52,370 bases of DNA from an uncultured Owenweeksia sp. (GTDB lineage Bacteria; Bacteroidota; Bacteroidia; Flavobacteriales; Schleiferiaceae): the NCBI GenBank assembly GCA_937146805.1, contig CAKZRR010000013.1, positions 1 to 52,370 of the forward strand. Direction: 5' to 3'. Positions 1 through 52,370 of this stretch are shown here, one piece after another. The position numbers and the translations under genes are program-made. The notes under the pieces were generated by a model. That model worked only from the letters and a program-made list of their open reading frames with translations. It searched no databases and was not told the DNA's origin. Position 1 is the stretch's first letter. Each line of letters starts with the position of its first letter.

Positions 1-160
1 CCGTGTTAAAATATCAATGTTTTTAGGGATTACAAGCCAGTAAAATTGAATCTCAGATTTTTATCGGACACTATTGAAAAAAATAATAAAAATAAAATTT
101 TTCATCTCTATTTGGTAATGTAAGTTCATTGAGGAATTATTAATTATCAGTTGGTATTCA

Positions 161-252
161 AATTTAAGAAAATTTGCTCACCTTAGAGGAAAACTGATTG
201 TTTTAGGATTGAACTGGATACATCGGCTTAAAGCTTTACGGGTTTAGGTAAA
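161..252. repeat. 92-bp direct repeat, copy 1
   Basis: This stretch aligns without gaps to 978-1069. I count 11 mismatches in 92 positions, about 88 percent identity. Both copies contain the 10-bp palindrome TAAAGCTTTA and end in TTAGGTAAA. The two copies flank the small lipoprotein gene at 257-670 in direct orientation, one repeat unit being 817 bp. No long inverted repeat, transposase or recombinase is next to them. The rest of 1-256 is AT-rich and I see no gene in it. Confidence 0.8.
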
Positions 253-256
253 TTAC

Positions 257-670
257 TTATGGATAAGTTACTGTATAGCTGTTAGAATTCAAATCTTGTA
301 GACTAATATCCTTACGTTTTAGAATATTATAATCAATTCTAACTTGCGAAAAGTCATACTTAGCCAAAGTATCATTATCAAAGAAAAATACACTTAATGT
401 ATCTGCTGGCAGTTGAGCAAAAAAGTCCTCCCATTCCCTATTTTGGTCATATGGTCTTCTATTGCCTAATTCAAGCATTAAAAGACTCCCTTCTTTATTT
501 GGCACAATAGTATCTGGAAAGGATTCACTAATTAAGAATGAAACTCCATTATTGCTGTTGTTTTGAATCCAAAATCTTGAAACTTCCTTCGCACCAAGAG
601 GAGCTTTCTCACAACTACTGGACATACAAACAATAGAAATTACTAATAAAAAGGTTTGTTTTAAAATCAT
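257..670 (-). CDS. small putative lipoprotein, unknown function
   Basis: A 137-residue protein with a lipoprotein-type signal: a basic start, a hydrophobic stretch at about residues 5-17 and a lipobox-like SSSC with Cys20 as probable lipidation site, so it should be anchored in an envelope membrane. The mature part has several acidic and aromatic segments and no motif I recognise. The start is an ATG at 668-670. The gene stands alone between the two 92-bp repeat copies, with convergent or unrelated neighbours, which suggests a small accessory cassette. I do not recognise the family; function unknown. Confidence 0.6.
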   Translation of the reverse strand: MILKQTFLLVISIVCMSSSCEKAPLGAKEVSRFWIQNNSNNGVSFLISESFPDTIVPNKEGSLLMLELGNRRPYDQNREWEDFFAQLPADTLSVFFFDNDTLAKYDFSQVRIDYNILKRKDISLQDLNSNSYTVTYP

Positions 671-691
671 AGTTTCAAGTTTTTAAAAGGA

Positions 692-726
692 TAACCACCA
701 CATAAATAGCAGCGGTGGGCGGGTTA
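692..726. other. imperfect hairpin upstream of the lipoprotein gene
   Basis: TAACC at 692-696 pairs with GGTTA at 722-726, and CCAC at 698-701 pairs with GTGG at 715-718, leaving one unpaired base on one side and three on the other. It lies just upstream of the lipoprotein gene on the minus strand. The rest of the 409-bp gap 671-1079 holds the second 92-bp repeat copy; I see no gene there. The bulged two-part stem recalls recombination-site hairpins, but the integron core triplets do not fit, so I give no function. Confidence 0.3.
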
Positions 727-977
727 GTGCAAAATACCAGTCGTAAACATACTCTCTTGAGTAGGCCTTATCATTCCAAGGTTATGCCACCTCGAGTTCT
801 ATCAAGAGATGCTGGGTCTTGTTTTTTTAAAATCTAAGAGCCATTCTGTTTGCATGTATCTCATTCCATCCTAAAAAGTGAGTTTCTTTTCGAAGGAAAT
901 AATCTCTACGGAATACATACTAGATGAAATTTCGTTCTGTGATTCCGGTGTTAACTCTTTTCCTCTAAAAAAAGTCG

Positions 978-1069
978 AATTTAAGAAAATTCATTCACCT
1001 TAGAGGGGGGCTGATTGTTTTAGGATTGAACTATATACATCGGCTTAAAGCTTTATGGGGTTAGGTAAA
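978..1069. repeat. 92-bp direct repeat, copy 2
   Basis: Second copy of the repeat at 161-252, same orientation, 817 bp away. It ends 28 bp before the DinB-like gene. The differences are scattered substitutions with no gaps, so the duplication is not recent. Confidence 0.8.
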
Positions 1070-1085
1070 CCAAGCGCTAATGGCC

Positions 1086-1093
1086 TACTTTTG
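1086..1093 (+). promoter_or_regulatory. -7 element TACTTTTG of the DinB-like gene
   Basis: Exact match to the Bacteroidota -7 consensus TAnnTTTG, four bases before the ATG at 1098. No clear -33 TTG at the usual spacing. It lies inside the longer reading frame that could start at 1080, which argues against that start and suggests a leaderless or nearly leaderless mRNA. Confidence 0.45.
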
Positions 1094-1097
1094 TTTT

Positions 1098-1664
1098 ATG
1101 GATAATATGCAAGAGGTTTATACGGCTAGTATTCGCAAGCAATTTGAGTATTACAAGTTACTAGGAGACAAAACTTTTAGTCAATTGAAAGAGGATGAGT
1201 TGTTTTGGCGGTTTAATGAGTCCTCTAACTCTGTTGCAGTTATTGTAAATCACCTTTCGGGAAACATGAAATCGAGATGGACGGATTTTTTGATTTCTGA
1301 CGGAGAGAAGGATTGGCGAGATAGGGATAAAGAGTTTCAATCCATTATTAAAACCAAGGAAGAGTTATTGTGCAGGTGGCAAGAGGGTTGGAATTGTTTA
1401 TTTGGAGCATTAGACAGTTTAAACCCTGTAAATTTTGAAACAGAAATTTTCATCAGAAACCAATCGCACACAGTTATAGAAGCCTTAAATAGGCAGTTAG
1501 CCCATTACGCGTATCACCTAGGGCAAATTGTTTACCTAGGTAAAATGATACAAGGTGATAAGTGGGAAAGCTTGAGCATTACCAAAGGGAAATCGAATGA
1601 CTTTAACCAAAGAAAATTTGCCAAAGGAAAACACGGAGGGCATTTTTCGGATGATGTAAAGTGA
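1098..1664 (+). CDS. DinB superfamily protein, DUF1572-like
   Basis: About 188 residues. The sequence fits the DUF1572 branch of the DinB/YfiT four-helix-bundle superfamily: a NHLSGN segment followed by the aromatic and acidic SRWTDFL and DGEK stretch, and near the end an AHYAYHLGQ helix. The histidines in NHL and AHYAYH are where these proteins bind a divalent metal. Relatives are putative metal-dependent transferases or hydrolases, but the substrate of this branch is not known. An upstream ATG at 1080 is in frame, but a -7 promoter element lies between it and 1098, so I chose 1098; an ATG at 1107 is also possible. Confidence 0.8.
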   Translation: MDNMQEVYTASIRKQFEYYKLLGDKTFSQLKEDELFWRFNESSNSVAVIVNHLSGNMKSRWTDFLISDGEKDWRDRDKEFQSIIKTKEELLCRWQEGWNCLFGALDSLNPVNFETEIFIRNQSHTVIEALNRQLAHYAYHLGQIVYLGKMIQGDKWESLSITKGKSNDFNQRKFAKGKHGGHFSDDVK

Positions 1665-1702
1665 GTATGTGTTAGTTGCAGCTTGAATAATTAACGGCAA
1701 AA

Positions 1703-1734
1703 AAAATCCCAAAGGATACTTCCAATGGGATTTT
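1703..1734. terminator. bidirectional intrinsic terminator
   Basis: AAAATCCCA at 1703-1711 pairs perfectly with TGGGATTTT at 1726-1734, with A-rich and T-rich flanks on both sides. It lies between the convergent DinB-like gene and the umuD-like gene and can serve both. Confidence 0.7.
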
Positions 1735-1757
1735 AAAATAACAGGTAACTAGTTTGT

Positions 1758-2186
1758 TTACAGTAATTTTTTAATAAGACCGGTTACCACTCCCCAAATT
1801 CTAAAGTCCATAAACTCCGTAATTTTAATGGGGGCGTAGTTTTTATTTTCAGGTTGTAGGTACAAATCGTCATCTCTGCGGTACAAGCGTTTTACCGTAA
1901 ACTCGCCATCAATAACCGCTAAAATAATATTGTTATTGGCGGCTGGTAATGATTTATCTACAATTAAAAGATCGCCATCATCAATGCCCGCATCTACCAT
2001 AGATTGGCCATTTACGCGTACACAAAACGTAGAATTACGATTTTTAATAAGCTCTTGGCTTACGTTTATAGTAGATTCAAAAGACTCTGAAACGTAGGTA
2101 GGATTTCCTGCAGCTACACTCACCTCAAAATAGGGTAAACTTACCGCGCTGGTATCGTTAATAGATAAGATTTCGGTCACCTTCAT
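1758..2186 (-). CDS. umuD: UmuD-like S24 peptidase (SOS self-cleaving protease)
   Basis: 142 residues, the usual UmuD length. UmuD cleaves itself after RecA contact and then joins UmuC as DNA polymerase V. Visible here: the cleavage pair Ala26-Gly27 in SVAAGNP, the nucleophile Ser62 in VNGQSMVDAGI, and the general-base Lys99 in FTVKRL, all within a peptidase S24 fold. There is no N-terminal helix-turn-helix, so it is UmuD rather than LexA. UmuC, normally the next gene, is not here: downstream are a terminator and a convergent DinB-like gene. It probably works with a polymerase encoded elsewhere or as a free-standing regulator. Confidence 0.88.
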   Translation of the reverse strand: MKVTEILSINDTSAVSLPYFEVSVAAGNPTYVSESFESTINVSQELIKNRNSTFCVRVNGQSMVDAGIDDGDLLIVDKSLPAANNNIILAVIDGEFTVKRLYRRDDDLYLQPENKNYAPIKITEFMDFRIWGVVTGLIKKLL

Positions 2187-2259
2187 TGGTTAAAAATTTC
2201 AGCCTAAATATACAAGGCTTCTAAGCTTTTACGCAAAAAAGGTTATTAAATGTTATTAA

Positions 2260-3033
2260 CTACATTATTTTTTTGATAACCCGCAGTTTGTGAGTATGTT
2301 TTCCGTTTTCGGGGTTAAAAATGCCAGTTTGGTCTAGCTGGTCAATGCGTACTTTTCCACTTGCGTGGAGAATTTTATGGTCGCTTAAAATAATTCCCAC
2401 GTGCGTAATTCTACCTTCTGCATTATCAAAAAAGGCTAAATCGCCTATTTCACTCTCTTCAATAAAGCTAAGAGTTTGCCCTAGTTCGGCTTGTTGGTAT
2501 GCATCTCTGGGTAAGCTAAATCCGCAAAGGCGATACACCATTTGGGTAAAACCCGAGCAATCAATACCAAAAGGAGTACGCCCGCCCCATAAATAAGGCG
2601 CATGTAAGTACAGCGAGGCAAAATTCACTATTTCGGTACGAGGTGATTTTTGAGCACAAATAGAACCTGAAAACTCATATGCATGCTCACTAATTTTAAG
2701 TTGTTTTTGCTGATAGAAAGGGAGTGGCGAGCCTGGGAAAATGGGAAATACTAATTGGCTGTTAGCTTGCGCCACCATTTCTACCATATCGCTGCTGTAG
2801 CTTAATGGCTTTTTAAGTGCGCCCCGATAAAAACCGGGGCTGCACTGTAGGTATTGTTTATTGTCAATCCATCCCTCGTAGTCATCATGCGCCAAGCGAA
2901 TAAAACTCCACATGGCTTGTTGCTCCAATATTTCAAAACATTCACCAAATAATACTTGGTTTATCATTTCGGAAGGATCCGCGGCTTCTTTACGTAAAGG
3001 AACCGCGCTGAGGTGACAAATACCGTATTGCAT
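2260..3033 (-). CDS. NlpC/P60 cysteine peptidase with SH3-like N-terminal region
   Basis: About 257 residues from the ATG at 3033; a longer form starting with TTG at 3060 would overlap the thiolase gene. The C-terminal half is an NlpC/P60 domain with the catalytic triad: Cys159 in GIDCSGF, His211 in ITHVGI and His223 in LHASG. The N-terminal half has bacterial SH3-like features, such as the WSFIRLAHDDYEGW segment. Relatives cut the gamma-D-Glu to diamino-acid bond in peptidoglycan peptides (dipeptidyl-peptidase VI type). No signal peptide is visible, so it may recycle muropeptides in the cytoplasm. It starts 10 bp after the thiolase stop and is probably cotranscribed. Confidence 0.87.
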   Translation of the reverse strand: MQYGICHLSAVPLRKEAADPSEMINQVLFGECFEILEQQAMWSFIRLAHDDYEGWIDNKQYLQCSPGFYRGALKKPLSYSSDMVEMVAQANSQLVFPIFPGSPLPFYQQKQLKISEHAYEFSGSICAQKSPRTEIVNFASLYLHAPYLWGGRTPFGIDCSGFTQMVYRLCGFSLPRDAYQQAELGQTLSFIEESEIGDLAFFDNAEGRITHVGIILSDHKILHASGKVRIDQLDQTGIFNPENGKHTHKLRVIKKIM

Positions 3034-3043
3034 AGGTTTGCTT

Positions 3044-4222
3044 TTAGGCCATTGATTCAATCACCACAGCTGATGCGCCACCGCCACCATTGCAAATTCC
3101 GGCTGCACCGTATTGGCCATTATTTTGTTGTAACACATTAATAAGCGTAACCAAAATACGCGCACCCGAGCAACCCAATGGATGCCCAATAGAAACCGCA
3201 CCACCATTTACGTTGGTTTGATTGGCATCGATGCCCAATAGTTGCATATTGGCTAAACCTACCACAGAGAAAGCCTCGTTAAGCTCGTAATACGAAATCT
3301 CTTCTTTGTTTAAACCAGCTTTGGCTATGGCTAATGGTACGGCCTTGGCAGGAGCGGTAGTAAACCATTCCGAATCTTGGGCAGCATCGGCATAACCTTT
3401 AATTTTGGCTAAAGGTTTTAAGCCAAGCTCGCTTGCTTTTTCGGCACTCATTAAAACTAAGGCTGCAGCACCATCGTTTAAAGTAGAAGCATTGGCAGCG
3501 GTTACGGTACCTTCTTTTTGAAAAACAGGACGTAATTGAGGTATTTTTTCAAAACGTACTTTATTGTACTCTTCATCTTCGCTAAAGATGATTGGGTCGC
3601 CCTTACGTTGTGGAATTTCAACAGGAATTACTTCGTTGGCAAATTTGCCATTTTCCCATGCTACTCCACTACGTTTGTAACTTTCAATAGCAAAAGCATC
3701 CTGTTCCTCACGGCTAAATTTCATTTCGCTGGCGCAAGTCTCGGCACAATTACCCATGTGCTTGGCTTGGTATACATCTGTAAGGCCATCTTTTACAAGA
3801 CCATCAATCATTTTGATGTCTCCCAGTTTTTGACCATTTCTACCGTTGAGGTAATGAGGTACGCTGCTCATATTCTCCATTCCTCCAGCCACAATAATAT
3901 CAGCATCACCACACTTAATAGCCTGTGCAGCTTGCATTACGGCTTTCATGCCGGATGAACATACTTTGTTAATAGTGGTACAAGGCACATCTACACTTAA
4001 ACCAGCGCCCAAAGCTGCTTGACGAGCAGGAGCCTGTCCTTCGTTGGCTTGCAATACATTGCCCATAAGTACTTCTTGCACCAAGTTTGGGTCCAGGTTA
4101 ATTTTATCCAAAGCACCTTTTATGGCAGCAGATCCTAAAGCAGTGGCGGGTACCCCTGCTAGGCTTCCACCAAAACTTCCAATGGCGGTACGCACGGCAG
4201 AAACTATAACAACTTCTTTCAT
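3044..4222 (-). CDS. atoB: acetyl-CoA C-acetyltransferase (thiolase)
   Basis: 392 residues, typical for thiolase II. It condenses two acetyl-CoA to acetoacetyl-CoA or runs in reverse in fatty acid breakdown. The nucleophile is Cys88 in NKVCSSGMK, His347 lies in [10 protein letters not shown], and the second cysteine Cys377 in GICNGGGG. The full N- and C-terminal thiolase domains are present. It leads the NlpC/P60 gene on the minus strand and is divergent from the PgpH-like gene. Substrate chain length cannot be read from sequence; thlA or phaA would be equally fair names. Confidence 0.93.
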
Positions 4223-4304
4223 ATTTTATCGTAAATTAATTTTCAATTTTGAGCTGCGAAAATACAGAAATTTGATACGAAATGGGCGAGCAGTTGTTTA
4301 TGCC

Positions 4305-4312
4305 TACTTTTG
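4305..4312 (+). promoter_or_regulatory. -7 element TACTTTTG before pgpH
   Basis: Exact TAnnTTTG match ending 15 bp before the ATG at 4328. It overlaps a TTG codon that would give a six-residue N-terminal extension, so the ATG is the better start. Confidence 0.5.
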
Positions 4313-4327
4313 GGGTCTGACAAGCTT

Positions 4328-6424
4328 ATGAGAAAAATTTTATTGTTCATTCAAAATCACCAAACACGCCTTTCGGGTATCGTGTTGTTTGTTGTTTCGG
4401 TAGCCGTTGTGGTGTATTTAAATCCTCGAGAAATTAAATTTAAATACGAGTTTCAGAAAGGGAAACCTTGGCTCTACGAAAATTTGGTAGCGGATTTCGA
4501 TTTTCCCGTTTTTAAAACGGAAGAAGAAATGGCAGCTGAAAAGGAGTTACTCAAAGAAAATAAGCCGCTATTTTTAGAAAAGGACAGCCAAGTAAAAGAA
4601 GGGGCGCTTCAAGGTTTTGAAAATGATTTTGATAAGGCTTGGGATGCTTGGATTAAGGATAAAAATGTTTTGGAACGCACTTTTAGAAGCAGTGAGTATT
4701 CCAAAGAGAAAAGAAACATACTTAAGGCAAAGGCTATTTCAAGGCTAAATGCCATTTATACCCAAGGTGTTTTAAAGCCTTTTGAAGGACAAAGTAATTT
4801 TAAAAACGAGGTTTATCTTGAACAAGGCGGCTTAAGTCATAGAGTAAAACTGGATGACTTTCATAATATACAATCTGCTGGGGATGTTTTAAAGTTGGCT
4901 TTTACTAAAGAGCCGGTGGCTTTGCGAAGGATGGTAGTTGGAGCCGCATTAGATCAAATTAATTACAATGTGAGCTACGAACCGGTTAAAACCGAAAATT
5001 ATTTACAGTCGCAAATTGAGGCCATTGTACCTGCGCATGGCGCTGTGCAAGAAGGTGAGCTGATTGTAGCGAAAGGGAATATTGTTGATGATGATAAATT
5101 CGCTAAGCTGCATTCGCTAAGCGAGAGTTATAAAGGGACTTTTAAGGGGAAGTACGGCTTGTATTTACTGTTGTTCGGGCAAATAATGCAAATCGGTTTA
5201 TTGTTTACCATACTCTATGTTTTTATTAAGGAGTTTCGCAGGCCGCTGCTAGAAGATGTTTCGAGATTAACCTTTGTATTGGTAAACATATTACTGATGG
5301 TAGGTTTGGTTAGAGTGGTACTCAGTTTTGGCGTGCAATATGTTTACATCATTCCTTTTACCATTTTACCTATTGTACTACGATCCTTTTTTGATACGAG
5401 ATTGGCACTTTTCGTAAACACTTTGGTTATCCTTATTTGCGGTATCATGCTGCCCAATAGTTTCGAGTTTATTTACCTCCAATTTGTAGCGGGTATATTC
5501 TCCGTGGTAATGGTTAAAAATTTGTACCGCAGGGCTCAATTGTTTGTAACGGCTGGTAAAATAGTATTGGCCTATTGTCTTTCGTATTTAAGTATTGCCA
5601 TTATTCAAGAAGGATCGTTGGAGCAAATTAACTGGCTTACGTTCGCCTTTTTTGGAGCCAACGGTCTGTTGGTTTTGATGTGTTTCCCTTTAATTTATTT
5701 CCAGGAAAAAATATTTGGCTTTGTATCGGATGTAAGTCTCCTAGAGCTAAGTGATACCAATAGTCCGCTATTGCGGAAGTTGGCGCAAGAAGCACCGGGC
5801 ACTTTTCAGCACTCTATGCAAGTAGCTAATTTGGCCGAAGCAGCTATTTTAAAGATTGACGGTAATGCCTTGCTGGCTCGTACGGGTGCTTTGTATCATG
5901 ATATTGGTAAGATATCAAACCCTATGTATTTTATTGAAAATCAGCAAACTGGTTTCAATCCGCATGATGAGCTTTCGTTTGAAGAAAGTGCCGAGATGAT
6001 TATAAATCACGTAAAGGATGGCATTAGATTAGCCAAGAAAAATAATTTACCAGATGTTTTAATTGACTTTATTAGAACGCACCATGGCACCAGTACGGTG
6101 ATGTATTTTTATAAAAAATACGTTAAAAATTTCCCCGATTCGGATGATGCCTTGGCCAAGTTTACCTACCCTGGTCCCAAACCTTTTAGTAAAGAAACAG
6201 CTGCTTTAATGATGGCGGATTCGGTAGAGGCAGCTAGTAGAAGTTTAAAATCGCCCAATCATGAGCAAATTGATAAACTAGTAGAAGGGATTATCGATCA
6301 TCAAATGAGTATTGGTCAGTTTGAAAATGCAGATATCACTATACGCGAGGTGAAAGAAATCAAGAAGATTTTCAAAAAAATGCTGTTAAACATCTACCAC
6401 GTAAGAGTTCAATATCCTGAGTAA
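4328..6424 (+). CDS. pgpH: 7TM-HD family cyclic di-AMP phosphodiesterase, PgpH-type
   Basis: 698 residues. Domains in order: a first membrane helix at about 16-31; a large extracytoplasmic 7TMR-HDED region to about 270; a run of membrane helices at about 278-458; and a cytoplasmic HD phosphohydrolase domain. HD metal ligands are visible at His495 in GTFQHSMQ, His524-Asp525 in LYHDIGK, and the His585-His586 pair in RTHHGT. PgpH proteins hydrolyse c-di-AMP to pApA and influence osmotic and cell-wall homeostasis; the full set of HD residues implies an active enzyme. The mRNA ends at the hairpin at 6438-6466. Confidence 0.9.
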   Translation: MRKILLFIQNHQTRLSGIVLFVVSVAVVVYLNPREIKFKYEFQKGKPWLYENLVADFDFPVFKTEEEMAAEKELLKENKPLFLEKDSQVKEGALQGFENDFDKAWDAWIKDKNVLERTFRSSEYSKEKRNILKAKAISRLNAIYTQGVLKPFEGQSNFKNEVYLEQGGLSHRVKLDDFHNIQSAGDVLKLAFTKEPVALRRMVVGAALDQINYNVSYEPVKTENYLQSQIEAIVPAHGAVQEGELIVAKGNIVDDDKFAKLHSLSESYKGTFKGKYGLYLLLFGQIMQIGLLFTILYVFIKEFRRPLLEDVSRLTFVLVNILLMVGLVRVVLSFGVQYVYIIPFTILPIVLRSFFDTRLALFVNTLVILICGIMLPNSFEFIYLQFVAGIFSVVMVKNLYRRAQLFVTAGKIVLAYCLSYLSIAIIQEGSLEQINWLTFAFFGANGLLVLMCFPLIYFQEKIFGFVSDVSLLELSDTNSPLLRKLAQEAPGTFQHSMQVANLAEAAILKIDGNALLARTGALYHDIGKISNPMYFIENQQTGFNPHDELSFEESAEMIINHVKDGIRLAKKNNLPDVLIDFIRTHHGTSTVMYFYKKYVKNFPDSDDALAKFTYPGPKPFSKETAALMMADSVEAASRSLKSPNHEQIDKLVEGIIDHQMSIGQFENADITIREVKEIKKIFKKMLLNIYHVRVQYPE

Positions 6425-6437
6425 GGTTAAAACAAAA

Positions 6438-6466
6438 AAAAGACCGCCTTATAAAGACAGTCTTTT
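6438..6466. terminator. bidirectional intrinsic terminator between pgpH and tRNA-His
   Basis: AAAAGAC at 6438-6444 pairs with GTCTTTT at 6460-6466, with an inner CTT/AAG pairing and a small internal loop. A runs upstream and T/A runs downstream let it work in both directions, for pgpH on the plus strand and tRNA-His on the minus strand. Confidence 0.65.
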
Positions 6467-6473
6467 AAAAAAG

Positions 6474-6548
6474 GGTGGAAGATGGGGCTCGAACCCACGA
6501 CCCTCGGTACCACAAACCGATGCTCTAACCAACTGAGCTACAACCACC
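6474..6548 (-). tRNA. tRNA-His (anticodon GTG)
   Basis: Read on the minus strand it gives a complete cloverleaf: D stem GCTC/GAGC, anticodon stem TCGGT/ACCGA around the loop TTGTGGT (anticodon GTG), and a T arm with TTCGAGC. The extra 5' G (position -1, at 6548) opposite C73 (at 6474) is the tRNA-His identity mark. The acceptor stem is odd: GTGGTTG faces CTTCCAC, so positions 5-68 and 6-67 are T-T oppositions. No CCA is encoded. See findings. Confidence 0.9.
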
Positions 6549-6638
6549 ATTTTGCTATTTTAGCTTAGCGCTTAAATAGCGGGGTGCAAATATAAAAATT
6601 ATTGGTTTCGGAAAAACCAACCATACACCTTTTTTAAT

Positions 6639-7592
6639 CTATTTTCTACTAATCGCTTTTTGAGCCGCTGTTATAATATTGGCGGTGCTTAAGCCGTACT
6701 TTTCCATCAGTTGATCAGGCGTGCCGCTTTCGCCAAACGAATCATTAACCGCCACAAATTCTTGTGGATGAGGATCGTTTTGAGCTAATAAACCACTAAT
6801 ACTTTCGCCTAAGCCTCCATACATTTGGTGCTCTTCGGCCGATACCACGCAGCCCGTTTTAGCAACCGATTTTAAAATAGCATTACCATCTAAAGGTTTG
6901 ATGGTGTGTATATTAATCACCTCTGCTTGGATGCCTTTTTCGGCTAAAATTTCAGCGGCTTCTAGTGCTTTCCATACCAAATGACCTGTGGCAACAATGG
7001 TAACATCTGTACCCTCTTGTAGCATTAGCGCTTTGCCAATTTCAAAAGTTTGATCTTCTGGTGTAAAGTTGGCCACCTTTGGGCGGCCAAATCTCAAGTA
7101 AACCGGACCATCATAATCGGCAATAGCCATAGTAGCCGCTTTGGTTTGGTTGTAATCGCACGGATTAATCACCGTCATGCCCGGTAACATTTTCATTAAG
7201 CCAATGTCTTCCAAAATTTGGTGGGTAGCACCATCTTCGCCAAGTGTAAGGCCAGCATGCGATGCACAAATTTTTACATTTTTTCCAGAGTAAGCAATGG
7301 ATTGTCTGATTTGATCGTACACCCTTCCGGTGGAGAAATTAGCAAAGGTACCCGTAAAGGGTATTTTACCACCAATGGTAAGTCCAGCCGCAATGCCCAT
7401 CATATTGGCTTCGGCAATACCTACTTGAAAAAATCGATCGGGGTTATTTTTTTTGAAATCCCCCATTTTAAGAGAGCCCGTTAAATCCGCACAAAGTGCC
7501 ACCACATTAGGGTTGGTTTTTCCCAGTTCTGTTAATCCTGCTCCAAATCCAGATCGGGTATCTTTTGAACCTTGATTGGTGTATTTTTTCAT
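6639..7592 (-). CDS. transketolase, C-terminal subunit
   Basis: 317 residues covering the pyrimidine-binding and C-terminal domains of transketolase. The conserved glutamate that activates thiamine diphosphate is Glu61 in [10 protein letters not shown]. Together with the N-terminal subunit at 8994-9842 it would make an active transketolase that moves two-carbon ketol units between sugar phosphates in the pentose phosphate pathway. It is the third gene of a minus-strand operon, 8 bp after the von Willebrand A gene. Family members of this split type are common in Bacteroidota; a DXS-like or other ketolase specificity cannot be excluded. Confidence 0.92.
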
Positions 7593-7600
7593 TCTAGTAT

Positions 7601-8983
7601 TTAATTGAGTTTTACCATGGCAATACTTCCCGAGGAAACGGTAAAGCGCTTGGCAATTGAATATTCACTTTTCTTTGAGGTCTTAGATCGATACACTACA
7701 CGGTAATTGCCAGGTTGCAGCGCCAAGCTTTGTCGCGCACTGTTTGGATTTAAATCCGTTACCCATTCCAATTCATTTCCATTTTCAAGCAAAATAGAAC
7801 CATAACCAGGTGAGGTGGCGCTAAAGTTTACCTTTCCGGCAGGAGGTACACCTATAGTAGTAGTTTTTCCGGGTTCTATATTTAGATTTTCTTGGGTGTA
7901 ACGAGGTAAGGTTAAAATTTCAATATCGTATCTGCCACTCAAATATTTTTGAACGGTATTAAAAGTTTGTACGTGTAAAATTTCGGCCGATTTATGTTTT
8001 CTAACAATGCATTGTAAATCGCTAGTGGCACCGCGTGTATTTACCTTAAGCTCTAAGGTTCCACGGGGCATTTTAACTCCAATTTGGTTGTGTTTGCCTG
8101 CGTGTATTTCTATACCATCAATCTTTTTTTCTGGTATGGAGTGTACTGTCATTCGGTATGGCACTAGAGGATCTAAATAGATGGTGTCGGGGTTGCCTCT
8201 ATAATTTAAAGTGTGTACAATTTGCTTATTGGCTTGGCCACTCACCTCGTGGTAAAAGGTAATGGGTACGTCCGTTTCGGAGGCTTTTCCAAATTGATCT
8301 AATAAATTGATTTGGGCTGTAGTATTATCTAGTGCCTGTGAAATTACAATGTTTAGTACCTTTTTAAAGGCTTTTTCATCAGCCGCGTTAAAGTAATTCC
8401 CCACGCATTTAAAGGTCTGTTCAAAACCTTTATCCAAACCTACCCCAATAACAAAGGGCTTTAAAACAACACCCTTTTTTTGAAGTAGAATAGAAGCAGC
8501 ACAAGGATCTTCATCGCAAGCTTCTACTCCATCTGTAATCAAAATAATAATATTACGACAATGGTCGCATTCCGGGAAATCATTGGCCGATTGCAAAATA
8601 GATCGAGCAATGGGCGTGGTGCCTTTAGGTACAATCTCTCTAATTACCTGTTTAATACGAGGAATGTTACCATCTTTAAACGGAACTTCTAATTTGGTAT
8701 CGTTACAATCTTGAGGAGGAACAGGCTTTTGATGCCCATAAACTCGTAAGGCTAATTGAAAACTGTTGCTGTTTAGAGACTGCAGGCTATCCAACATTTT
8801 TGTCATTAAGCGTTGCGCGATGTCAATTTTTGCTCCGCTTTCCCATCTTCCGTGCATACTTTGCGAACCATCAAATACAAACAAAATGCGCGTTAGCGTA
8901 ACGTTTTGATTGGTGCTTTGTCCCTTTGCAAAAAATAAGGAACAGAACAAAAGAACGGTGAGTATGTTTTTTAGCTTTAGCAA
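7601..8983 (-). CDS. secreted von Willebrand factor A domain protein
   Basis: 460 residues. A signal peptide (about 1-22, ending FFAKGQS) is followed directly by a VWA domain at about 30-220. The metal-ion-dependent adhesion site is seen as DGSQS at 38-42, with ITDGVEACD as the later acidic part. The remaining half is beta-rich with no named motif. The start is a TTG 10 bp after the stop of the transketolase N-subunit; no ATG fits. VWA proteins bind partners through a divalent metal. Its place between two transketolase subunit genes is unexpected: it is exported while they are cytoplasmic. Role unknown. Confidence 0.75.
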
Positions 8984-8993
8984 AAAGTAAGTT

Positions 8994-9842
8994 TTAGTAA
9001 TCGGTTAAAGTTTCTTCTAGTTGGTTTAAGGCATTGGCTAGTTGCTCATCGCTGGGTGCAATACCATGCCATTCGTGCGTGCCTTGCATAAAGTCAACGC
9101 CATAGCCCATTTCCGTGTGCATTACTATACATACGGGCTTTCCCTTTCCAGTTAGGTCCTTAGCCTTGTTAAGTCCATCAGCAACGGCTTGCATGTTATT
9201 ACCATCAGCAATACTCATTACTTCCCAGCCAAAGGCCGTGAACTTTTGAGCAATACTTCCCATGCTTAAAACGTCATCGGTGCTGCCGTCAATCTGTTGA
9301 CCATTGGCATCAATAGTACAAATCAAATTATCCACTTTGTTAGCAGCGGCATACATGGCGGCTTCCCAAATTTGGCCTTCTTGTAACTCGCCATCTCCGT
9401 GTAAACTAAAAACCCATCGGTTATCACCTTTTAATTTTTTAGTAAGAGCTGCGCCAATTGCTACCGACATTCCCTGGCCCAATGATCCAGATGCAATACG
9501 AATACCCTCTAAACCTTCATGGGTAGTAGGGTGTCCTTGCAAACGGGTGTTTAATTTTCTAAATGTTTTTAATTCGCTTACATCAAAATAACCACTACGG
9601 CTAAGGGTACTGTATAAAACAGGGCTAATATGTCCGTTAGATAAGAAGAAGAGATCTTCCTTTTCGCCATCCATTGAAAAGGGCTTTGGTTGATGCTTTA
9701 GAATATCAAAGTATAGCGCTACAAAAAACTCGGTGCAGCCTAGTGAGCCTCCAGGATGTCCAGACTGTACGGCATGTACCTGGCGTACAATGTCTCGTCT
9801 TACTTGCGATGCTATTCTTTCTAATTCTTGAATTTCGGCCAT
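8994..9842 (-). CDS. transketolase, N-terminal subunit
   Basis: 282 residues, the thiamine-diphosphate-binding half of transketolase. Visible motifs: SGHPGGSLG at 27-35, the LSNGHISP segment at 68-75, and the diphosphate-binding GDG at 149-151 followed by Asn180, the spacing expected for ThDP and Mg binding. First gene of a three-gene minus-strand operon (this gene, the VWA protein, the C-subunit). A -7 element lies at 9866-9873. Confidence 0.93.
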   Translation of the reverse strand: MAEIQELERIASQVRRDIVRQVHAVQSGHPGGSLGCTEFFVALYFDILKHQPKPFSMDGEKEDLFFLSNGHISPVLYSTLSRSGYFDVSELKTFRKLNTRLQGHPTTHEGLEGIRIASGSLGQGMSVAIGAALTKKLKGDNRWVFSLHGDGELQEGQIWEAAMYAAANKVDNLICTIDANGQQIDGSTDDVLSMGSIAQKFTAFGWEVMSIADGNNMQAVADGLNKAKDLTGKGKPVCIVMHTEMGYGVDFMQGTHEWHGIAPSDEQLANALNQLEETLTDY

Positions 9843-9865
9843 TTCAATCGTCTTAATTTAAGCGA

Positions 9866-9873
9866 CAAAATTA
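9866..9873 (-). promoter_or_regulatory. -7 element TAATTTTG of the transketolase operon
   Basis: On the minus strand this reads TAATTTTG, an exact TAnnTTTG match, 23 bp before the ATG at 9842. No convincing -33 element. The remainder of the 520-bp gap to 10364 is AT-rich, with small inverted repeats only (for example GCTGAA/TTCAGC around 10010-10040); I see no gene or RNA in it. Confidence 0.45.
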
Positions 9874-10364
9874 GAGTTATTGTTTAGGGTAACTAAAGGA
9901 ATGTTAATAAATATTGAAAGGTATAGTTTTTAGGCACTTAGGCAAGGTATTTAAATTTCACCATTAATGATATTTTAACTGGCTGGCCATCCGTCTTTTT
10001 TAGGATTTATTTGCTGAAAATGAGTAAATAGATATTCAGCTGATGTTTGACTTATGAAGCAATTTTACGTAGGCTAAAGCCAAAAAAATAACTAATGGCT
10101 GTGAAGTATTAGAGGTTTTGTGGCTCAAATCACTCTTGAAATTGAAAAATAGCTGGGCAAGGAGTAAATTGGTTTAGCAAACGAGCTGTTTTTTCAAAAA
10201 TTGGTTGAAGAATAAAAGAGATTGTAACTAACTCATAATTATGACTTGGCATTTTTCAGGTTTGAAAAGTAATTAATGGCAAAGCTTAAGGCTTGTTTTG
10301 GATCTTTGAAGAACGAAATAAAAGTGGTAATTATGCTCTTTAAACCGCTGATAAAAATAAGGTT

Positions 10365-11192
10365 ATGGGCATTTTTAGAGTTCCGAAATGGGTAAATGAG
10401 CATACTTTTGAGTATGATTCAATCGCAGATGTTTCTCCTGAAAAATTGAGAAGTATAAAGGAGGGACTAAAACAATTTAATACAAGCGAGCCCAAAGCAA
10501 GTTTATTGATGCCAGCTTATAACGAAGAGGCGGAAATTATTCGTACGCTTTCTTCTCTTTCAAAATTGAACCTTCCTTTTGAAACGGAGCTGATTATATC
10601 CAACAATAACTCAACCGATAGCACCCAAGAGATTTTGGATGAGCTAGGGGTGCGCAGCCTTTTTGTTAAAGAACAAGGTGTTAGTTACGCCCGTCAAGCG
10701 GGAATAGAAGAGGCCAAAGGAGAAATTATTATTAGCTGCGATGCCGATTCCATTTACCCGCCTTTATACGGTTTACATTTTTACAACGAACTTAAAAACA
10801 ATTCAAAAACAGGTAGTGTTTATGGCCGCTACAGTTTTATACCTAGTGATGGGCATGCTCGTTTTCCACTTTTTTTATACGAGCAGTTGGCTGAGGTAAT
10901 GAAAACCGTGCGAAAGCGTAAGGAAGAAGCCATTAACGTATTGGGGTTTACCTTTGCATACAGGCGTCAAGAGGCCTTGGATGTAGGTGGCTTTAATCAT
11001 AAAATGAAAAGAGGAGAGGATGGCAGCATGGCGGGAGCATTGCGCGATCAAGGTTATGGAGCTGTGGTTAAAATCACCCATCCCGAAAATCATGTTTGGA
11101 CTAGCGACAGACGTTTAATGGAAAACGGCACCCTTGCCAACACGCTACGAGTTCAAGCGAAACGTGAAATGTACCGTTGGAAAAGAATTTAG
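10365..11192 (+). CDS. family 2 glycosyltransferase
   Basis: 275 residues. A GT-A fold glycosyltransferase domain begins with ASLLMPAYNEE at 45-55, continues with the nucleotide-binding ISNNNSTDST at 78-87, and has a DxD-type motif CDADS at 125-129 for the metal and sugar nucleotide. The downstream GGFNHKMKRGEDG matches the acceptor-side acidic motif of GT2 enzymes. No membrane segment is seen. The donor and acceptor cannot be told; likely a cell-surface glycan. Neighbours do not form an obvious polysaccharide cluster. Confidence 0.82.
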   Translation: MGIFRVPKWVNEHTFEYDSIADVSPEKLRSIKEGLKQFNTSEPKASLLMPAYNEEAEIIRTLSSLSKLNLPFETELIISNNNSTDSTQEILDELGVRSLFVKEQGVSYARQAGIEEAKGEIIISCDADSIYPPLYGLHFYNELKNNSKTGSVYGRYSFIPSDGHARFPLFLYEQLAEVMKTVRKRKEEAINVLGFTFAYRRQEALDVGGFNHKMKRGEDGSMAGALRDQGYGAVVKITHPENHVWTSDRRLMENGTLANTLRVQAKREMYRWKRI

Positions 11193-11234
11193 AGCTTGTT
11201 TCATTACCATAATTTTTATTGACCAACATATTGC

Positions 11235-11242
11235 TAAGTTTG
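11235..11242 (+). promoter_or_regulatory. -7 element TAAGTTTG before the solute-binding lipoprotein
   Basis: Exact TAnnTTTG match with its last base only five positions before the ATG at 11247. If used, transcription would start at or within a base or two of the start codon, giving a leaderless mRNA. No -33 TTG at normal spacing. Confidence 0.4.
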
Positions 11243-11246
11243 CGCA

Positions 11247-12857
11247 ATGCGCAGAGCGGTAATTCTTTTGGCCATTTTTTTTCAGGCTTGTTCAAGTCCA
11301 AATTCCACCAATTCAGATGTGGTTTTTAGATACAACGAATCGGCTGGTATAACTTCGCTTGATCCTGCTTTTGCTCGAAATCAAGCCAATATTTGGGCCA
11401 CCAATCAATTATTTAATGGACTGGTACAAATGGATGAAAACTTAGCAGTACAACCCTGTGTTGCTTCAAGTTGGGCCATCAAAAATGGAGGACGCAGTTA
11501 CGTTTTTCAACTCCGGAAGGATGTATTATTCCATAAAAATAAATGCTTTGAAAACCAACAGGATAGAGCCGTAACCGCACACGATTTTGTCTATAGTTTT
11601 GAGCGCCTAAAGTCGGCAAAATTAGCTGCGCCTGGGAGTTGGGTATTCCAAAAGGCCAGCAAGTTTATTGCTCACAGCGATACCGTTCTTGAAATAAAAT
11701 TGAAGGAGGCTTATCCACCTTTTTTGGGAATACTTTCCATGAAGTATTGCTCGGTAGTTTCGGAAAAAGCCATTAAGTTTTATCAAAGTAATTTTAGAAA
11801 TAATCCAGTAGGTACAGGCCCCTTTTACTTTAAACTTTGGGTAGAAAACGAAAAGTTAGTTCTTCGAAAAAACCCCGATTACTTTGAGTTGGACAGCGCG
11901 GGCAAGCAGTTACCTTATCTAAAAGCGGTGGCCATTTCGTTTATCCCAGATAAGCAGTCTGCATTTTTGGAATTTGTAAAGGGTAAGCTCGATTTTATGT
12001 CCGGTTTAGATGCCTCCTATAAAGATGAAATGCTCACATTTAATGGAGACCTACAGCCAAAATATACCGATAAATTTAACCTATATCGGCAACCCTATCT
12101 CAATACCGAGTATTTAGCTTTTATGATGGATAGCACCGCTTTCGCGGAATATAATCCAGTTCAAAAGAAGAAGGTACGCCAAGCGATAAATTACGGCTTT
12201 GATAGAGTAAAAATGATGCGCTTTTTGCGAAACAATATTGGAGTTCCTGCTACAGCGGGGATGATACCGATGGGTATGCAAGGTTTTGATAGTACTCAAA
12301 TTAAAGGGTACCATTACAATCCGGATAAGGCTAAAGAACTGTTGCGGAGTGCGGGCTATTTTATGGAAGCCAATCAGCCCGAAATTATTTTGCAAACCAA
12401 TGCCTCGTATTTAGATTTATGCGAGTATTTGCAAGGAGAGTTGGCTAGTTTGGGATTAAAAATAAAGGTAGAAGTGAGCCCGCCTAGTACCCTTAGGCAG
12501 GCCATGGCTACCAGCAAAGTTCAGTTTTTTAGAGCCAGTTGGATTGGGGATTACCCAGACGCTGAGAACTATCTTTCGTTGTTTTACTCCAAAAATTGGG
12601 CGCCCAATGGACCTAATTATACTCACTTTAAAAATGCTCGTTTTGATAGTCTTTATGAGCGCGCCAATCAAACGGATAGTTTAGCTCAAAGGTTGGCTTT
12701 GTATCAACAGATGGATAATTTGGTAATGGAAGAGGCGCCAGTGGTGCCTTTATATTACGATCAAGTTTTACGGTTTTATCCCAAAAAAGTAAAAGGTTTG
12801 GGCGGTAATGCTATGAATCTGTTGGACTTAAAGCGTGTGCAAAAAACCAATGACTGA
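11247..12857 (+). CDS. family 5 extracellular solute-binding lipoprotein (oligopeptide type)
   Basis: 536 residues. A short lipoprotein signal ends in the lipobox FFQAC (Cys15). The mature protein is a full family 5 solute-binding domain (SBP_bac_5, OppA/DppA-like), seen in SLDPAFARNQANIW, PVGTGPFYFKLW, the RQAINYGFDR segment and the C-terminal APVVPLYYDQ. Such proteins deliver peptides or similar ligands to an ABC importer. No permease or ATPase gene is near; the next gene overlaps it and encodes MepB. It may serve a transporter encoded elsewhere. Confidence 0.86.
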   Translation: MRRAVILLAIFFQACSSPNSTNSDVVFRYNESAGITSLDPAFARNQANIWATNQLFNGLVQMDENLAVQPCVASSWAIKNGGRSYVFQLRKDVLFHKNKCFENQQDRAVTAHDFVYSFERLKSAKLAAPGSWVFQKASKFIAHSDTVLEIKLKEAYPPFLGILSMKYCSVVSEKAIKFYQSNFRNNPVGTGPFYFKLWVENEKLVLRKNPDYFELDSAGKQLPYLKAVAISFIPDKQSAFLEFVKGKLDFMSGLDASYKDEMLTFNGDLQPKYTDKFNLYRQPYLNTEYLAFMMDSTAFAEYNPVQKKKVRQAINYGFDRVKMMRFLRNNIGVPATAGMIPMGMQGFDSTQIKGYHYNPDKAKELLRSAGYFMEANQPEIILQTNASYLDLCEYLQGELASLGLKIKVEVSPPSTLRQAMATSKVQFFRASWIGDYPDAENYLSLFYSKNWAPNGPNYTHFKNARFDSLYERANQTDSLAQRLALYQQMDNLVMEEAPVVPLYYDQVLRFYPKKVKGLGGNAMNLLDLKRVQKTND

Positions 12858-13353
12858 ATTAGAATTTGAAAAACATGGGGCCTATCAAGGAGTGGCTGAA
12901 GTTATGGGTGCTCCAATCTTAAACTGGAAAGCAGAAAGAGAAAGTAAAGAATACGATGCTTGCACTTTTTCAATAAAAAATGCAATTGTTGCGGGACGAA
13001 ATGCGAAAGTAACGCCTAAAAAAATCGGTCAATTTGTTACCTTTTGGAAAAGGGAAGGAGATGGGCCAATAGCCCCTTACGAGCTTAGCGATGATTTTGA
13101 TTTTTTACTGGTGAATGTTGCTACGGAGCATCACCAAGGACAGTTTTTGTTTTCTAAGGCGGTTTTAGTAAAGCAAGGAATTGTAAGCAGTGCTACACGA
13201 GAGGGTAAGCGCGCATTTAGGGTATACCCACCCTGGGATGAAGTGAGTAGCGCTCAGGCACGAAAGTCGCAAAAGTGGCAGCTTCAATATTTTGTGGCAC
13301 TTAAGCCAAAAGCTGATGAAGGCGCTTTAAAAAAGTTGTTTGCAAGAGATTAA
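12850..13353 (+). CDS. mepB: MepB family protein
   Basis: 167 residues from the ATG at 12850, which overlaps the end of the solute-binding gene by 8 bp; a GTG at 12835 would add five residues. The sequence fits the MepB family: the EYDACTFSIKN segment, RNAKVTPKKIGQFVTFWKR, and the C-terminal FRVYPPWDE with a Q-K-W-Q end. MepB was named from the Staphylococcus mepRAB efflux locus, but its biochemical role is not known. The overlap suggests translational coupling with the lipoprotein. Confidence 0.82.
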   Translation: MTELEFEKHGAYQGVAEVMGAPILNWKAERESKEYDACTFSIKNAIVAGRNAKVTPKKIGQFVTFWKREGDGPIAPYELSDDFDFLLVNVATEHHQGQFLFSKAVLVKQGIVSSATREGKRAFRVYPPWDEVSSAQARKSQKWQLQYFVALKPKADEGALKKLFARD

Positions 13354-13362
13354 GAGAGCCAG

Positions 13363-13707
13363 CTACTTTCGTTTTTTGGAGCTTTTAGCTTCGGGGTTAA
13401 ATTGCAAACACATGTCTATCCAAAAGGCTAAGTCATCTTCCAAGTCAATGCCCTCGGGGCTAACAAAGGCATAACCTTTTAAAGGACGACCCGTAAAATC
13501 CATTGGCCGAACTCCTTTTCTAGAGTCGTTTTCCAGCAAGGCTTTTTCTCCAACCCGGGCCATTAAATCTGTTTTAACAACACCAATACACATCTTATCA
13601 TCTACCATAAAGCAAAGCCCACCCATCATTTTTTTAGCTTCAAAGGCTATTTTTTGTTGTTGGAGTACCTGCTCAATTCGCTCAGCTAAATGGGTGTCGT
13701 AAGCCAT
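13363..13707 (-). CDS. TfoX N-terminal domain protein
   Basis: 114 residues from the ATG at 13707, placed 7 bp after the stop of the SIS-domain gene; an extended frame to 13761 would overlap that gene. The TfoX/Sxy N-terminal domain is seen in KKMMGGLCFMVDDKMCIGVV, RVG..A, and RPMDFTGRPLKGYAFV. A basic tail ends in KSSKKRK. TfoX proteins were first known as competence regulators, but single-domain versions like this one occur widely and have no proven role. Likely last gene of the heptose operon. Confidence 0.8.
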   Translation of the reverse strand: MAYDTHLAERIEQVLQQQKIAFEAKKMMGGLCFMVDDKMCIGVVKTDLMARVGEKALLENDSRKGVRPMDFTGRPLKGYAFVSPEGIDLEDDLAFWIDMCLQFNPEAKSSKKRK

Positions 13708-13714
13708 GGTTTTG

Positions 13715-14317
13715 TTAAGGAGTTCGTTGGTCGTAAACCTTTCCCATGCTCGGGTTATCACCTAATAGTTCTGCTTGCATTTGTTTTTTCACCACATTAA
13801 AAATCATCATGTGGATGTCCTCAGTAACTTCCATATCCATTACAGGAGCATTTACCGAAACATCCGCCATTTGGCTAATTTTACCACCTCCAAATCCGGT
13901 CATGGCAACCGTTTTAGCATTTTTGGTTTTAGCAAATTCGATAGCGCGCACTACGTTTTCGGAGTTTCCGCTGCCGCTAATACCTATAACAAGATCAATG
14001 GGTTTAATAAAGTTTTTAAGCTGCTCAACAAAAATATCTTCATAGCCAATATCGTTGGCAATAGCCATTAAAGCCGCGGCATTATCGTTTAAACAAATCA
14101 TGCGAAAGCGCTTTTCTAAACCATAGCTGGCGCCTTTTAAAAAGTCGCCTGCGGCATGCGAAGCACTTGCTCCACTACCTCCGTTACCAAAGGTGTAAAT
14201 GTTTCCACCGGCATGGTAGGTTTCTAAAAATAGGTTGGCCATTTTTTCAATAGCCGAGTGATCCAATGCTTCAATAGTTTGCTGCACTAAGCCCAAATAT
14301 TCTTTTGCTTTATTCAT
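13715..14317 (-). CDS. gmhA: SIS-domain sugar isomerase, GmhA-like (sedoheptulose-7-phosphate isomerase)
   Basis: 200 residues, the size of GmhA. The sugar-phosphate-binding SIS motifs are FGNGGSGASASHAAGDF from about 43 and ISGSGNSEN at 113-121. GmhA converts sedoheptulose 7-phosphate to D-glycero-D-manno-heptose 7-phosphate. The start overlaps the end of the GHMP kinase gene by 8 bp, and a kinase of this type uses exactly that product, which supports the call. The nucleotidyltransferase and phosphatase of the pathway are not nearby. Confidence 0.82.
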   Translation of the reverse strand: MNKAKEYLGLVQQTIEALDHSAIEKMANLFLETYHAGGNIYTFGNGGSGASASHAAGDFLKGASYGLEKRFRMICLNDNAAALMAIANDIGYEDIFVEQLKNFIKPIDLVIGISGSGNSENVVRAIEFAKTKNAKTVAMTGFGGGKISQMADVSVNAPVMDMEVTEDIHMMIFNVVKKQMQAELLGDNPSMGKVYDQRTP

Positions 14318-15293
14318 TTCCGTAGTGAATTAGTTGAGAGCCGTTTTGTTCAAATTTAAAATCAAAACGCCTTACCTTATGTAACGCTTCATTTAGTTTT
14401 TGTTGCTTTTCCTGAGGACAATAAAACAACATAAAACCACCGCCACCGGCACCGAGCAGTTTGCCACCTAGAGCCCCGTTTTTAAGGGCAAGGTCGTAGA
14501 GTTCATTAATTAGAGGGTTGCTAATGCCAGATGCGAGTTGTTGCTTCATCATCCAGTTTTCGTGCATTAAGCTTCCAAAATTATCCAAGTTACCTGCCAT
14601 CAAAGTATCTCTAAGTTGGTACACTAGGTCTACCATATTTTGCAGGGTTTTAAACTTATCGGCTTGCGAGGTGTTGTTGCGTTGCTCCGCTAAAATGGAA
14701 GACGCACTTCGTTGATTTCCAATATAGTACAGGTAAAGGTTTTTTTCTAATTGCACAAGTCCGTCACGGTTCATATATACTGGTTCTACAGTTACATGGC
14801 CGTTTTGCTTAAACTCAATTACATTTAAGCCACCATAGGCAGCGGCATACTGGTCTTGCTTACCAATGGGTTCTTTCAATAAGTCAATTTCAATTTCGCA
14901 GGCACCTTTAGCTAAATCCTCTTTAGAGGCAAAAGAGTTGGTGGCAGCATGCAAATTATGCAATAACCCTACTGTAAAAGAGGACGAAGACCCCATTCCA
15001 GTACCCCCCGGGATATCGGCAATAGAGCTTACTTCAATACCCCCATTTATGTTGAATTTTTGCAAAGCCGTTCGTAAAATGGGATGCTTTATTTCAGCAA
15101 GGCCGCTTACGGTTTCAGTTTGCGAGTATTTGATGCGTATTTTGTCTTCTTCAAAAAACTTATGCGAAGAAATATACATGTACTTGTTGATGGAGGTACT
15201 TAATACGGCACCTTTACTTTGGCTGTAAAAGGCTTCCAAATCGGAGCCACCACCAACAAAACTTATTCTAAAAGGGGTTTTGGTAATTATCAT
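14310..15293 (-). CDS. hddA: GHMP-family sugar kinase, probable D-glycero-alpha-D-manno-heptose-7-phosphate kinase
   Basis: 327 residues. The N-terminal RISFVGGGSD is the sugar-binding start of HddA-type GHMP kinases; the ATP-binding loop is PGGTGMGSSSS at 95-105; the C-terminal GGKLLGAGGGGF is GHMP motif 3. The enzyme would phosphorylate heptose 7-phosphate at C1 on the way to GDP-heptose. It is translationally coupled to the gmhA-like gene. A fucokinase-like or other sugar kinase role is the main alternative. Confidence 0.82.
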   Translation of the reverse strand: MIITKTPFRISFVGGGSDLEAFYSQSKGAVLSTSINKYMYISSHKFFEEDKIRIKYSQTETVSGLAEIKHPILRTALQKFNINGGIEVSSIADIPGGTGMGSSSSFTVGLLHNLHAATNSFASKEDLAKGACEIEIDLLKEPIGKQDQYAAAYGGLNVIEFKQNGHVTVEPVYMNRDGLVQLEKNLYLYYIGNQRSASSILAEQRNNTSQADKFKTLQNMVDLVYQLRDTLMAGNLDNFGSLMHENWMMKQQLASGISNPLINELYDLALKNGALGGKLLGAGGGGFMLFYCPQEKQQKLNEALHKVRRFDFKFEQNGSQLIHYGNE

Positions 15294-15395
15294 TCTTCGA
15301 ATGTTTGCTGCAAAGAAAGCAAAGCTTTTGGTATTTGACGGGCGCCACAGTTAAATATAATAGGGCTTTGGGCTGTCAATTTTTTAACGGCACTT

Positions 15396-15953
15396 TTAGT
15401 GAATTATCGGGTTGTAGTTTTCGGGGATTTTACCTTGTATGTTTTTATAAACTTCTTGAATTTCAGACAGATCGTTTTCCAGATTTCCGGTAGGGTAAAA
15501 TAAGCTCTTTACACCCGCCTCTTTTTTTGCAAAATCTAAATAGCCCAGTCCTATAGGTACTTGCGCTTGTTGCGCGATATGGTAAAACCCAGTTCGCCAT
15601 TTTTCTACGCGCTTACGGGTTCCTTCAGCAGGGACTAAAATTACCAACTGTTTATGCTTTTTGAGTTGCTCTACCGCAAATTCGGTAAGGCCATTTTGGG
15701 CGTTTTCGCGATTTACACCTATGGCGCCTAGGCTTTTAAAAAACCAACCAAAAATACTTTTGGTGTAACTGTCTTTAATAAAAAATCGAACCGGTACATC
15801 CATTAACCAAAAAGTAGACATGGCAAAAGGAAAATCCCAATTGCTGGTATGAGGCGCGGCTACCATCACACAATGTTTCATTGGTTCGGTAACCTCACCA
15901 GTCACTTTCCATCCGCTGAGTTTAAAAAAAAGAAAAGCCAGTATTTTTTTCAC
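15396..15953 (-). CDS. 1-acyl-sn-glycerol-3-phosphate acyltransferase-like protein (PlsC family)
   Basis: About 185 residues. The acyltransferase motif HxxxxD is seen in PHTSNWDFP, and the second motif in VPAEGTRKR. Such enzymes transfer an acyl chain to lysophosphatidate or a similar acceptor at the membrane; the N-terminus has one hydrophobic stretch. I place the start at the GTG at 15953 because a -7 promoter element at 15969-15976 lies inside the longer frame that begins with TTG at 15992. The true acceptor lipid is unknown. Confidence 0.78.
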   Translation of the reverse strand: MKKILAFLFFKLSGWKVTGEVTEPMKHCVMVAAPHTSNWDFPFAMSTFWLMDVPVRFFIKDSYTKSIFGWFFKSLGAIGVNRENAQNGLTEFAVEQLKKHKQLVILVPAEGTRKRVEKWRTGFYHIAQQAQVPIGLGYLDFAKKEAGVKSLFYPTGNLENDLSEIQEVYKNIQGKIPENYNPIIH

Positions 15954-15968
15954 AAAAAAAATTTTGGA

Positions 15969-15976
15969 CAAAGGTA
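15969..15976 (-). promoter_or_regulatory. -7 element TACCTTTG of the acyltransferase gene
   Basis: On the minus strand this reads TACCTTTG, an exact TAnnTTTG match, 15 bp before the GTG start at 15953. It decides between the two possible starts. Confidence 0.45.
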
Positions 15977-16070
15977 GGATTAAGAGAGGCAAAAGGTTTT
16001 AAAAAAAATCGGTTGGCCGACAAATACTCCTACAGCGTTGTTTTACCTTGCGCTCAAAACCATCTTAAAA

Positions 16071-17159
16071 ATGAAAAAATTAGTTACCCTTTTGGCTTGT
16101 TTGCCTATGTTGTTAGTAGCTCAACAGCGCATTAATTCGAGCTTCACCTTTCAATCACAAACCAAATTATATTCTATTTACGTTCCCAGTTCTTATAGCG
16201 CGAGTACGCCATCCAAACTTATGTTAGGCTTGCACCCCTTTAATACATCTCGATGGAACGCAACATCGTGGTGCGATACCTTAATTGATTTTGCAGAAGC
16301 TAACGATTTATTGGTAATATGCCCTGATGGGGGTGCTGATGGAAAAGTAGATGATCCGATAGACACGGCATTTACTTCGGCAATATTAGACTCCATGCTG
16401 GTTTGGTACAATGTAGATACGGCTAAAACCTATGCTATGGGTTTTAGCTGGGGCGGATTAACGACCTACACGTATGGTTTAAATCATGCTTCGCGCTTTG
16501 GCGGGTTTATGCCTATTGGTGCGGCTATTGGTGGCTCGGGCCCGATTAGTGGTGTTTCAAATAATGCCAGAAGAAAACCATTTTACGTAATACATGGAGC
16601 CAATGACAGCCCCAACACGCGTTATTATCCATTGATAAATGAACTTACAGCGAAAAATGCAATTCTTAACACCATTCTAATGCCAGGAGTTGGTCACACC
16701 ATTGATTTCCCGAATAGAAATACCATTTTAGGAAATGCCTTTACGTGGATTGATTCGGTAAACTGTTTTCAGATAGATTCTACGGTAGTATTTAATGATT
16801 CATTAGGCGTTTTCAACGATTCCGTTATGGTTTACAATGATTCGGTAAAAGCCTATAATGACTCGATTGCTGCTTTGGATGTACTGTTGTATCCAATACC
16901 TTTATCTAAGGATTTAGAGGTTTATCCAAACCCTGCTGCTTCCAATCAAAAATTGAGTTTGTCGGTAAAAGGGATTAAAAATGAGGAGTATACACTTATT
17001 TGGATGGACAGTTCAGGCAAAATTGGAAAAACGGAGACTATCCATTTTAACCGAAAGGGAAAGGCTGAAATAAATACGCAAGGAAGAGTGCCTGGTAATT
17101 ATTTGATACGGTTAGAAGGAAGCCAGAATAGCTATGTAGCCAAAGTACTTATTCAATAA
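16071..17159 (+). CDS. secreted alpha/beta hydrolase with NDS repeats and a T9SS sorting domain
   Basis: 362 residues from ATG 16071. A signal peptide (about 1-18, MKKLVTLLACLPMLLVA) leads into an esterase/depolymerase-like alpha/beta-hydrolase domain. The nucleophile is Ser126 in MGFSWGGL, a likely acid is Asp179 in HGANDS, and His209 is in GVGHTIDF. At about 240-266 there are four 7-residue repeats with the core NDS, probably a spacer. The C-terminus (about 282-362), starting LEVYPNPAASN, is a type A T9SS sorting domain, so the protein should be exported through the outer membrane. Its last 11 bp overlap the convergent helicase gene. The substrate is not evident. Confidence 0.84.
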   Translation: MKKLVTLLACLPMLLVAQQRINSSFTFQSQTKLYSIYVPSSYSASTPSKLMLGLHPFNTSRWNATSWCDTLIDFAEANDLLVICPDGGADGKVDDPIDTAFTSAILDSMLVWYNVDTAKTYAMGFSWGGLTTYTYGLNHASRFGGFMPIGAAIGGSGPISGVSNNARRKPFYVIHGANDSPNTRYYPLINELTAKNAILNTILMPGVGHTIDFPNRNTILGNAFTWIDSVNCFQIDSTVVFNDSLGVFNDSVMVYNDSVKAYNDSIAALDVLLYPIPLSKDLEVYPNPAASNQKLSLSVKGIKNEEYTLIWMDSSGKIGKTETIHFNRKGKAEINTQGRVPGNYLIRLEGSQNSYVAKVLIQ

Positions 17160-18576
17160 AATTAGCATCGGGAAAACCGATGAAATACAATTTCTTTTGG
17201 GCGCGGGTACAGGCGGTGTATAGCCATCGCAGGTATTCCACGTCCACGTCATCGGTGGGTTGCCAAGGTTTTTCTACAAACACATTTTGCCATTGTCCGC
17301 CTTGGGCTTTATGGCAGGTTATGGCGTAGGCAAATTTTACCTGCAATGCATTAAAAAAGGGATTCTTTTGTACCTCTTGATGTTTCTTGTATTTGCTTTT
17401 TATCTCCGGATAATCCTCTAATACTTTTTGATAAAAGAGTTTAGCTTCTTCCCAAGGTAATGCAGGTGTGGGCATATCTAGGGTATTTAATAGTAGATGA
17501 CATTCAAAGGGAGCCTCGTCTGGATAATCTACCATTTGCACTTTAGCGCGCGCAAAACGATAGCCGTACAGTTCGATCAATTCAAAAATTTGAAGTAATT
17601 CAATGGTATCCCCATTCGCAATAAAGCTGGCTTTGGAACTATCGGGTAACCAGAAATAGTTGTTTTTTACTACCATCAAAAAATCACCTGCTGATATTTC
17701 ATCCTCCTGCCAAAGGATACGAGCCCTAATTTGCTGATTGTAAAGACCGGCACGTTTATTAGAGCGCACCAATACGGCTGTGCCTTCTCTTCCAACTTCC
17801 GAAAAAGATTCATTTAAGGCATCCTCCACTTCGTAGCCTTCCACCAAACGTATGGCATCTTTTCCTTGTAAAAATTGAGGTTGCCAAAACTGTTGATTGG
17901 CAATTTGTGCTCTTATTTGTGTGGCATTTTGTAATACTTGAGAGTCTTGAGTTTGACGCATCACCTCTTGCAATTGAACTTCAGTACAATGACTTCCAAA
18001 CTGTAATTCCAAATAGGAGCTTTGCAAAGCCGGACTTTTTTCCGAGCCCACTGGTGGCAATTGGGCGTCATCACCCACCAATAGTAATTTACAGTTTACG
18101 CCATTTCGAACAAATTGAAACAAATCTTGTAACAAACTTCCAGAACTCAAAGAGGCATCATGGCCGCTATCTCCAATCATCGAAGCTTCATCTACTACAA
18201 AAAGGGTGTTGGTTGCATTATTTTCGCGCAAGCTAAACTGCGCCATTTCGCCACCACTCTTTTTAGGGCGGTAAATGTATTTATGAATGGTAAAGGCTTT
18301 TTTATAACTGTACTGTGCCATTACTTTGGCTGCTCGGCCGGTAGGCGCTAATAAAACCACTTTGCGCTTATAGTTGGGTAAAGATTTTACTAAACTCTTT
18401 ACCAGCGATGTCTTGCCAGTACCCGCATATCCGGTTAAAATAAAAACTTCATTTGGACTTAAACTCAAGCAAAAACCAGCCAGTAGGTTCAAGGCTTTGG
18501 CTTGATCGTGTGTTGGAGCAAACCCAAAACTTTTTAAAAGATCGCCTTCCAGCTGCTGTTTAAAACCCAATTTCAT
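17149..18576 (-). CDS. RecD-like ATP-dependent DNA helicase (AAA_30/UvrD_C_2)
   Basis: 475 residues. Superfamily 1B helicase motifs: Walker A GYAGTGKTS at 49-57, Walker B VVDEASMIG, the VGDDAQLPPVG motif III, and the C-terminal motif with YAITCHKAQGGQW typical of the UvrD_C_2 domain. It is much shorter than RecD2 and lacks the long N-terminal region, resembling the compact helicases seen widely in Bacteroidota. It probably unwinds DNA 5' to 3' in repair, by family knowledge. No RecB or RecC gene is near. Convergent with the hydrolase, with 11 bp of overlap. Confidence 0.85.
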   Translation of the reverse strand: MKLGFKQQLEGDLLKSFGFAPTHDQAKALNLLAGFCLSLSPNEVFILTGYAGTGKTSLVKSLVKSLPNYKRKVVLLAPTGRAAKVMAQYSYKKAFTIHKYIYRPKKSGGEMAQFSLRENNATNTLFVVDEASMIGDSGHDASLSSGSLLQDLFQFVRNGVNCKLLLVGDDAQLPPVGSEKSPALQSSYLELQFGSHCTEVQLQEVMRQTQDSQVLQNATQIRAQIANQQFWQPQFLQGKDAIRLVEGYEVEDALNESFSEVGREGTAVLVRSNKRAGLYNQQIRARILWQEDEISAGDFLMVVKNNYFWLPDSSKASFIANGDTIELLQIFELIELYGYRFARAKVQMVDYPDEAPFECHLLLNTLDMPTPALPWEEAKLFYQKVLEDYPEIKSKYKKHQEVQKNPFFNALQVKFAYAITCHKAQGGQWQNVFVEKPWQPTDDVDVEYLRWLYTACTRAQKKLYFIGFPDANFIE

Positions 18577-18637
18577 GGCGTAAAAATATTGTATTAAAGC
18601 ACACTAAAAAACAATCATATTAAAAGAAAATAAATCG

Positions 18638-18645
18638 TAGTTTTG
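18638..18645 (+). promoter_or_regulatory. -7 element TAGTTTTG of the 18681-20641 gene trio
   Basis: Exact TAnnTTTG match, 35 bp before the ATG at 18681. A -33 element is not clear. It would drive the membrane protein, the DUF3822 protein and rsmD as one unit. Confidence 0.45.
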
Positions 18646-18680
18646 TCGGCATCAGATTCACTAAAAGCGCTGAAAACACT

Positions 18681-19289
18681 ATGAATTCCACCGTTTCTAA
18701 TGTACTTAAAGCTGTATTGGTATTGGCCGTTGTAGGTTTAAGTTATTACCTCTACGAAATTATTCAACAGCCCATCCGCTTTGAAAAAATTAAAACCGAA
18801 CGCTACACGAAGATAAAAGATCGTTTGGAGCAAATTAGAGATGTACAGAAGGTATATCGTTCGGAGTATTTAATTTTTGCCAAAGATTTTAACTCGCTTA
18901 TTTCTTTTGTAGATACGGGTAAAGAAAGCATCATTGAGCGTAAAGATTCTTCGTTTAAATACTACAATGATGTTTTTCAGCAAGAGATGGAGAAAGACAC
19001 CACTATTATTAGAGTATTAGGTTACCGCAGCGTAAAAGAGAGCATGTTTGGTGCCGACTTTGACGCTAGTCAATTACGTTATATACCGGGTACCGATAAT
19101 AAGGAGTTTACGATGGATGCAGGTAAAATTGAAGTTAACGATTTACCTATACCGGTATTTGAAGCTGTGGCGCCTAATGCCACGGTTTTTGAAGATGTAA
19201 TGGATGATTACGATCAGTTTATTGATAAAAATTACGGACTTAAGGTAGGATCTATGATAGAAGCCAAACTTAGTGGTAACTGGAAGTAA
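18681..19289 (+). CDS. conserved membrane-anchored protein of unknown function
   Basis: 202 residues with one N-terminal membrane helix at about 9-26 and a charged, helix-prone segment after it (about 33-60, rich in Lys, Glu and Arg) that could form a coiled coil. The remainder is acidic and probably faces the periplasm. No catalytic motif is visible. It directly precedes the DUF3822 gene, whose start codon follows its stop without any gap, and then rsmD; the three are likely one transcript. I do not recognise a named family. Confidence 0.7.
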   Translation: MNSTVSNVLKAVLVLAVVGLSYYLYEIIQQPIRFEKIKTERYTKIKDRLEQIRDVQKVYRSEYLIFAKDFNSLISFVDTGKESIIERKDSSFKYYNDVFQQEMEKDTTIIRVLGYRSVKESMFGADFDASQLRYIPGTDNKEFTMDAGKIEVNDLPIPVFEAVAPNATVFEDVMDDYDQFIDKNYGLKVGSMIEAKLSGNWK

Positions 19290-20108
19290 TTGATTGAACA
19301 AAAAAACTTGAACTTGCTAACCGGTAAAAATTTGGTGATAAGTGTGCGTCACAGCGGATTGCACCTTGTAATAGCTCACCCCGAAATCAAGCAAGTAGAA
19401 AATATTATCAGTTTTAATTGGGAGGCAATAAAAGACCCTCAAAAATTAATTGAACAGATAGAAAAGCATCTGCTGGAAAGCGAATTAAAAATAACCCAAG
19501 CGCGTAAAGTGCATTGGGTTTTTTGTTTTAGCAAGTTCAGTTTAGTACCCAACAGCCTTTTTAATGAACGTAAATCGCATGCTATGTTGGCTTTTACAGC
19601 GCGCCAAAATAGTAGCGAAGTATATTACCACCAAGCGTGGGAGGGACAGGATATAATGCAGATGTATTTGTTGCCTTTGCCTTTGGTACATTGGCTGGAA
19701 AGCATGAATGAAAGATCTAGTTTTAGTCAGCTAGGTCATTCGCTTAACTGGATATCGCAACAAACCAAGGATGATAGAAACCTGTGTCATTTGCACCTGT
19801 TTGAAGAGCAAATGTGTTTAATGCTGCGCAAAGAGGGTGAGTTAGTATTTTACAATCAGTTTGATGTAAAAGCGGTGGAAGATATAGTGTACTATGTTTT
19901 GTTTGCATTAGAAAATCTACAGATTCTGGGTCGAGAAGTTCAGCTAAAAATATCAGGAGACTTTGCCCAACAAGATAAGGTTAAACAATTGTTGGCAAAC
20001 TATTTATCTAAGGTTGAGAACCTGAGCTTGCCGAAAGGTATTGGTGCTTCCGGTAGTATTTCAACACAGCAATTGCGCAATGTGGCGCATCTTTATGCTT
20101 ATATATGA
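19290..20108 (+). CDS. DUF3822 family protein
   Basis: 272 residues. The sequence fits DUF3822, a Bacteroidota family with an actin-like/ribonuclease-H-like look. Supporting segments are LVISVRHSGLHL near the start, and EGELVFYNQFDVKAVEDIVYYVLFALE in the middle, of the form seen in this family. The start is a TTG that follows the upstream stop codon directly; no ATG exists near the N-terminus, so it may depend on ribosomes finishing the previous gene. The last four bases overlap the rsmD start (ATGA). Function unknown; the link to rsmD is positional. Confidence 0.8.
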   Translation: MIEQKNLNLLTGKNLVISVRHSGLHLVIAHPEIKQVENIISFNWEAIKDPQKLIEQIEKHLLESELKITQARKVHWVFCFSKFSLVPNSLFNERKSHAMLAFTARQNSSEVYYHQAWEGQDIMQMYLLPLPLVHWLESMNERSSFSQLGHSLNWISQQTKDDRNLCHLHLFEEQMCLMLRKEGELVFYNQFDVKAVEDIVYYVLFALENLQILGREVQLKISGDFAQQDKVKQLLANYLSKVENLSLPKGIGASGSISTQQLRNVAHLYAYI

Positions 20109-20641
20109 TTAGAATAATAAGCGGCAGCCATAAAGGGAGGCGAATTGCCGCTCCCAAAACCTTACCTACCCGTCCTACAACTGATATGGCGAAAGAATCG
20201 TTGTTTAATATTTTGAACAACCAGTTCTACTTTGATGAAATAACGGCTTTGGATCTATGTTCAGGTACTGGGAATATATCCTATGAGTTAGCGAGCAGAG
20301 GTTGCCCTAATATTACGGCAATAGATGCTGATAGACAATGTGTACGTTTTATTAATGAAACGGCCGAAAAGTTGGAACTCAATAGTATTTCTGTTTTTCA
20401 GGCAGAGGTGATGGCTTACCTTAAAAGTTGCAAGCAGCAGTTTGACTTAATTTTTGCCGATCCTCCTTTTGATTACGAAAGTTACGAGGAATTGGTAGCC
20501 CTAATTTGGGAACAAAAATTATTGACTGATGAAGGCTTATTAGTGGTAGAGCACATCAGCTCTAGCAGTTTAGAAGAACTTCCTCATTTTAGCCACTCTC
20601 GAAGGTATGGTAATATTACTTTCAGTTTTTTCGAAGAGTAA
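20105..20641 (+). CDS. rsmD: 16S rRNA (guanine966-N2)-methyltransferase RsmD
   Basis: 178 residues. Family signatures: MIRIISGSHKGRRI at the start, the TRPTTDMAKESLFNIL segment, the S-adenosylmethionine-binding ALDLCSGTGNI at about 48-58, and the catalytic DPPF at 119-122. RsmD methylates G966 of 16S rRNA during 30S assembly. Overlaps DUF3822 by 4 bp. Confidence 0.93.
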   Translation: MIRIISGSHKGRRIAAPKTLPTRPTTDMAKESLFNILNNQFYFDEITALDLCSGTGNISYELASRGCPNITAIDADRQCVRFINETAEKLELNSISVFQAEVMAYLKSCKQQFDLIFADPPFDYESYEELVALIWEQKLLTDEGLLVVEHISSSSLEELPHFSHSRRYGNITFSFFEE

Positions 20642-20671
20642 AAAGAAGGGCATTTCTTTTTTTGAGAAAAT

Positions 20672-20774
20672 CTTATTCAAACAAAAATGAAACTGCGTTT
20701 TGTGCAGCAGCGTAGGGTTCTATTTTTCCATTTTGTACTTGGGTACGTAGTAGTTGAAAGTTGGTTTGGGCTTT
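20672..20774 (-). pseudogene. partial duplicate of the 3' end of meaB
   Basis: These 103 bp match 22346-22448 at 101 positions. They carry the last ~34 codons of meaB with its stop, on the minus strand, with no start and no upstream part. Both differences are third-position changes that keep the amino acid (GAA for GAG, GCT for GCC). The match stops sharply at 20774, where a hydrolase remnant begins on the other strand. Confidence 0.9.
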
Positions 20775-20775
20775 G

Positions 20776-20960
20776 TACCAAGTAACTAATTGGAAGGCAC
20801 CTAAAAATGTGTTGCCCATACTACATGTGCACGGCAATAGCGATCAAGTTTTTCCGCTTAATTTATTAAAAATGCCGTGTTTGTGGCCGGAGGTAGCCAT
20901 TTACTGGTGCAGCAAAAACTAGCAGAGGTTTCTGGTTTTATTAGGGAGTTTTTGGTGTGA
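20776..20960 (+). pseudogene. remnant of an alpha/beta-hydrolase gene (C-terminal part)
   Basis: Reading from 20776, the frame gives the end of a hydrolase-like protein, with NWKAPKNVLPILHVHGNSD and QVFP, the usual 'HxHGxxDxVFP' acid-residue region of small alpha/beta hydrolases. After LNLLK the frame is lost; a +1-shifted frame then gives AVFVAGGSHLLVQQKL and a stop at 20960, which is the catalytic-histidine end of the same kind of protein. The N-terminal two thirds are missing. It is thus both truncated and internally deleted. The rest of 20642-21033 shows nothing else I can name. Confidence 0.65.
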
Positions 20961-21033
20961 GTGATTTGTGGAGATTAAAATTGACAATCTGTCTTGCTTT
21001 GCGTCAAACTGCTTTTTTCGTGGGATCTGGTAA

Positions 21034-21897
21034 TTATTTGCAGTTTTCACGTATTCTATCAATTGCCTCATTTTCGCCTAACTCTAGTGCTTTTCTATAA
21101 TCATCACAAGCTAGATTGATTTTGTTTAATCGTATTCGTACGTTTCCTCTATTGTAATAAAGAACAGCTATTCCTTTTTCATAAAGAATAGCAGAATCTA
21201 ATAATGATTCAGCATTAGTAAAATTGTTAAGATGGACTTGGGTTAATCCCTTATATCGGTAAGCGATAGAAATTATTGAAGAGTCCTGTTTCTCTTGTTT
21301 TATGGCTGTATTAAGATCATCAAGAGCTCCATAGTTATCGGATAGTGCATATCGTATTACTCCACGCAAAACAAAAATTTCGTTATCTGTGTTATTAAGG
21401 CCTATGGATATATTTATATTTTCAAAAGCTTCTTTAAGTAAGTCTACTTTCGCACTGTTTGTCTCTACAGAATATGATTTGTTATGTAGTGCTCGTGCCT
21501 TATTAAAATATAATTTGTAGTTAGAAGGGTTTTTACTAATAAGTTCATTGTTATATTGAATAAACTCATCATAATTTCCCATAGCCGATAGTATTTTTAA
21601 TCTTAAAAAAGCTAATGAATCTGACCTTAGTGCGTGCTTCCTAGCCAAGCTTAAATATTTTAAGCCTTCGCTGTAATTGTTAATTTCATAATTTATTTTG
21701 CCGAAAAAATAATAGGCTCCAGAATTTAAAGAGTCCAATACTAAGGCCTTTGTTAGAAAAGTAATAGAAGAATCATAGTTTTTAATTTGATAGTGTTTTT
21801 TTCCTTCCCGAAGTTGTTTTAAAGATTCAGATTTACTGCTATTACAGCCATAAATTGTAATAATAAATATTGCAGAAAGGAAAGTAGTTTTTTTCAT
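21034..21897 (-). CDS. tetratricopeptide-repeat lipoprotein
   Basis: 287 residues from ATG 21897. A lipoprotein signal ends in ITIYGC. The mature part is a chain of TPR-like helix pairs: the GKKHYQIKNYDSSITFLTKAL unit, SGAYYFFGKINYEINNYSEGLKYL, FVLRGVIRYALSDNYGALDDLNTAI, and VLYYNRGNVRIRLNKINLACDDYRKALELG are the clearest. TPRs bind other proteins, so it is likely an envelope scaffold. It sits alone inside a zone of gene debris between rsmD and meaB and may have arrived with the event that copied the meaB end. Confidence 0.72.
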   Translation of the reverse strand: MKKTTFLSAIFIITIYGCNSSKSESLKQLREGKKHYQIKNYDSSITFLTKALVLDSLNSGAYYFFGKINYEINNYSEGLKYLSLARKHALRSDSLAFLRLKILSAMGNYDEFIQYNNELISKNPSNYKLYFNKARALHNKSYSVETNSAKVDLLKEAFENINISIGLNNTDNEIFVLRGVIRYALSDNYGALDDLNTAIKQEKQDSSIISIAYRYKGLTQVHLNNFTNAESLLDSAILYEKGIAVLYYNRGNVRIRLNKINLACDDYRKALELGENEAIDRIRENCK

Positions 21898-22087
21898 TGT
21901 AAACACTTTAAGTATTTTAGTTAATCGCCAGAAAAGGGACAGGTATTTGAGTGTATGTACTTCTTGTATGCTGAAATTGGTTTAAAATTCAACGTAGCAA
22001 TATACATAGTTTGAAACTTAAACTTTCAATACCTTTTAAGGTCAGTATTCTCTCAAACTTTACTTTTCGCACACCATGGTTGGTGTC

Positions 22088-22201
22088 TCATTGTTTCACC
22101 TCTGTAAAGCCAAAACCTTGATCTTTACCCATCGCCCGCTTCACACAATTAAACGTAGTGCTTAGCAATAGGGAAAGTATTAAAACAGTAAAAATTTTAA
22201 G
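22088..22201 (-). pseudogene. short lipoprotein-like frame without a start codon
   Basis: On the minus strand a 37-codon frame reads KIFTVLILSLLLSTTFNC and then KRAMGKDQGFGFTEVKQ with a stop at 22088-22090. It looks like a lipoprotein signal with a lipobox-like Cys, but a stop precedes it and no ATG, GTG or TTG opens it. It may be a decayed gene start or end, or chance. The rest of the 440-bp gap 21907-22346 holds no gene I can support. Confidence 0.25.
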
Positions 22202-22345
22202 TTAGAGGGGAAGATACTATTTGAGCAAAAGGATAATGCTCCTACGTGAGAAATATCGGTGGTGGACCTAAATCCTGGAGTTTACATCTTAATGATGCAG
22301 TCTGATGAACGGATGTATTCAGAAAAGTTTATAAAAAAGTAGAAC

Positions 22346-22448
22346 CTTATTCAAACAAAAATGAAACTGCGTTTTGTGCGGCAGCGTAGGGCTCTATTTT
22401 TCCATTTTGTACTTGGGTACGTAGTAGTTGAAAGTTGGTTTGGGCTTT
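22346..22448. repeat. intact-side copy of the 103-bp meaB 3' repeat
   Basis: Matches 20672-20774 in the same orientation, 1674 bp away, with two mismatches. It covers the 3' end of the intact meaB gene. The two copies bracket the hydrolase remnant, the TPR lipoprotein and the startless frame. Confidence 0.9.
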
Positions 22449-23366
22449 TTTACTTTGCTTAAATTGGCTTAGTAGTAGTTCTCCAATAGACTCTTCAAAC
22501 CAGTTGATGGCTTGTTGATTACGCGTACTTTCAAAGTAGCCCTTAGTTTTTTGTTGGTTTTCAAACTCATTGATAAGCTCCCAACATTCTTTAACGCCTG
22601 TTTTGGCCAGGGCCGAGCAGGTTTGTACTCTAGGTATCCAATCGTTGTTGTTAGGAGGAAATAAATGTAGCGCCCTTTTGTATTCGGCTGCCGAAAGCTT
22701 GGCTTTACGTGTATTATCACCATCTGCCTTGTTTACTAAAAGTAAATCTGCCATTTCCATAATACCACGCTTTATGCCCTGCAATTCATCTCCAGCGCCA
22801 GCCAGCATAAGCAGCATAAAAAAATCAACCATACTTTTTACGGTCGTTTCCGATTGACCAACCCCTACTGTTTCAATAAGAATAACATCAAAGCCAGCTG
22901 CTTCACATAGTAAAATAGATTCTCGCGTTTTACGAGCCACACCGCCCAATGAACCTGCCGAAGGACTAGGCCGGATAAAAGCATTTTTGTTTTGTGAAAG
23001 CGCATACATGCGTGTTTTATCGCCTAAAATGCTACCTCTATTTTTGTTGCTGCTGGGGTCAATAGCTAGCACGGCAACTTTTTTTTCCTGCTCAGTAAGG
23101 TAGTTGCCAAAGGCCTCTATAAAGGTGCTTTTACCAACTCCAGGTACCCCCGTAATTCCAACTCTAACAGATTTACCCGAATGGGGCAGCGCCAAATGAA
23201 TCAACTCCTCTGCCATTAAGCGATGTTCCGCTTTTTTGCTTTCCACCAAAGTAAGCCCCTTGCTTAAGGCAGCTCTATTTCCCTGCACCAGTTCTTTTAG
23301 CAACTCCTTTGCGGTAGGCTCTTCAGCCGATTTGTATTTTTTAAAATTAGGGTTGATGTTTTGCAT
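22347..23366 (-). CDS. meaB: methylmalonyl-CoA mutase-associated GTPase MeaB
   Basis: 339 residues. A G3E-type P-loop GTPase with Walker A GVPGVGKST (residues 73-81), the switch region LIETVGVGQSE, and the base-recognition LLVNKADGD. MeaB (MMAA in animals) guards methylmalonyl-CoA mutase, gates cobalamin loading and prevents inactivation of the radical enzyme; both mutase subunits are encoded nearby at 26-30 kb. The first ATG is at 23366; a TTG just before it is less likely. The start lies 5 bp after the stop of the gene at 23372. Confidence 0.95.
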   Translation of the reverse strand: MQNINPNFKKYKSAEEPTAKELLKELVQGNRAALSKGLTLVESKKAEHRLMAEELIHLALPHSGKSVRVGITGVPGVGKSTFIEAFGNYLTEQEKKVAVLAIDPSSNKNRGSILGDKTRMYALSQNKNAFIRPSPSAGSLGGVARKTRESILLCEAAGFDVILIETVGVGQSETTVKSMVDFFMLLMLAGAGDELQGIKRGIMEMADLLLVNKADGDNTRKAKLSAAEYKRALHLFPPNNNDWIPRVQTCSALAKTGVKECWELINEFENQQKTKGYFESTRNQQAINWFEESIGELLLSQFKQSKKAQTNFQLLRTQVQNGKIEPYAAAQNAVSFLFE

Positions 23367-23371
23367 CAATT

Positions 23372-24175
23372 TTATTGCTCAATTAATTTTTGAATGGACT
23401 CTTTCATGGTGTCTGGAATTAGTTCCTCTAACTTTTTTGTATGTACGTTTAAAATTAGAGTCTTTTGCGGTTCGGAGTTGCTAAAATAAACCTTGTCACC
23501 ATTAATATCCTCACCCACCTTTACCATAACAAAGTCAGTTTTTTTAAGAGGTTCAAACGAGAGTACTGTTTGATTATCGAAGTGAAATTTTTGAAGCCCA
23601 TCCTTATTGATATCATACACATACAAGGATTGATAATCTTCATCATTTAGCAAGTGGTCATTATTTTGATCTGATGAGACTCCGCGAAACAACAAAATGT
23701 CTTCCTCCTTAATTTTAACATGTGCCCAGTGGCTAATAACCACTTTCTCCTTAAAAATTTGGTGACTTGTATTTTTGGAAAAATCATTTAGAACGAAATT
23801 GTTGTAAAAGCCATAGTATGAGTTGAACTTATATTTACCAGATTCATAAGATGAGCCACTTCCCCAAAAACTACTATTTCTACTTTTTTCATCCTCTGAA
23901 ATTTTTACTTGCCCCACGGGGCTTAGATAAATAGCCTCTGCCGTATCAAGTTGAATGGGTTCTTTAAACGAGATTTGGTGTCGAATTAAATCTGCAGGCC
24001 TGTTGTGCGAACTATCATTTATATTTACCTGAATCCCATCCGGGGTTGATGGCTTATCAAACGCCTCGATAATAACAACTACAATACCGGCAATAACGCC
24101 AAAAAGTGCAAATAGTAAAAGAACCGTTCCTATGATGGCAAGTAACTTTTGATTGTATCTCTGTAATTTAGACAT
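23372..24175 (-). CDS. membrane-anchored protein of unknown function
   Basis: 267 residues from ATG 24175; a longer TTG-started frame to 24217 is less likely. One strong membrane helix lies at about residues 11-38 (LLAIIGTVLLLFALFGVIAG and onward), with a short basic cytoplasmic end. The larger C-terminal part is extracytoplasmic, hydrophilic and rich in Asn, Ser and Lys, with a Ca-binding-like DINKDG and DINGDK. I recognise no family. It lies 5 bp upstream of meaB, and may share its transcript, but a functional link is not evident. Confidence 0.65.
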   Translation of the reverse strand: MSKLQRYNQKLLAIIGTVLLLFALFGVIAGIVVVIIEAFDKPSTPDGIQVNINDSSHNRPADLIRHQISFKEPIQLDTAEAIYLSPVGQVKISEDEKSRNSSFWGSGSSYESGKYKFNSYYGFYNNFVLNDFSKNTSHQIFKEKVVISHWAHVKIKEEDILLFRGVSSDQNNDHLLNDEDYQSLYVYDINKDGLQKFHFDNQTVLSFEPLKKTDFVMVKVGEDINGDKVYFSNSEPQKTLILNVHTKKLEELIPDTMKESIQKLIEQ

Positions 24176-24250
24176 AGAGTTTTTGTTATTGTTGATTTCA
24201 ATTAACAAACTTTTCAAAATCAGTAAAATTGCACGGGGATTAGTTTCTTC

Positions 24251-24568
24251 CTATTTGCCAAACAATTTATCCATGCCAGGTATATTAAGGGCGCCACTTG
24301 CTGCTGCTTGCATTTCACGCTCATTAATTTCACCAGCTTTGGTAATAGCCTTGTTTAGCGCCAAAATTAAGTGATCGGCCAGTTCCTCCTCATCTTGCAA
24401 TAAACTATTATCAATTTCCAAGTCTTTTATTTCTCGGTTTCCCGTGATGTGAACTTTCACTTTTCCACCAGCCGATTCTTCGGTAATGGAAACCGTGTTT
24501 AATCGTTCTTTGGTTTCTGCTGCTTTTTGCTGGGCTTCCTGCAGTTTGCCCATCATGTCTCCGAACAT
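24251..24568 (-). CDS. ybaB: YbaB/EbfC family nucleoid-associated protein
   Basis: 105 residues from ATG 24568, starting MFGDMMGKLQEAQQ, which is the usual YbaB opening; an upstream frame start at 24601 is unlikely because a -7 element lies there. The middle KVKVHITGNREIKDLEID and the C-terminal INEREMQAAASG are typical. YbaB forms a dimer that binds DNA as part of the nucleoid. In many bacteria it follows dnaX and precedes recR; here neither is adjacent. Confidence 0.88.
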   Translation of the reverse strand: MFGDMMGKLQEAQQKAAETKERLNTVSITEESAGGKVKVHITGNREIKDLEIDNSLLQDEEELADHLILALNKAITKAGEINEREMQAAASGALNIPGMDKLFGK

Positions 24569-24598
24569 GGTTTTGAAATATTTGAGAGTTAAGATTAG

Positions 24599-24606
24599 CA
24601 AAGCTA
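24599..24606 (-). promoter_or_regulatory. -7 element TAGCTTTG of ybaB
   Basis: Minus-strand exact match to TAnnTTTG, 30 bp upstream of the ATG at 24568. Confidence 0.45.
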
Positions 24607-24732
24607 CAGCTATAGTTTAAACAGAACTTGATAATACTCTTGTATGTATTTTTAGTAGCATTTAAAAATTCAGCAGTTCCCTTTTTCAAGCATATAGTTT
24701 TTAGAATCTTACAAGCCCATTAGTTATTTGAT

Positions 24733-24843
24733 TTGAAAGACTATATAGGTAGAGAAGTTACTGTGCATATCACTAATAAGCTGGGGCAAACGTTGCTAGA
24801 AAAAACCATTCATAAAACAAGGGCTGAAACCACACTAATCTAG
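24733..24843 (+). pseudogene. remnant resembling a T9SS C-terminal sorting domain
   Basis: A 36-codon plus-strand frame (TTG to TAG) reads LKDYIGREVTVHITNKLG and then QTLLEKTIHKTRAETTLI. The pattern, a short helix-breaking start followed by 'G-x-x-V-x-V-x-I-x-N-x-x-G-Q', is that of type A T9SS sorting domains. It has no upstream protein and its end overlaps the 3' end of the gene at 24835. I read it as a scrap of a lost secreted-protein gene; chance similarity is possible over so short a stretch. Confidence 0.4.
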
Positions 24844-25440
24844 GTAGATACTGTCCTCTGAGTCTAAGTATCTTTCTTTTTTCAGTACCGCTAATATTTT
24901 TTCGTAATTCTTCTTTGTGAAATTGTTTTGCCCTAAAACTTCGAACGAGCCTTTGTAAATCAAGGCGACTAATTTCACCCCTTGAGAAACCCGAATTGGA
25001 TAAGTTTTAAGTTCCCACTTTATAGAATCAACGAAGGTGAAACAATCATCTTTAGTAACAGTTACTAAAACAGTATCACGGCTTAAAAGCTCTATACCAA
25101 ATCCATCAATTGAATAGAATTGATAATCTTTGGTTTTAGATAGTGCATAGGAAGCATGTGAGATTGAGTCATTTTCAAAATATAGGTCACAATTATTGAA
25201 CCATGCGCTCATAATATTTCCAAGACTATCATTAGTTATGGTTATATGGTTTAAGCCTTTTTTAAATTGAATAGAGAGCCCGCTGCTGACAGGGAAAACT
25301 CTCTTCATTTGATTATTGAGGTCCATCGCTTCTTGAGCCAATGTTTTTAGGGAATCGGGCTGACCAATAACACTTCCCAATAGCATTAACTGAAGGAGTA
25401 TTGTTGGAATTATGGAGTAGGAGTATGGCCTTGATGACAT
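24835..25440 (-). CDS. secreted protein of unknown function, paralogue B
   Basis: 201 residues with an N-terminal signal sequence (hydrophobic at about 10-25, ending SVIGQ). It is a diverged paralogue of the gene just upstream (25443-26048). Shared features in the same order: a GQ-DS segment just after the signal, NCDL (83-86), a G-[I/L]-E-[L/V] segment followed by DT, DDCF (131-134, DDCW in the other), and a K-LVA-I stretch. Two cysteines are shared (in NCDL and DDC) and could pair. It starts 2 bp after the stop of its paralogue and lies at the end of the mutA-mutB unit. I recognise no known family. Confidence 0.72.
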   Translation of the reverse strand: MSSRPYSYSIIPTILLQLMLLGSVIGQPDSLKTLAQEAMDLNNQMKRVFPVSSGLSIQFKKGLNHITITNDSLGNIMSAWFNNCDLYFENDSISHASYALSKTKDYQFYSIDGFGIELLSRDTVLVTVTKDDCFTFVDSIKWELKTYPIRVSQGVKLVALIYKGSFEVLGQNNFTKKNYEKILAVLKKERYLDSEDSIYLD

Positions 25441-25442
25441 AA

Positions 25443-26048
25443 TTACTTTTGGTGTGTGATTGTTTCAAAGTCTTGATAGTACAATTCAAAATCCTCATTT
25501 TCCTGAAGAGCATTTAGAATTTGTATAGTATAAAAATCATCAAATGACTGACCAGAGATATTTTTAAAGGAGTGTCCATCGTTCGAAATGGCTACCAATT
25601 TTCCTTGATTGTAAATTGTCAAGGGTAATTCCGCTAATCGGTATTCCCAAGAATTGAGAAACCAGCAATCATCGGTTTTGTTCTTCGGCTTTACTATGGT
25701 GTCAGTTGCTAGAAATCTTACTTCCAATCCATTTATAAAATAGTTAATGCTATCTGAGTTAGTATTTATTGGGATTGTAATAGAATGTATCCTTCCGTTT
25801 CTAAATCTTAGATCGCAATTGGCATATCGAGCTGAATTTAGTTTCCCCATTTCGTCAAACTTTAGAGAACCGTAACTCTCATTTAGAAAAAAGTAAATTT
25901 CCAATTCTGACATATAAGGAAATGATTGCTTGATTTGATTTGCATGTTCAACACACCAAGTTTCAATTTTCTTTATAGAATCAGATTGCCCGGTAGCCTC
26001 CGAAAAGGAAAGTAATATTAGAATGACTGTAAGTGCTACAAATCTCAT
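25443..26048 (-). CDS. secreted protein of unknown function, paralogue A
   Basis: 201 residues with a signal peptide (about 1-20, ending SEATG). Same length and motif order as paralogue B: NCDL at 77-80, DTIV, DDCW at 126-129, and GKLVAI. The two shared cysteines suggest a disulfide in a small periplasmic or surface domain. It starts 13 bp after the mutB stop, so it is likely cotranscribed with methylmalonyl-CoA mutase, though it is exported and the mutase is not. Function unknown. Confidence 0.72.
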   Translation of the reverse strand: MRFVALTVILILLSFSEATGQSDSIKKIETWCVEHANQIKQSFPYMSELEIYFFLNESYGSLKFDEMGKLNSARYANCDLRFRNGRIHSITIPINTNSDSINYFINGLEVRFLATDTIVKPKNKTDDCWFLNSWEYRLAELPLTIYNQGKLVAISNDGHSFKNISGQSFDDFYTIQILNALQENEDFELYYQDFETITHQK

Positions 26049-26061
26049 GATGCTGAAACGC

Positions 26062-28191
26062 TTAACTCTTCGATTCTATCATCACCTCCAAAATTCTAGC
26101 AGCAGCCTCAGCTATCACCGTACCTGGGCCAAACACGCCTACCACGCCAGCATCAAACAAATATTGATAATCTTGTTGCGGTATAACGCCACCTGCAATT
26201 ACCAAAATATCTTCGCGGCCTTGCTTTTTCAATTCTTCAATTACTTGCGGTACCAAAGTTTTGTGCCCAGCGGCTAATGAGGAAACACCTAATAGGTGTA
26301 CATCATTTTCTATGGCCTGTTTGGCGGCTTCGGCTGGTGTTTGGAATAAGGGCCCAATGTCCACATCAAAACCTAAATCGGCAAAAGAAGTGGCTACCAC
26401 CTTGGCGCCACGGTCGTGTCCATCTTGCCCCATTTTGGCAATCATAATACGCGGCCTACGGCCTTCTACTTCCTCAAACTTATCTGCTAGGTTTTGTGCC
26501 TTTTCAAATTTTTCGTCTTTCTTCATTTCTTTAGAATATACACCTGATATAGAACGAATGGTAGCTTGGTATCGGCCAAAGGCTTCTTCCATGGCCAAAC
26601 TAATTTCGCCCAAAGTAGCACGGTTGCGAGCAGCTTCTACTGCTAGGGCTAGTAAATTGCCTTTTCCACTTTTGGCGCAAGCCGTAATGGCTTGTAAGTT
26701 ATCTGCCACTAGAGCTTTGTCACGTGACTCTTTGAGTAACTCTAAGCGCGAGATTTGCTTTTGGCGAACAACCGTGTTGTCCACCTCTAAAATATCCAGA
26801 GCCTCGTCTTTTTCATTTTGATAGGCATTTACGCCAATTACCAATTCTTTTCCCGAATCTACTCGCGCCTGCTTTTTGGCGGCCGCTTCTTCAATGCGCA
26901 TTTTGGGCAGACCAGTTTCTATGGCTTTGGCCATGCCGCCCAACTCTTCCACCTCTTCTATTAGTTTCCAAGCTTTTTCGGCCAACTGAGCCGTAAGGTA
27001 TTCTACATAATAGCTACCACCCCAAGGATCTACGGTTTTGGTTGCACCCAATTCTTCTTGAATAATCAGCTGCGTATTTCGAGCAATACGAGCCGAGAAA
27101 TCGGTAGGCAAGGCGATAGCTTCATCCAATGAATTGGTATGCAATGATTGGGTTCCACCAAATACGGCTGCCATGGCCTCAATGGTAGTTCGGGCTACAT
27201 TGTTAAAGGGGTCTTGCTCGGTAAGACTATAGCCTGAAGTTTGGCTGTGGGTACGCAATGCCAATGATTTAGGATTGGTAGCACCAAAGCTTTTTACAAT
27301 TTTGGCCCATAGCATACGGGCCGCACGCATCTTGGCAATTTCCATAAAATGGTTCATGCCAATCCCCCAAAAGAAAGAAAGGCGCGGGGCAAAGTCATCT
27401 ACCTTCAAACCAGCTTTTACCCCAGTGCGGATGTATTCCATGCCATCGGCTAAGGTGTAAGCCAACTCAATATCAGCGGTGGCTCCGGCTTCGTGCATGT
27501 GGTATCCCGAAATGGAAATACTATTGAACTTAGGCATATTGTTTTTGGTGTACTCAAAAATGTCCGCCACTATTTTCATAGAAGGTAGAGGAGGATAGAT
27601 GTAAGTATTACGCACCATAAACTCCTTAAGGATATCATTTTGTATAGTACCCGAAAGCAATTCAGGTTTTACGCCTTGTTCCTCAGCAGCTACAATGTAA
27701 AAGGCCATAATGGGTAACACGGCCCCATTCATGGTCATGGAAACCGACATTTTATCCAAAGGAATTTGATCGAAAAGGATTTTCATATCCTCTACGGTAT
27801 CAATAGCAACTCCAGCCTTACCAACATCTCCTTGCACACGTTCGTGATCCGAATCGTAACCACGGTGAGTAGCTAAGTCAAAAGCAACGGAAAGGCCTTT
27901 TTGACCCGCTGCTAAATTTCTTCTGTAAAAAGCATTACTCTCTTCGGCCGTAGAAAAACCAGCGTATTGGCGAATCGTCCAAGGGCGAATAACATACATG
28001 CTAGAATAGGGGCCACGAAGGTTAGGAGCTATCCCTGCCACATAATTGGTATGCGAAAGTTTTTCAAAATCTTCTTTTGAAAATTCAGAAGGAACTTCAA
28101 TTTCTTCGGGCGTAAGCCAGGTTTTGGTGCTGGCTTCATTTTTTGAAGAACTAGATTGGTATTGGGTATTTTGGAAATTGTGTCTTTTCAT
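26062..28191 (-). CDS. mutB: methylmalonyl-CoA mutase, large (catalytic) subunit
   Basis: 709 residues, the normal length. The N-terminal TIM-barrel starts with the substrate-binding [18 protein letters not shown]; the middle holds the [12 protein letters not shown] signature; the C-terminal cobalamin-binding domain has the DxHxxG motif as [11 protein letters not shown] at about 585-592. It isomerises (R)-methylmalonyl-CoA and succinyl-CoA by a radical mechanism with adenosylcobalamin. It is separated from the small subunit gene mutA by a DUF559 cassette, an interruption of a normally contiguous pair. Confidence 0.97.
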
Positions 28192-28215
28192 AATGCTAGT
28201 TACTTGTGTTGTGTG

Positions 28216-28300
28216 ACCTCACCCCTCCAGAGCGAAAGCTCTGGTTTCCCCTCTCCATGTGGAGAGGGGGGTGCAAGACGTAGTCTTGCAGGGGAGAGGT
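28216..28300. repeat. left end of the DUF559 cassette: cloverleaf-like palindrome cluster
   Basis: Three perfect hairpins in a row: CCAGAGC-gaaa-GCTCTGG (28227-28244), CCCCTCTCC-atgt-GGAGAGGGG (28248-28269) and TGCAAGAC-gta-GTCTTGCA (28272-28290). An outer stem of 10 pairs with one A-A mismatch (28216-28225 with 28291-28300) encloses them, so the DNA or RNA could fold into a three-armed cloverleaf. Confidence 0.8.
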
Positions 28301-28313
28301 TGCGCGCTATTGC

Positions 28314-28685
28314 TTAACTTTCTTGTATCACCTTTCTTATTTTATCTAAAACCTCGACAATATTATTCATCACTTCGTTATTGGTGAATCTCAAAAAGCG
28401 ATAACCTAGTGATTCAATAAGGGTTTGTCGTTGTTCATCATTTCTTTTTACTTCTGGGTCTAGATGAATCCCTCCATCTACTTCGATTATTAGCTTCTTT
28501 TCAAAACAATAAAAGTCAACAATATATTTATCTATCGGATGTTGCCTTCTAAATTTCACTCCTAGCCTTTGTCCTCTAACCTTTTGCCATAATCTATCCT
28601 CTGCTTCGGTAGACTCCTTGCGAAGCATACGTGCAAATTCAAAGGTATTGCCTTTGGCTTTATGGTGCATGTTTGATTTTGGCAT
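28314..28685 (-). CDS. DUF559 endonuclease domain protein (Vsr-like fold)
   Basis: 123 residues. The DUF559 nuclease core is seen in ARMLRKESTEAEDRLW, VKFRRQHPIDKYIVDFYC and KLIIEVDGGIH. The Asp of VDFY and the EVDG acidic group are the probable metal-binding residues shared with very-short-patch-repair and restriction-type nucleases. Single-domain DUF559 proteins are widespread, often among repeats, and their role is not established. Here it is the only gene of a palindrome-bounded cassette set between mutA and mutB. Confidence 0.88.
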   Translation of the reverse strand: MPKSNMHHKAKGNTFEFARMLRKESTEAEDRLWQKVRGQRLGVKFRRQHPIDKYIVDFYCFEKKLIIEVDGGIHLDPEVKRNDEQRQTLIESLGYRFLRFTNNEVMNNIVEVLDKIRKVIQES

Positions 28686-28717
28686 TGGGTAATCTGTTTG
28701 GTTAATATTGGGGAGCT

Positions 28718-28767
28718 ACCTCGCCCTGCAAGACTGCGTCTTGCTTTCCCTCTCCATATGGAGAGGG
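28718..28767. repeat. right end of the DUF559 cassette: inverted counterpart of the left end
   Basis: Holds GCAAGAC-tgc-GTCTTGC (28728-28744) and CCCTCTCC-atat-GGAGAGGG (28748-28767), both perfect. The reverse complement follows the left end from 28248 to 28300 in the same order with short loop and linker differences. It lacks the third hairpin (CCAGAGC) and the outer stem of the left end. Confidence 0.8.
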
Positions 28768-28774
28768 AGTTGAG

Positions 28775-30139
28775 TTATGGTTTCTCCAATCCTTCAGACA
28801 GCCTCCTGGGCACAATTCTTTGTATTTCGGTTTCTTTATCCTTGCCAGCAAACATCCCGTATTCAATCAAGTCTGTAAGATTTTCATTCGTCTTAGCGTG
28901 CTTATTAGCTCCTATTAGCACGTTGTTTTTTTCGTCAAAAGCCAATTGTTCTTTGTTGGCAGATTCTTCCACTTGGCTTTGCAGCCAACCATTTTGTAAA
29001 CTTGCTATATAACCACCCTGGGATTCTATCGCTTTAAAGAAGTCCCAGCCTTTTTGGGCTAATTCCTCCGTAAGGGTTTCTATAAAATAGGTTCCTTTTG
29101 AAATATCTGATACGGCACTCAAATGACTTTCGTGCTCTAAAATGTTTTGCTGGTTTTTGGCAATACGCTCTCCAAAAAAGTCCGGCTCTTTGTAAGTGTG
29201 ATTAAAACCTTTAACCGAGATTTCATTAGCACCACCAATGGCTGCAGCCATGGCCTCAGAGGTTGTTCGTATTTGATTATTGTACGCATCCAAAATAGTT
29301 TTGTTGCGCAAGGCAGTTTCTGCGTAAATGCTAATTTCTTCTGCTGGAAGGTCAAGTTCATTTTGCATTTGTAACCACAATCTTCTGAAAGCACGGAGTT
29401 TGGATATTTCCCCAAAATAGTCAGAACCAATAGCAAAGTTGAACCAAAAACCTTGGCTATCTTTTGGCTCCAGCTGATGCACGTATTCATAACCCATGCC
29501 TAGAGCTATTCCCAATTGTTGGCTTAATGTGGCGCCTGCATTTCCAAATAGGTTGGCATTAATGCAAACGTTTTTAAACCCTTTAGGTAAAGTGCTGCCA
29601 AGCGTTTTAATGTCTTCAAAATCATTCTGCTGGTTGCTTTTCCAATTGCCTGTACGGGCAATGCTTTCTAGGCAATCCATATTTACCGAACCGTGTAATT
29701 CACCTGGATTCCAACCTCTATTGGCGATAAGTGTATTCAAGCTTTTAGCGAAAGCAGCAGCATTTCCTTCCACCACAAAGTGGCAATTTATATACGGAAG
29801 TTCGATTTCACTTAACAACTGACCTAAATCGGTATTGTCATAGAGATAAAAGAGCAGGGCATTTGCTCCACGATTAAGATGATCTAAGGCTTCTTTATTA
29901 GCTTGCTTGGCATCGGCTACAAACAGCTCCTGAACTATGTTCCAGCTTGCTTGTTTTTTGGTGGGTTGAGGTTTTGTCTCGGTGTTGTCTTTGTGGTAAA
30001 AAGGCTGAACTTCAATACCATCTGCTGTGGTAGAAATGAGTTGGCTAAAGGCTTTGCCTTTTAAGTCTTTTTCTATTTGTGCTTTCCAATCTGCGGAACT
30101 GCTTTTCGAAAAATCCTTAAATAAGTTGTCTGAATTCAT
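28775..30139 (-). CDS. mutA: methylmalonyl-CoA mutase, small subunit
   Basis: 454 residues. It has the mutase TIM-barrel fold with family signatures such as VVEGNAAAFAKSL, QLGIALGMGYEYVHQLE, and the TIRTTSEAMAAAIGG-like segment (RTTSEAMAAAIGGANEI). It lacks a C-terminal cobalamin-binding domain (no DxHxxG), so it is the non-catalytic partner that pairs with MutB. The short length relative to some small subunits agrees with loss of that domain. Probably the first gene of the mutA-DUF559-mutB transcript; an imperfect -7 box (GACCTTTG) lies near 30160. Confidence 0.93.
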   Translation of the reverse strand: MNSDNLFKDFSKSSSADWKAQIEKDLKGKAFSQLISTTADGIEVQPFYHKDNTETKPQPTKKQASWNIVQELFVADAKQANKEALDHLNRGANALLFYLYDNTDLGQLLSEIELPYINCHFVVEGNAAAFAKSLNTLIANRGWNPGELHGSVNMDCLESIARTGNWKSNQQNDFEDIKTLGSTLPKGFKNVCINANLFGNAGATLSQQLGIALGMGYEYVHQLEPKDSQGFWFNFAIGSDYFGEISKLRAFRRLWLQMQNELDLPAEEISIYAETALRNKTILDAYNNQIRTTSEAMAAAIGGANEISVKGFNHTYKEPDFFGERIAKNQQNILEHESHLSAVSDISKGTYFIETLTEELAQKGWDFFKAIESQGGYIASLQNGWLQSQVEESANKEQLAFDEKNNVLIGANKHAKTNENLTDLIEYGMFAGKDKETEIQRIVPRRLSEGLEKP

Positions 30140-30191
30140 GCAGGCGTGTTTGCCGCAAAGGTCATAAATTTAGCTTAGCCTTTAGAGGCTT

Positions 30192-30734
30192 CTAAATATT
30201 TAGTGCCTTGGTAAGTTCCTTCAGTCGTCTTTCGTCTTGATGATAGGATTTAAACTCTTTTCCAGTTTGAATTCGATGTAAATCTTGTAAATATTCAATG
30301 ATTCTACGTTGCTCTAAATCTCCTGCCTGATGTGCTTTGTAAAAGGTGCTGTAATATTTCCGCTTTAGCGAAAGCACATTGCAACGCGACAAAACCATAT
30401 AAGGTGTAAAGCTTAATTTTTCGCCATACTTAGCTCGAGGCGGATAGCCATATAGCTGCAGGTAGGTGCCCATTTGTTTAAATAGGATAGTGTCTAATTT
30501 ATGCAATGAGTCAATTGCGGCAAGGTGTTTTTCCGATCTAAATCCTTCGGCCACCATAATGGAGTCTTCAAAATCGGAGGTTTTTATATAAACCTCTTGC
30601 ACCGACTTTAAGAAAGCCTCGCGGTATTCAAATTTGTATAAGCCTGCTACATCAGATCGGTAGCTGCTTTGTGCAAAAGTGGCTAAAGGGCTTAAAAATA
30701 TGGAGACAAATAGAGTTTTATAAAGTGTTTTCAT
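30192..30734 (-). CDS. exported protein of unknown function, DUF6624-like
   Basis: 180 residues with a signal peptide (about 1-21, ending ATFAQ). The mature part is helix-rich: HLAAIDSLHKLDTILFKQMGTYLQLYGYPP, then KYGEKLSFTPYMVLSRCNV and a helical tail ending in KSYHQDERRLKELTK. The order 'last helix of a pair, then G-[Y/W]-P, then a segment with an unstructured F' recalls DUF6624, but I would not insist on it. It overlaps the FtsB/DivIC-like gene by 4 bp, so both are likely translated together. Confidence 0.65.
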   Translation of the reverse strand: MKTLYKTLFVSIFLSPLATFAQSSYRSDVAGLYKFEYREAFLKSVQEVYIKTSDFEDSIMVAEGFRSEKHLAAIDSLHKLDTILFKQMGTYLQLYGYPPRAKYGEKLSFTPYMVLSRCNVLSLKRKYYSTFYKAHQAGDLEQRRIIEYLQDLHRIQTGKEFKSYHQDERRLKELTKALNI

Positions 30735-31045
30735 GATTCTTCAATTAAATAAATAATCTCTTCGGGCTTACTCATTCTAAACTGCTCACGGGCAAATTTT
30801 TCCAGCTTTTCAGGATCCGATGTCAACTCTTCCAATTTTCGTTCGTCTTTTTCAATTTCACTTTGGTAGTAATTGATGTCTTCTTTTAGCTGTTCAATTT
30901 CCGCATTTAGCTGACGGTGAATAAGGTAGGAGTTCACATCTAAAAAAAGCATCCAAATGCTAAAACCTACCATGGCCATCACATATTTGTTGGTAGCTAT
31001 GGTAAACCAGCGCTTTTCGCGAAGTTTTTGCAGTGCTTTTTTCAT
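30731..31045 (-). CDS. septum formation initiator family protein (FtsB/DivIC)
   Basis: 104 residues from ATG 31045. A short basic cytoplasmic end is followed by one membrane helix at about 22-41 (AMVGFSIWMLFLDV) and a periplasmic coiled coil (RQLNAEIEQLKEDINYYQSEIEKDERKLEEL). The closing KLEKFAREQFRMSKPEEIIYLI fits the FtsB/DivIC C-terminal pattern, in which an ARE-x-x-x-M motif is common. These proteins act in the FtsQLB divisome complex. It overlaps the 30192 gene by 4 bp. DivIC versus FtsB cannot be separated here. Confidence 0.87.
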   Translation of the reverse strand: MKKALQKLREKRWFTIATNKYVMAMVGFSIWMLFLDVNSYLIHRQLNAEIEQLKEDINYYQSEIEKDERKLEELTSDPEKLEKFAREQFRMSKPEEIIYLIEES

Positions 31046-31121
31046 CTCCTGTAAAAGTAGGGGATACCTTAATGGCTGCATAAAAGCGGCTATTAATATG
31101 TTAACAAGGGGCTGTTAAGTG

Positions 31122-32894
31122 TTACGATTGAAACTGTAATTGGCTGAGGTTGCGGTACACACCCGTTTCATGCGTCAGTAATTCTTCGTGATTTCCAGTT
31201 TCCACTACTTCTCCTTTTTGCAGTACAACAATACGGTCGGCATTGCGTATGGTAGCCAGGCGGTGAGCAATTACAATAGAAGTACGTCCTTGCATTAGTT
31301 TATCTAAGGCATCTTGTACCAATTTTTCCGATTCTGAATCCAGTGCCGAAGTAGCCTCATCTAAAATTAATATTTTAGGGTTTTTGAGAACGGCTCTAGC
31401 AATAGCTACACGTTGGCGTTGGCCGCCCGAAAGCTGCACACCTCTTTCGCCTACAATGGTTTGTAAGCCGTCTTTAAAATCGCGGATAAACTCCCAGGCA
31501 TTGGCTTTTTTGGCGGCTTCTTCAATTTCTGCTTCCGTGGCATTGGGCTTACCGTATGCTATGTTTTCTAAAATACTGCCACCAAACAAAAATACATCTT
31601 GCGGTACTACCGCCATTTGGTTTCGCAGGTCGCTTAAGCCGTAGCTAGATGCTTCTTTGCCATCAAAAGAAATACGGCCTTGGCTAGGCTTGTAAAATTG
31701 TAAAATAAGAGAAACCAAAGTAGATTTTCCGGAACCACTGGCACCTACCAAAGCTATTTGTTGTCCCGCTTTAATTTCTAAGGAGATATTTTTAATAACC
31801 TCGGTATCTAACCTAGTGGGGTAAGTAAAAGAAAGGTTTTGTAATTGAACGGTTCCGTTAAACTCAGGTAAGGCTTTGGGTGCCTCATGACTAATATCCT
31901 CAATAGGCTCGTCCAAAATATCGAAAAGCTCTTCGGTGGCACCAATTGCCTTTTGAATATTGGCATATACATTGGCAAAGCCACCAATGCTTCCGCCAAT
32001 AAAACCGGAGTAAATTACAAAGCTAAAAAGCTCGCCTGTTTTTAACTCACCGGTAGCAATAAGGTTAACCCCTTGCCAAATTACAGCTACAATGGCGCCA
32101 AACAATCCTAAAATAATAAAGGAGCTAAAGGCACCACGGTACTTGCCGCCTTTCATACCCGTTTTAGCAATTTCGCTGGTTTTTTTACCGTAACGCGCTA
32201 CTTCAAAATATTCGTTAGCAAAAGCCTTTACATTGTAAATGCCTTGCAGCGTTTCTTCTACAATGGTATTGCTTTCGGCAACTTGGCTTTGTACCTCTTT
32301 AGAGTATTTACGTATAAAACGACCAAAAAATATAGCCACTACCACTACCACGGGCACTATGGCCAACATAAACAAGGTAAGCTTGGGCGAGGTGTAAATT
32401 AGAATGACAATACCTCCAAAAATGATAACCAGCTGGCGTATAAACTCGGCTACGGTAGTGGTAAAGGTTTCTTGAAGCAATGATATATCCGATGATATGC
32501 GGCTGTTGAGTTCGCCCACTCTTTTTTGATTAAAAAAGGTATAGGGTAATTTAATAAGATGCTGGTAGGTAGCTTGGCGCAAGGAGGCCAAGGTTTTTTC
32601 GGTAACGTTTACAAAAAGTACTACTCTAAAAAAGGAAACCACCGCCTGGATAACTAGTATGCCAATTAGTATAAGCGAAATTCTACTAATGTTTTCTACT
32701 ATTTGTGCGCTGTTGGTAGCATCTACCAGCTCGCCTAAATATTTTGGAAAGGCCAAGTTGGCCGCACTTGAAAGCAGTAAGAAAATAAGCCCCACGGCAA
32801 ATTCGCCTCTAAAGGGTTTGATATAGGTGTATAGTTTTAAGGATTTACGTAGAGTATCCTTAGTAAGTTTTTTGCGCTTTTTATCCTCAGCCAT
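31122..32894 (-). CDS. ABC transporter with fused membrane and ATPase domains (MsbA-type exporter)
   Basis: 590 residues from ATG 32894; the longer frame to 32930 overlaps a promoter element and is unlikely. The N-terminal half holds six membrane helices (about 40-310), the C-terminal half the ATPase: Walker A GASGSGKST, signature LSGGQRQRVAIARA, Walker B ILILDEATSALD, and the switch IAHRLAT. Such half-size proteins form homodimers and export lipids, peptides or drugs; the substrate is not evident. Not clustered with LPS genes. Confidence 0.9.
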   Translation of the reverse strand: MAEDKKRKKLTKDTLRKSLKLYTYIKPFRGEFAVGLIFLLLSSAANLAFPKYLGELVDATNSAQIVENISRISLILIGILVIQAVVSFFRVVLFVNVTEKTLASLRQATYQHLIKLPYTFFNQKRVGELNSRISSDISLLQETFTTTVAEFIRQLVIIFGGIVILIYTSPKLTLFMLAIVPVVVVVAIFFGRFIRKYSKEVQSQVAESNTIVEETLQGIYNVKAFANEYFEVARYGKKTSEIAKTGMKGGKYRGAFSSFIILGLFGAIVAVIWQGVNLIATGELKTGELFSFVIYSGFIGGSIGGFANVYANIQKAIGATEELFDILDEPIEDISHEAPKALPEFNGTVQLQNLSFTYPTRLDTEVIKNISLEIKAGQQIALVGASGSGKSTLVSLILQFYKPSQGRISFDGKEASSYGLSDLRNQMAVVPQDVFLFGGSILENIAYGKPNATEAEIEEAAKKANAWEFIRDFKDGLQTIVGERGVQLSGGQRQRVAIARAVLKNPKILILDEATSALDSESEKLVQDALDKLMQGRTSIVIAHRLATIRNADRIVVLQKGEVVETGNHEELLTHETGVYRNLSQLQFQS

Positions 32895-32912
32895 TTGATG
32901 CGAATTGGGCGG

Positions 32913-32920
32913 CAAAAGTA
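32913..32920 (-). promoter_or_regulatory. -7 element TACTTTTG of the ABC exporter gene
   Basis: Minus-strand exact match to TAnnTTTG, 18 bp before the ATG at 32894 and inside the longer alternative reading frame, which it argues against. Confidence 0.45.
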
Positions 32921-32970
32921 GTAAATGCAATGGCTTTATCTTTTTTATTGAAGATTGCTTTTTAGGATTT

Positions 32971-32988
32971 TGCTGTTTTTTAACAGCA
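32971..32988. other. perfect hairpin TGCTGTT-tttt-AACAGCA
   Basis: A 7-bp stem with a four-base loop in the divergent region between the ABC exporter and the symporter gene. No long T run follows on either side, so it could be a protein-binding site or a weak terminator. Purpose not clear. Confidence 0.35.
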
Positions 32989-33060
32989 TTAGTTTAAAGG
33001 CAGTTGCGAACTAAATGTGTAGCAATTGTAATATTTTCATTTTACAAGGCGCGGGTTTTT

Positions 33061-33068
33061 TATATTTG
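33061..33068 (+). promoter_or_regulatory. -7 element TATATTTG of the AGCS symporter
   Basis: Exact TAnnTTTG match, 44 bp before the ATG at 33113. A TTG upstream is not at the right spacing. Confidence 0.45.
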
Positions 33069-33112
33069 GCACCCTTCACAATCAAATTGTATATTAATTT
33101 ACCTACCGCATA

Positions 33113-34732
33113 ATGTTAAAAAAGTTACTTGCCTTCGCACTTTTAGCCACTCCAATTTTGTCGTTCGCACAAAGCAAAGGTTTAGATGAAAGAGTTAACG
33201 ATGCCTTTGCCCCCATTGCAGATGGTTGGGAAGGAATTGTGTTGCATCCTATTGTTTTTTCGGAGTCTTTAAAAATCCCTATCGTAGTAATTTTGTTGGT
33301 GCTGGGCGCTACTTTTTTTACGGTTTACTTTTCATTTATTAATATTAGAAGGTTTCCGTTGGCCATAAATGTGGTACGTGGTAAATACGATGAGTTAGAC
33401 CATCATAGCGCAGCCAATGCAAATGACGATAATGTACATGATGGAGATGTAAAAGGAACGATTGTAGATGAGAGCAAGGATGGTGAAGTAAGTCATTTTC
33501 AGGCACTGGCAACGGCTGTTTCGGGTACCGTAGGTTTAGGAAATATTGCAGGTGTGGCCGTGGCCATTGCCATTGGTGGGCCAGGCGCTACCTTTTGGAT
33601 GATTATTTGTGGTTTGATTGGTATGAGTACCAAATTTGTGGAATGTACGTTGGGAGTAAAGTATAGAGACGTAGATGCAGATGGAACGGTTCATGGAGGG
33701 CCAATGTACTATCTTTCAAGAGGTTTGGGTGAACGAAACATGAAAGGTCTTGGTAAGGTGTTGGGCGGTTTGTTTGCCGTATTGTGCGTAGGGGCTTCTT
33801 TTGGTGGAGGGAATGCTTTTCAATCCAATCAAGCAGCTTCTCAAATTGCCTCTTTAATGGGCTTAGAAGGCGGTGCTACCGGTATTATTATAGGAGTTGT
33901 ATTGGCCGTTTTGGTGGGTATTGTAATTATTGGCGGTATTAAGCGTATTGCTACTATTACCGAAAAAATTGTTCCATTTATGGCGGGTATTTATGTGCTG
34001 GCCTGTTTAATAGTAATCTTCTCAAACCTATCTTTTATTGACGATGCCTTTGGGATGATCTTTTCAGGTGCCTTTTCGCCAATGGCAGGATTGGGTGGTT
34101 TAATGGGAGTGTTAATTGTAGGTTTTCAAAGAGCGGCTTTTTCTAATGAGGCAGGAGCGGGGTCAGCTGCAATTGCACATTCGGCTGTTAAAACTAAGTA
34201 CCCAGCTAGCGAAGGGGTGGTAGCCTTACTAGAGCCCTTTATTGATACCGTAGTAATTTGTACTATGACGGCCTTAGTGATTATCTTTTTTAATAGCGGA
34301 GGCGTTTTTGATTACGGTGGTGATGGAGCAGGTTCGGTAGTTTTATCGGCTACGGGAGAGAATATTGGAGGGGTAGGTTTAACCTCTATGGCCTTTGATT
34401 CGGTAATTCCACATTTTTCTATAGTGTTAACCATCGCTATTATTTTGTTTGCTTTTTCAACGATGATCTCTTGGTCGTACTATGGCTTGCAATCTTGGAA
34501 ATACCTTTTTGGTAGAAGTAAAGCTGCTGATATTGCGTATAAAGCTATTTTCCTTTTGTTTATTGTAATTGGAGCGGCTGCAACGTTAGATGCGGTAATT
34601 AAGTTTTCGGATGCCATGATTTTGGCCTTGGTATTTCCAAATATGATTGGCTTGTTATTGTTGTTTCCTAAAGTAAGAGAAGAGCTAAATAAATACTTAG
34701 ATGCTATTAAAAATATGAAAGCCAAAAACTAA
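33113..34732 (+). CDS. sodium:alanine symporter family protein (AGCS)
   Basis: 539 residues. After an N-terminal hydrophobic segment come about ten membrane helices. AGCS signatures: AVSGTVGLGNIAGVAVAIAIGGPGATFWM, the GMSTKFVECTLGVKYR cytoplasmic loop, GGPMYYLSRGL and the FSNEAGAGSAAIAHSA segment. These carriers bring in alanine, glycine or related amino acids with Na+. An extra acidic stretch with HH and DGDVKGTIVDESKDGE (about 100-125) lies before the first signature and is unusual in length. Confidence 0.9.
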   Translation: MLKKLLAFALLATPILSFAQSKGLDERVNDAFAPIADGWEGIVLHPIVFSESLKIPIVVILLVLGATFFTVYFSFINIRRFPLAINVVRGKYDELDHHSAANANDDNVHDGDVKGTIVDESKDGEVSHFQALATAVSGTVGLGNIAGVAVAIAIGGPGATFWMIICGLIGMSTKFVECTLGVKYRDVDADGTVHGGPMYYLSRGLGERNMKGLGKVLGGLFAVLCVGASFGGGNAFQSNQAASQIASLMGLEGGATGIIIGVVLAVLVGIVIIGGIKRIATITEKIVPFMAGIYVLACLIVIFSNLSFIDDAFGMIFSGAFSPMAGLGGLMGVLIVGFQRAAFSNEAGAGSAAIAHSAVKTKYPASEGVVALLEPFIDTVVICTMTALVIIFFNSGGVFDYGGDGAGSVVLSATGENIGGVGLTSMAFDSVIPHFSIVLTIAIILFAFSTMISWSYYGLQSWKYLFGRSKAADIAYKAIFLLFIVIGAAATLDAVIKFSDAMILALVFPNMIGLLLLFPKVREELNKYLDAIKNMKAKN

Positions 34733-34741
34733 TAAGGCAAT

Positions 34742-35821
34742 GTGCTAAAAGGCCTAAAGGAAATATTAACCTATAATAGAAAGCAGCGAAATGGTTTGCT
34801 GGTTTTGCTTGGCCTTATAGTACTTATTCAATTTTTTATATTTTTCGATGATTTCTTTTTTCAGGAGGATCCAGCCGAAAGAGCTGTGTTTGAGGCAGCC
34901 GTAACGGAGCACAAACGGCAAGATTCTATTAATAGATACCAAAGCAGCCATACACCACTTTTTTATTTTAATCCGAATAAGGCTACTGATTCTGTTTGGT
35001 TACAATTGGGTTTAAAGGACTATCAGTTGGCTGTGGTTAAAAAGTATGTAGCCAAGGGCGGGCATTTTTATAAAAGTACCGATTTAGCCAAGATTACTGT
35101 TTTTGATTCTGCCTGGGTGCAGCGTATATTACCTTATGTACAGTTGCCTAATCCTCAAAAAAAGCCAAAAAAAAGAGAATTGCGTTTTACACAATTTAAC
35201 CCAAACACTGTAAGCAAAGCCGAGTTAAAAGCTTTTGGTTTAAGCTCAAAGCAAGTAAACAGTTTTATTGGTTTTCGCACAAAAGTGCGGCCTTTTAAAA
35301 ATGAGGCAGATTTGTATAAGCCATATAACTTTGATAGTAGCGTAGTTGCTAAAATGCTTCCCCATGCTCAATGGCCGCAAGCAGAGATAAGAGATCCTAT
35401 TAAAACAACCGTGCAACGGGCTGCCATAATGGTTGAGTTGAATGGATCCGATTCAATTGCTCTACTAAAGTTAAGCGGCATAGGTCCGGTGTTTGCTAGC
35501 CGTATTTTAAAATACAGAAATAGGTTAGGAGGTTTTGTAAGTAGTGAACAATTGTTGGAGGTATATGGTTTGGATGCCAATCGCTTGGAAAGTTTTAAAG
35601 ATCAAATAAGTATTAACGCCCAAGCCATTAATAAGCTAAATGTTAACACTGCCACTTTTAAGGAATTGTTATACCATCCATACCTAGAATACAAGGTAGT
35701 TAAGAATATGGTTGAGTTTAGAGAGCAAATGCGCCCATTTAAGTCGGTAGATGAATTGCAAAATATAGAGTTGATTGATGCGGTATTATTCGCTAAAATT
35801 GCAAACTATTTGAAAACATAG
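34742..35821 (+). CDS. membrane-anchored protein with four helix-hairpin-helix repeats (ComEA-like)
   Basis: 359 residues. One membrane helix at about 18-38, a charged linker, then four helix-hairpin-helix units at about 76-134, 152-207, 231-290 and 299-357. Each starts with a short FNPN or LN.NT-like segment; the third has the full LSGIGPVFASRIL hairpin of ComEA. HhH units bind double-stranded DNA without sequence preference, so a periplasmic DNA-binding role, for example in uptake, is plausible. The start is a GTG 9 bp after the symporter stop. Four units are more than in the usual one-unit ComEA. Confidence 0.8.
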   Translation: MLKGLKEILTYNRKQRNGLLVLLGLIVLIQFFIFFDDFFFQEDPAERAVFEAAVTEHKRQDSINRYQSSHTPLFYFNPNKATDSVWLQLGLKDYQLAVVKKYVAKGGHFYKSTDLAKITVFDSAWVQRILPYVQLPNPQKKPKKRELRFTQFNPNTVSKAELKAFGLSSKQVNSFIGFRTKVRPFKNEADLYKPYNFDSSVVAKMLPHAQWPQAEIRDPIKTTVQRAAIMVELNGSDSIALLKLSGIGPVFASRILKYRNRLGGFVSSEQLLEVYGLDANRLESFKDQISINAQAINKLNVNTATFKELLYHPYLEYKVVKNMVEFREQMRPFKSVDELQNIELIDAVLFAKIANYLKT

Positions 35822-35860
35822 GAATGAAGAGGTAAAGCCTCTATAGTAATAAGATAAGTT

Positions 35861-37030
35861 ATGGAAACTAATACAACAACCGCACAAGGAATGAGCTTTG
35901 GGATGACAGAGACGCAGGAAATGATAGCACAGACCGTGCGTGACTTTTGTGCTCAACACATTACTCCCAATATAATGGAGTGGGACGAAGCCCAAACTTT
36001 TCCAATAGAGGTATTTAAAAAGTTAGGCCAATTAGGCTTAATGGGTGTTTTGGTTCCGGAGCAATATGGTGGTGCTGGATTAACCTATACAGAATATGTT
36101 ACAGCAATTACCGAGTTAAGCCGGGTAGATCCATCTATTGGTTTGTCTATGGCCGCTCATAATTCTTTGTGTACAGGTCATATTTTGGCTTTCGGTAACG
36201 AGGAGCAAAAAAGCAAATACCTTCCTAAATTAGCTTCTGGTGAGTGGATTGGAGCATGGGGATTAACTGAGGCTAATACAGGTTCGGATGCCATGCGTAT
36301 GCAGGTAACCGCTCAAAAAGACGGAGATAACTGGATTTTAAACGGAGCAAAAAACTGGATTACACACGGTATTACTGGAGATGTAGCAGTAGTGTTGGCT
36401 CGTACGGGTGATCTGTTAGATAGTCATGGAATTACGGCTTTTGTGGTAGAGCGCGGTACACCTGGATTTAGTGGTGGTAAAAAAGAAAATAAACTAGGCA
36501 TGCGTGCCTCAGAAACGGCAGAAATGGTTTTTGATAATTGCCGTATTTCCGATGCCAATAGATTGGGTGAAGAAGGAGACGGATTTATTCAAGCGATGAA
36601 AGTATTAGATGGTGGTAGAATTTCTATTGCTTCATTATCTCTTGGTACGGCTAAGGGTGCTTTTGATGCTGCTTTACAGTACTCTAAGGAGCGCGAGCAG
36701 TTTGGTAAGCCTATTTCTAGTTTTCAGGCTATCGCTTTTAAGTTAGCCGATATGGCCACCGAGATTGATGCGGCCGAATTACTTACATTAAAGGCAGCTC
36801 AGTTGAAAAACAATGGAGAAAGTGTAACTAAACATGGAGCTATGGCGAAGTTATATGCTTCAGAAATTGCGGTTAAAGCTTGTAATGAAGCAGTGCAAAT
36901 TTTTGGTGGATATGGTTTTACGAAAGACTTTCCTGTGGAGAAATTTTACAGAGATGTTAAGCTTTGTACCATTGGTGAGGGAACCTCTGAAATCCAAAAA
37001 TTGGTTATTTCAAATAAGATTACAAAATAG
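35861..37030 (+). CDS. acyl-CoA dehydrogenase
   Basis: 389 residues with the N-terminal, middle and C-terminal domains of acyl-CoA dehydrogenases: the AWGLTEANTGSDA FAD/substrate signature, the QFGKPISSFQAIAFKLADM helix and the FGGYGFTKDFPVEKFYRD end. The catalytic base is Glu373 in TIGEGTSEIQ. It oxidises acyl-CoA to trans-2-enoyl-CoA using FAD and an electron-transfer flavoprotein. Chain length cannot be read, but the Glu position fits short/medium-chain enzymes. It lies alone, 39 bp downstream of the HhH gene. Confidence 0.94.
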   Translation: METNTTTAQGMSFGMTETQEMIAQTVRDFCAQHITPNIMEWDEAQTFPIEVFKKLGQLGLMGVLVPEQYGGAGLTYTEYVTAITELSRVDPSIGLSMAAHNSLCTGHILAFGNEEQKSKYLPKLASGEWIGAWGLTEANTGSDAMRMQVTAQKDGDNWILNGAKNWITHGITGDVAVVLARTGDLLDSHGITAFVVERGTPGFSGGKKENKLGMRASETAEMVFDNCRISDANRLGEEGDGFIQAMKVLDGGRISIASLSLGTAKGAFDAALQYSKEREQFGKPISSFQAIAFKLADMATEIDAAELLTLKAAQLKNNGESVTKHGAMAKLYASEIAVKACNEAVQIFGGYGFTKDFPVEKFYRDVKLCTIGEGTSEIQKLVISNKITK

Positions 37031-37040
37031 CAAAAAATAC

Positions 37041-37072
37041 TTTGGGAAATAAAGTATTTACTATTACATTTG
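37041..37072 (+). promoter_or_regulatory. promoter of rpsU: TTTG-N20-TACATTTG
   Basis: TTTG at 37041-37044, a 20-bp spacer and TACATTTG at 37065-37072. Both elements and the spacing match the Bacteroidota housekeeping promoter. The ATG of rpsU is 27 bp further on. Confidence 0.75.
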
Positions 37073-37099
37073 CAGCCCTAAAAATAAGATTTATAAAGA

Positions 37100-37291
37100 A
37101 TGTTAGTAGTTTCTGTAAAAGAAGGAGAGTCAATTGAGCGCGCACTAAAGCGTTACAAAAGAAAATTTGATAGAACTGGAACCATGCGTGCATTACGCGG
37201 GCGTCAACAGTTTATTAAGCCTTCGGTAAATCGTAGAAAAGAAGTTTTAAAAGCGGCTTACATTCAAACAAAACGCGATAACGAGGAATAG
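37100..37291 (+). CDS. rpsU: 30S ribosomal protein S21
   Basis: 63 residues. The S21 sequence is recognised in VKEGESIERALKRYKRKFDRTG and the basic RRKEVLKAAY end. S21 helps mRNA pairing on the small subunit. In Bacteroidota S21 sits near the anti-Shine-Dalgarno region, which is largely unused for initiation. A strong own promoter precedes it and a strong terminator follows it. Confidence 0.96.
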   Translation: MLVVSVKEGESIERALKRYKRKFDRTGTMRALRGRQQFIKPSVNRRKEVLKAAYIQTKRDNEE

Positions 37292-37317
37292 AAATTCTGT
37301 TTTTCGAATAAATATTT

Positions 37318-37354
37318 AAAAGCAAGAGCTATCTTTACAGCTCTTGCTTTTTTT
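37318..37354 (+). terminator. rpsU intrinsic terminator ending at the xerC start codon
   Basis: AAAAGCAAGAGCT at 37318-37330 pairs perfectly with AGCTCTTGCTTTT at 37339-37351, with an eight-base loop, and the T run continues to 37354. The very next base is the A of the xerC ATG. Confidence 0.88.
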
Positions 37355-38263
37355 ATGCTTACAACTCAGTTTTTAGACCATCTCCGCTTTCATAAAAAGT
37401 ATTCAGAGCATACCTTGGTGGCTTATCAAAACGATTTACTTTCGTTAGTCACTTTTTTAGAGGAGCAATATCAAATTAAAGACGAATGGCAAGAGGTTAA
37501 TCATCACCTTTTAAGAGCTTGGTTAGTTTCACTGCATCAGCAATCATTGTCGCCTACCACTATTAATCGAAAATTATCAAGTGCTAAAAGTTTTTTCAAG
37601 TTTTTAGTGCGTCAAGAAAAAATAACTACCAATCCTGCTCAGCTTTTAATAGGTCCTAAAGTGGCTAAAAAAGTATTGAGAGTAGCCACTGAGGAACATT
37701 TAGATATTGGTGTCTGGAAACGGCATGATTTAGAGGAGAGTCTAACACTGAATGACCAAGTAATAATCCAAATGTTTTACCATACAGGTATTCGCTTAAG
37801 TGAGTTGATTAACTTGAAGCTAAACGATCTAAATCTGGCTCAAAAGACAGTTAAAGTATTGGGTAAACGGAACAAAGAAAGATTACTGCCCTTAACGCTT
37901 ACGCTGGAGAAAGAATTGAGACGATACCTAGAGACTCGTAATGCGTTGGTTAAGGTTTCGGGCGAAGCATTTTTTTTTGTTACCAAAAAAGGAAATAAGC
38001 TCTATCCTAAGCTTGTTTATAAAGTGGTAAACACCTACCTTGGAAGGGTTTCTGATTTACAGAAAAAGAGCCCGCATGTGTTGCGGCATTCTTTTGCCAC
38101 TCACATGCTAAATAGAGGTGCAGATTTAAACTCAATAAAGGAATTACTCGGGCATTCCAGTTTAGCGGCCACTCAGATTTATACACACAATAGTATGGAT
38201 CAACTCAAGCAGATGTACAACCAATCCCATCCGAGGGGAAATAATAAAGAAGAAGATATATGA
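37355..38263 (+). CDS. xerC: tyrosine recombinase XerC
   Basis: 302 residues, standard XerC/D length. The N-terminal SAM-like domain begins FLDHLRFHKKYSEHTLVAY. Catalytic residues are all present: Arg147 in HTGIRLSE, Lys171 in GKRNKER, His241 and Arg244 in HVLRHSFATH, His267 in LLGHSSL and the nucleophile Tyr276 in QIYTHNS. XerC resolves chromosome dimers at dif with a partner recombinase. The ATG lies directly after the T run of the rpsU terminator, so expression may need terminator readthrough. Overlaps hpf by 4 bp. Confidence 0.92.
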   Translation: MLTTQFLDHLRFHKKYSEHTLVAYQNDLLSLVTFLEEQYQIKDEWQEVNHHLLRAWLVSLHQQSLSPTTINRKLSSAKSFFKFLVRQEKITTNPAQLLIGPKVAKKVLRVATEEHLDIGVWKRHDLEESLTLNDQVIIQMFYHTGIRLSELINLKLNDLNLAQKTVKVLGKRNKERLLPLTLTLEKELRRYLETRNALVKVSGEAFFFVTKKGNKLYPKLVYKVVNTYLGRVSDLQKKSPHVLRHSFATHMLNRGADLNSIKELLGHSSLAATQIYTHNSMDQLKQMYNQSHPRGNNKEEDI

Positions 38264-38565
38264 AGTTAAATGTTCAGTCAGTAAATTTTACAGCCGATCA
38301 AAAGCTAATTAGCTTTATTCAGGCAAAAATGGACAAGCTAGATCGTGTTTACGATCGTGTTGTGGATGCTGAGGTGGTTTTAAAGGTAGATAACAATCAC
38401 TCTAGGGTCAATAAAATATCAGAAGTTCGGCTAAATATTCCCGGTCAAGAGATTGTGGTTAAGAAGCAGTGCAAGTCCTTTGAGGAAGCGTCACAGCTGG
38501 CGACTGACGCTTTGCGAAGACAGCTTCGGAAACACAAAGAAAAGGCTCGATCGATAGCGTCTTAA
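38260..38565 (+). CDS. hpf: ribosome hibernation-promoting factor, short form
   Basis: 101 residues, the short HPF/RaiA (sigma-54 modulation) form. The family is seen in FTADQKLISFIQAKMDKLDRVYDRVVDAEVVLKV and in the C-terminal EEASQLATDALRRQLRKHKEK basic helix. It binds idle ribosomes in the decoding centre. Translationally coupled to xerC through the overlap ATGA. Confidence 0.92.
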   Translation: MKLNVQSVNFTADQKLISFIQAKMDKLDRVYDRVVDAEVVLKVDNNHSRVNKISEVRLNIPGQEIVVKKQCKSFEEASQLATDALRRQLRKHKEKARSIAS

Positions 38566-38584
38566 AAAATATTTTTTAAGCTGC

Positions 38585-38614
38585 TTGCAGCAATATAAAA
38601 TGTTATTACATTTG
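38585..38614 (+). promoter_or_regulatory. promoter of the tRNA-tuf cluster: TTG-N19-TACATTTG
   Basis: TTG at 38585-38587, a 19-bp spacer, and TACATTTG at 38607-38614, the same strong -7 sequence as the rpsU promoter. It would start transcription near 38620. Confidence 0.72.
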
Positions 38615-38651
38615 CAGTCCGTTTCAAAAAGAGGCGGGCTGTTCTTTTTTT
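38615..38651 (+). terminator. hairpin with T run right after the tRNA-cluster promoter (possible attenuator)
   Basis: CAGTCCGTTTC at 38615-38625 pairs with GAGGCGGGCTG at 38631-38641, three of the pairs G-T, with loop AAAAA, followed by TTCTTTTTTT. It can be the terminator of the hpf transcript, or a leader attenuator for the cluster, as its 5' arm overlaps the likely start point. Confidence 0.5.
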
Positions 38652-38664
38652 AAGGAATAAAAAA

Positions 38665-38738
38665 GCCGATGTAGCTCAGCTGGCTAGAGCAGCTGATTTG
38701 TAATCAGCAGGTCGTGGGTTCGAGTCCCTCTATCGGCT
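38665..38738 (+). tRNA. tRNA-Thr (anticodon TGT)
   Basis: Full cloverleaf: acceptor GCCGATG/TATCGGC, D arm GCTC/GAGC, anticodon stem CTGAT/ATCAG around the loop TTGTA with anticodon TGT, T arm with TTCGAGT. Discriminator T. No CCA encoded. Confidence 0.93.
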
Positions 38739-38760
38739 CTTTTTTATTAAATTTTTTATT

Positions 38761-38842
38761 GGGGAGATACTCAAGCGGCCAACGAGGACAGACTGTAAAT
38801 CTGTTGGTTTTACCTTCGCAGGTTCGAATCCTGCTCTCCCCA
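38761..38842 (+). tRNA. tRNA-Tyr (anticodon GTA)
   Basis: Long variable arm typical of Tyr. Acceptor GGGGAGA/TCTCCCC, anticodon stem CAGA/TCTG around loop CTGTAAA (anticodon GTA), T arm with TTCGAAT. Discriminator A. Confidence 0.93.
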
Positions 38843-38934
38843 CTAACATAGTCAGGCTTTTGTTTTTTTAAGTCGCGTTTTGGATCTTTTAGTAAGAGAT
38901 TTTTAAAGTGATTTAAGTAAATATAAAGCGAATT

Positions 38935-39008
38935 GCGGGAGTAGCTCAGCTGGCTAGAGCATCAGCCTTCCAAGCTGAGGGTCGCGGGTTCGAATCCCGT
39001 CTCCCGCT
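38935..39008 (+). tRNA. tRNA-Gly (anticodon TCC)
   Basis: Acceptor GCGGGAG/CTCCCGC perfect, anticodon stem TCAGC/GCTGA around loop CTTCCAA (anticodon TCC), T arm GCGGG-TTCGAAT-CCCGT. Discriminator T. Confidence 0.94.
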
Positions 39009-39074
39009 CAAGGTAGTTGCTGTTTATTGTGTATTTGTTAAAATGCCGATAACAAGTAACAGGTAACCGGCACT

Positions 39075-39146
39075 GCCGATGTAGCTCAGGGGTAGAGCGT
39101 TTCCTTGGTAAGGAAGAGGTCAGGGGTTCAATTCCCCTCATTGGCT
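39075..39146 (+). tRNA. tRNA-Thr (anticodon GGT)
   Basis: Acceptor GCCGATG/CATTGGC, D arm GCTC/GAGC, anticodon stem TTCCT/AGGAA around loop TGGTA with anticodon GGT, T arm GGGG-TTCAATT-CCCC. Discriminator T. Confidence 0.93.
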
Positions 39147-39154
39147 CTAAGTGA

Positions 39155-39171
39155 AAGACCACGGTGGTCTT
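39155..39171 (+). other. hairpin between tRNA-Thr and tuf
   Basis: AAGACCA-cgg-TGGTCTT, a perfect 7-bp stem, 8 bp after the tRNA and 35 bp before the tuf ATG. No T run follows, so it is more likely an mRNA processing or stabilising structure than a terminator. Confidence 0.4.
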
Positions 39172-39206
39172 GCTTATATATTAATTATTTAACTAAGTTT
39201 AAAATC

Positions 39207-40394
39207 ATGGCAAAAGAAACTTTCGAAAGAAATAAGCCTCACTTGAACATTGGTACAATTGGACACGTTGACCATGGCAAGACAACATTGACTGCAGCTA
39301 TTACCACCGTATTAGCTAACGCTGGTCTTTCCGAGCTACGCTCATTTGATTCAATTGACAATGCTCCTGAAGAAAAAGAAAGAGGTATTACTATTAATAC
39401 TTCACACGTAGAGTATCAAACAGCTAACCGTCATTACGCTCACGTTGACTGTCCTGGTCACGCGGATTACGTAAAGAATATGGTTACAGGTGCTGCTCAA
39501 ATGGACGGTGCTATTTTGGTAGTTGCTGCTACTGATGGTCCTATGCCACAAACTCGTGAGCATATCCTTTTAGGTCGTCAGGTAGGTATTCCTCGTATGG
39601 TTGTATTCATGAATAAAGTGGATATGGTTGACGATGAAGAGCTTCTTGAATTAGTAGAAATGGAAATCAGAGAATTGCTTTCTTTCTATGAGTATGATGG
39701 TGATGAAACTCCCGTAGTTATGGGTTCTGCTTTAGGTGGGCTTAATGGCGAGCAAAAGTGGGTGGATACCATTATGAAATTGATGGAAGAGGTTGATGCT
39801 TGGATTGAAGAGCCAGAACGCGATAACGCCAAGCCATTCTTGATGCCTATCGAAGATGTGTTCTCAATTACTGGTCGTGGAACTGTTGCTACAGGTCGTA
39901 TCGAAACGGGTGTTGCTAATACAGGTGATCCAGTTGAGATTATCGGTTTCGGAGATGAAAAATTGAACTCTACTATTACAGGAGTTGAGATGTTCCGCAA
40001 GATTTTGGATAGAGGTGAAGCAGGTGATAACGTAGGTATCCTTTTAAGAGGTATTGAAAAATCTGAAATTCGTAGAGGTATGGTAATCTGTAAGCCAGGT
40101 TCCATTACTCCTCATACAAAATTTAAAGCGGAGGTTTATATCCTTAAAAAAGAAGAAGGTGGACGTCACACTCCGTTCCACAATAAGTACCGTCCACAGT
40201 TTTACTTACGTACAACTGATGTAACAGGTGAAATTCACTTGCCAGAAGGTACTGAAATGGTAATGCCTGGAGATAACATTTCTATCTCAGTTACCCTTAT
40301 CGCTCCAGTGGCTATCAATAAAGGATTGCGTTTTGCAATGCGTGAAGGTGGTAGAACTGTAGGTGCAGGTCAGGTTACTGAAATTGTTGAGTAA
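39207..40394 (+). CDS. tuf: elongation factor Tu
   Basis: 395 residues. The GTP-binding motifs are GHVDHGKT at 19-26, DCPGHADY (switch II region) and the base-recognition NKVD. The barrel domains follow, with [10 protein letters not shown] and GGRHTPF. EF-Tu carries aminoacyl-tRNA to the ribosome. An in-frame upstream codon would extend the frame into tRNA-Thr; [12 protein letters not shown] is the true start. Confidence 0.98.
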
Positions 40395-40423
40395 AATTAC
40401 TCATTATTAGATATTAGTTAAGA

Positions 40424-40454
40424 AAAGGTGTTCCCAAAAAACGGGAACACCTTT
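40424..40454 (+). terminator. tuf intrinsic terminator
   Basis: AAAGGTGTTCCC at 40424-40435 pairs perfectly with GGGAACACCTTT at 40443-40454 around loop AAAAAAC. Only a short T stretch follows, so readthrough to secE is possible. Confidence 0.75.
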
Positions 40455-40594
40455 CTGACTAAATAGAAGTTTGTAAGATGGCTTCTGATGTTCTTTAAAA
40501 TAAGTAGTGATAAATAGCTTGTAGAAGCAAGTGTTTTTGAATTGCTTTATGGTATTAAATACGGTTGTCAAAAGTGGTAATTGTATGTAAAAAT

Positions 40595-40667
40595 ACGGGT
40601 GTAGCTCAGTTGGTAGAGCAGTGGTCTCCAAAACCGAAGGTCGTGAGTTCGAATCTTACCACCCGTG
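40595..40667 (+). tRNA. tRNA-Trp (anticodon CCA)
   Basis: Acceptor ACGGGTG/CACCCGT perfect, D arm GCTC/GAGC, loop CTCCAAA with anticodon CCA, T arm GTGAG-TTCGAAT-CTTAC. The anticodon stem GTGGT/ACCGA has a G-A opposition at its outer pair and a T-G pair next to it. Discriminator G, as expected for Trp. The usual place before secE. Confidence 0.92.
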
Positions 40668-40681
40668 CAAAGGAAAATAGA

Positions 40682-40873
40682 ATGAGTAAAGTAGCAACTT
40701 ATTTTCAAGAGTCTTACGAAGAGCTTGTAGATAAAACATCATGGCCCACTTGGTCCGACTTACAAAAGTCATCTGTATTGGTAGCGGTAGCTTCCATGGT
40801 TATTGCGCTAATTATCTTTGCAATGGATAAATTAATTAGCACAGGACTGGAAGGCTTTTATAGTTTGTTTTAA
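40682..40873 (+). CDS. secE: preprotein translocase subunit SecE
   Basis: 63 residues: a short amphipathic start (ESYEELVDKTSWPTWSDLQKS, the SecE hallmark) and one membrane helix (VLVAVASMVIALIIFAM). It clamps SecY in the translocon. The start codon is the ATG at 40682; an upstream in-frame codon would extend into the tRNA-Trp gene. Next is nusG, the standard order. Confidence 0.95.
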   Translation: MSKVATYFQESYEELVDKTSWPTWSDLQKSSVLVAVASMVIALIIFAMDKLISTGLEGFYSLF

Positions 40874-40894
40874 TCAAATCGAGCCCAAAAAATT

Positions 40895-41446
40895 ATGAGC
40901 GAAAGCGGTAAAAAGTGGTATGTAGTTAGAGCCATTTCTGGACAAGAAAATAAGGTTAAAAACTATATAGAAAGTGAGATTGAATTTCAAGGTTTGACAG
41001 ACTATTTTGGACAGGTTTTAGTGCCTACTGAAAAAGTATATCAAATCCGTAATGGAAAAAAGGTTAGCAAAGAGCGAAACTATTTTCCGGGATATATAAT
41101 GGTAGAAGCCAACCTTATTGGTGAAATGGTACATACCATTAAAAACATAACAGGCGTAATTGGCTTTTTGGGAGAAACCAAAGGTGGAGATCCGGTGCCA
41201 TTACGAATGAGTGAAGTAAACAGGATGCTAGGGAAAGTGGATGAACTTTCTGATGTAGACGAAAAAGTAAATATTCCATTTATAATAGGTGAAACGGTTA
41301 AGGTGATTGATGGGCCTTTTAACGGTTTTAACGGTACCATTGAAAAGATTAATGAGGAGAAGCGAAAGCTAGAGGTAATGGTAAAAATATTTGGTAGAAA
41401 AACTCCTTTGGAGCTTAGCTATATGCAGGTAGAAAAGGAGTCGTAA
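40895..41446 (+). CDS. nusG: transcription termination/antitermination protein NusG
   Basis: 183 residues. NGN domain starts KKWYVVRAISGQENKVKNYIE; the C-terminal KOW motif is VKVIDGPFNGFNGTIEKIN. NusG couples RNA polymerase to ribosomes and Rho. Between secE and rplK, the normal order. Confidence 0.96.
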   Translation: MSESGKKWYVVRAISGQENKVKNYIESEIEFQGLTDYFGQVLVPTEKVYQIRNGKKVSKERNYFPGYIMVEANLIGEMVHTIKNITGVIGFLGETKGGDPVPLRMSEVNRMLGKVDELSDVDEKVNIPFIIGETVKVIDGPFNGFNGTIEKINEEKRKLEVMVKIFGRKTPLELSYMQVEKES

Positions 41447-41467
41447 AAAGAGTATGTGAGCATAAGT

Positions 41468-41488
41468 CCGAAAAGCTTCCGTTTTCGG
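41468..41488 (+). promoter_or_regulatory. hairpin in the rplK leader
   Basis: CCGAAAA-gcttccg-TTTTCGG, a perfect 7-bp stem in the 80-bp space between nusG and rplK, 38 bp before the rplK ATG. In other bacteria L1 binds a leader structure here to control the operon; I do not claim a match to that site. Confidence 0.3.
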
Positions 41489-41526
41489 CAACTGTGATTT
41501 TATTTATAGAAAAATAATACAAGAAA

Positions 41527-41964
41527 ATGGCAAAAGAAGTAAGCGCAATTATTAAGCTTCAAGTAAGAGGTGGCGCTGCCAATCCTGCTCCACCGGTAGG
41601 CCCTGCATTAGGTGCTAAAGGTGTGAACATCATGGAGTTTTGCAAGCAATTTAATGCTCGTACCCAAGATAAACAAGGTAAGGTTTTACCAGTTTTAATT
41701 ACGGTGTACGCTGATAAATCGTTTGAGTTTATCATCAAAACTCCTCCCGCAGCAGTGCAGTTAATGGAGGCAGCAAAAATTAAAAAAGGATCCCCACAAA
41801 GTAATCTACAAAAGGTAGGTAAAGTAACTTGGGAACAAGTAGGAGCAATAGCCGAAGATAAAATGGCTGATTTAAATGCTTTTACACCTGAGTCGGCTAT
41901 GCGTATGGTGGCAGGTACTGCCCGTAGTATGGGATTAACCGTAACAGGGCCAAAACCCTTTTAA
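41527..41964 (+). CDS. rplK: 50S ribosomal protein L11
   Basis: 145 residues, full length. [21 protein letters not shown] is the L11 start; TPPAAVQLM and the C-terminal RNA-binding GTARSMG follow. It forms the base of the L7/L12 stalk at the GTPase centre. Confidence 0.97.
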
Positions 41965-41975
41965 ATTTGTAAGTG

Positions 41976-42665
41976 ATGGCTGTAATAGGTAAGAAAAGAA
42001 AAGAAGTTTTAACAAAACTAGATAGCAATAAGCAATATAGCTTAACAGATGCTAGTGGTTTGGTAAAAGAAGTTAGCACTACAAAATTCGATGCTTCAGT
42101 TGATTTAGCGGTACGTTTAGGAGTTGATCCGCGTAAAGCAAATCAAATGGTAAGAGGGGTAGTAACCCTTCCTCATGGAACTGGTAAAGATGTAAAGGTA
42201 TTGGCTTTGGTAACTCCAGATAAGGAGCAAGAAGCTAAAGATGCGGGTGCAGACTTTGTAGGTTTGGATGAGTTTATCGAAAAAATTAAAGGTGGCTGGA
42301 CTGATGTAGACGTAATTGTAACCATGCCAAGTGTAATGGGGAAAATTGGTCCATTAGGTAGAGTTTTAGGCCCACGTGGTTTGATGCCTAACCCTAAAAC
42401 GGGTACGGTAACTATGGATGTTAAGAAAGCGGTATCTGAAGTAAAGGCGGGTAAAATTGACTTTAAAGTAGATCGTTACGGAATTATCCATGCCTGTGTT
42501 GGTAAGGTTTCTTTTGAGCAAGAAAAGATCAAAGAAAATGCAGAGGAGTTACTTAAAACGTTACTTCGTTTGAAACCTTCTGCATCTAAAGGAAATTATA
42601 TTAGAAGCATTAATATGAGCAGCACTATGAGCCCAAGCATTAGCATTGAGCCTAAATCGGTGTAA
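41976..42665 (+). CDS. rplA: 50S ribosomal protein L1
   Basis: 229 residues, starting [10 protein letters not shown] at the ATG 11 bp after rplK; a GTG codon directly before it is not needed. L1 signatures are seen in [35 protein letters not shown] and the DYRY-type [14 protein letters not shown]. Forms the L1 stalk. Confidence 0.96.
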
Positions 42666-42694
42666 CCCTCATCCTTAGTAAAAGACTTTGAAAA

Positions 42695-43216
42695 ATGACA
42701 AAAGAAGAAAAAAATAAAGCAATAGATCACCTTAGCGAAGTACTTACTGGTACTGAGATTTTGTATGTAGCCGATATTTCGGGTTTAAATGCAGAACAGA
42801 CTAGTACGCTTCGTAGACTTTGCTTTAAGAATAATATTGGATTAAGCGTTGTGAAAAACACCCTTCTTAAGAAGGCAATGGAGCGCTCGGATAAGGAATT
42901 TGAAGACCTTTATCCAATCCTTAAAGGAAATACTAGTATCATGGTTTCTGATACAGGTAATGCACCCGCTAAACTTATTAAAGAGTTTAGAAAGAAGGCT
43001 GAAAAGCCATTATTGAAGGGAGCTTATGTACAGGAATCAGTTTATGTTGGTGACGAAAACCTAGAAGCATTAGCGGCACTTAAATCTAAGTCCGAGCTTA
43101 TTGGTGAAGTTATTGGCTTGTTGCAATCTCCTGCCAAAAACGTTGTTTCTGCCCTACAAAGCGGAAAGAATACTTTGGGTGGTCTGTTAAAGACTTTAGA
43201 GGAACGCGCAGCGTAA
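42695..43216 (+). CDS. rplJ: 50S ribosomal protein L10
   Basis: 173 residues. L10 fold with NAEQTSTLRR, VVKNTLLKKAM and the C-terminal helix that holds L7/L12 dimers. The gap to rplA is only 29 bp, so an L10 autoregulatory leader, if any, lies inside rplA. Confidence 0.95.
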   Translation: MTKEEKNKAIDHLSEVLTGTEILYVADISGLNAEQTSTLRRLCFKNNIGLSVVKNTLLKKAMERSDKEFEDLYPILKGNTSIMVSDTGNAPAKLIKEFRKKAEKPLLKGAYVQESVYVGDENLEALAALKSKSELIGEVIGLLQSPAKNVVSALQSGKNTLGGLLKTLEERAA

Positions 43217-43287
43217 TTATTTTGTACGTACTCAGCTTCCACAAGGCGTAGTTATATTTTATTTAAATTTTAAAAAAGAATACCGAA

Positions 43288-43665
43288 ATGGCGGATATTA
43301 AAGAACTAGGAGACCAATTGGTAAACCTAACAGTAAAGGAAGTAAGCGAATTAGCTGATTATTTAAAAGAGGAGCATGGTATTGAGCCTGCTGCTGCAGC
43401 TGTTGCTGTTGCTGGTCCTGCTGCTGGTGGCGATGCTGCTGGTGGTGAAGAAAAAACCGAGTTTGACGTAATCCTTAAGGCTGCAGGTGGATCTAAACTT
43501 GCCGTAGTAAAGTTAGTTAAAGAACTTACTGGCTTAGGTCTTAAAGAAGCTAAAGGACTTGTAGATGGTGCTCCAAGCCCACTTAAAGAAGGAGTAGCAA
43601 AAGACGAGGCGGATGCACTTAAGTCTCAGTTAGAAGAGGCAGGTGCAGAAGTAGAGATCAAGTAA
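43288..43665 (+). CDS. rplL: 50S ribosomal protein L7/L12
   Basis: 125 residues. N-terminal dimer domain, a flexible hinge rich in Ala and Gly (about 35-52), and the C-terminal domain with [42 protein letters not shown]. It recruits translation factors. A strong hairpin follows, before rpoB. Confidence 0.96.
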
Positions 43666-43692
43666 GATACTCTATACTGCTTAACCCGTTAA

Positions 43693-43738
43693 GGTTTAGG
43701 TCTGTAAGCGAAAGCTTATAGGCCTAAACCCTTTTGTG
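43693..43738 (+). terminator. strong hairpin between rplL and rpoB (terminator/attenuator)
   Basis: A 17-bp stem from 43693-43709 to 43714-43730, with two G-T pairs, closed by a GAAA tetraloop, followed by CTTTTGTG. In other bacteria partial termination at this place sets the ratio of L7/L12 to RNA polymerase beta; the same use is likely here. The T run is short, as expected for partial termination. Confidence 0.75.
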
Positions 43739-43764
43739 TTTTATTTAACTTTATTTCTATCCAA

Positions 43765-46700
43765 ATGTCCAAAAACCCAGTCACAAAAAATCTTGAGCAA
43801 AGGGTAAACTTTGCCTCCATCAAAAATGCCTTTGATTATCCCGATTTTTTGGATATTCAATTGAGATCGTTTCACGATTTTTTCCAACTTGACACCAAAC
43901 CTGATGATAGAAGCGATGAAGGTTTATACAAAACCTTTTGTGAAAACTTCCCCATTACGGATGCCAGAAACCAATTTGTATTGGAATTTCTGGACTACTT
44001 TGTAGATCCTCCGCGTTACAGCGAAGAAGAATGTATTGAAAGAGGGTTGACATTTAGTGTACCTCTAAAAGCAAGACTGAAATTATATTGTACCGATCCC
44101 GAGCACGAAGACTTTGAAACGATTGTGCAGGATGTGTATTTAGGTACAATTCCTTATATGACCCCCCGTGGTACCTTTATTGTAAATGGTGCCGAAAGAG
44201 TAGTGGTTTCACAACTTCACCGTTCGCCTGGTGTATTTTTTGGACAAAGTTACCACGCCAATGGTACCAAGTTGTACTCTGCTCGTATTATTCCTTTTAA
44301 AGGATCATGGATTGAATTTGCTACAGACATTAACAGTGTAATGTATGCTTATATCGATCGTAAAAAGAAATTACCGTTAACCACTTTGCTTAGAGCAATT
44401 GGTTACGAAAGAGATAAAGATATTCTTGAGATTTTTAACCTGGCAGAAGAAATTAAGGTTTCTAAATCAGGATTGAAAAAAGTATTGGGCCGTAAACTAG
44501 CGGCACGTGTACTTAAAACTTGGGTAGAAGATTTTGTGGATGAGGATACTGGAGAAGTAGTATCTATTGAACGTAATGAGGTGGTGCTTGACCGTGATAC
44601 GGTTTTAGAGAAAGACCACATGGAAGAGATTTTGGAAGCGGACGTTCAAGCTATTCTTTTGCATAAAGAAGATATTGAAGCGAGTGAGTTTTCAATTATT
44701 CACAATACTTTACAAAAAGATCCAACCAATTCTGAAAAAGAAGCAGTAGAACATATTTATAGACAATTGCGTAATGCTGAGCCGCCAGATGTTGAAACGG
44801 CAAGAGGTATTATTGACAAATTGTTCTTTTCAGAGCAACGCTACAACTTAGGAGAAGTAGGTCGTTACCGATTAAACAAAAAGTTAGGACTTAATGTTGA
44901 AAACGATGTTCAGGTATTAACCAAAGAGGACATCTTAAACATTATTAAATATTTAATTGAGTTGATTAACTCTAAAGCTGAAGTGGATGATATTGACCAC
45001 TTGAGTAATCGTAGAGTTAGAACGGTAGGAGAGCAGCTGGCTAACCAATTTGGTGTAGGTTTAGCGCGTATGGCGCGTACCATTCGTGAGCGCATGAATG
45101 TGCGTGATAATGAGGTGTTTACACCTATCGATTTGATTAATGCTAAAACGCTTTCATCGGTTATTAACTCCTTTTTTGGAACTAACCAACTTTCTCAGTT
45201 TATGGATCAAACCAATCCATTGGCCGAGATTACGCATAAGCGTAGATTATCAGCCCTAGGACCTGGTGGTTTATCAAGAGAAAGAGCGGGTTTTGAGGTA
45301 CGTGATGTACACTATACACACTACGGACGTTTATGCCCTATTGAAACACCAGAAGGACCGAACATTGGTTTGATTTCTTCGATGTGTGTGTACTCTAAGG
45401 TAAATAAAATGGGTTTCTTAGAAACTCCTTACCGTAAGGTGGTAGAAGGAAAGGTGGATGTGATGAACGTTCCAGATTATCTATCAGCCGAAGAGGAAGA
45501 AGAAAAAGTAATTGCCCAAGCCAATGCACCTATTGATGGCGAAGGAAACTTTTTAAATGATAAAGTAAAGGCGCGTGATGAAGCCGATTATCCATTAATT
45601 GAGCCAAGTAAAATTGACTTTATGGATGTATCTCCTAATCAGATTGCTTCTATTTCGGCTTCGTTAATTCCATTTTTGGAGCATGATGATGCCAACCGTG
45701 CTTTGATGGGATCTAACATGATGCGCCAGGCAGTTCCATTGTTGCGCCCACAAGCACCGATAGTTGGTACAGGCTTAGAAGGAAGAGTAGCTTCAGATAG
45801 TCGTGTATTAATTAACGCGGAGGGTAACGGAACGGTTGAGTACGTAGATGCCGAAAAGATTACTATTAATTACGAGCGTACTGATACCGAAAGGTTGGTG
45901 AGCTTTGAAGAAGATAGCAAGACCTATAACTTGGTGAAGTTTAGAAAAACAAACCAAGGGACTTGTATCAATATTAAGCCAATTGTAGCGCTAGGTGAGT
46001 CTGTTAGAAAAGGACAGGTACTTTGCGAAGGTTATGCTACAGAAGGCGGAGAACTAGCGTTGGGAAGAAACATGCAAGTAGCCTTTATGCCTTGGAAAGG
46101 GTATAACTTTGAGGATGCTATTGTGATTTCGGAACGCGTAGTTCGTGATGATATTTTCACTTCTATTCATATTGATGAGTATTCATTGGATGTTAGAGAT
46201 ACCAAGCTTGGAGCGGAAGAGCTGACTTCGGATATTCCGAATGTAAGTGAAGAAGCCACTAAGGACTTGGATGAAAATGGAATTATCCGTGTAGGTGCAG
46301 AAGTGAAAGCAGGTGATATTTTAATTGGAAAGATTACTCCAAAAGGAGAATCAGATCCAACACCTGAAGAAAAACTTTTACGTGCCATTTTTGGTGACAA
46401 AGCAGGTGATGTTAAAGATGCTTCTTTAAAAGCGTCACCATCTTTAATGGGTGTGGTAATTAACAAAAAGTTATTTGCTCGCTCGGTTAAAGATAAAAAG
46501 GCAAGAGCTTTAGATAAGGAAGAATTGGAGAAACTGGAGGACGACTACAACATGAAGTTGGAGACGATTCGTCAAAGATTCTTAGACAAATTAAACATTT
46601 TGGTAGCGGGTAAAACCAGCCAAGGCGTTAAAAATGATTTGAATGAGGATGTGATTCCTAAAGGAACCAAGTTTACCCAAAAAATACTTAACAGTATTGA

Positions 46701-47589
46701 TGATTACACGCGTATTACCTTGGGAACATGGACTACAGACGCGGAGAAGAACGACTTGATTTCAACTTTAATTCATAACTACAAAATTAAGGTAAGCGAC
46801 TTGCTTGGTATTTACAAGCGTTCAAAGTTTGCCATTAGTATTGGAGATGAGTTGCCAGCAGGTATTGTAAAAATGGCCAAAGTTTACATCGCCAAAAAGC
46901 GTAAGCTTAAGGTGGGTGATAAAATGGCAGGACGCCACGGAAACAAGGGTATTGTTGCCAAAATTGTACGTGACGAAGACATGCCGTTCTTAGAAGATGG
47001 AACTCCAGTGGATATCGTATTGAATCCGCTAGGTGTACCTTCTCGTATGAACATCGGTCAGATTTACGAAACCGTATTAGGTTGGGCCGGTAAAAAGTTG
47101 GGTAGAAAATATGCTACGCCAATTTTTGATGGTGCCTCTATTGATGATATCAACAAGTTTACCGAAGAAGCAGGAGTGCCTCAATTTGGTCATACACATC
47201 TTTACGATGGTGGTACTGGAGAGAGATTCCACCAAGCAGCCTCGGTAGGTGTGATTTACATGCTTAAGCTGGGTCACATGGTAGATGATAAGATGCACGC
47301 ACGTTCTATAGGACCGTACTCATTAATTACACAACAACCATTGGGTGGTAAAGCTCAGTTTGGTGGTCAGCGTTTTGGTGAGATGGAAGTTTGGGCACTA
47401 GAGGCTTTTGGAGCTTCTAATATTTTACGCGAAATTTTGACTGTAAAGTCGGATGATGTTGTAGGAAGAGCCAAAACTTACGAAACCATTGTAAAAGGTG
47501 AGCCAATGCCCGAACCTGGAATTCCAGAGTCGTTTAATGTATTGCTTCACGAGCTCAATGGTCTTGGTTTGAAGATTACCTTGGATTAA
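43765..47589 (+). CDS. rpoB: DNA-directed RNA polymerase subunit beta
   Basis: 1274 residues. Hallmarks: [19 protein letters not shown] in the N-terminal part, the rifampicin-region [58 protein letters not shown], and the C-terminal [18 protein letters not shown]. It forms one pincer of the RNA polymerase with the beta-prime subunit encoded next. Its codon use is uniform with the genes around it. Confidence 0.98.
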
Positions 47590-47620
47590 TCACTTTAGTA
47601 CGAATTTAATTTCCGGTCAA

Positions 47621-50600
47621 ATGTCTTTAAGGAAAAACGATAAAAATAATTACAATAGTAACTTCAAAAGCATCACCATTAGCTTGGCATCGCCCGAGTT
47701 TTTGTTGGAGCGTTCGCATGGCGAAGTACTGAAGCCCGAAACCATTAATTACCGTACACACAAGCCAGAAAGAGATGGTTTGTTTTGTGAACGAATTTTT
47801 GGTCCTGTAAAAGATTACGAATGTGCTTGTGGTAAGTACAAGCGTATCCGCTACAAGGGTATTGTGTGCGATCGATGTGGAGTAGAAGTAACAGAGAAAA
47901 AAGTACGTAGAGAGCGTGTAGGCCACATCAACTTGGTAGTGCCTGTAGCACATATTTGGTACTTTAAGTCTTTACCCAATAAAATTGGTTACTTGCTAGG
48001 ATTGCCTACCAAAAAGCTCGATATGATTATCTATTACGAGCGTTATGTAGTAGTGCAAGCTGGTAATGCTACGCACCCTGATGGTACTCCACTAAATTAT
48101 ATGGAGTACCTTACGGAAGAGGAGTATTTAGAGAGCTTAGAGCGCCTACCAAATGATAATAATTATTTGGATGATACCGATCCTAATAAGTTTATCGCTA
48201 AAATGGGAGCGGAAGCTTTAATTGAGCTTTTAGCCCGTTTAGATTTAGACCAACTATCCTACGACTTACGTCACAAAGCCAATACCGAAACTTCACAACA
48301 GCGTAAGCAAGAGGCTTTAAAAAGACTACAAGTAGTAGAAGCATTTAGAGATGCTAATACCCGTTTAGAAAACCGTCCGGAGTGGATGATTGTTAAAGTT
48401 GTACCAGTAATTCCTCCAGAATTGCGCCCATTGGTACCGCTAGACGGAGGTCGTTTTGCAACCTCTGATTTGAATGACCTTTACCGTAGAGTGATTATCC
48501 GTAACAATCGTTTAAAAAGATTGGTAGAGATAAAAGCGCCTGAGGTGATTTTACGTAACGAGAAGCGTATGCTTCAAGAAGCAGTAGATTCATTGTTTGA
48601 CAACACCCGTAAATCGAGTGCTGTTAAAACCGATAGTAACCGTGCACTTAAATCACTTTCTGATTCATTGAAAGGTAAGCAAGGTCGTTTCCGTCAAAAC
48701 CTTTTAGGTAAAAGGGTTGATTACTCGGCTCGTTCGGTAATTGTAGTAGGGCCAGAGTTGAAATTACATGAGTGCGGTTTGCCTAAAAACATGGCAGCGG
48801 AACTATTTAAGCCTTTCATCGTTCGTAAGTTAATCGAGCGTGGTATCGTGAAAACGGTAAAATCGGCTAAAAAAATTATTGATAAAAGAGAGCCCGTAGT
48901 TTGGGATATTTTGGAAAACGTGATGAAAGGGCATCCGGTACTACTAAACCGTGCACCAACACTTCACCGTTTGGGTATCCAATCTTTCCAACCTAAACTT
49001 ATCGAGGGTAAAGCTATTCAATTACACCCCTTAGTGTGTACTGCATTTAATGCAGATTTTGATGGTGACCAAATGGCGGTACACTTGCCATTAGGAGCCG
49101 CAGCTATTTTAGAGGCGCAGGTATTAATGTTGGCTTCGCACAACATTTTGAACCCAGCTAATGGTTCGCCTATTGCCGTACCTTCTCAGGATATGGTTTT
49201 GGGATTGTACTATATGACTAAAGTACAGCAAGATCCCAACACCAAAGGAGCAGGTCTTACTTTTTATTCTGATGAGGAAGTTCAAATTGCTTACAATGAA
49301 GGACGCTTAAACTTAAATGCTAAAATTAAAGTAAGAGCCCGTGTAAGAGCTGAAGATGGTGGTTTAACCATGAAGGTGATTGAATCGTCCGTAGGTAGAG
49401 TATTGTTTAATCAAGTGGTGCCAGAAACGGTACCTTTTATTAACGAAGTACTTACTAAAAAGGCTTTGCGTGAGATTATCTCTGATATATTAAAGCAAAC
49501 AGACATCCCTACTACCGCCAAGTTTTTGGACGATATGAAGGGATTAGGATATGGAAACGCTTTCCGTGGAGGTCTATCTTTCTCCTTGGGTGATATCATC
49601 ATTCCAGAAGAAAAAGAAACGTTGGTAAGTGATGCCGAAACTCAGATTGAAGGCATCCTATCTAGCTATAACATGGGTTTAATTACCAATAACGAACGTT
49701 ATAATCAGGTAATTGATGTATGGACAAATACCAATGCCCGTCTTACGGAGCGTGCTATGCACCATTTAATTAGCGATAGACAAGGGTTTAACCCAATCTA
49801 TATGATGCTTGATTCTGGTGCTCGTGGATCTAAAGAACAGATTCGTCAGCTGTCGGGTATGCGTGGTTTGATGGCCAAGCCTCAAAAATCGGGTTCTGCA
49901 GGTGGCGAGATTATTGAAAATCCAATTATCTCTAACTTTAAGGAAGGCCTGTCTATTCTGGAGTATTTTATTTCTACACACGGTGCCCGTAAAGGACTAG
50001 CAGATACTGCTCTTAAAACGGCTGATGCAGGTTACTTAACACGTAGATTGGTAGATGTAGCACAGGATGTAATTATCAATGTAGATGATTGTGGAACGTT
50101 GCGCGGACTGGAAGTATCGGCATTAAAGAAAAACGAAGAAGTGGTAGAGCCACTTTACGATAGAATTTTAGGTAGAACTACCTTGTTTGATGTAATTGAT
50201 CCGGTAAGCGGAGAGGTATACGCAAATTCAGGTGATTTGGTTGAGGATGATGCCGCGCGCAAAATCGAAAACTCACCTATAGAAATGGTAGAAGTACGCT
50301 CGGCACTTACTTGTGAAGCGCCTCGTGGAATTTGTGCCAAATGTTACGGACGAAATCTTAGTACCAACAAAATGGTACAAAAAGGAGAGGCCGTTGGTGT
50401 AATTGCTGCTCAATCTATTGGAGAACCAGGTACACAGCTTACCCTTCGTACTTTCCACGTAGGGGGTACTGCTGGTAACGTTGCAGAAGAATCGAGCATC
50501 AGAGCCAAATTTGACGGTAGAATTGAGTTTGAAGAATTACGTACCGTAAAAGGAGAAGATGCAGACGGAAATGAAGCGCAAATTGTAATTGGCCGTACGG

Positions 50601-51919
50601 CTGAGATGAAGCTTATTGACGAGAAAACCGGTATCAACTTAGCTACTAACAATGTTCCTTACGGATCATTTATTAGAGTTACGGATAAGCAGGTGCTTAA
50701 AAAGGGCGATATAATTTGTGACTGGGATCCGTACAACGCAGTTATTATTTCGGAAACAGCGGGTTCTATTAAGTTTAACGACATTGAGCAAGGTGTGACC
50801 TATCGAGTGGAAACGGATGAACAAACCGGTTTCATGGAGAAAGTAATTTCTGAAACGCGTAGTAAGAAAATGATTCCTACTATTGCTATTGTAGATAAGG
50901 ACTCTAATGAGTTGAAACAATATACTTTACCAGTAGGTGCGCATATTATTGTAGAAGAAGGCGAGAAGATTAAAGCGGGTAAAATTCTGGTAAAAATTCC
51001 ACGTAAGTCAGCCAAGTCGGGTGATATTACTGGAGGTTTACCGCGTGTTACCGAGCTTTTTGAAGCACGTAATCCATCTAACCCTGCCGTAGTTTCTGAA
51101 ATTGACGGTGTGGTATCGTACGGAAAAATTAAGCGTGGTAATCGTGAGATTATTGTAGAAAGCAGAACAGGAGAAATCAAGAAATACTTGATTAACCTGA
51201 GCAAGCAAATCCTAGTACAAGAAAATGATTTTGTACGTGCAGGTTTGCCACTTTCGGATGGCGCTATTACTCCAGCCGATATTTTATCTATTCAAGGTCC
51301 TAACAAGGTTCAAGAGTACTTGGTAAATGAGGTACAAGAAGTATATCGTTTACAAGGGGTGAAGATTAACGATAAGCACTTTGAGGTTGTAGTACGCCAG
51401 ATGATGCGTAAAGTACGTATACAAGATCCAGGTGATACTATCTTCTTAGAGAACCAGCTTATTCACAAAGCAGACTTTATCGAAGAGAATGATGCTATGT
51501 ACGGAATGAAAGTCGTAGAAGACGCAGGAGAATCTGAAAACCTTAAACCAGGGCAGCTAGTATCTCCACGTGAACTTCGTGATGAAAATTCTTTACTAAG
51601 AAGAGAAGATAAGAATCAAGTAACTGCACGTGATGTACAACCAGCTACTGCTTCTCCTATCCTTCAAGGTATTACAAGAGCATCGCTACAGACTAAGTCA
51701 TTTATCTCTGCAGCATCTTTCCAAGAGACAACAAAAGTACTTAACGAAGCTGCTGTAAGCGGTAAGATAGATTACTTAGAAGGTCTTAAAGAAAATGTAA
51801 TTGTAGGTCATAAAATTCCAGCTGGTACAGGTATGCGTCGTTATGATGACATTCTTGTAGGTAGCAAGGAAGATCTAGCAAATATGATGCAAGAAAAGCA
51901 AGAAGTAAACTATAACTAG
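47621..51919 (+). CDS. rpoC: DNA-directed RNA polymerase subunit beta-prime
   Basis: 1432 residues. The N-terminal zinc site has Cys68, Cys70, Cys83 and Cys86; the active-site Mg loop is [10 protein letters not shown] at about 476-486; the second zinc site is in [16 protein letters not shown] near 900. The C-terminal ~180 residues are a normal RpoC end ([44 protein letters not shown]). However, leucine codons change at about 51360: 0 of 14 are TTG or CTG downstream, against 6 of 13 in the ~180 codons before. See findings. Confidence 0.97.
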
Positions 51920-51950
51920 TACCTATTGTACTAACAGTATAGTTAGATAT

Positions 51951-51987
51951 AAAATCCCGTTTGACTTTTTTGTCAAACGGGATTTTT
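51951..51987 (+). terminator. rpoC intrinsic terminator
   Basis: AAAATCCCGTTTGAC at 51951-51965 pairs perfectly with GTCAAACGGGATTTT at 51972-51986, with a loop of six T, then a T run. One of the strongest terminators in the window. Confidence 0.9.
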
Positions 51988-52064
51988 ATTTTCATTGAGT
52001 ATGTAAACAGCATTTTGACTAAGTAATACACTACTATCAGTACAAAGTGGTAAGGTTTTTATTC

Positions 52065-52080
52065 CGCTTTCGCGAAAGCG
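52065..52080. repeat. 16-bp perfect palindrome CGCTTTCGCGAAAGCG
   Basis: A perfect 16-bp palindrome in the 250-bp space between rpoC and the DUF3467 gene. I found no second exact copy in the window; the nearest is CGCTTTAGCGAAAGC at about 30361. Short palindromes with this TTTCGCGAAA core are known to be frequent in some flavobacterial genomes, by my recollection. Nothing else is seen in the gap. Confidence 0.7.
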
Positions 52081-52170
52081 CACCAATCCTTACCTTCACA
52101 ATAGATAAAGTAATGTATGGACATTGCTCACTCCCATAAATTAATTTAAAAATTAATAAAGACACCAATA

Positions 52171-52370
52171 ATGGCAGACGATAAAAAACAAAACCAAAAC
52201 CAGAAGAAAATAAACATAGAGCTTACAGAAGATATGGCTCAGGGTACTTATTCTAATCTAGCAATTATAAATCACTCTGTATCTGAGTTTGTGGTAGATT
52301 TTGTAAATATTATGCCTGGTGTACCTAAAAGTAAGGTGAAATCTAGAATTATTTTAACGCCACAGCATGC
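52171..52370 (+). CDS. DUF3467 family protein, N-terminal part (runs off the window)
   Basis: 66 codons to the window end, starting MADDKKQNQNQKKINIEL. The DUF3467 pattern is clear: a charged start, then GTYSNLAIINHSVSEFVVDFV, IMPGVPKSKVKSRIILTPQHA. In Bacteroidota this small gene commonly follows rpoC. The role is not known. Three leucines, none TTG or CTG, agree with the codon use of the rpoC end. Confidence 0.9.
   Translation, partial: MADDKKQNQNQKKINIELTEDMAQGTYSNLAIINHSVSEFVVDFVNIMPGVPKSKVKSRIILTPQH

Follow-up and report, generated by a model that had tools for sequence, protein, structure and literature searches.

A nuclease gene cassette between mutA and mutB

The window, a stretch of 52,370 nucleotides from an uncultured Owenweeksia sp., carries the genes for both subunits of methylmalonyl-CoA mutase, and between them lies a short cassette made of a single gene and two hairpin-rich ends. 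The gene mutB is named from an earlier reading made from the letters of the DNA (hereafter the sequence-only reading) and from the similarity of the neighbouring MutA query to it. The features of the locus are as follows.

26062..28191, minus strand: mutB, methylmalonyl-CoA mutase large subunit (709-aa ORF), the host gene on one side
28217..28299, unstranded: left cassette end, a TM/BoxC-type repeat with a cloverleaf form, comprising three hairpins (28227-28244, 28248-28269 and 28272-28290) and an enclosing stem
28314..28685, minus strand: DUF559 (EDxHD, Vsr-like) nuclease gene (123 aa; Pfam DUF559, E 1.7e-36)
28724..28768, unstranded: right cassette end, two hairpins (28728-28744 and 28747-28768) that repeat two of the left hairpins in inverted form
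28775..30139, minus strand: mutA, methylmalonyl-CoA mutase small subunit (454-aa ORF), the host gene on the other side, with orthologues in relatives

The mutB start (28191) is separated by 25 bp from one cassette edge, and the other edge adjoins the mutA stop (28775), as the sequence-only reading had placed them. Two hairpin motifs, CCCTCTCC-N4-GGAGAGGG (28249-28268 and 28748-28767) and GCAAGAC-N3-GTCTTGC (28273-28289 and 28728-28744), stand in inverted order at the two ends. Complementarity between the left and right hairpin copies is 95% (over 21 and 20 nt), and for each motif none of 100 shuffles of the window had two or more matches (at most two mismatches). Folded as single-stranded DNA, the left end forms three hairpins within an enclosing stem (-29.4 kcal/mol, z -6.1), and the right end forms two hairpins without such a stem (-18.8 kcal/mol, z -5.4); in both cases 0 of 200 shuffles folded as well. 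These results bear out what the sequence-only reading had described: a DUF559 gene between clusters of perfect hairpins, a left end able to fold as a cloverleaf, and a right end that repeats two of the left hairpins in inverted orientation.

The cassette protein matches DUF559 and, more weakly, MTES_1575 in Pfam and nothing else, so that no Y1 (HUH) transposase was found in the window element. The interval 27900-29000 was also searched for an intron or known RNA with Rfam; the scores of group-II-D1D4-3 (22.4 against a threshold of 32 bits) and whalefall-1 (16.3 against 37) are sub-threshold, and we therefore claim neither. The group-II-D1D4-3 match, at 28872-28988 on the minus strand, lies inside mutA and is probably due to chance.

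Occupied and empty junctions in relatives

The sequence-only reading had proposed comparing orthologous mutA-mutB junctions for empty sites, and these are present. Of 22 mutA loci tried in relatives, 15 were measurable. The gap between the two genes is 583 bp in the genome of the window (G000) and 577 bp in G001, these being two species of the genus, whereas in the 13 remaining relatives it ranges between -11 and 71 bp; it is 71 bp in G002, a single-contig complete genome in the same genus. The short gap in the 13 relatives indicates that the cassette is an insertion. In a third species, G003, the cassette adjoins mutB and the gene on its far side is not mutA, possibly through rearrangement or misassembly, between which the fragmented assembly does not distinguish.

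The cassette ends are of the TM/BoxC type

By their design, the cassette ends are assigned to the intrastrand triplex motif (TM)/BoxC repeats, which occur in E. coli and more than 260 genomes (Holder et al. 2015, PMC4666352). Compared with Table 1 of that paper, they share the succession of CCCTCTCC, a loop, GGAGAGGG and then a GGGGTGAGG arm. The left end, which reads CCCTCTCCACATGGAGAGGGG ... GGGGTGAGG on the minus strand, has the C/T-rich arm, the short loop, the complementary G/A arm and the G-rich GGGTGAGG arm of a TM; at the right end the hairpin is present and the third arm has decayed. The available text of Holder et al. 2015 reports no mobility gene around the E. coli TM copies, whereas here a nuclease gene stands inside paired copies.

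TM/BoxC repeats are typically many-copy, and the sequence-only reading had likewise expected orphan hairpins, an expectation that failed for this genome: within its 3.16 Mb, CYCTCTCC-N4-GGAGAGRG has no copies beyond the two at the cassette. Other Bacteroidota genomes hold up to 39 copies of the TM-type hairpin.

A comparable arrangement is found in E. coli MG1655, where the fabI-ycjD interval contains TM no. 9 (1,351,204-1,351,239) at a distance of 168 bp from ycjD (1,351,407-1,351,760, annotated DUF559; region read, 1351040-1351760). Because nos. 16, 19 and 22 are identical to it in sequence, no. 9 was identified by its MG1655 position. YcjD belongs to the same DUF559 family and has a TM copy alongside, and in strain KE47 two further repeats, both degenerate, lie in this interval. 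Of 5426 E. coli genomes, 3361 match the ycjD region, in the sapF-fabI interval, over 80% or more of the query. Three strains that lack ycjD have the efflux operon eefRABCD in its place, a replacement also described for some E. coli in the accessible part of PMC12817139; as another operon occupies the interval, these strains were rejected as clean empty sites. Our literature search, conducted mostly without subscription journals, returned no paper connecting DUF559 with these repeats and none on translated-repeat peptides.

A conserved EDxHD nuclease

The cassette protein is an EDxHD/Vsr-like nuclease and not a Y1 (HUH) transposase. Residues E29, W33, Q48, D57, E68, D70, G71, H74 and D83 are conserved in all 118 rows of our DUF559 alignment, the active-site residues are invariant in all 41 rows from long ORFs, and the window protein itself carries E29, D57, E68, D70, H74 and D83. 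A profile of 43 DUF559 proteins matched the putative endonuclease 3hrl (3e-36) and the homing endonuclease I-Bth0305I (3r3p; 3.6e-7) in the PDB. Foldseek with an AlphaFold model of the window protein (mean pLDDT 87) likewise gave 3hrl (E 4.5e-8) and I-Bth0305I (8e-5), with Vsr weaker at 0.14. These placements agree with the available text of two reports, one placing YcjD in the PD-(D/E)XK superfamily near Vsr (Kosinski 2005, PMC1189080) and one assigning a DUF559 gene to the EDxHD homing family (PMC9403480). Matches of DUF559 in PADLOC are weak (E 6e-6 or worse).

Between G000 and G003, dN/dS is 0.069 for the cassette copies and 0.084 for second copies in ileS (see below); against the G001 cassette copy, synonymous sites are saturated. 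The ratios and the alignment indicate a conserved active site under purifying selection. The DUF559 tree has 118 rows representing 117 places (the window copy and one locus of the sample are identical), 20 of them picked for a long ORF. Many of its forks lack resolution; the window copy groups with those of G001 and G003, outside a clade of 14 (support 99/96) that unites the IleS, MetH, RecG, LeuS, UvrD and PurL copies and contains no free-standing gene.

Association of hairpins with DUF559 genes

A first sample was drawn by a scan of genome contigs, which gave 80 DUF559 relatives from many phyla; 40 relatives gave 28 matches. For 76 small DUF559 genes with usable flanks, the alignment of left to right flank exceeded the 95th percentile of mismatched pairs in 43 and the 99th in 16. 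A pyrimidine-rich hairpin lies within 250 bp of 58 of 73 small DUF559 genes from many phyla, and on both sides of 30. In the noncoding DNA of the same loci there are 77 hairpins in 14,969 bases near DUF559 versus 16 in 25,223 far from it, or 5.1 versus 0.63 per kb. Small GIY-YIG genes, used as a control and tried as a second possible passenger, had such a hairpin beside 0 of 11; 13 of 30 of these loci were parsed, and 17 were dropped for no clean frame. No other gene was seen between paired hairpins in the loci read, a small search of 20 stretches.

In the Bacteroidota, we compared 20 free-standing DUF559 genes, selected by us among the short ORFs with the best scores that were not near a contig end and including one genome (G203) already familiar to us, with the 20 best-scoring Y1_Tnp genes, one per genome. 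A hairpin was found within 300 bp of 18 of the DUF559 genes (14 on both sides) versus one Y1_Tnp gene, where its sequence is different (p 6e-8). The left and right arms of one cassette are identical in 12 of 14 cases (mean match 0.93, against 0.68 when shuffled between cassettes; 0/2000 as high), and the agreement holds across 46 pooled cassettes (0.92 against 0.67; 0/2000 as high). Nuclease similarity and arm similarity are weakly correlated (Mantel rho 0.15, 0/500; distant pairs 0.10, 0/500), to which shared host ancestry may add. Statistically, each nuclease thus appears to be tied to its own hairpins. Flanking repeats of the cassettes may be direct or inverted, unlike those of a simple transposon.

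Two hairpin arrangements in the loci read deserve separate mention. In seven loci, mostly of Mesorhizobium (L020, L023, L024, L035, L036, L055 and L070), DUF559 is surrounded by inverted CCTTCTCCC hairpins, which we take to be reminiscent of rhizobial RIME elements. A stretch without DUF559 (L300; G117, contig C2, 134000-138000) contains a tandem array in which two hairpin types alternate, with nine pyrimidine-rich hairpins packed into roughly 1 kb of noncoding DNA.

At the level of whole genomes, 198 Bacteroidota genomes were searched with CCCTCTCCN{2,8}GGAGAGGG, which represents one hairpin type of several and whose backward control gave 0 matches in all 198; the pattern CCYYYYCCN{2,8}GGRRRRGG was dropped as noisy, its backward control reaching 6 per genome. 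DUF559 is present in 84 genomes and the hairpin in 56, with 42 genomes having both, 42 DUF559 without the one hairpin type searched, 14 (of the 114 lacking DUF559) the hairpin only, and 100 neither (OR 7.1, p 9e-9; stratified by family, OR 4.3, p 0.004). Genes for Y1_Tnp, found in 111 of the genomes, also co-occur with the hairpin (44/111 versus 12/87 in genomes without Y1_Tnp; OR 4.1, p 6e-5), yet Y1 genes are not flanked by it. The link between DUF559 and the hairpin persists within Y1-positive genomes (OR 7.4); that between Y1 and the hairpin has an OR of 2.3 (p 0.17) in DUF559-negative and 4.1 (p 0.009) in DUF559-positive genomes. Because the latter association persists, Y1 enzymes may be a second factor.

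Full-length and deleted copies in Spirochaetes

Two cassettes in one Spirochaetes genome (L010 and L025) have DUF559 genes in units that are 91% identical, with similarity ending abruptly at both ends. The unit thus delimited, of about 480 bp, consists of a terminal inverted repeat CTCGAGTTAGGCGA, a TM, DUF559, an inverted TM and the terminal inverted repeat again, and its sole ORF longer than 60 aa is DUF559. This genome and a related one contain 92 and 89 matching pieces. We fetched 20 of these loci, representing 19 distinct places: two copies are full length with both ends, two are long and incomplete, one is a fragment and 14 are internally deleted, lacking the central portion of DUF559 so that the left and right parts abut. 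Deletion junction 223|404 is common to three places in one genome and 133|405 to six in the other, which indicates deletion derivatives that multiplied and points to an autonomous/MITE relationship between full and deleted copies.

Direct flanking repeats, counted as unambiguous when not explicable as an extension of the inverted repeat, were found at three places (L354, TTATTA; L358, TAATAA; L359, TTAATAA). At L360 and L363 the repeat TAATTA is ambiguous in this respect, and at L356, L368 and L373 direct flanking repeats are absent. Neither terminal inverted repeats nor direct flanking repeats of this kind were found at the window copy. Together with the empty mutA-mutB junction in 13 of 15 relatives measured, the dispersed deletion derivatives of related DUF559 elements give good support to the mobility that the sequence-only reading had proposed.

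In-frame copies inside host proteins

The sequence-only reading was confined to an intergenic copy; the element also occurs in frame inside genes that lie outside the window, one of them in the same genome. There, ileS holds a second DUF559 cassette (L001; G000, contig C1, 34158-34484): two conserved ileS motifs are separated by 561 bp in both G000 and G003, against 129 bp in both G001 and G002, so that the insert measures exactly 432 bp; it was found in 2 of 30 IleS loci read. In a Pfam scan of 16 long-ORF DUF559 proteins, host domains flank DUF559 on both sides in 13, namely IleS, MetH (three), RecG (two), LeuS (four), a TlyA-like FtsJ protein, HsdR and UvrD. Of the remaining three, IspE and an M14/AstE-type peptidase have one-sided Pfam support, and a PurL-type protein carries a C-terminal DUF559. 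A nested recG copy (L012) belongs to a cultured isolate, Flavobacteriaceae strain Hp32. The nested domains keep the hairpins close at hand: a pyrimidine-rich hairpin is present no more than 250 bp from 35 of 42, and on both sides of 22, whereas flanks taken outside the whole long ORFs have a hairpin in only 4 of 14.

Repeats without DUF559 also occur in frame. Two stand about 600 bp apart in the urocanase of G020 (L301; C7, 872-3061, minus strand), two in IleS of the same genome, and one, read as a peptide, in an Lhr-type helicase of G001 (L313; C23, 1415-2491). TM sequence is poor in stop codons, with five of six frames open in E. coli TM no. 1 and four of six in no. 9 and in each window end, and in frame it reads as linkers such as PLPVGEGRGE; with so few stops, insertion into a gene could leave the reading frame open across the element.

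Relation to known systems

The cassette at mutA-mutB represents, in intergenic position, a widespread element, one of a class with palindromic, pyrimidine-rich ends of the TM/BoxC type around a single gene, DUF559. This larger class has apparently not been described so far. The sequence-only reading had likened the cassette to elements of the IS200/IS605 or REP type, a likeness that stands as a way of working and falls as membership, given the EDxHD rather than Y1 enzyme. REP/RAYT systems share the palindromic ends, the cognate enzyme gene between two of them and the solo copies elsewhere; their enzyme is HUH, and here one in 20 Y1_Tnp genes has hairpins of this kind. MITEs with an autonomous parent share the amplified, internally deleted copies that keep the parent's ends, but the parent here has only DUF559 and neither a DDE nor an HUH transposase. 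The MITE-like features are those of the Spirochaetes relatives (target duplications being unambiguous in three places only); they were not seen at the window copy.

Rickettsia palindromic elements (Ogata 2000) are translated as in-frame insertions within conserved proteins (PMC2229807, PMC10969869). The in-frame position is shared by the related copies and the ileS copy of this genome, while the window copy is intergenic. As described in the available text, those elements measure about 105-150 bp with no nuclease, whereas the present ones encode the DUF559 nuclease and are spread over many phyla. To EDxHD homing endonucleases such as I-Bth0305I (PMC3943268, available in part) the cassette protein is linked by its fold and by the E-D-H-D residues (E29, D57, H74 and D83, in 118/118 rows). 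Those enzymes are long proteins with tethered DNA-binding regions, while DUF559 is here a single domain of 123 aa without a long DNA-binding part, and in place of an intron or intein setting it has palindromic ends and deletion derivatives.

A candidate mobility enzyme

DUF559 is probably the mobility enzyme of this class of elements. Comparison of the DNA, in the window copy or in related members, shows a unit that moves as a whole, carries cognate ends and yields amplified deletion derivatives; the mutA-mutB insertion, the in-frame insertions and the solo copies are read from the same comparisons. From these observations we infer that DUF559 does the moving, by hairpin recognition and cleavage, and how the ends are joined. 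In the proposed mechanism, the EDxHD nuclease would act on its own element's hairpin ends, extruded or single-stranded, and thereby bring about the copying or transfer of the element and its shorter gene-less copies to new sites, while joining is left to host repair or recombination. To our knowledge, a lone hydrolytic nuclease has no strand-transfer activity, and host factors would therefore be needed. Also weighing against this reading are the lack of dispersed copies of the exact hairpin in G000, the genomes that have DUF559 or the hairpin type searched without the other, the association of Y1_Tnp with the hairpin, the small number of unambiguous direct repeats in Spirochaetes and the absence of such repeats and of terminal inverted repeats at the window copy, the mixed orientation of flanking repeats and the different neighbour in G003. 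Where the element lands in a gene, the host protein would gain a loop or a nuclease domain, with no splicing.

A different history is conceivable, though we consider it unlikely, in which the TM hairpins are older and spread by other means, while DUF559, as a homing-type endonuclease, cuts a solo TM and is copied in by repair from a TM-flanked copy. It would suit the fold shared with I-Bth0305I, flanking repeats that are often direct copies (L096, L102 and L104), the frequent clustering in the tree of nested copies at one protein site, and the short solo insert that G020 has at the IleS site holding DUF559 in G000 and G003. That insert is an exception, however, as the empty mutA-mutB and ileS sites of relatives are otherwise without a solo repeat, and the direct flanking repeats in Spirochaetes point to insertion at repeat-free sites. 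Moreover, both terminal portions of DUF559 persist between the ends of the Spirochaetes derivatives, and those solo copies thus derive from DUF559 elements.

That the repeats are moved by another enzyme, for example a Y1 (RAYT-type) transposase, with DUF559 as cargo, appears less likely still: the hairpin is indeed commoner in genomes with Y1_Tnp, but it accompanies DUF559 genes and hardly ever Y1_Tnp genes, the DUF559 link persists within Y1 genomes while the Y1 link is weak without DUF559, and no other gene was seen between paired hairpins in a small search of 20 stretches. A fixed gene, with hairpins acting as terminators or mRNA stabilisers and a nuclease serving in repair or defence, is very improbable. 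Vsr is a repair nuclease, the weak PADLOC matches leave room for defence, and CCCTCTCC hairpins at the 3' ends of genes in Enterobacter sp. 638 have been read as terminators (PMC2869309, available in part); against this stand the in-frame copies, the deletion derivatives, the matched ends at unrelated loci and the empty sites. The sequence-only reading had itself taken a lack of empty sites in related species, along with a lack of dispersed copies, as the mark of a fixed gene, and the empty mutA-mutB junctions refute that explanation.

With DUF559 preferred as the mobility enzyme, a broader proposal can be made, to which we give somewhat less than even credence. A lone EDxHD nuclease domain might supply all that palindromic BoxC/TM elements of different bacterial phyla need for mobility, moving itself and mobilising gene-less copies in trans through host repair, with one lineage living in frame in essential proteins (IleS, LeuS, MetH and RecG) like an intein that never splices. 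It would be a new kind of transposable element, and we know of no transposon that moves with a hydrolytic nuclease as its sole protein.

The DUF559 element is a good candidate for the spreader of a common bacterial repeat whose mover was missing. Should DUF559 prove to be that mover, an orphan class of repeats and a protein domain without a settled function would account for one another. The hypothesis is testable at once with ycjD of E. coli K-12. The in-frame copies, for their part, show that aminoacyl-tRNA synthetases and further housekeeping enzymes tolerate a mobile nuclease domain, an observation relevant to the acquisition of domains by proteins.
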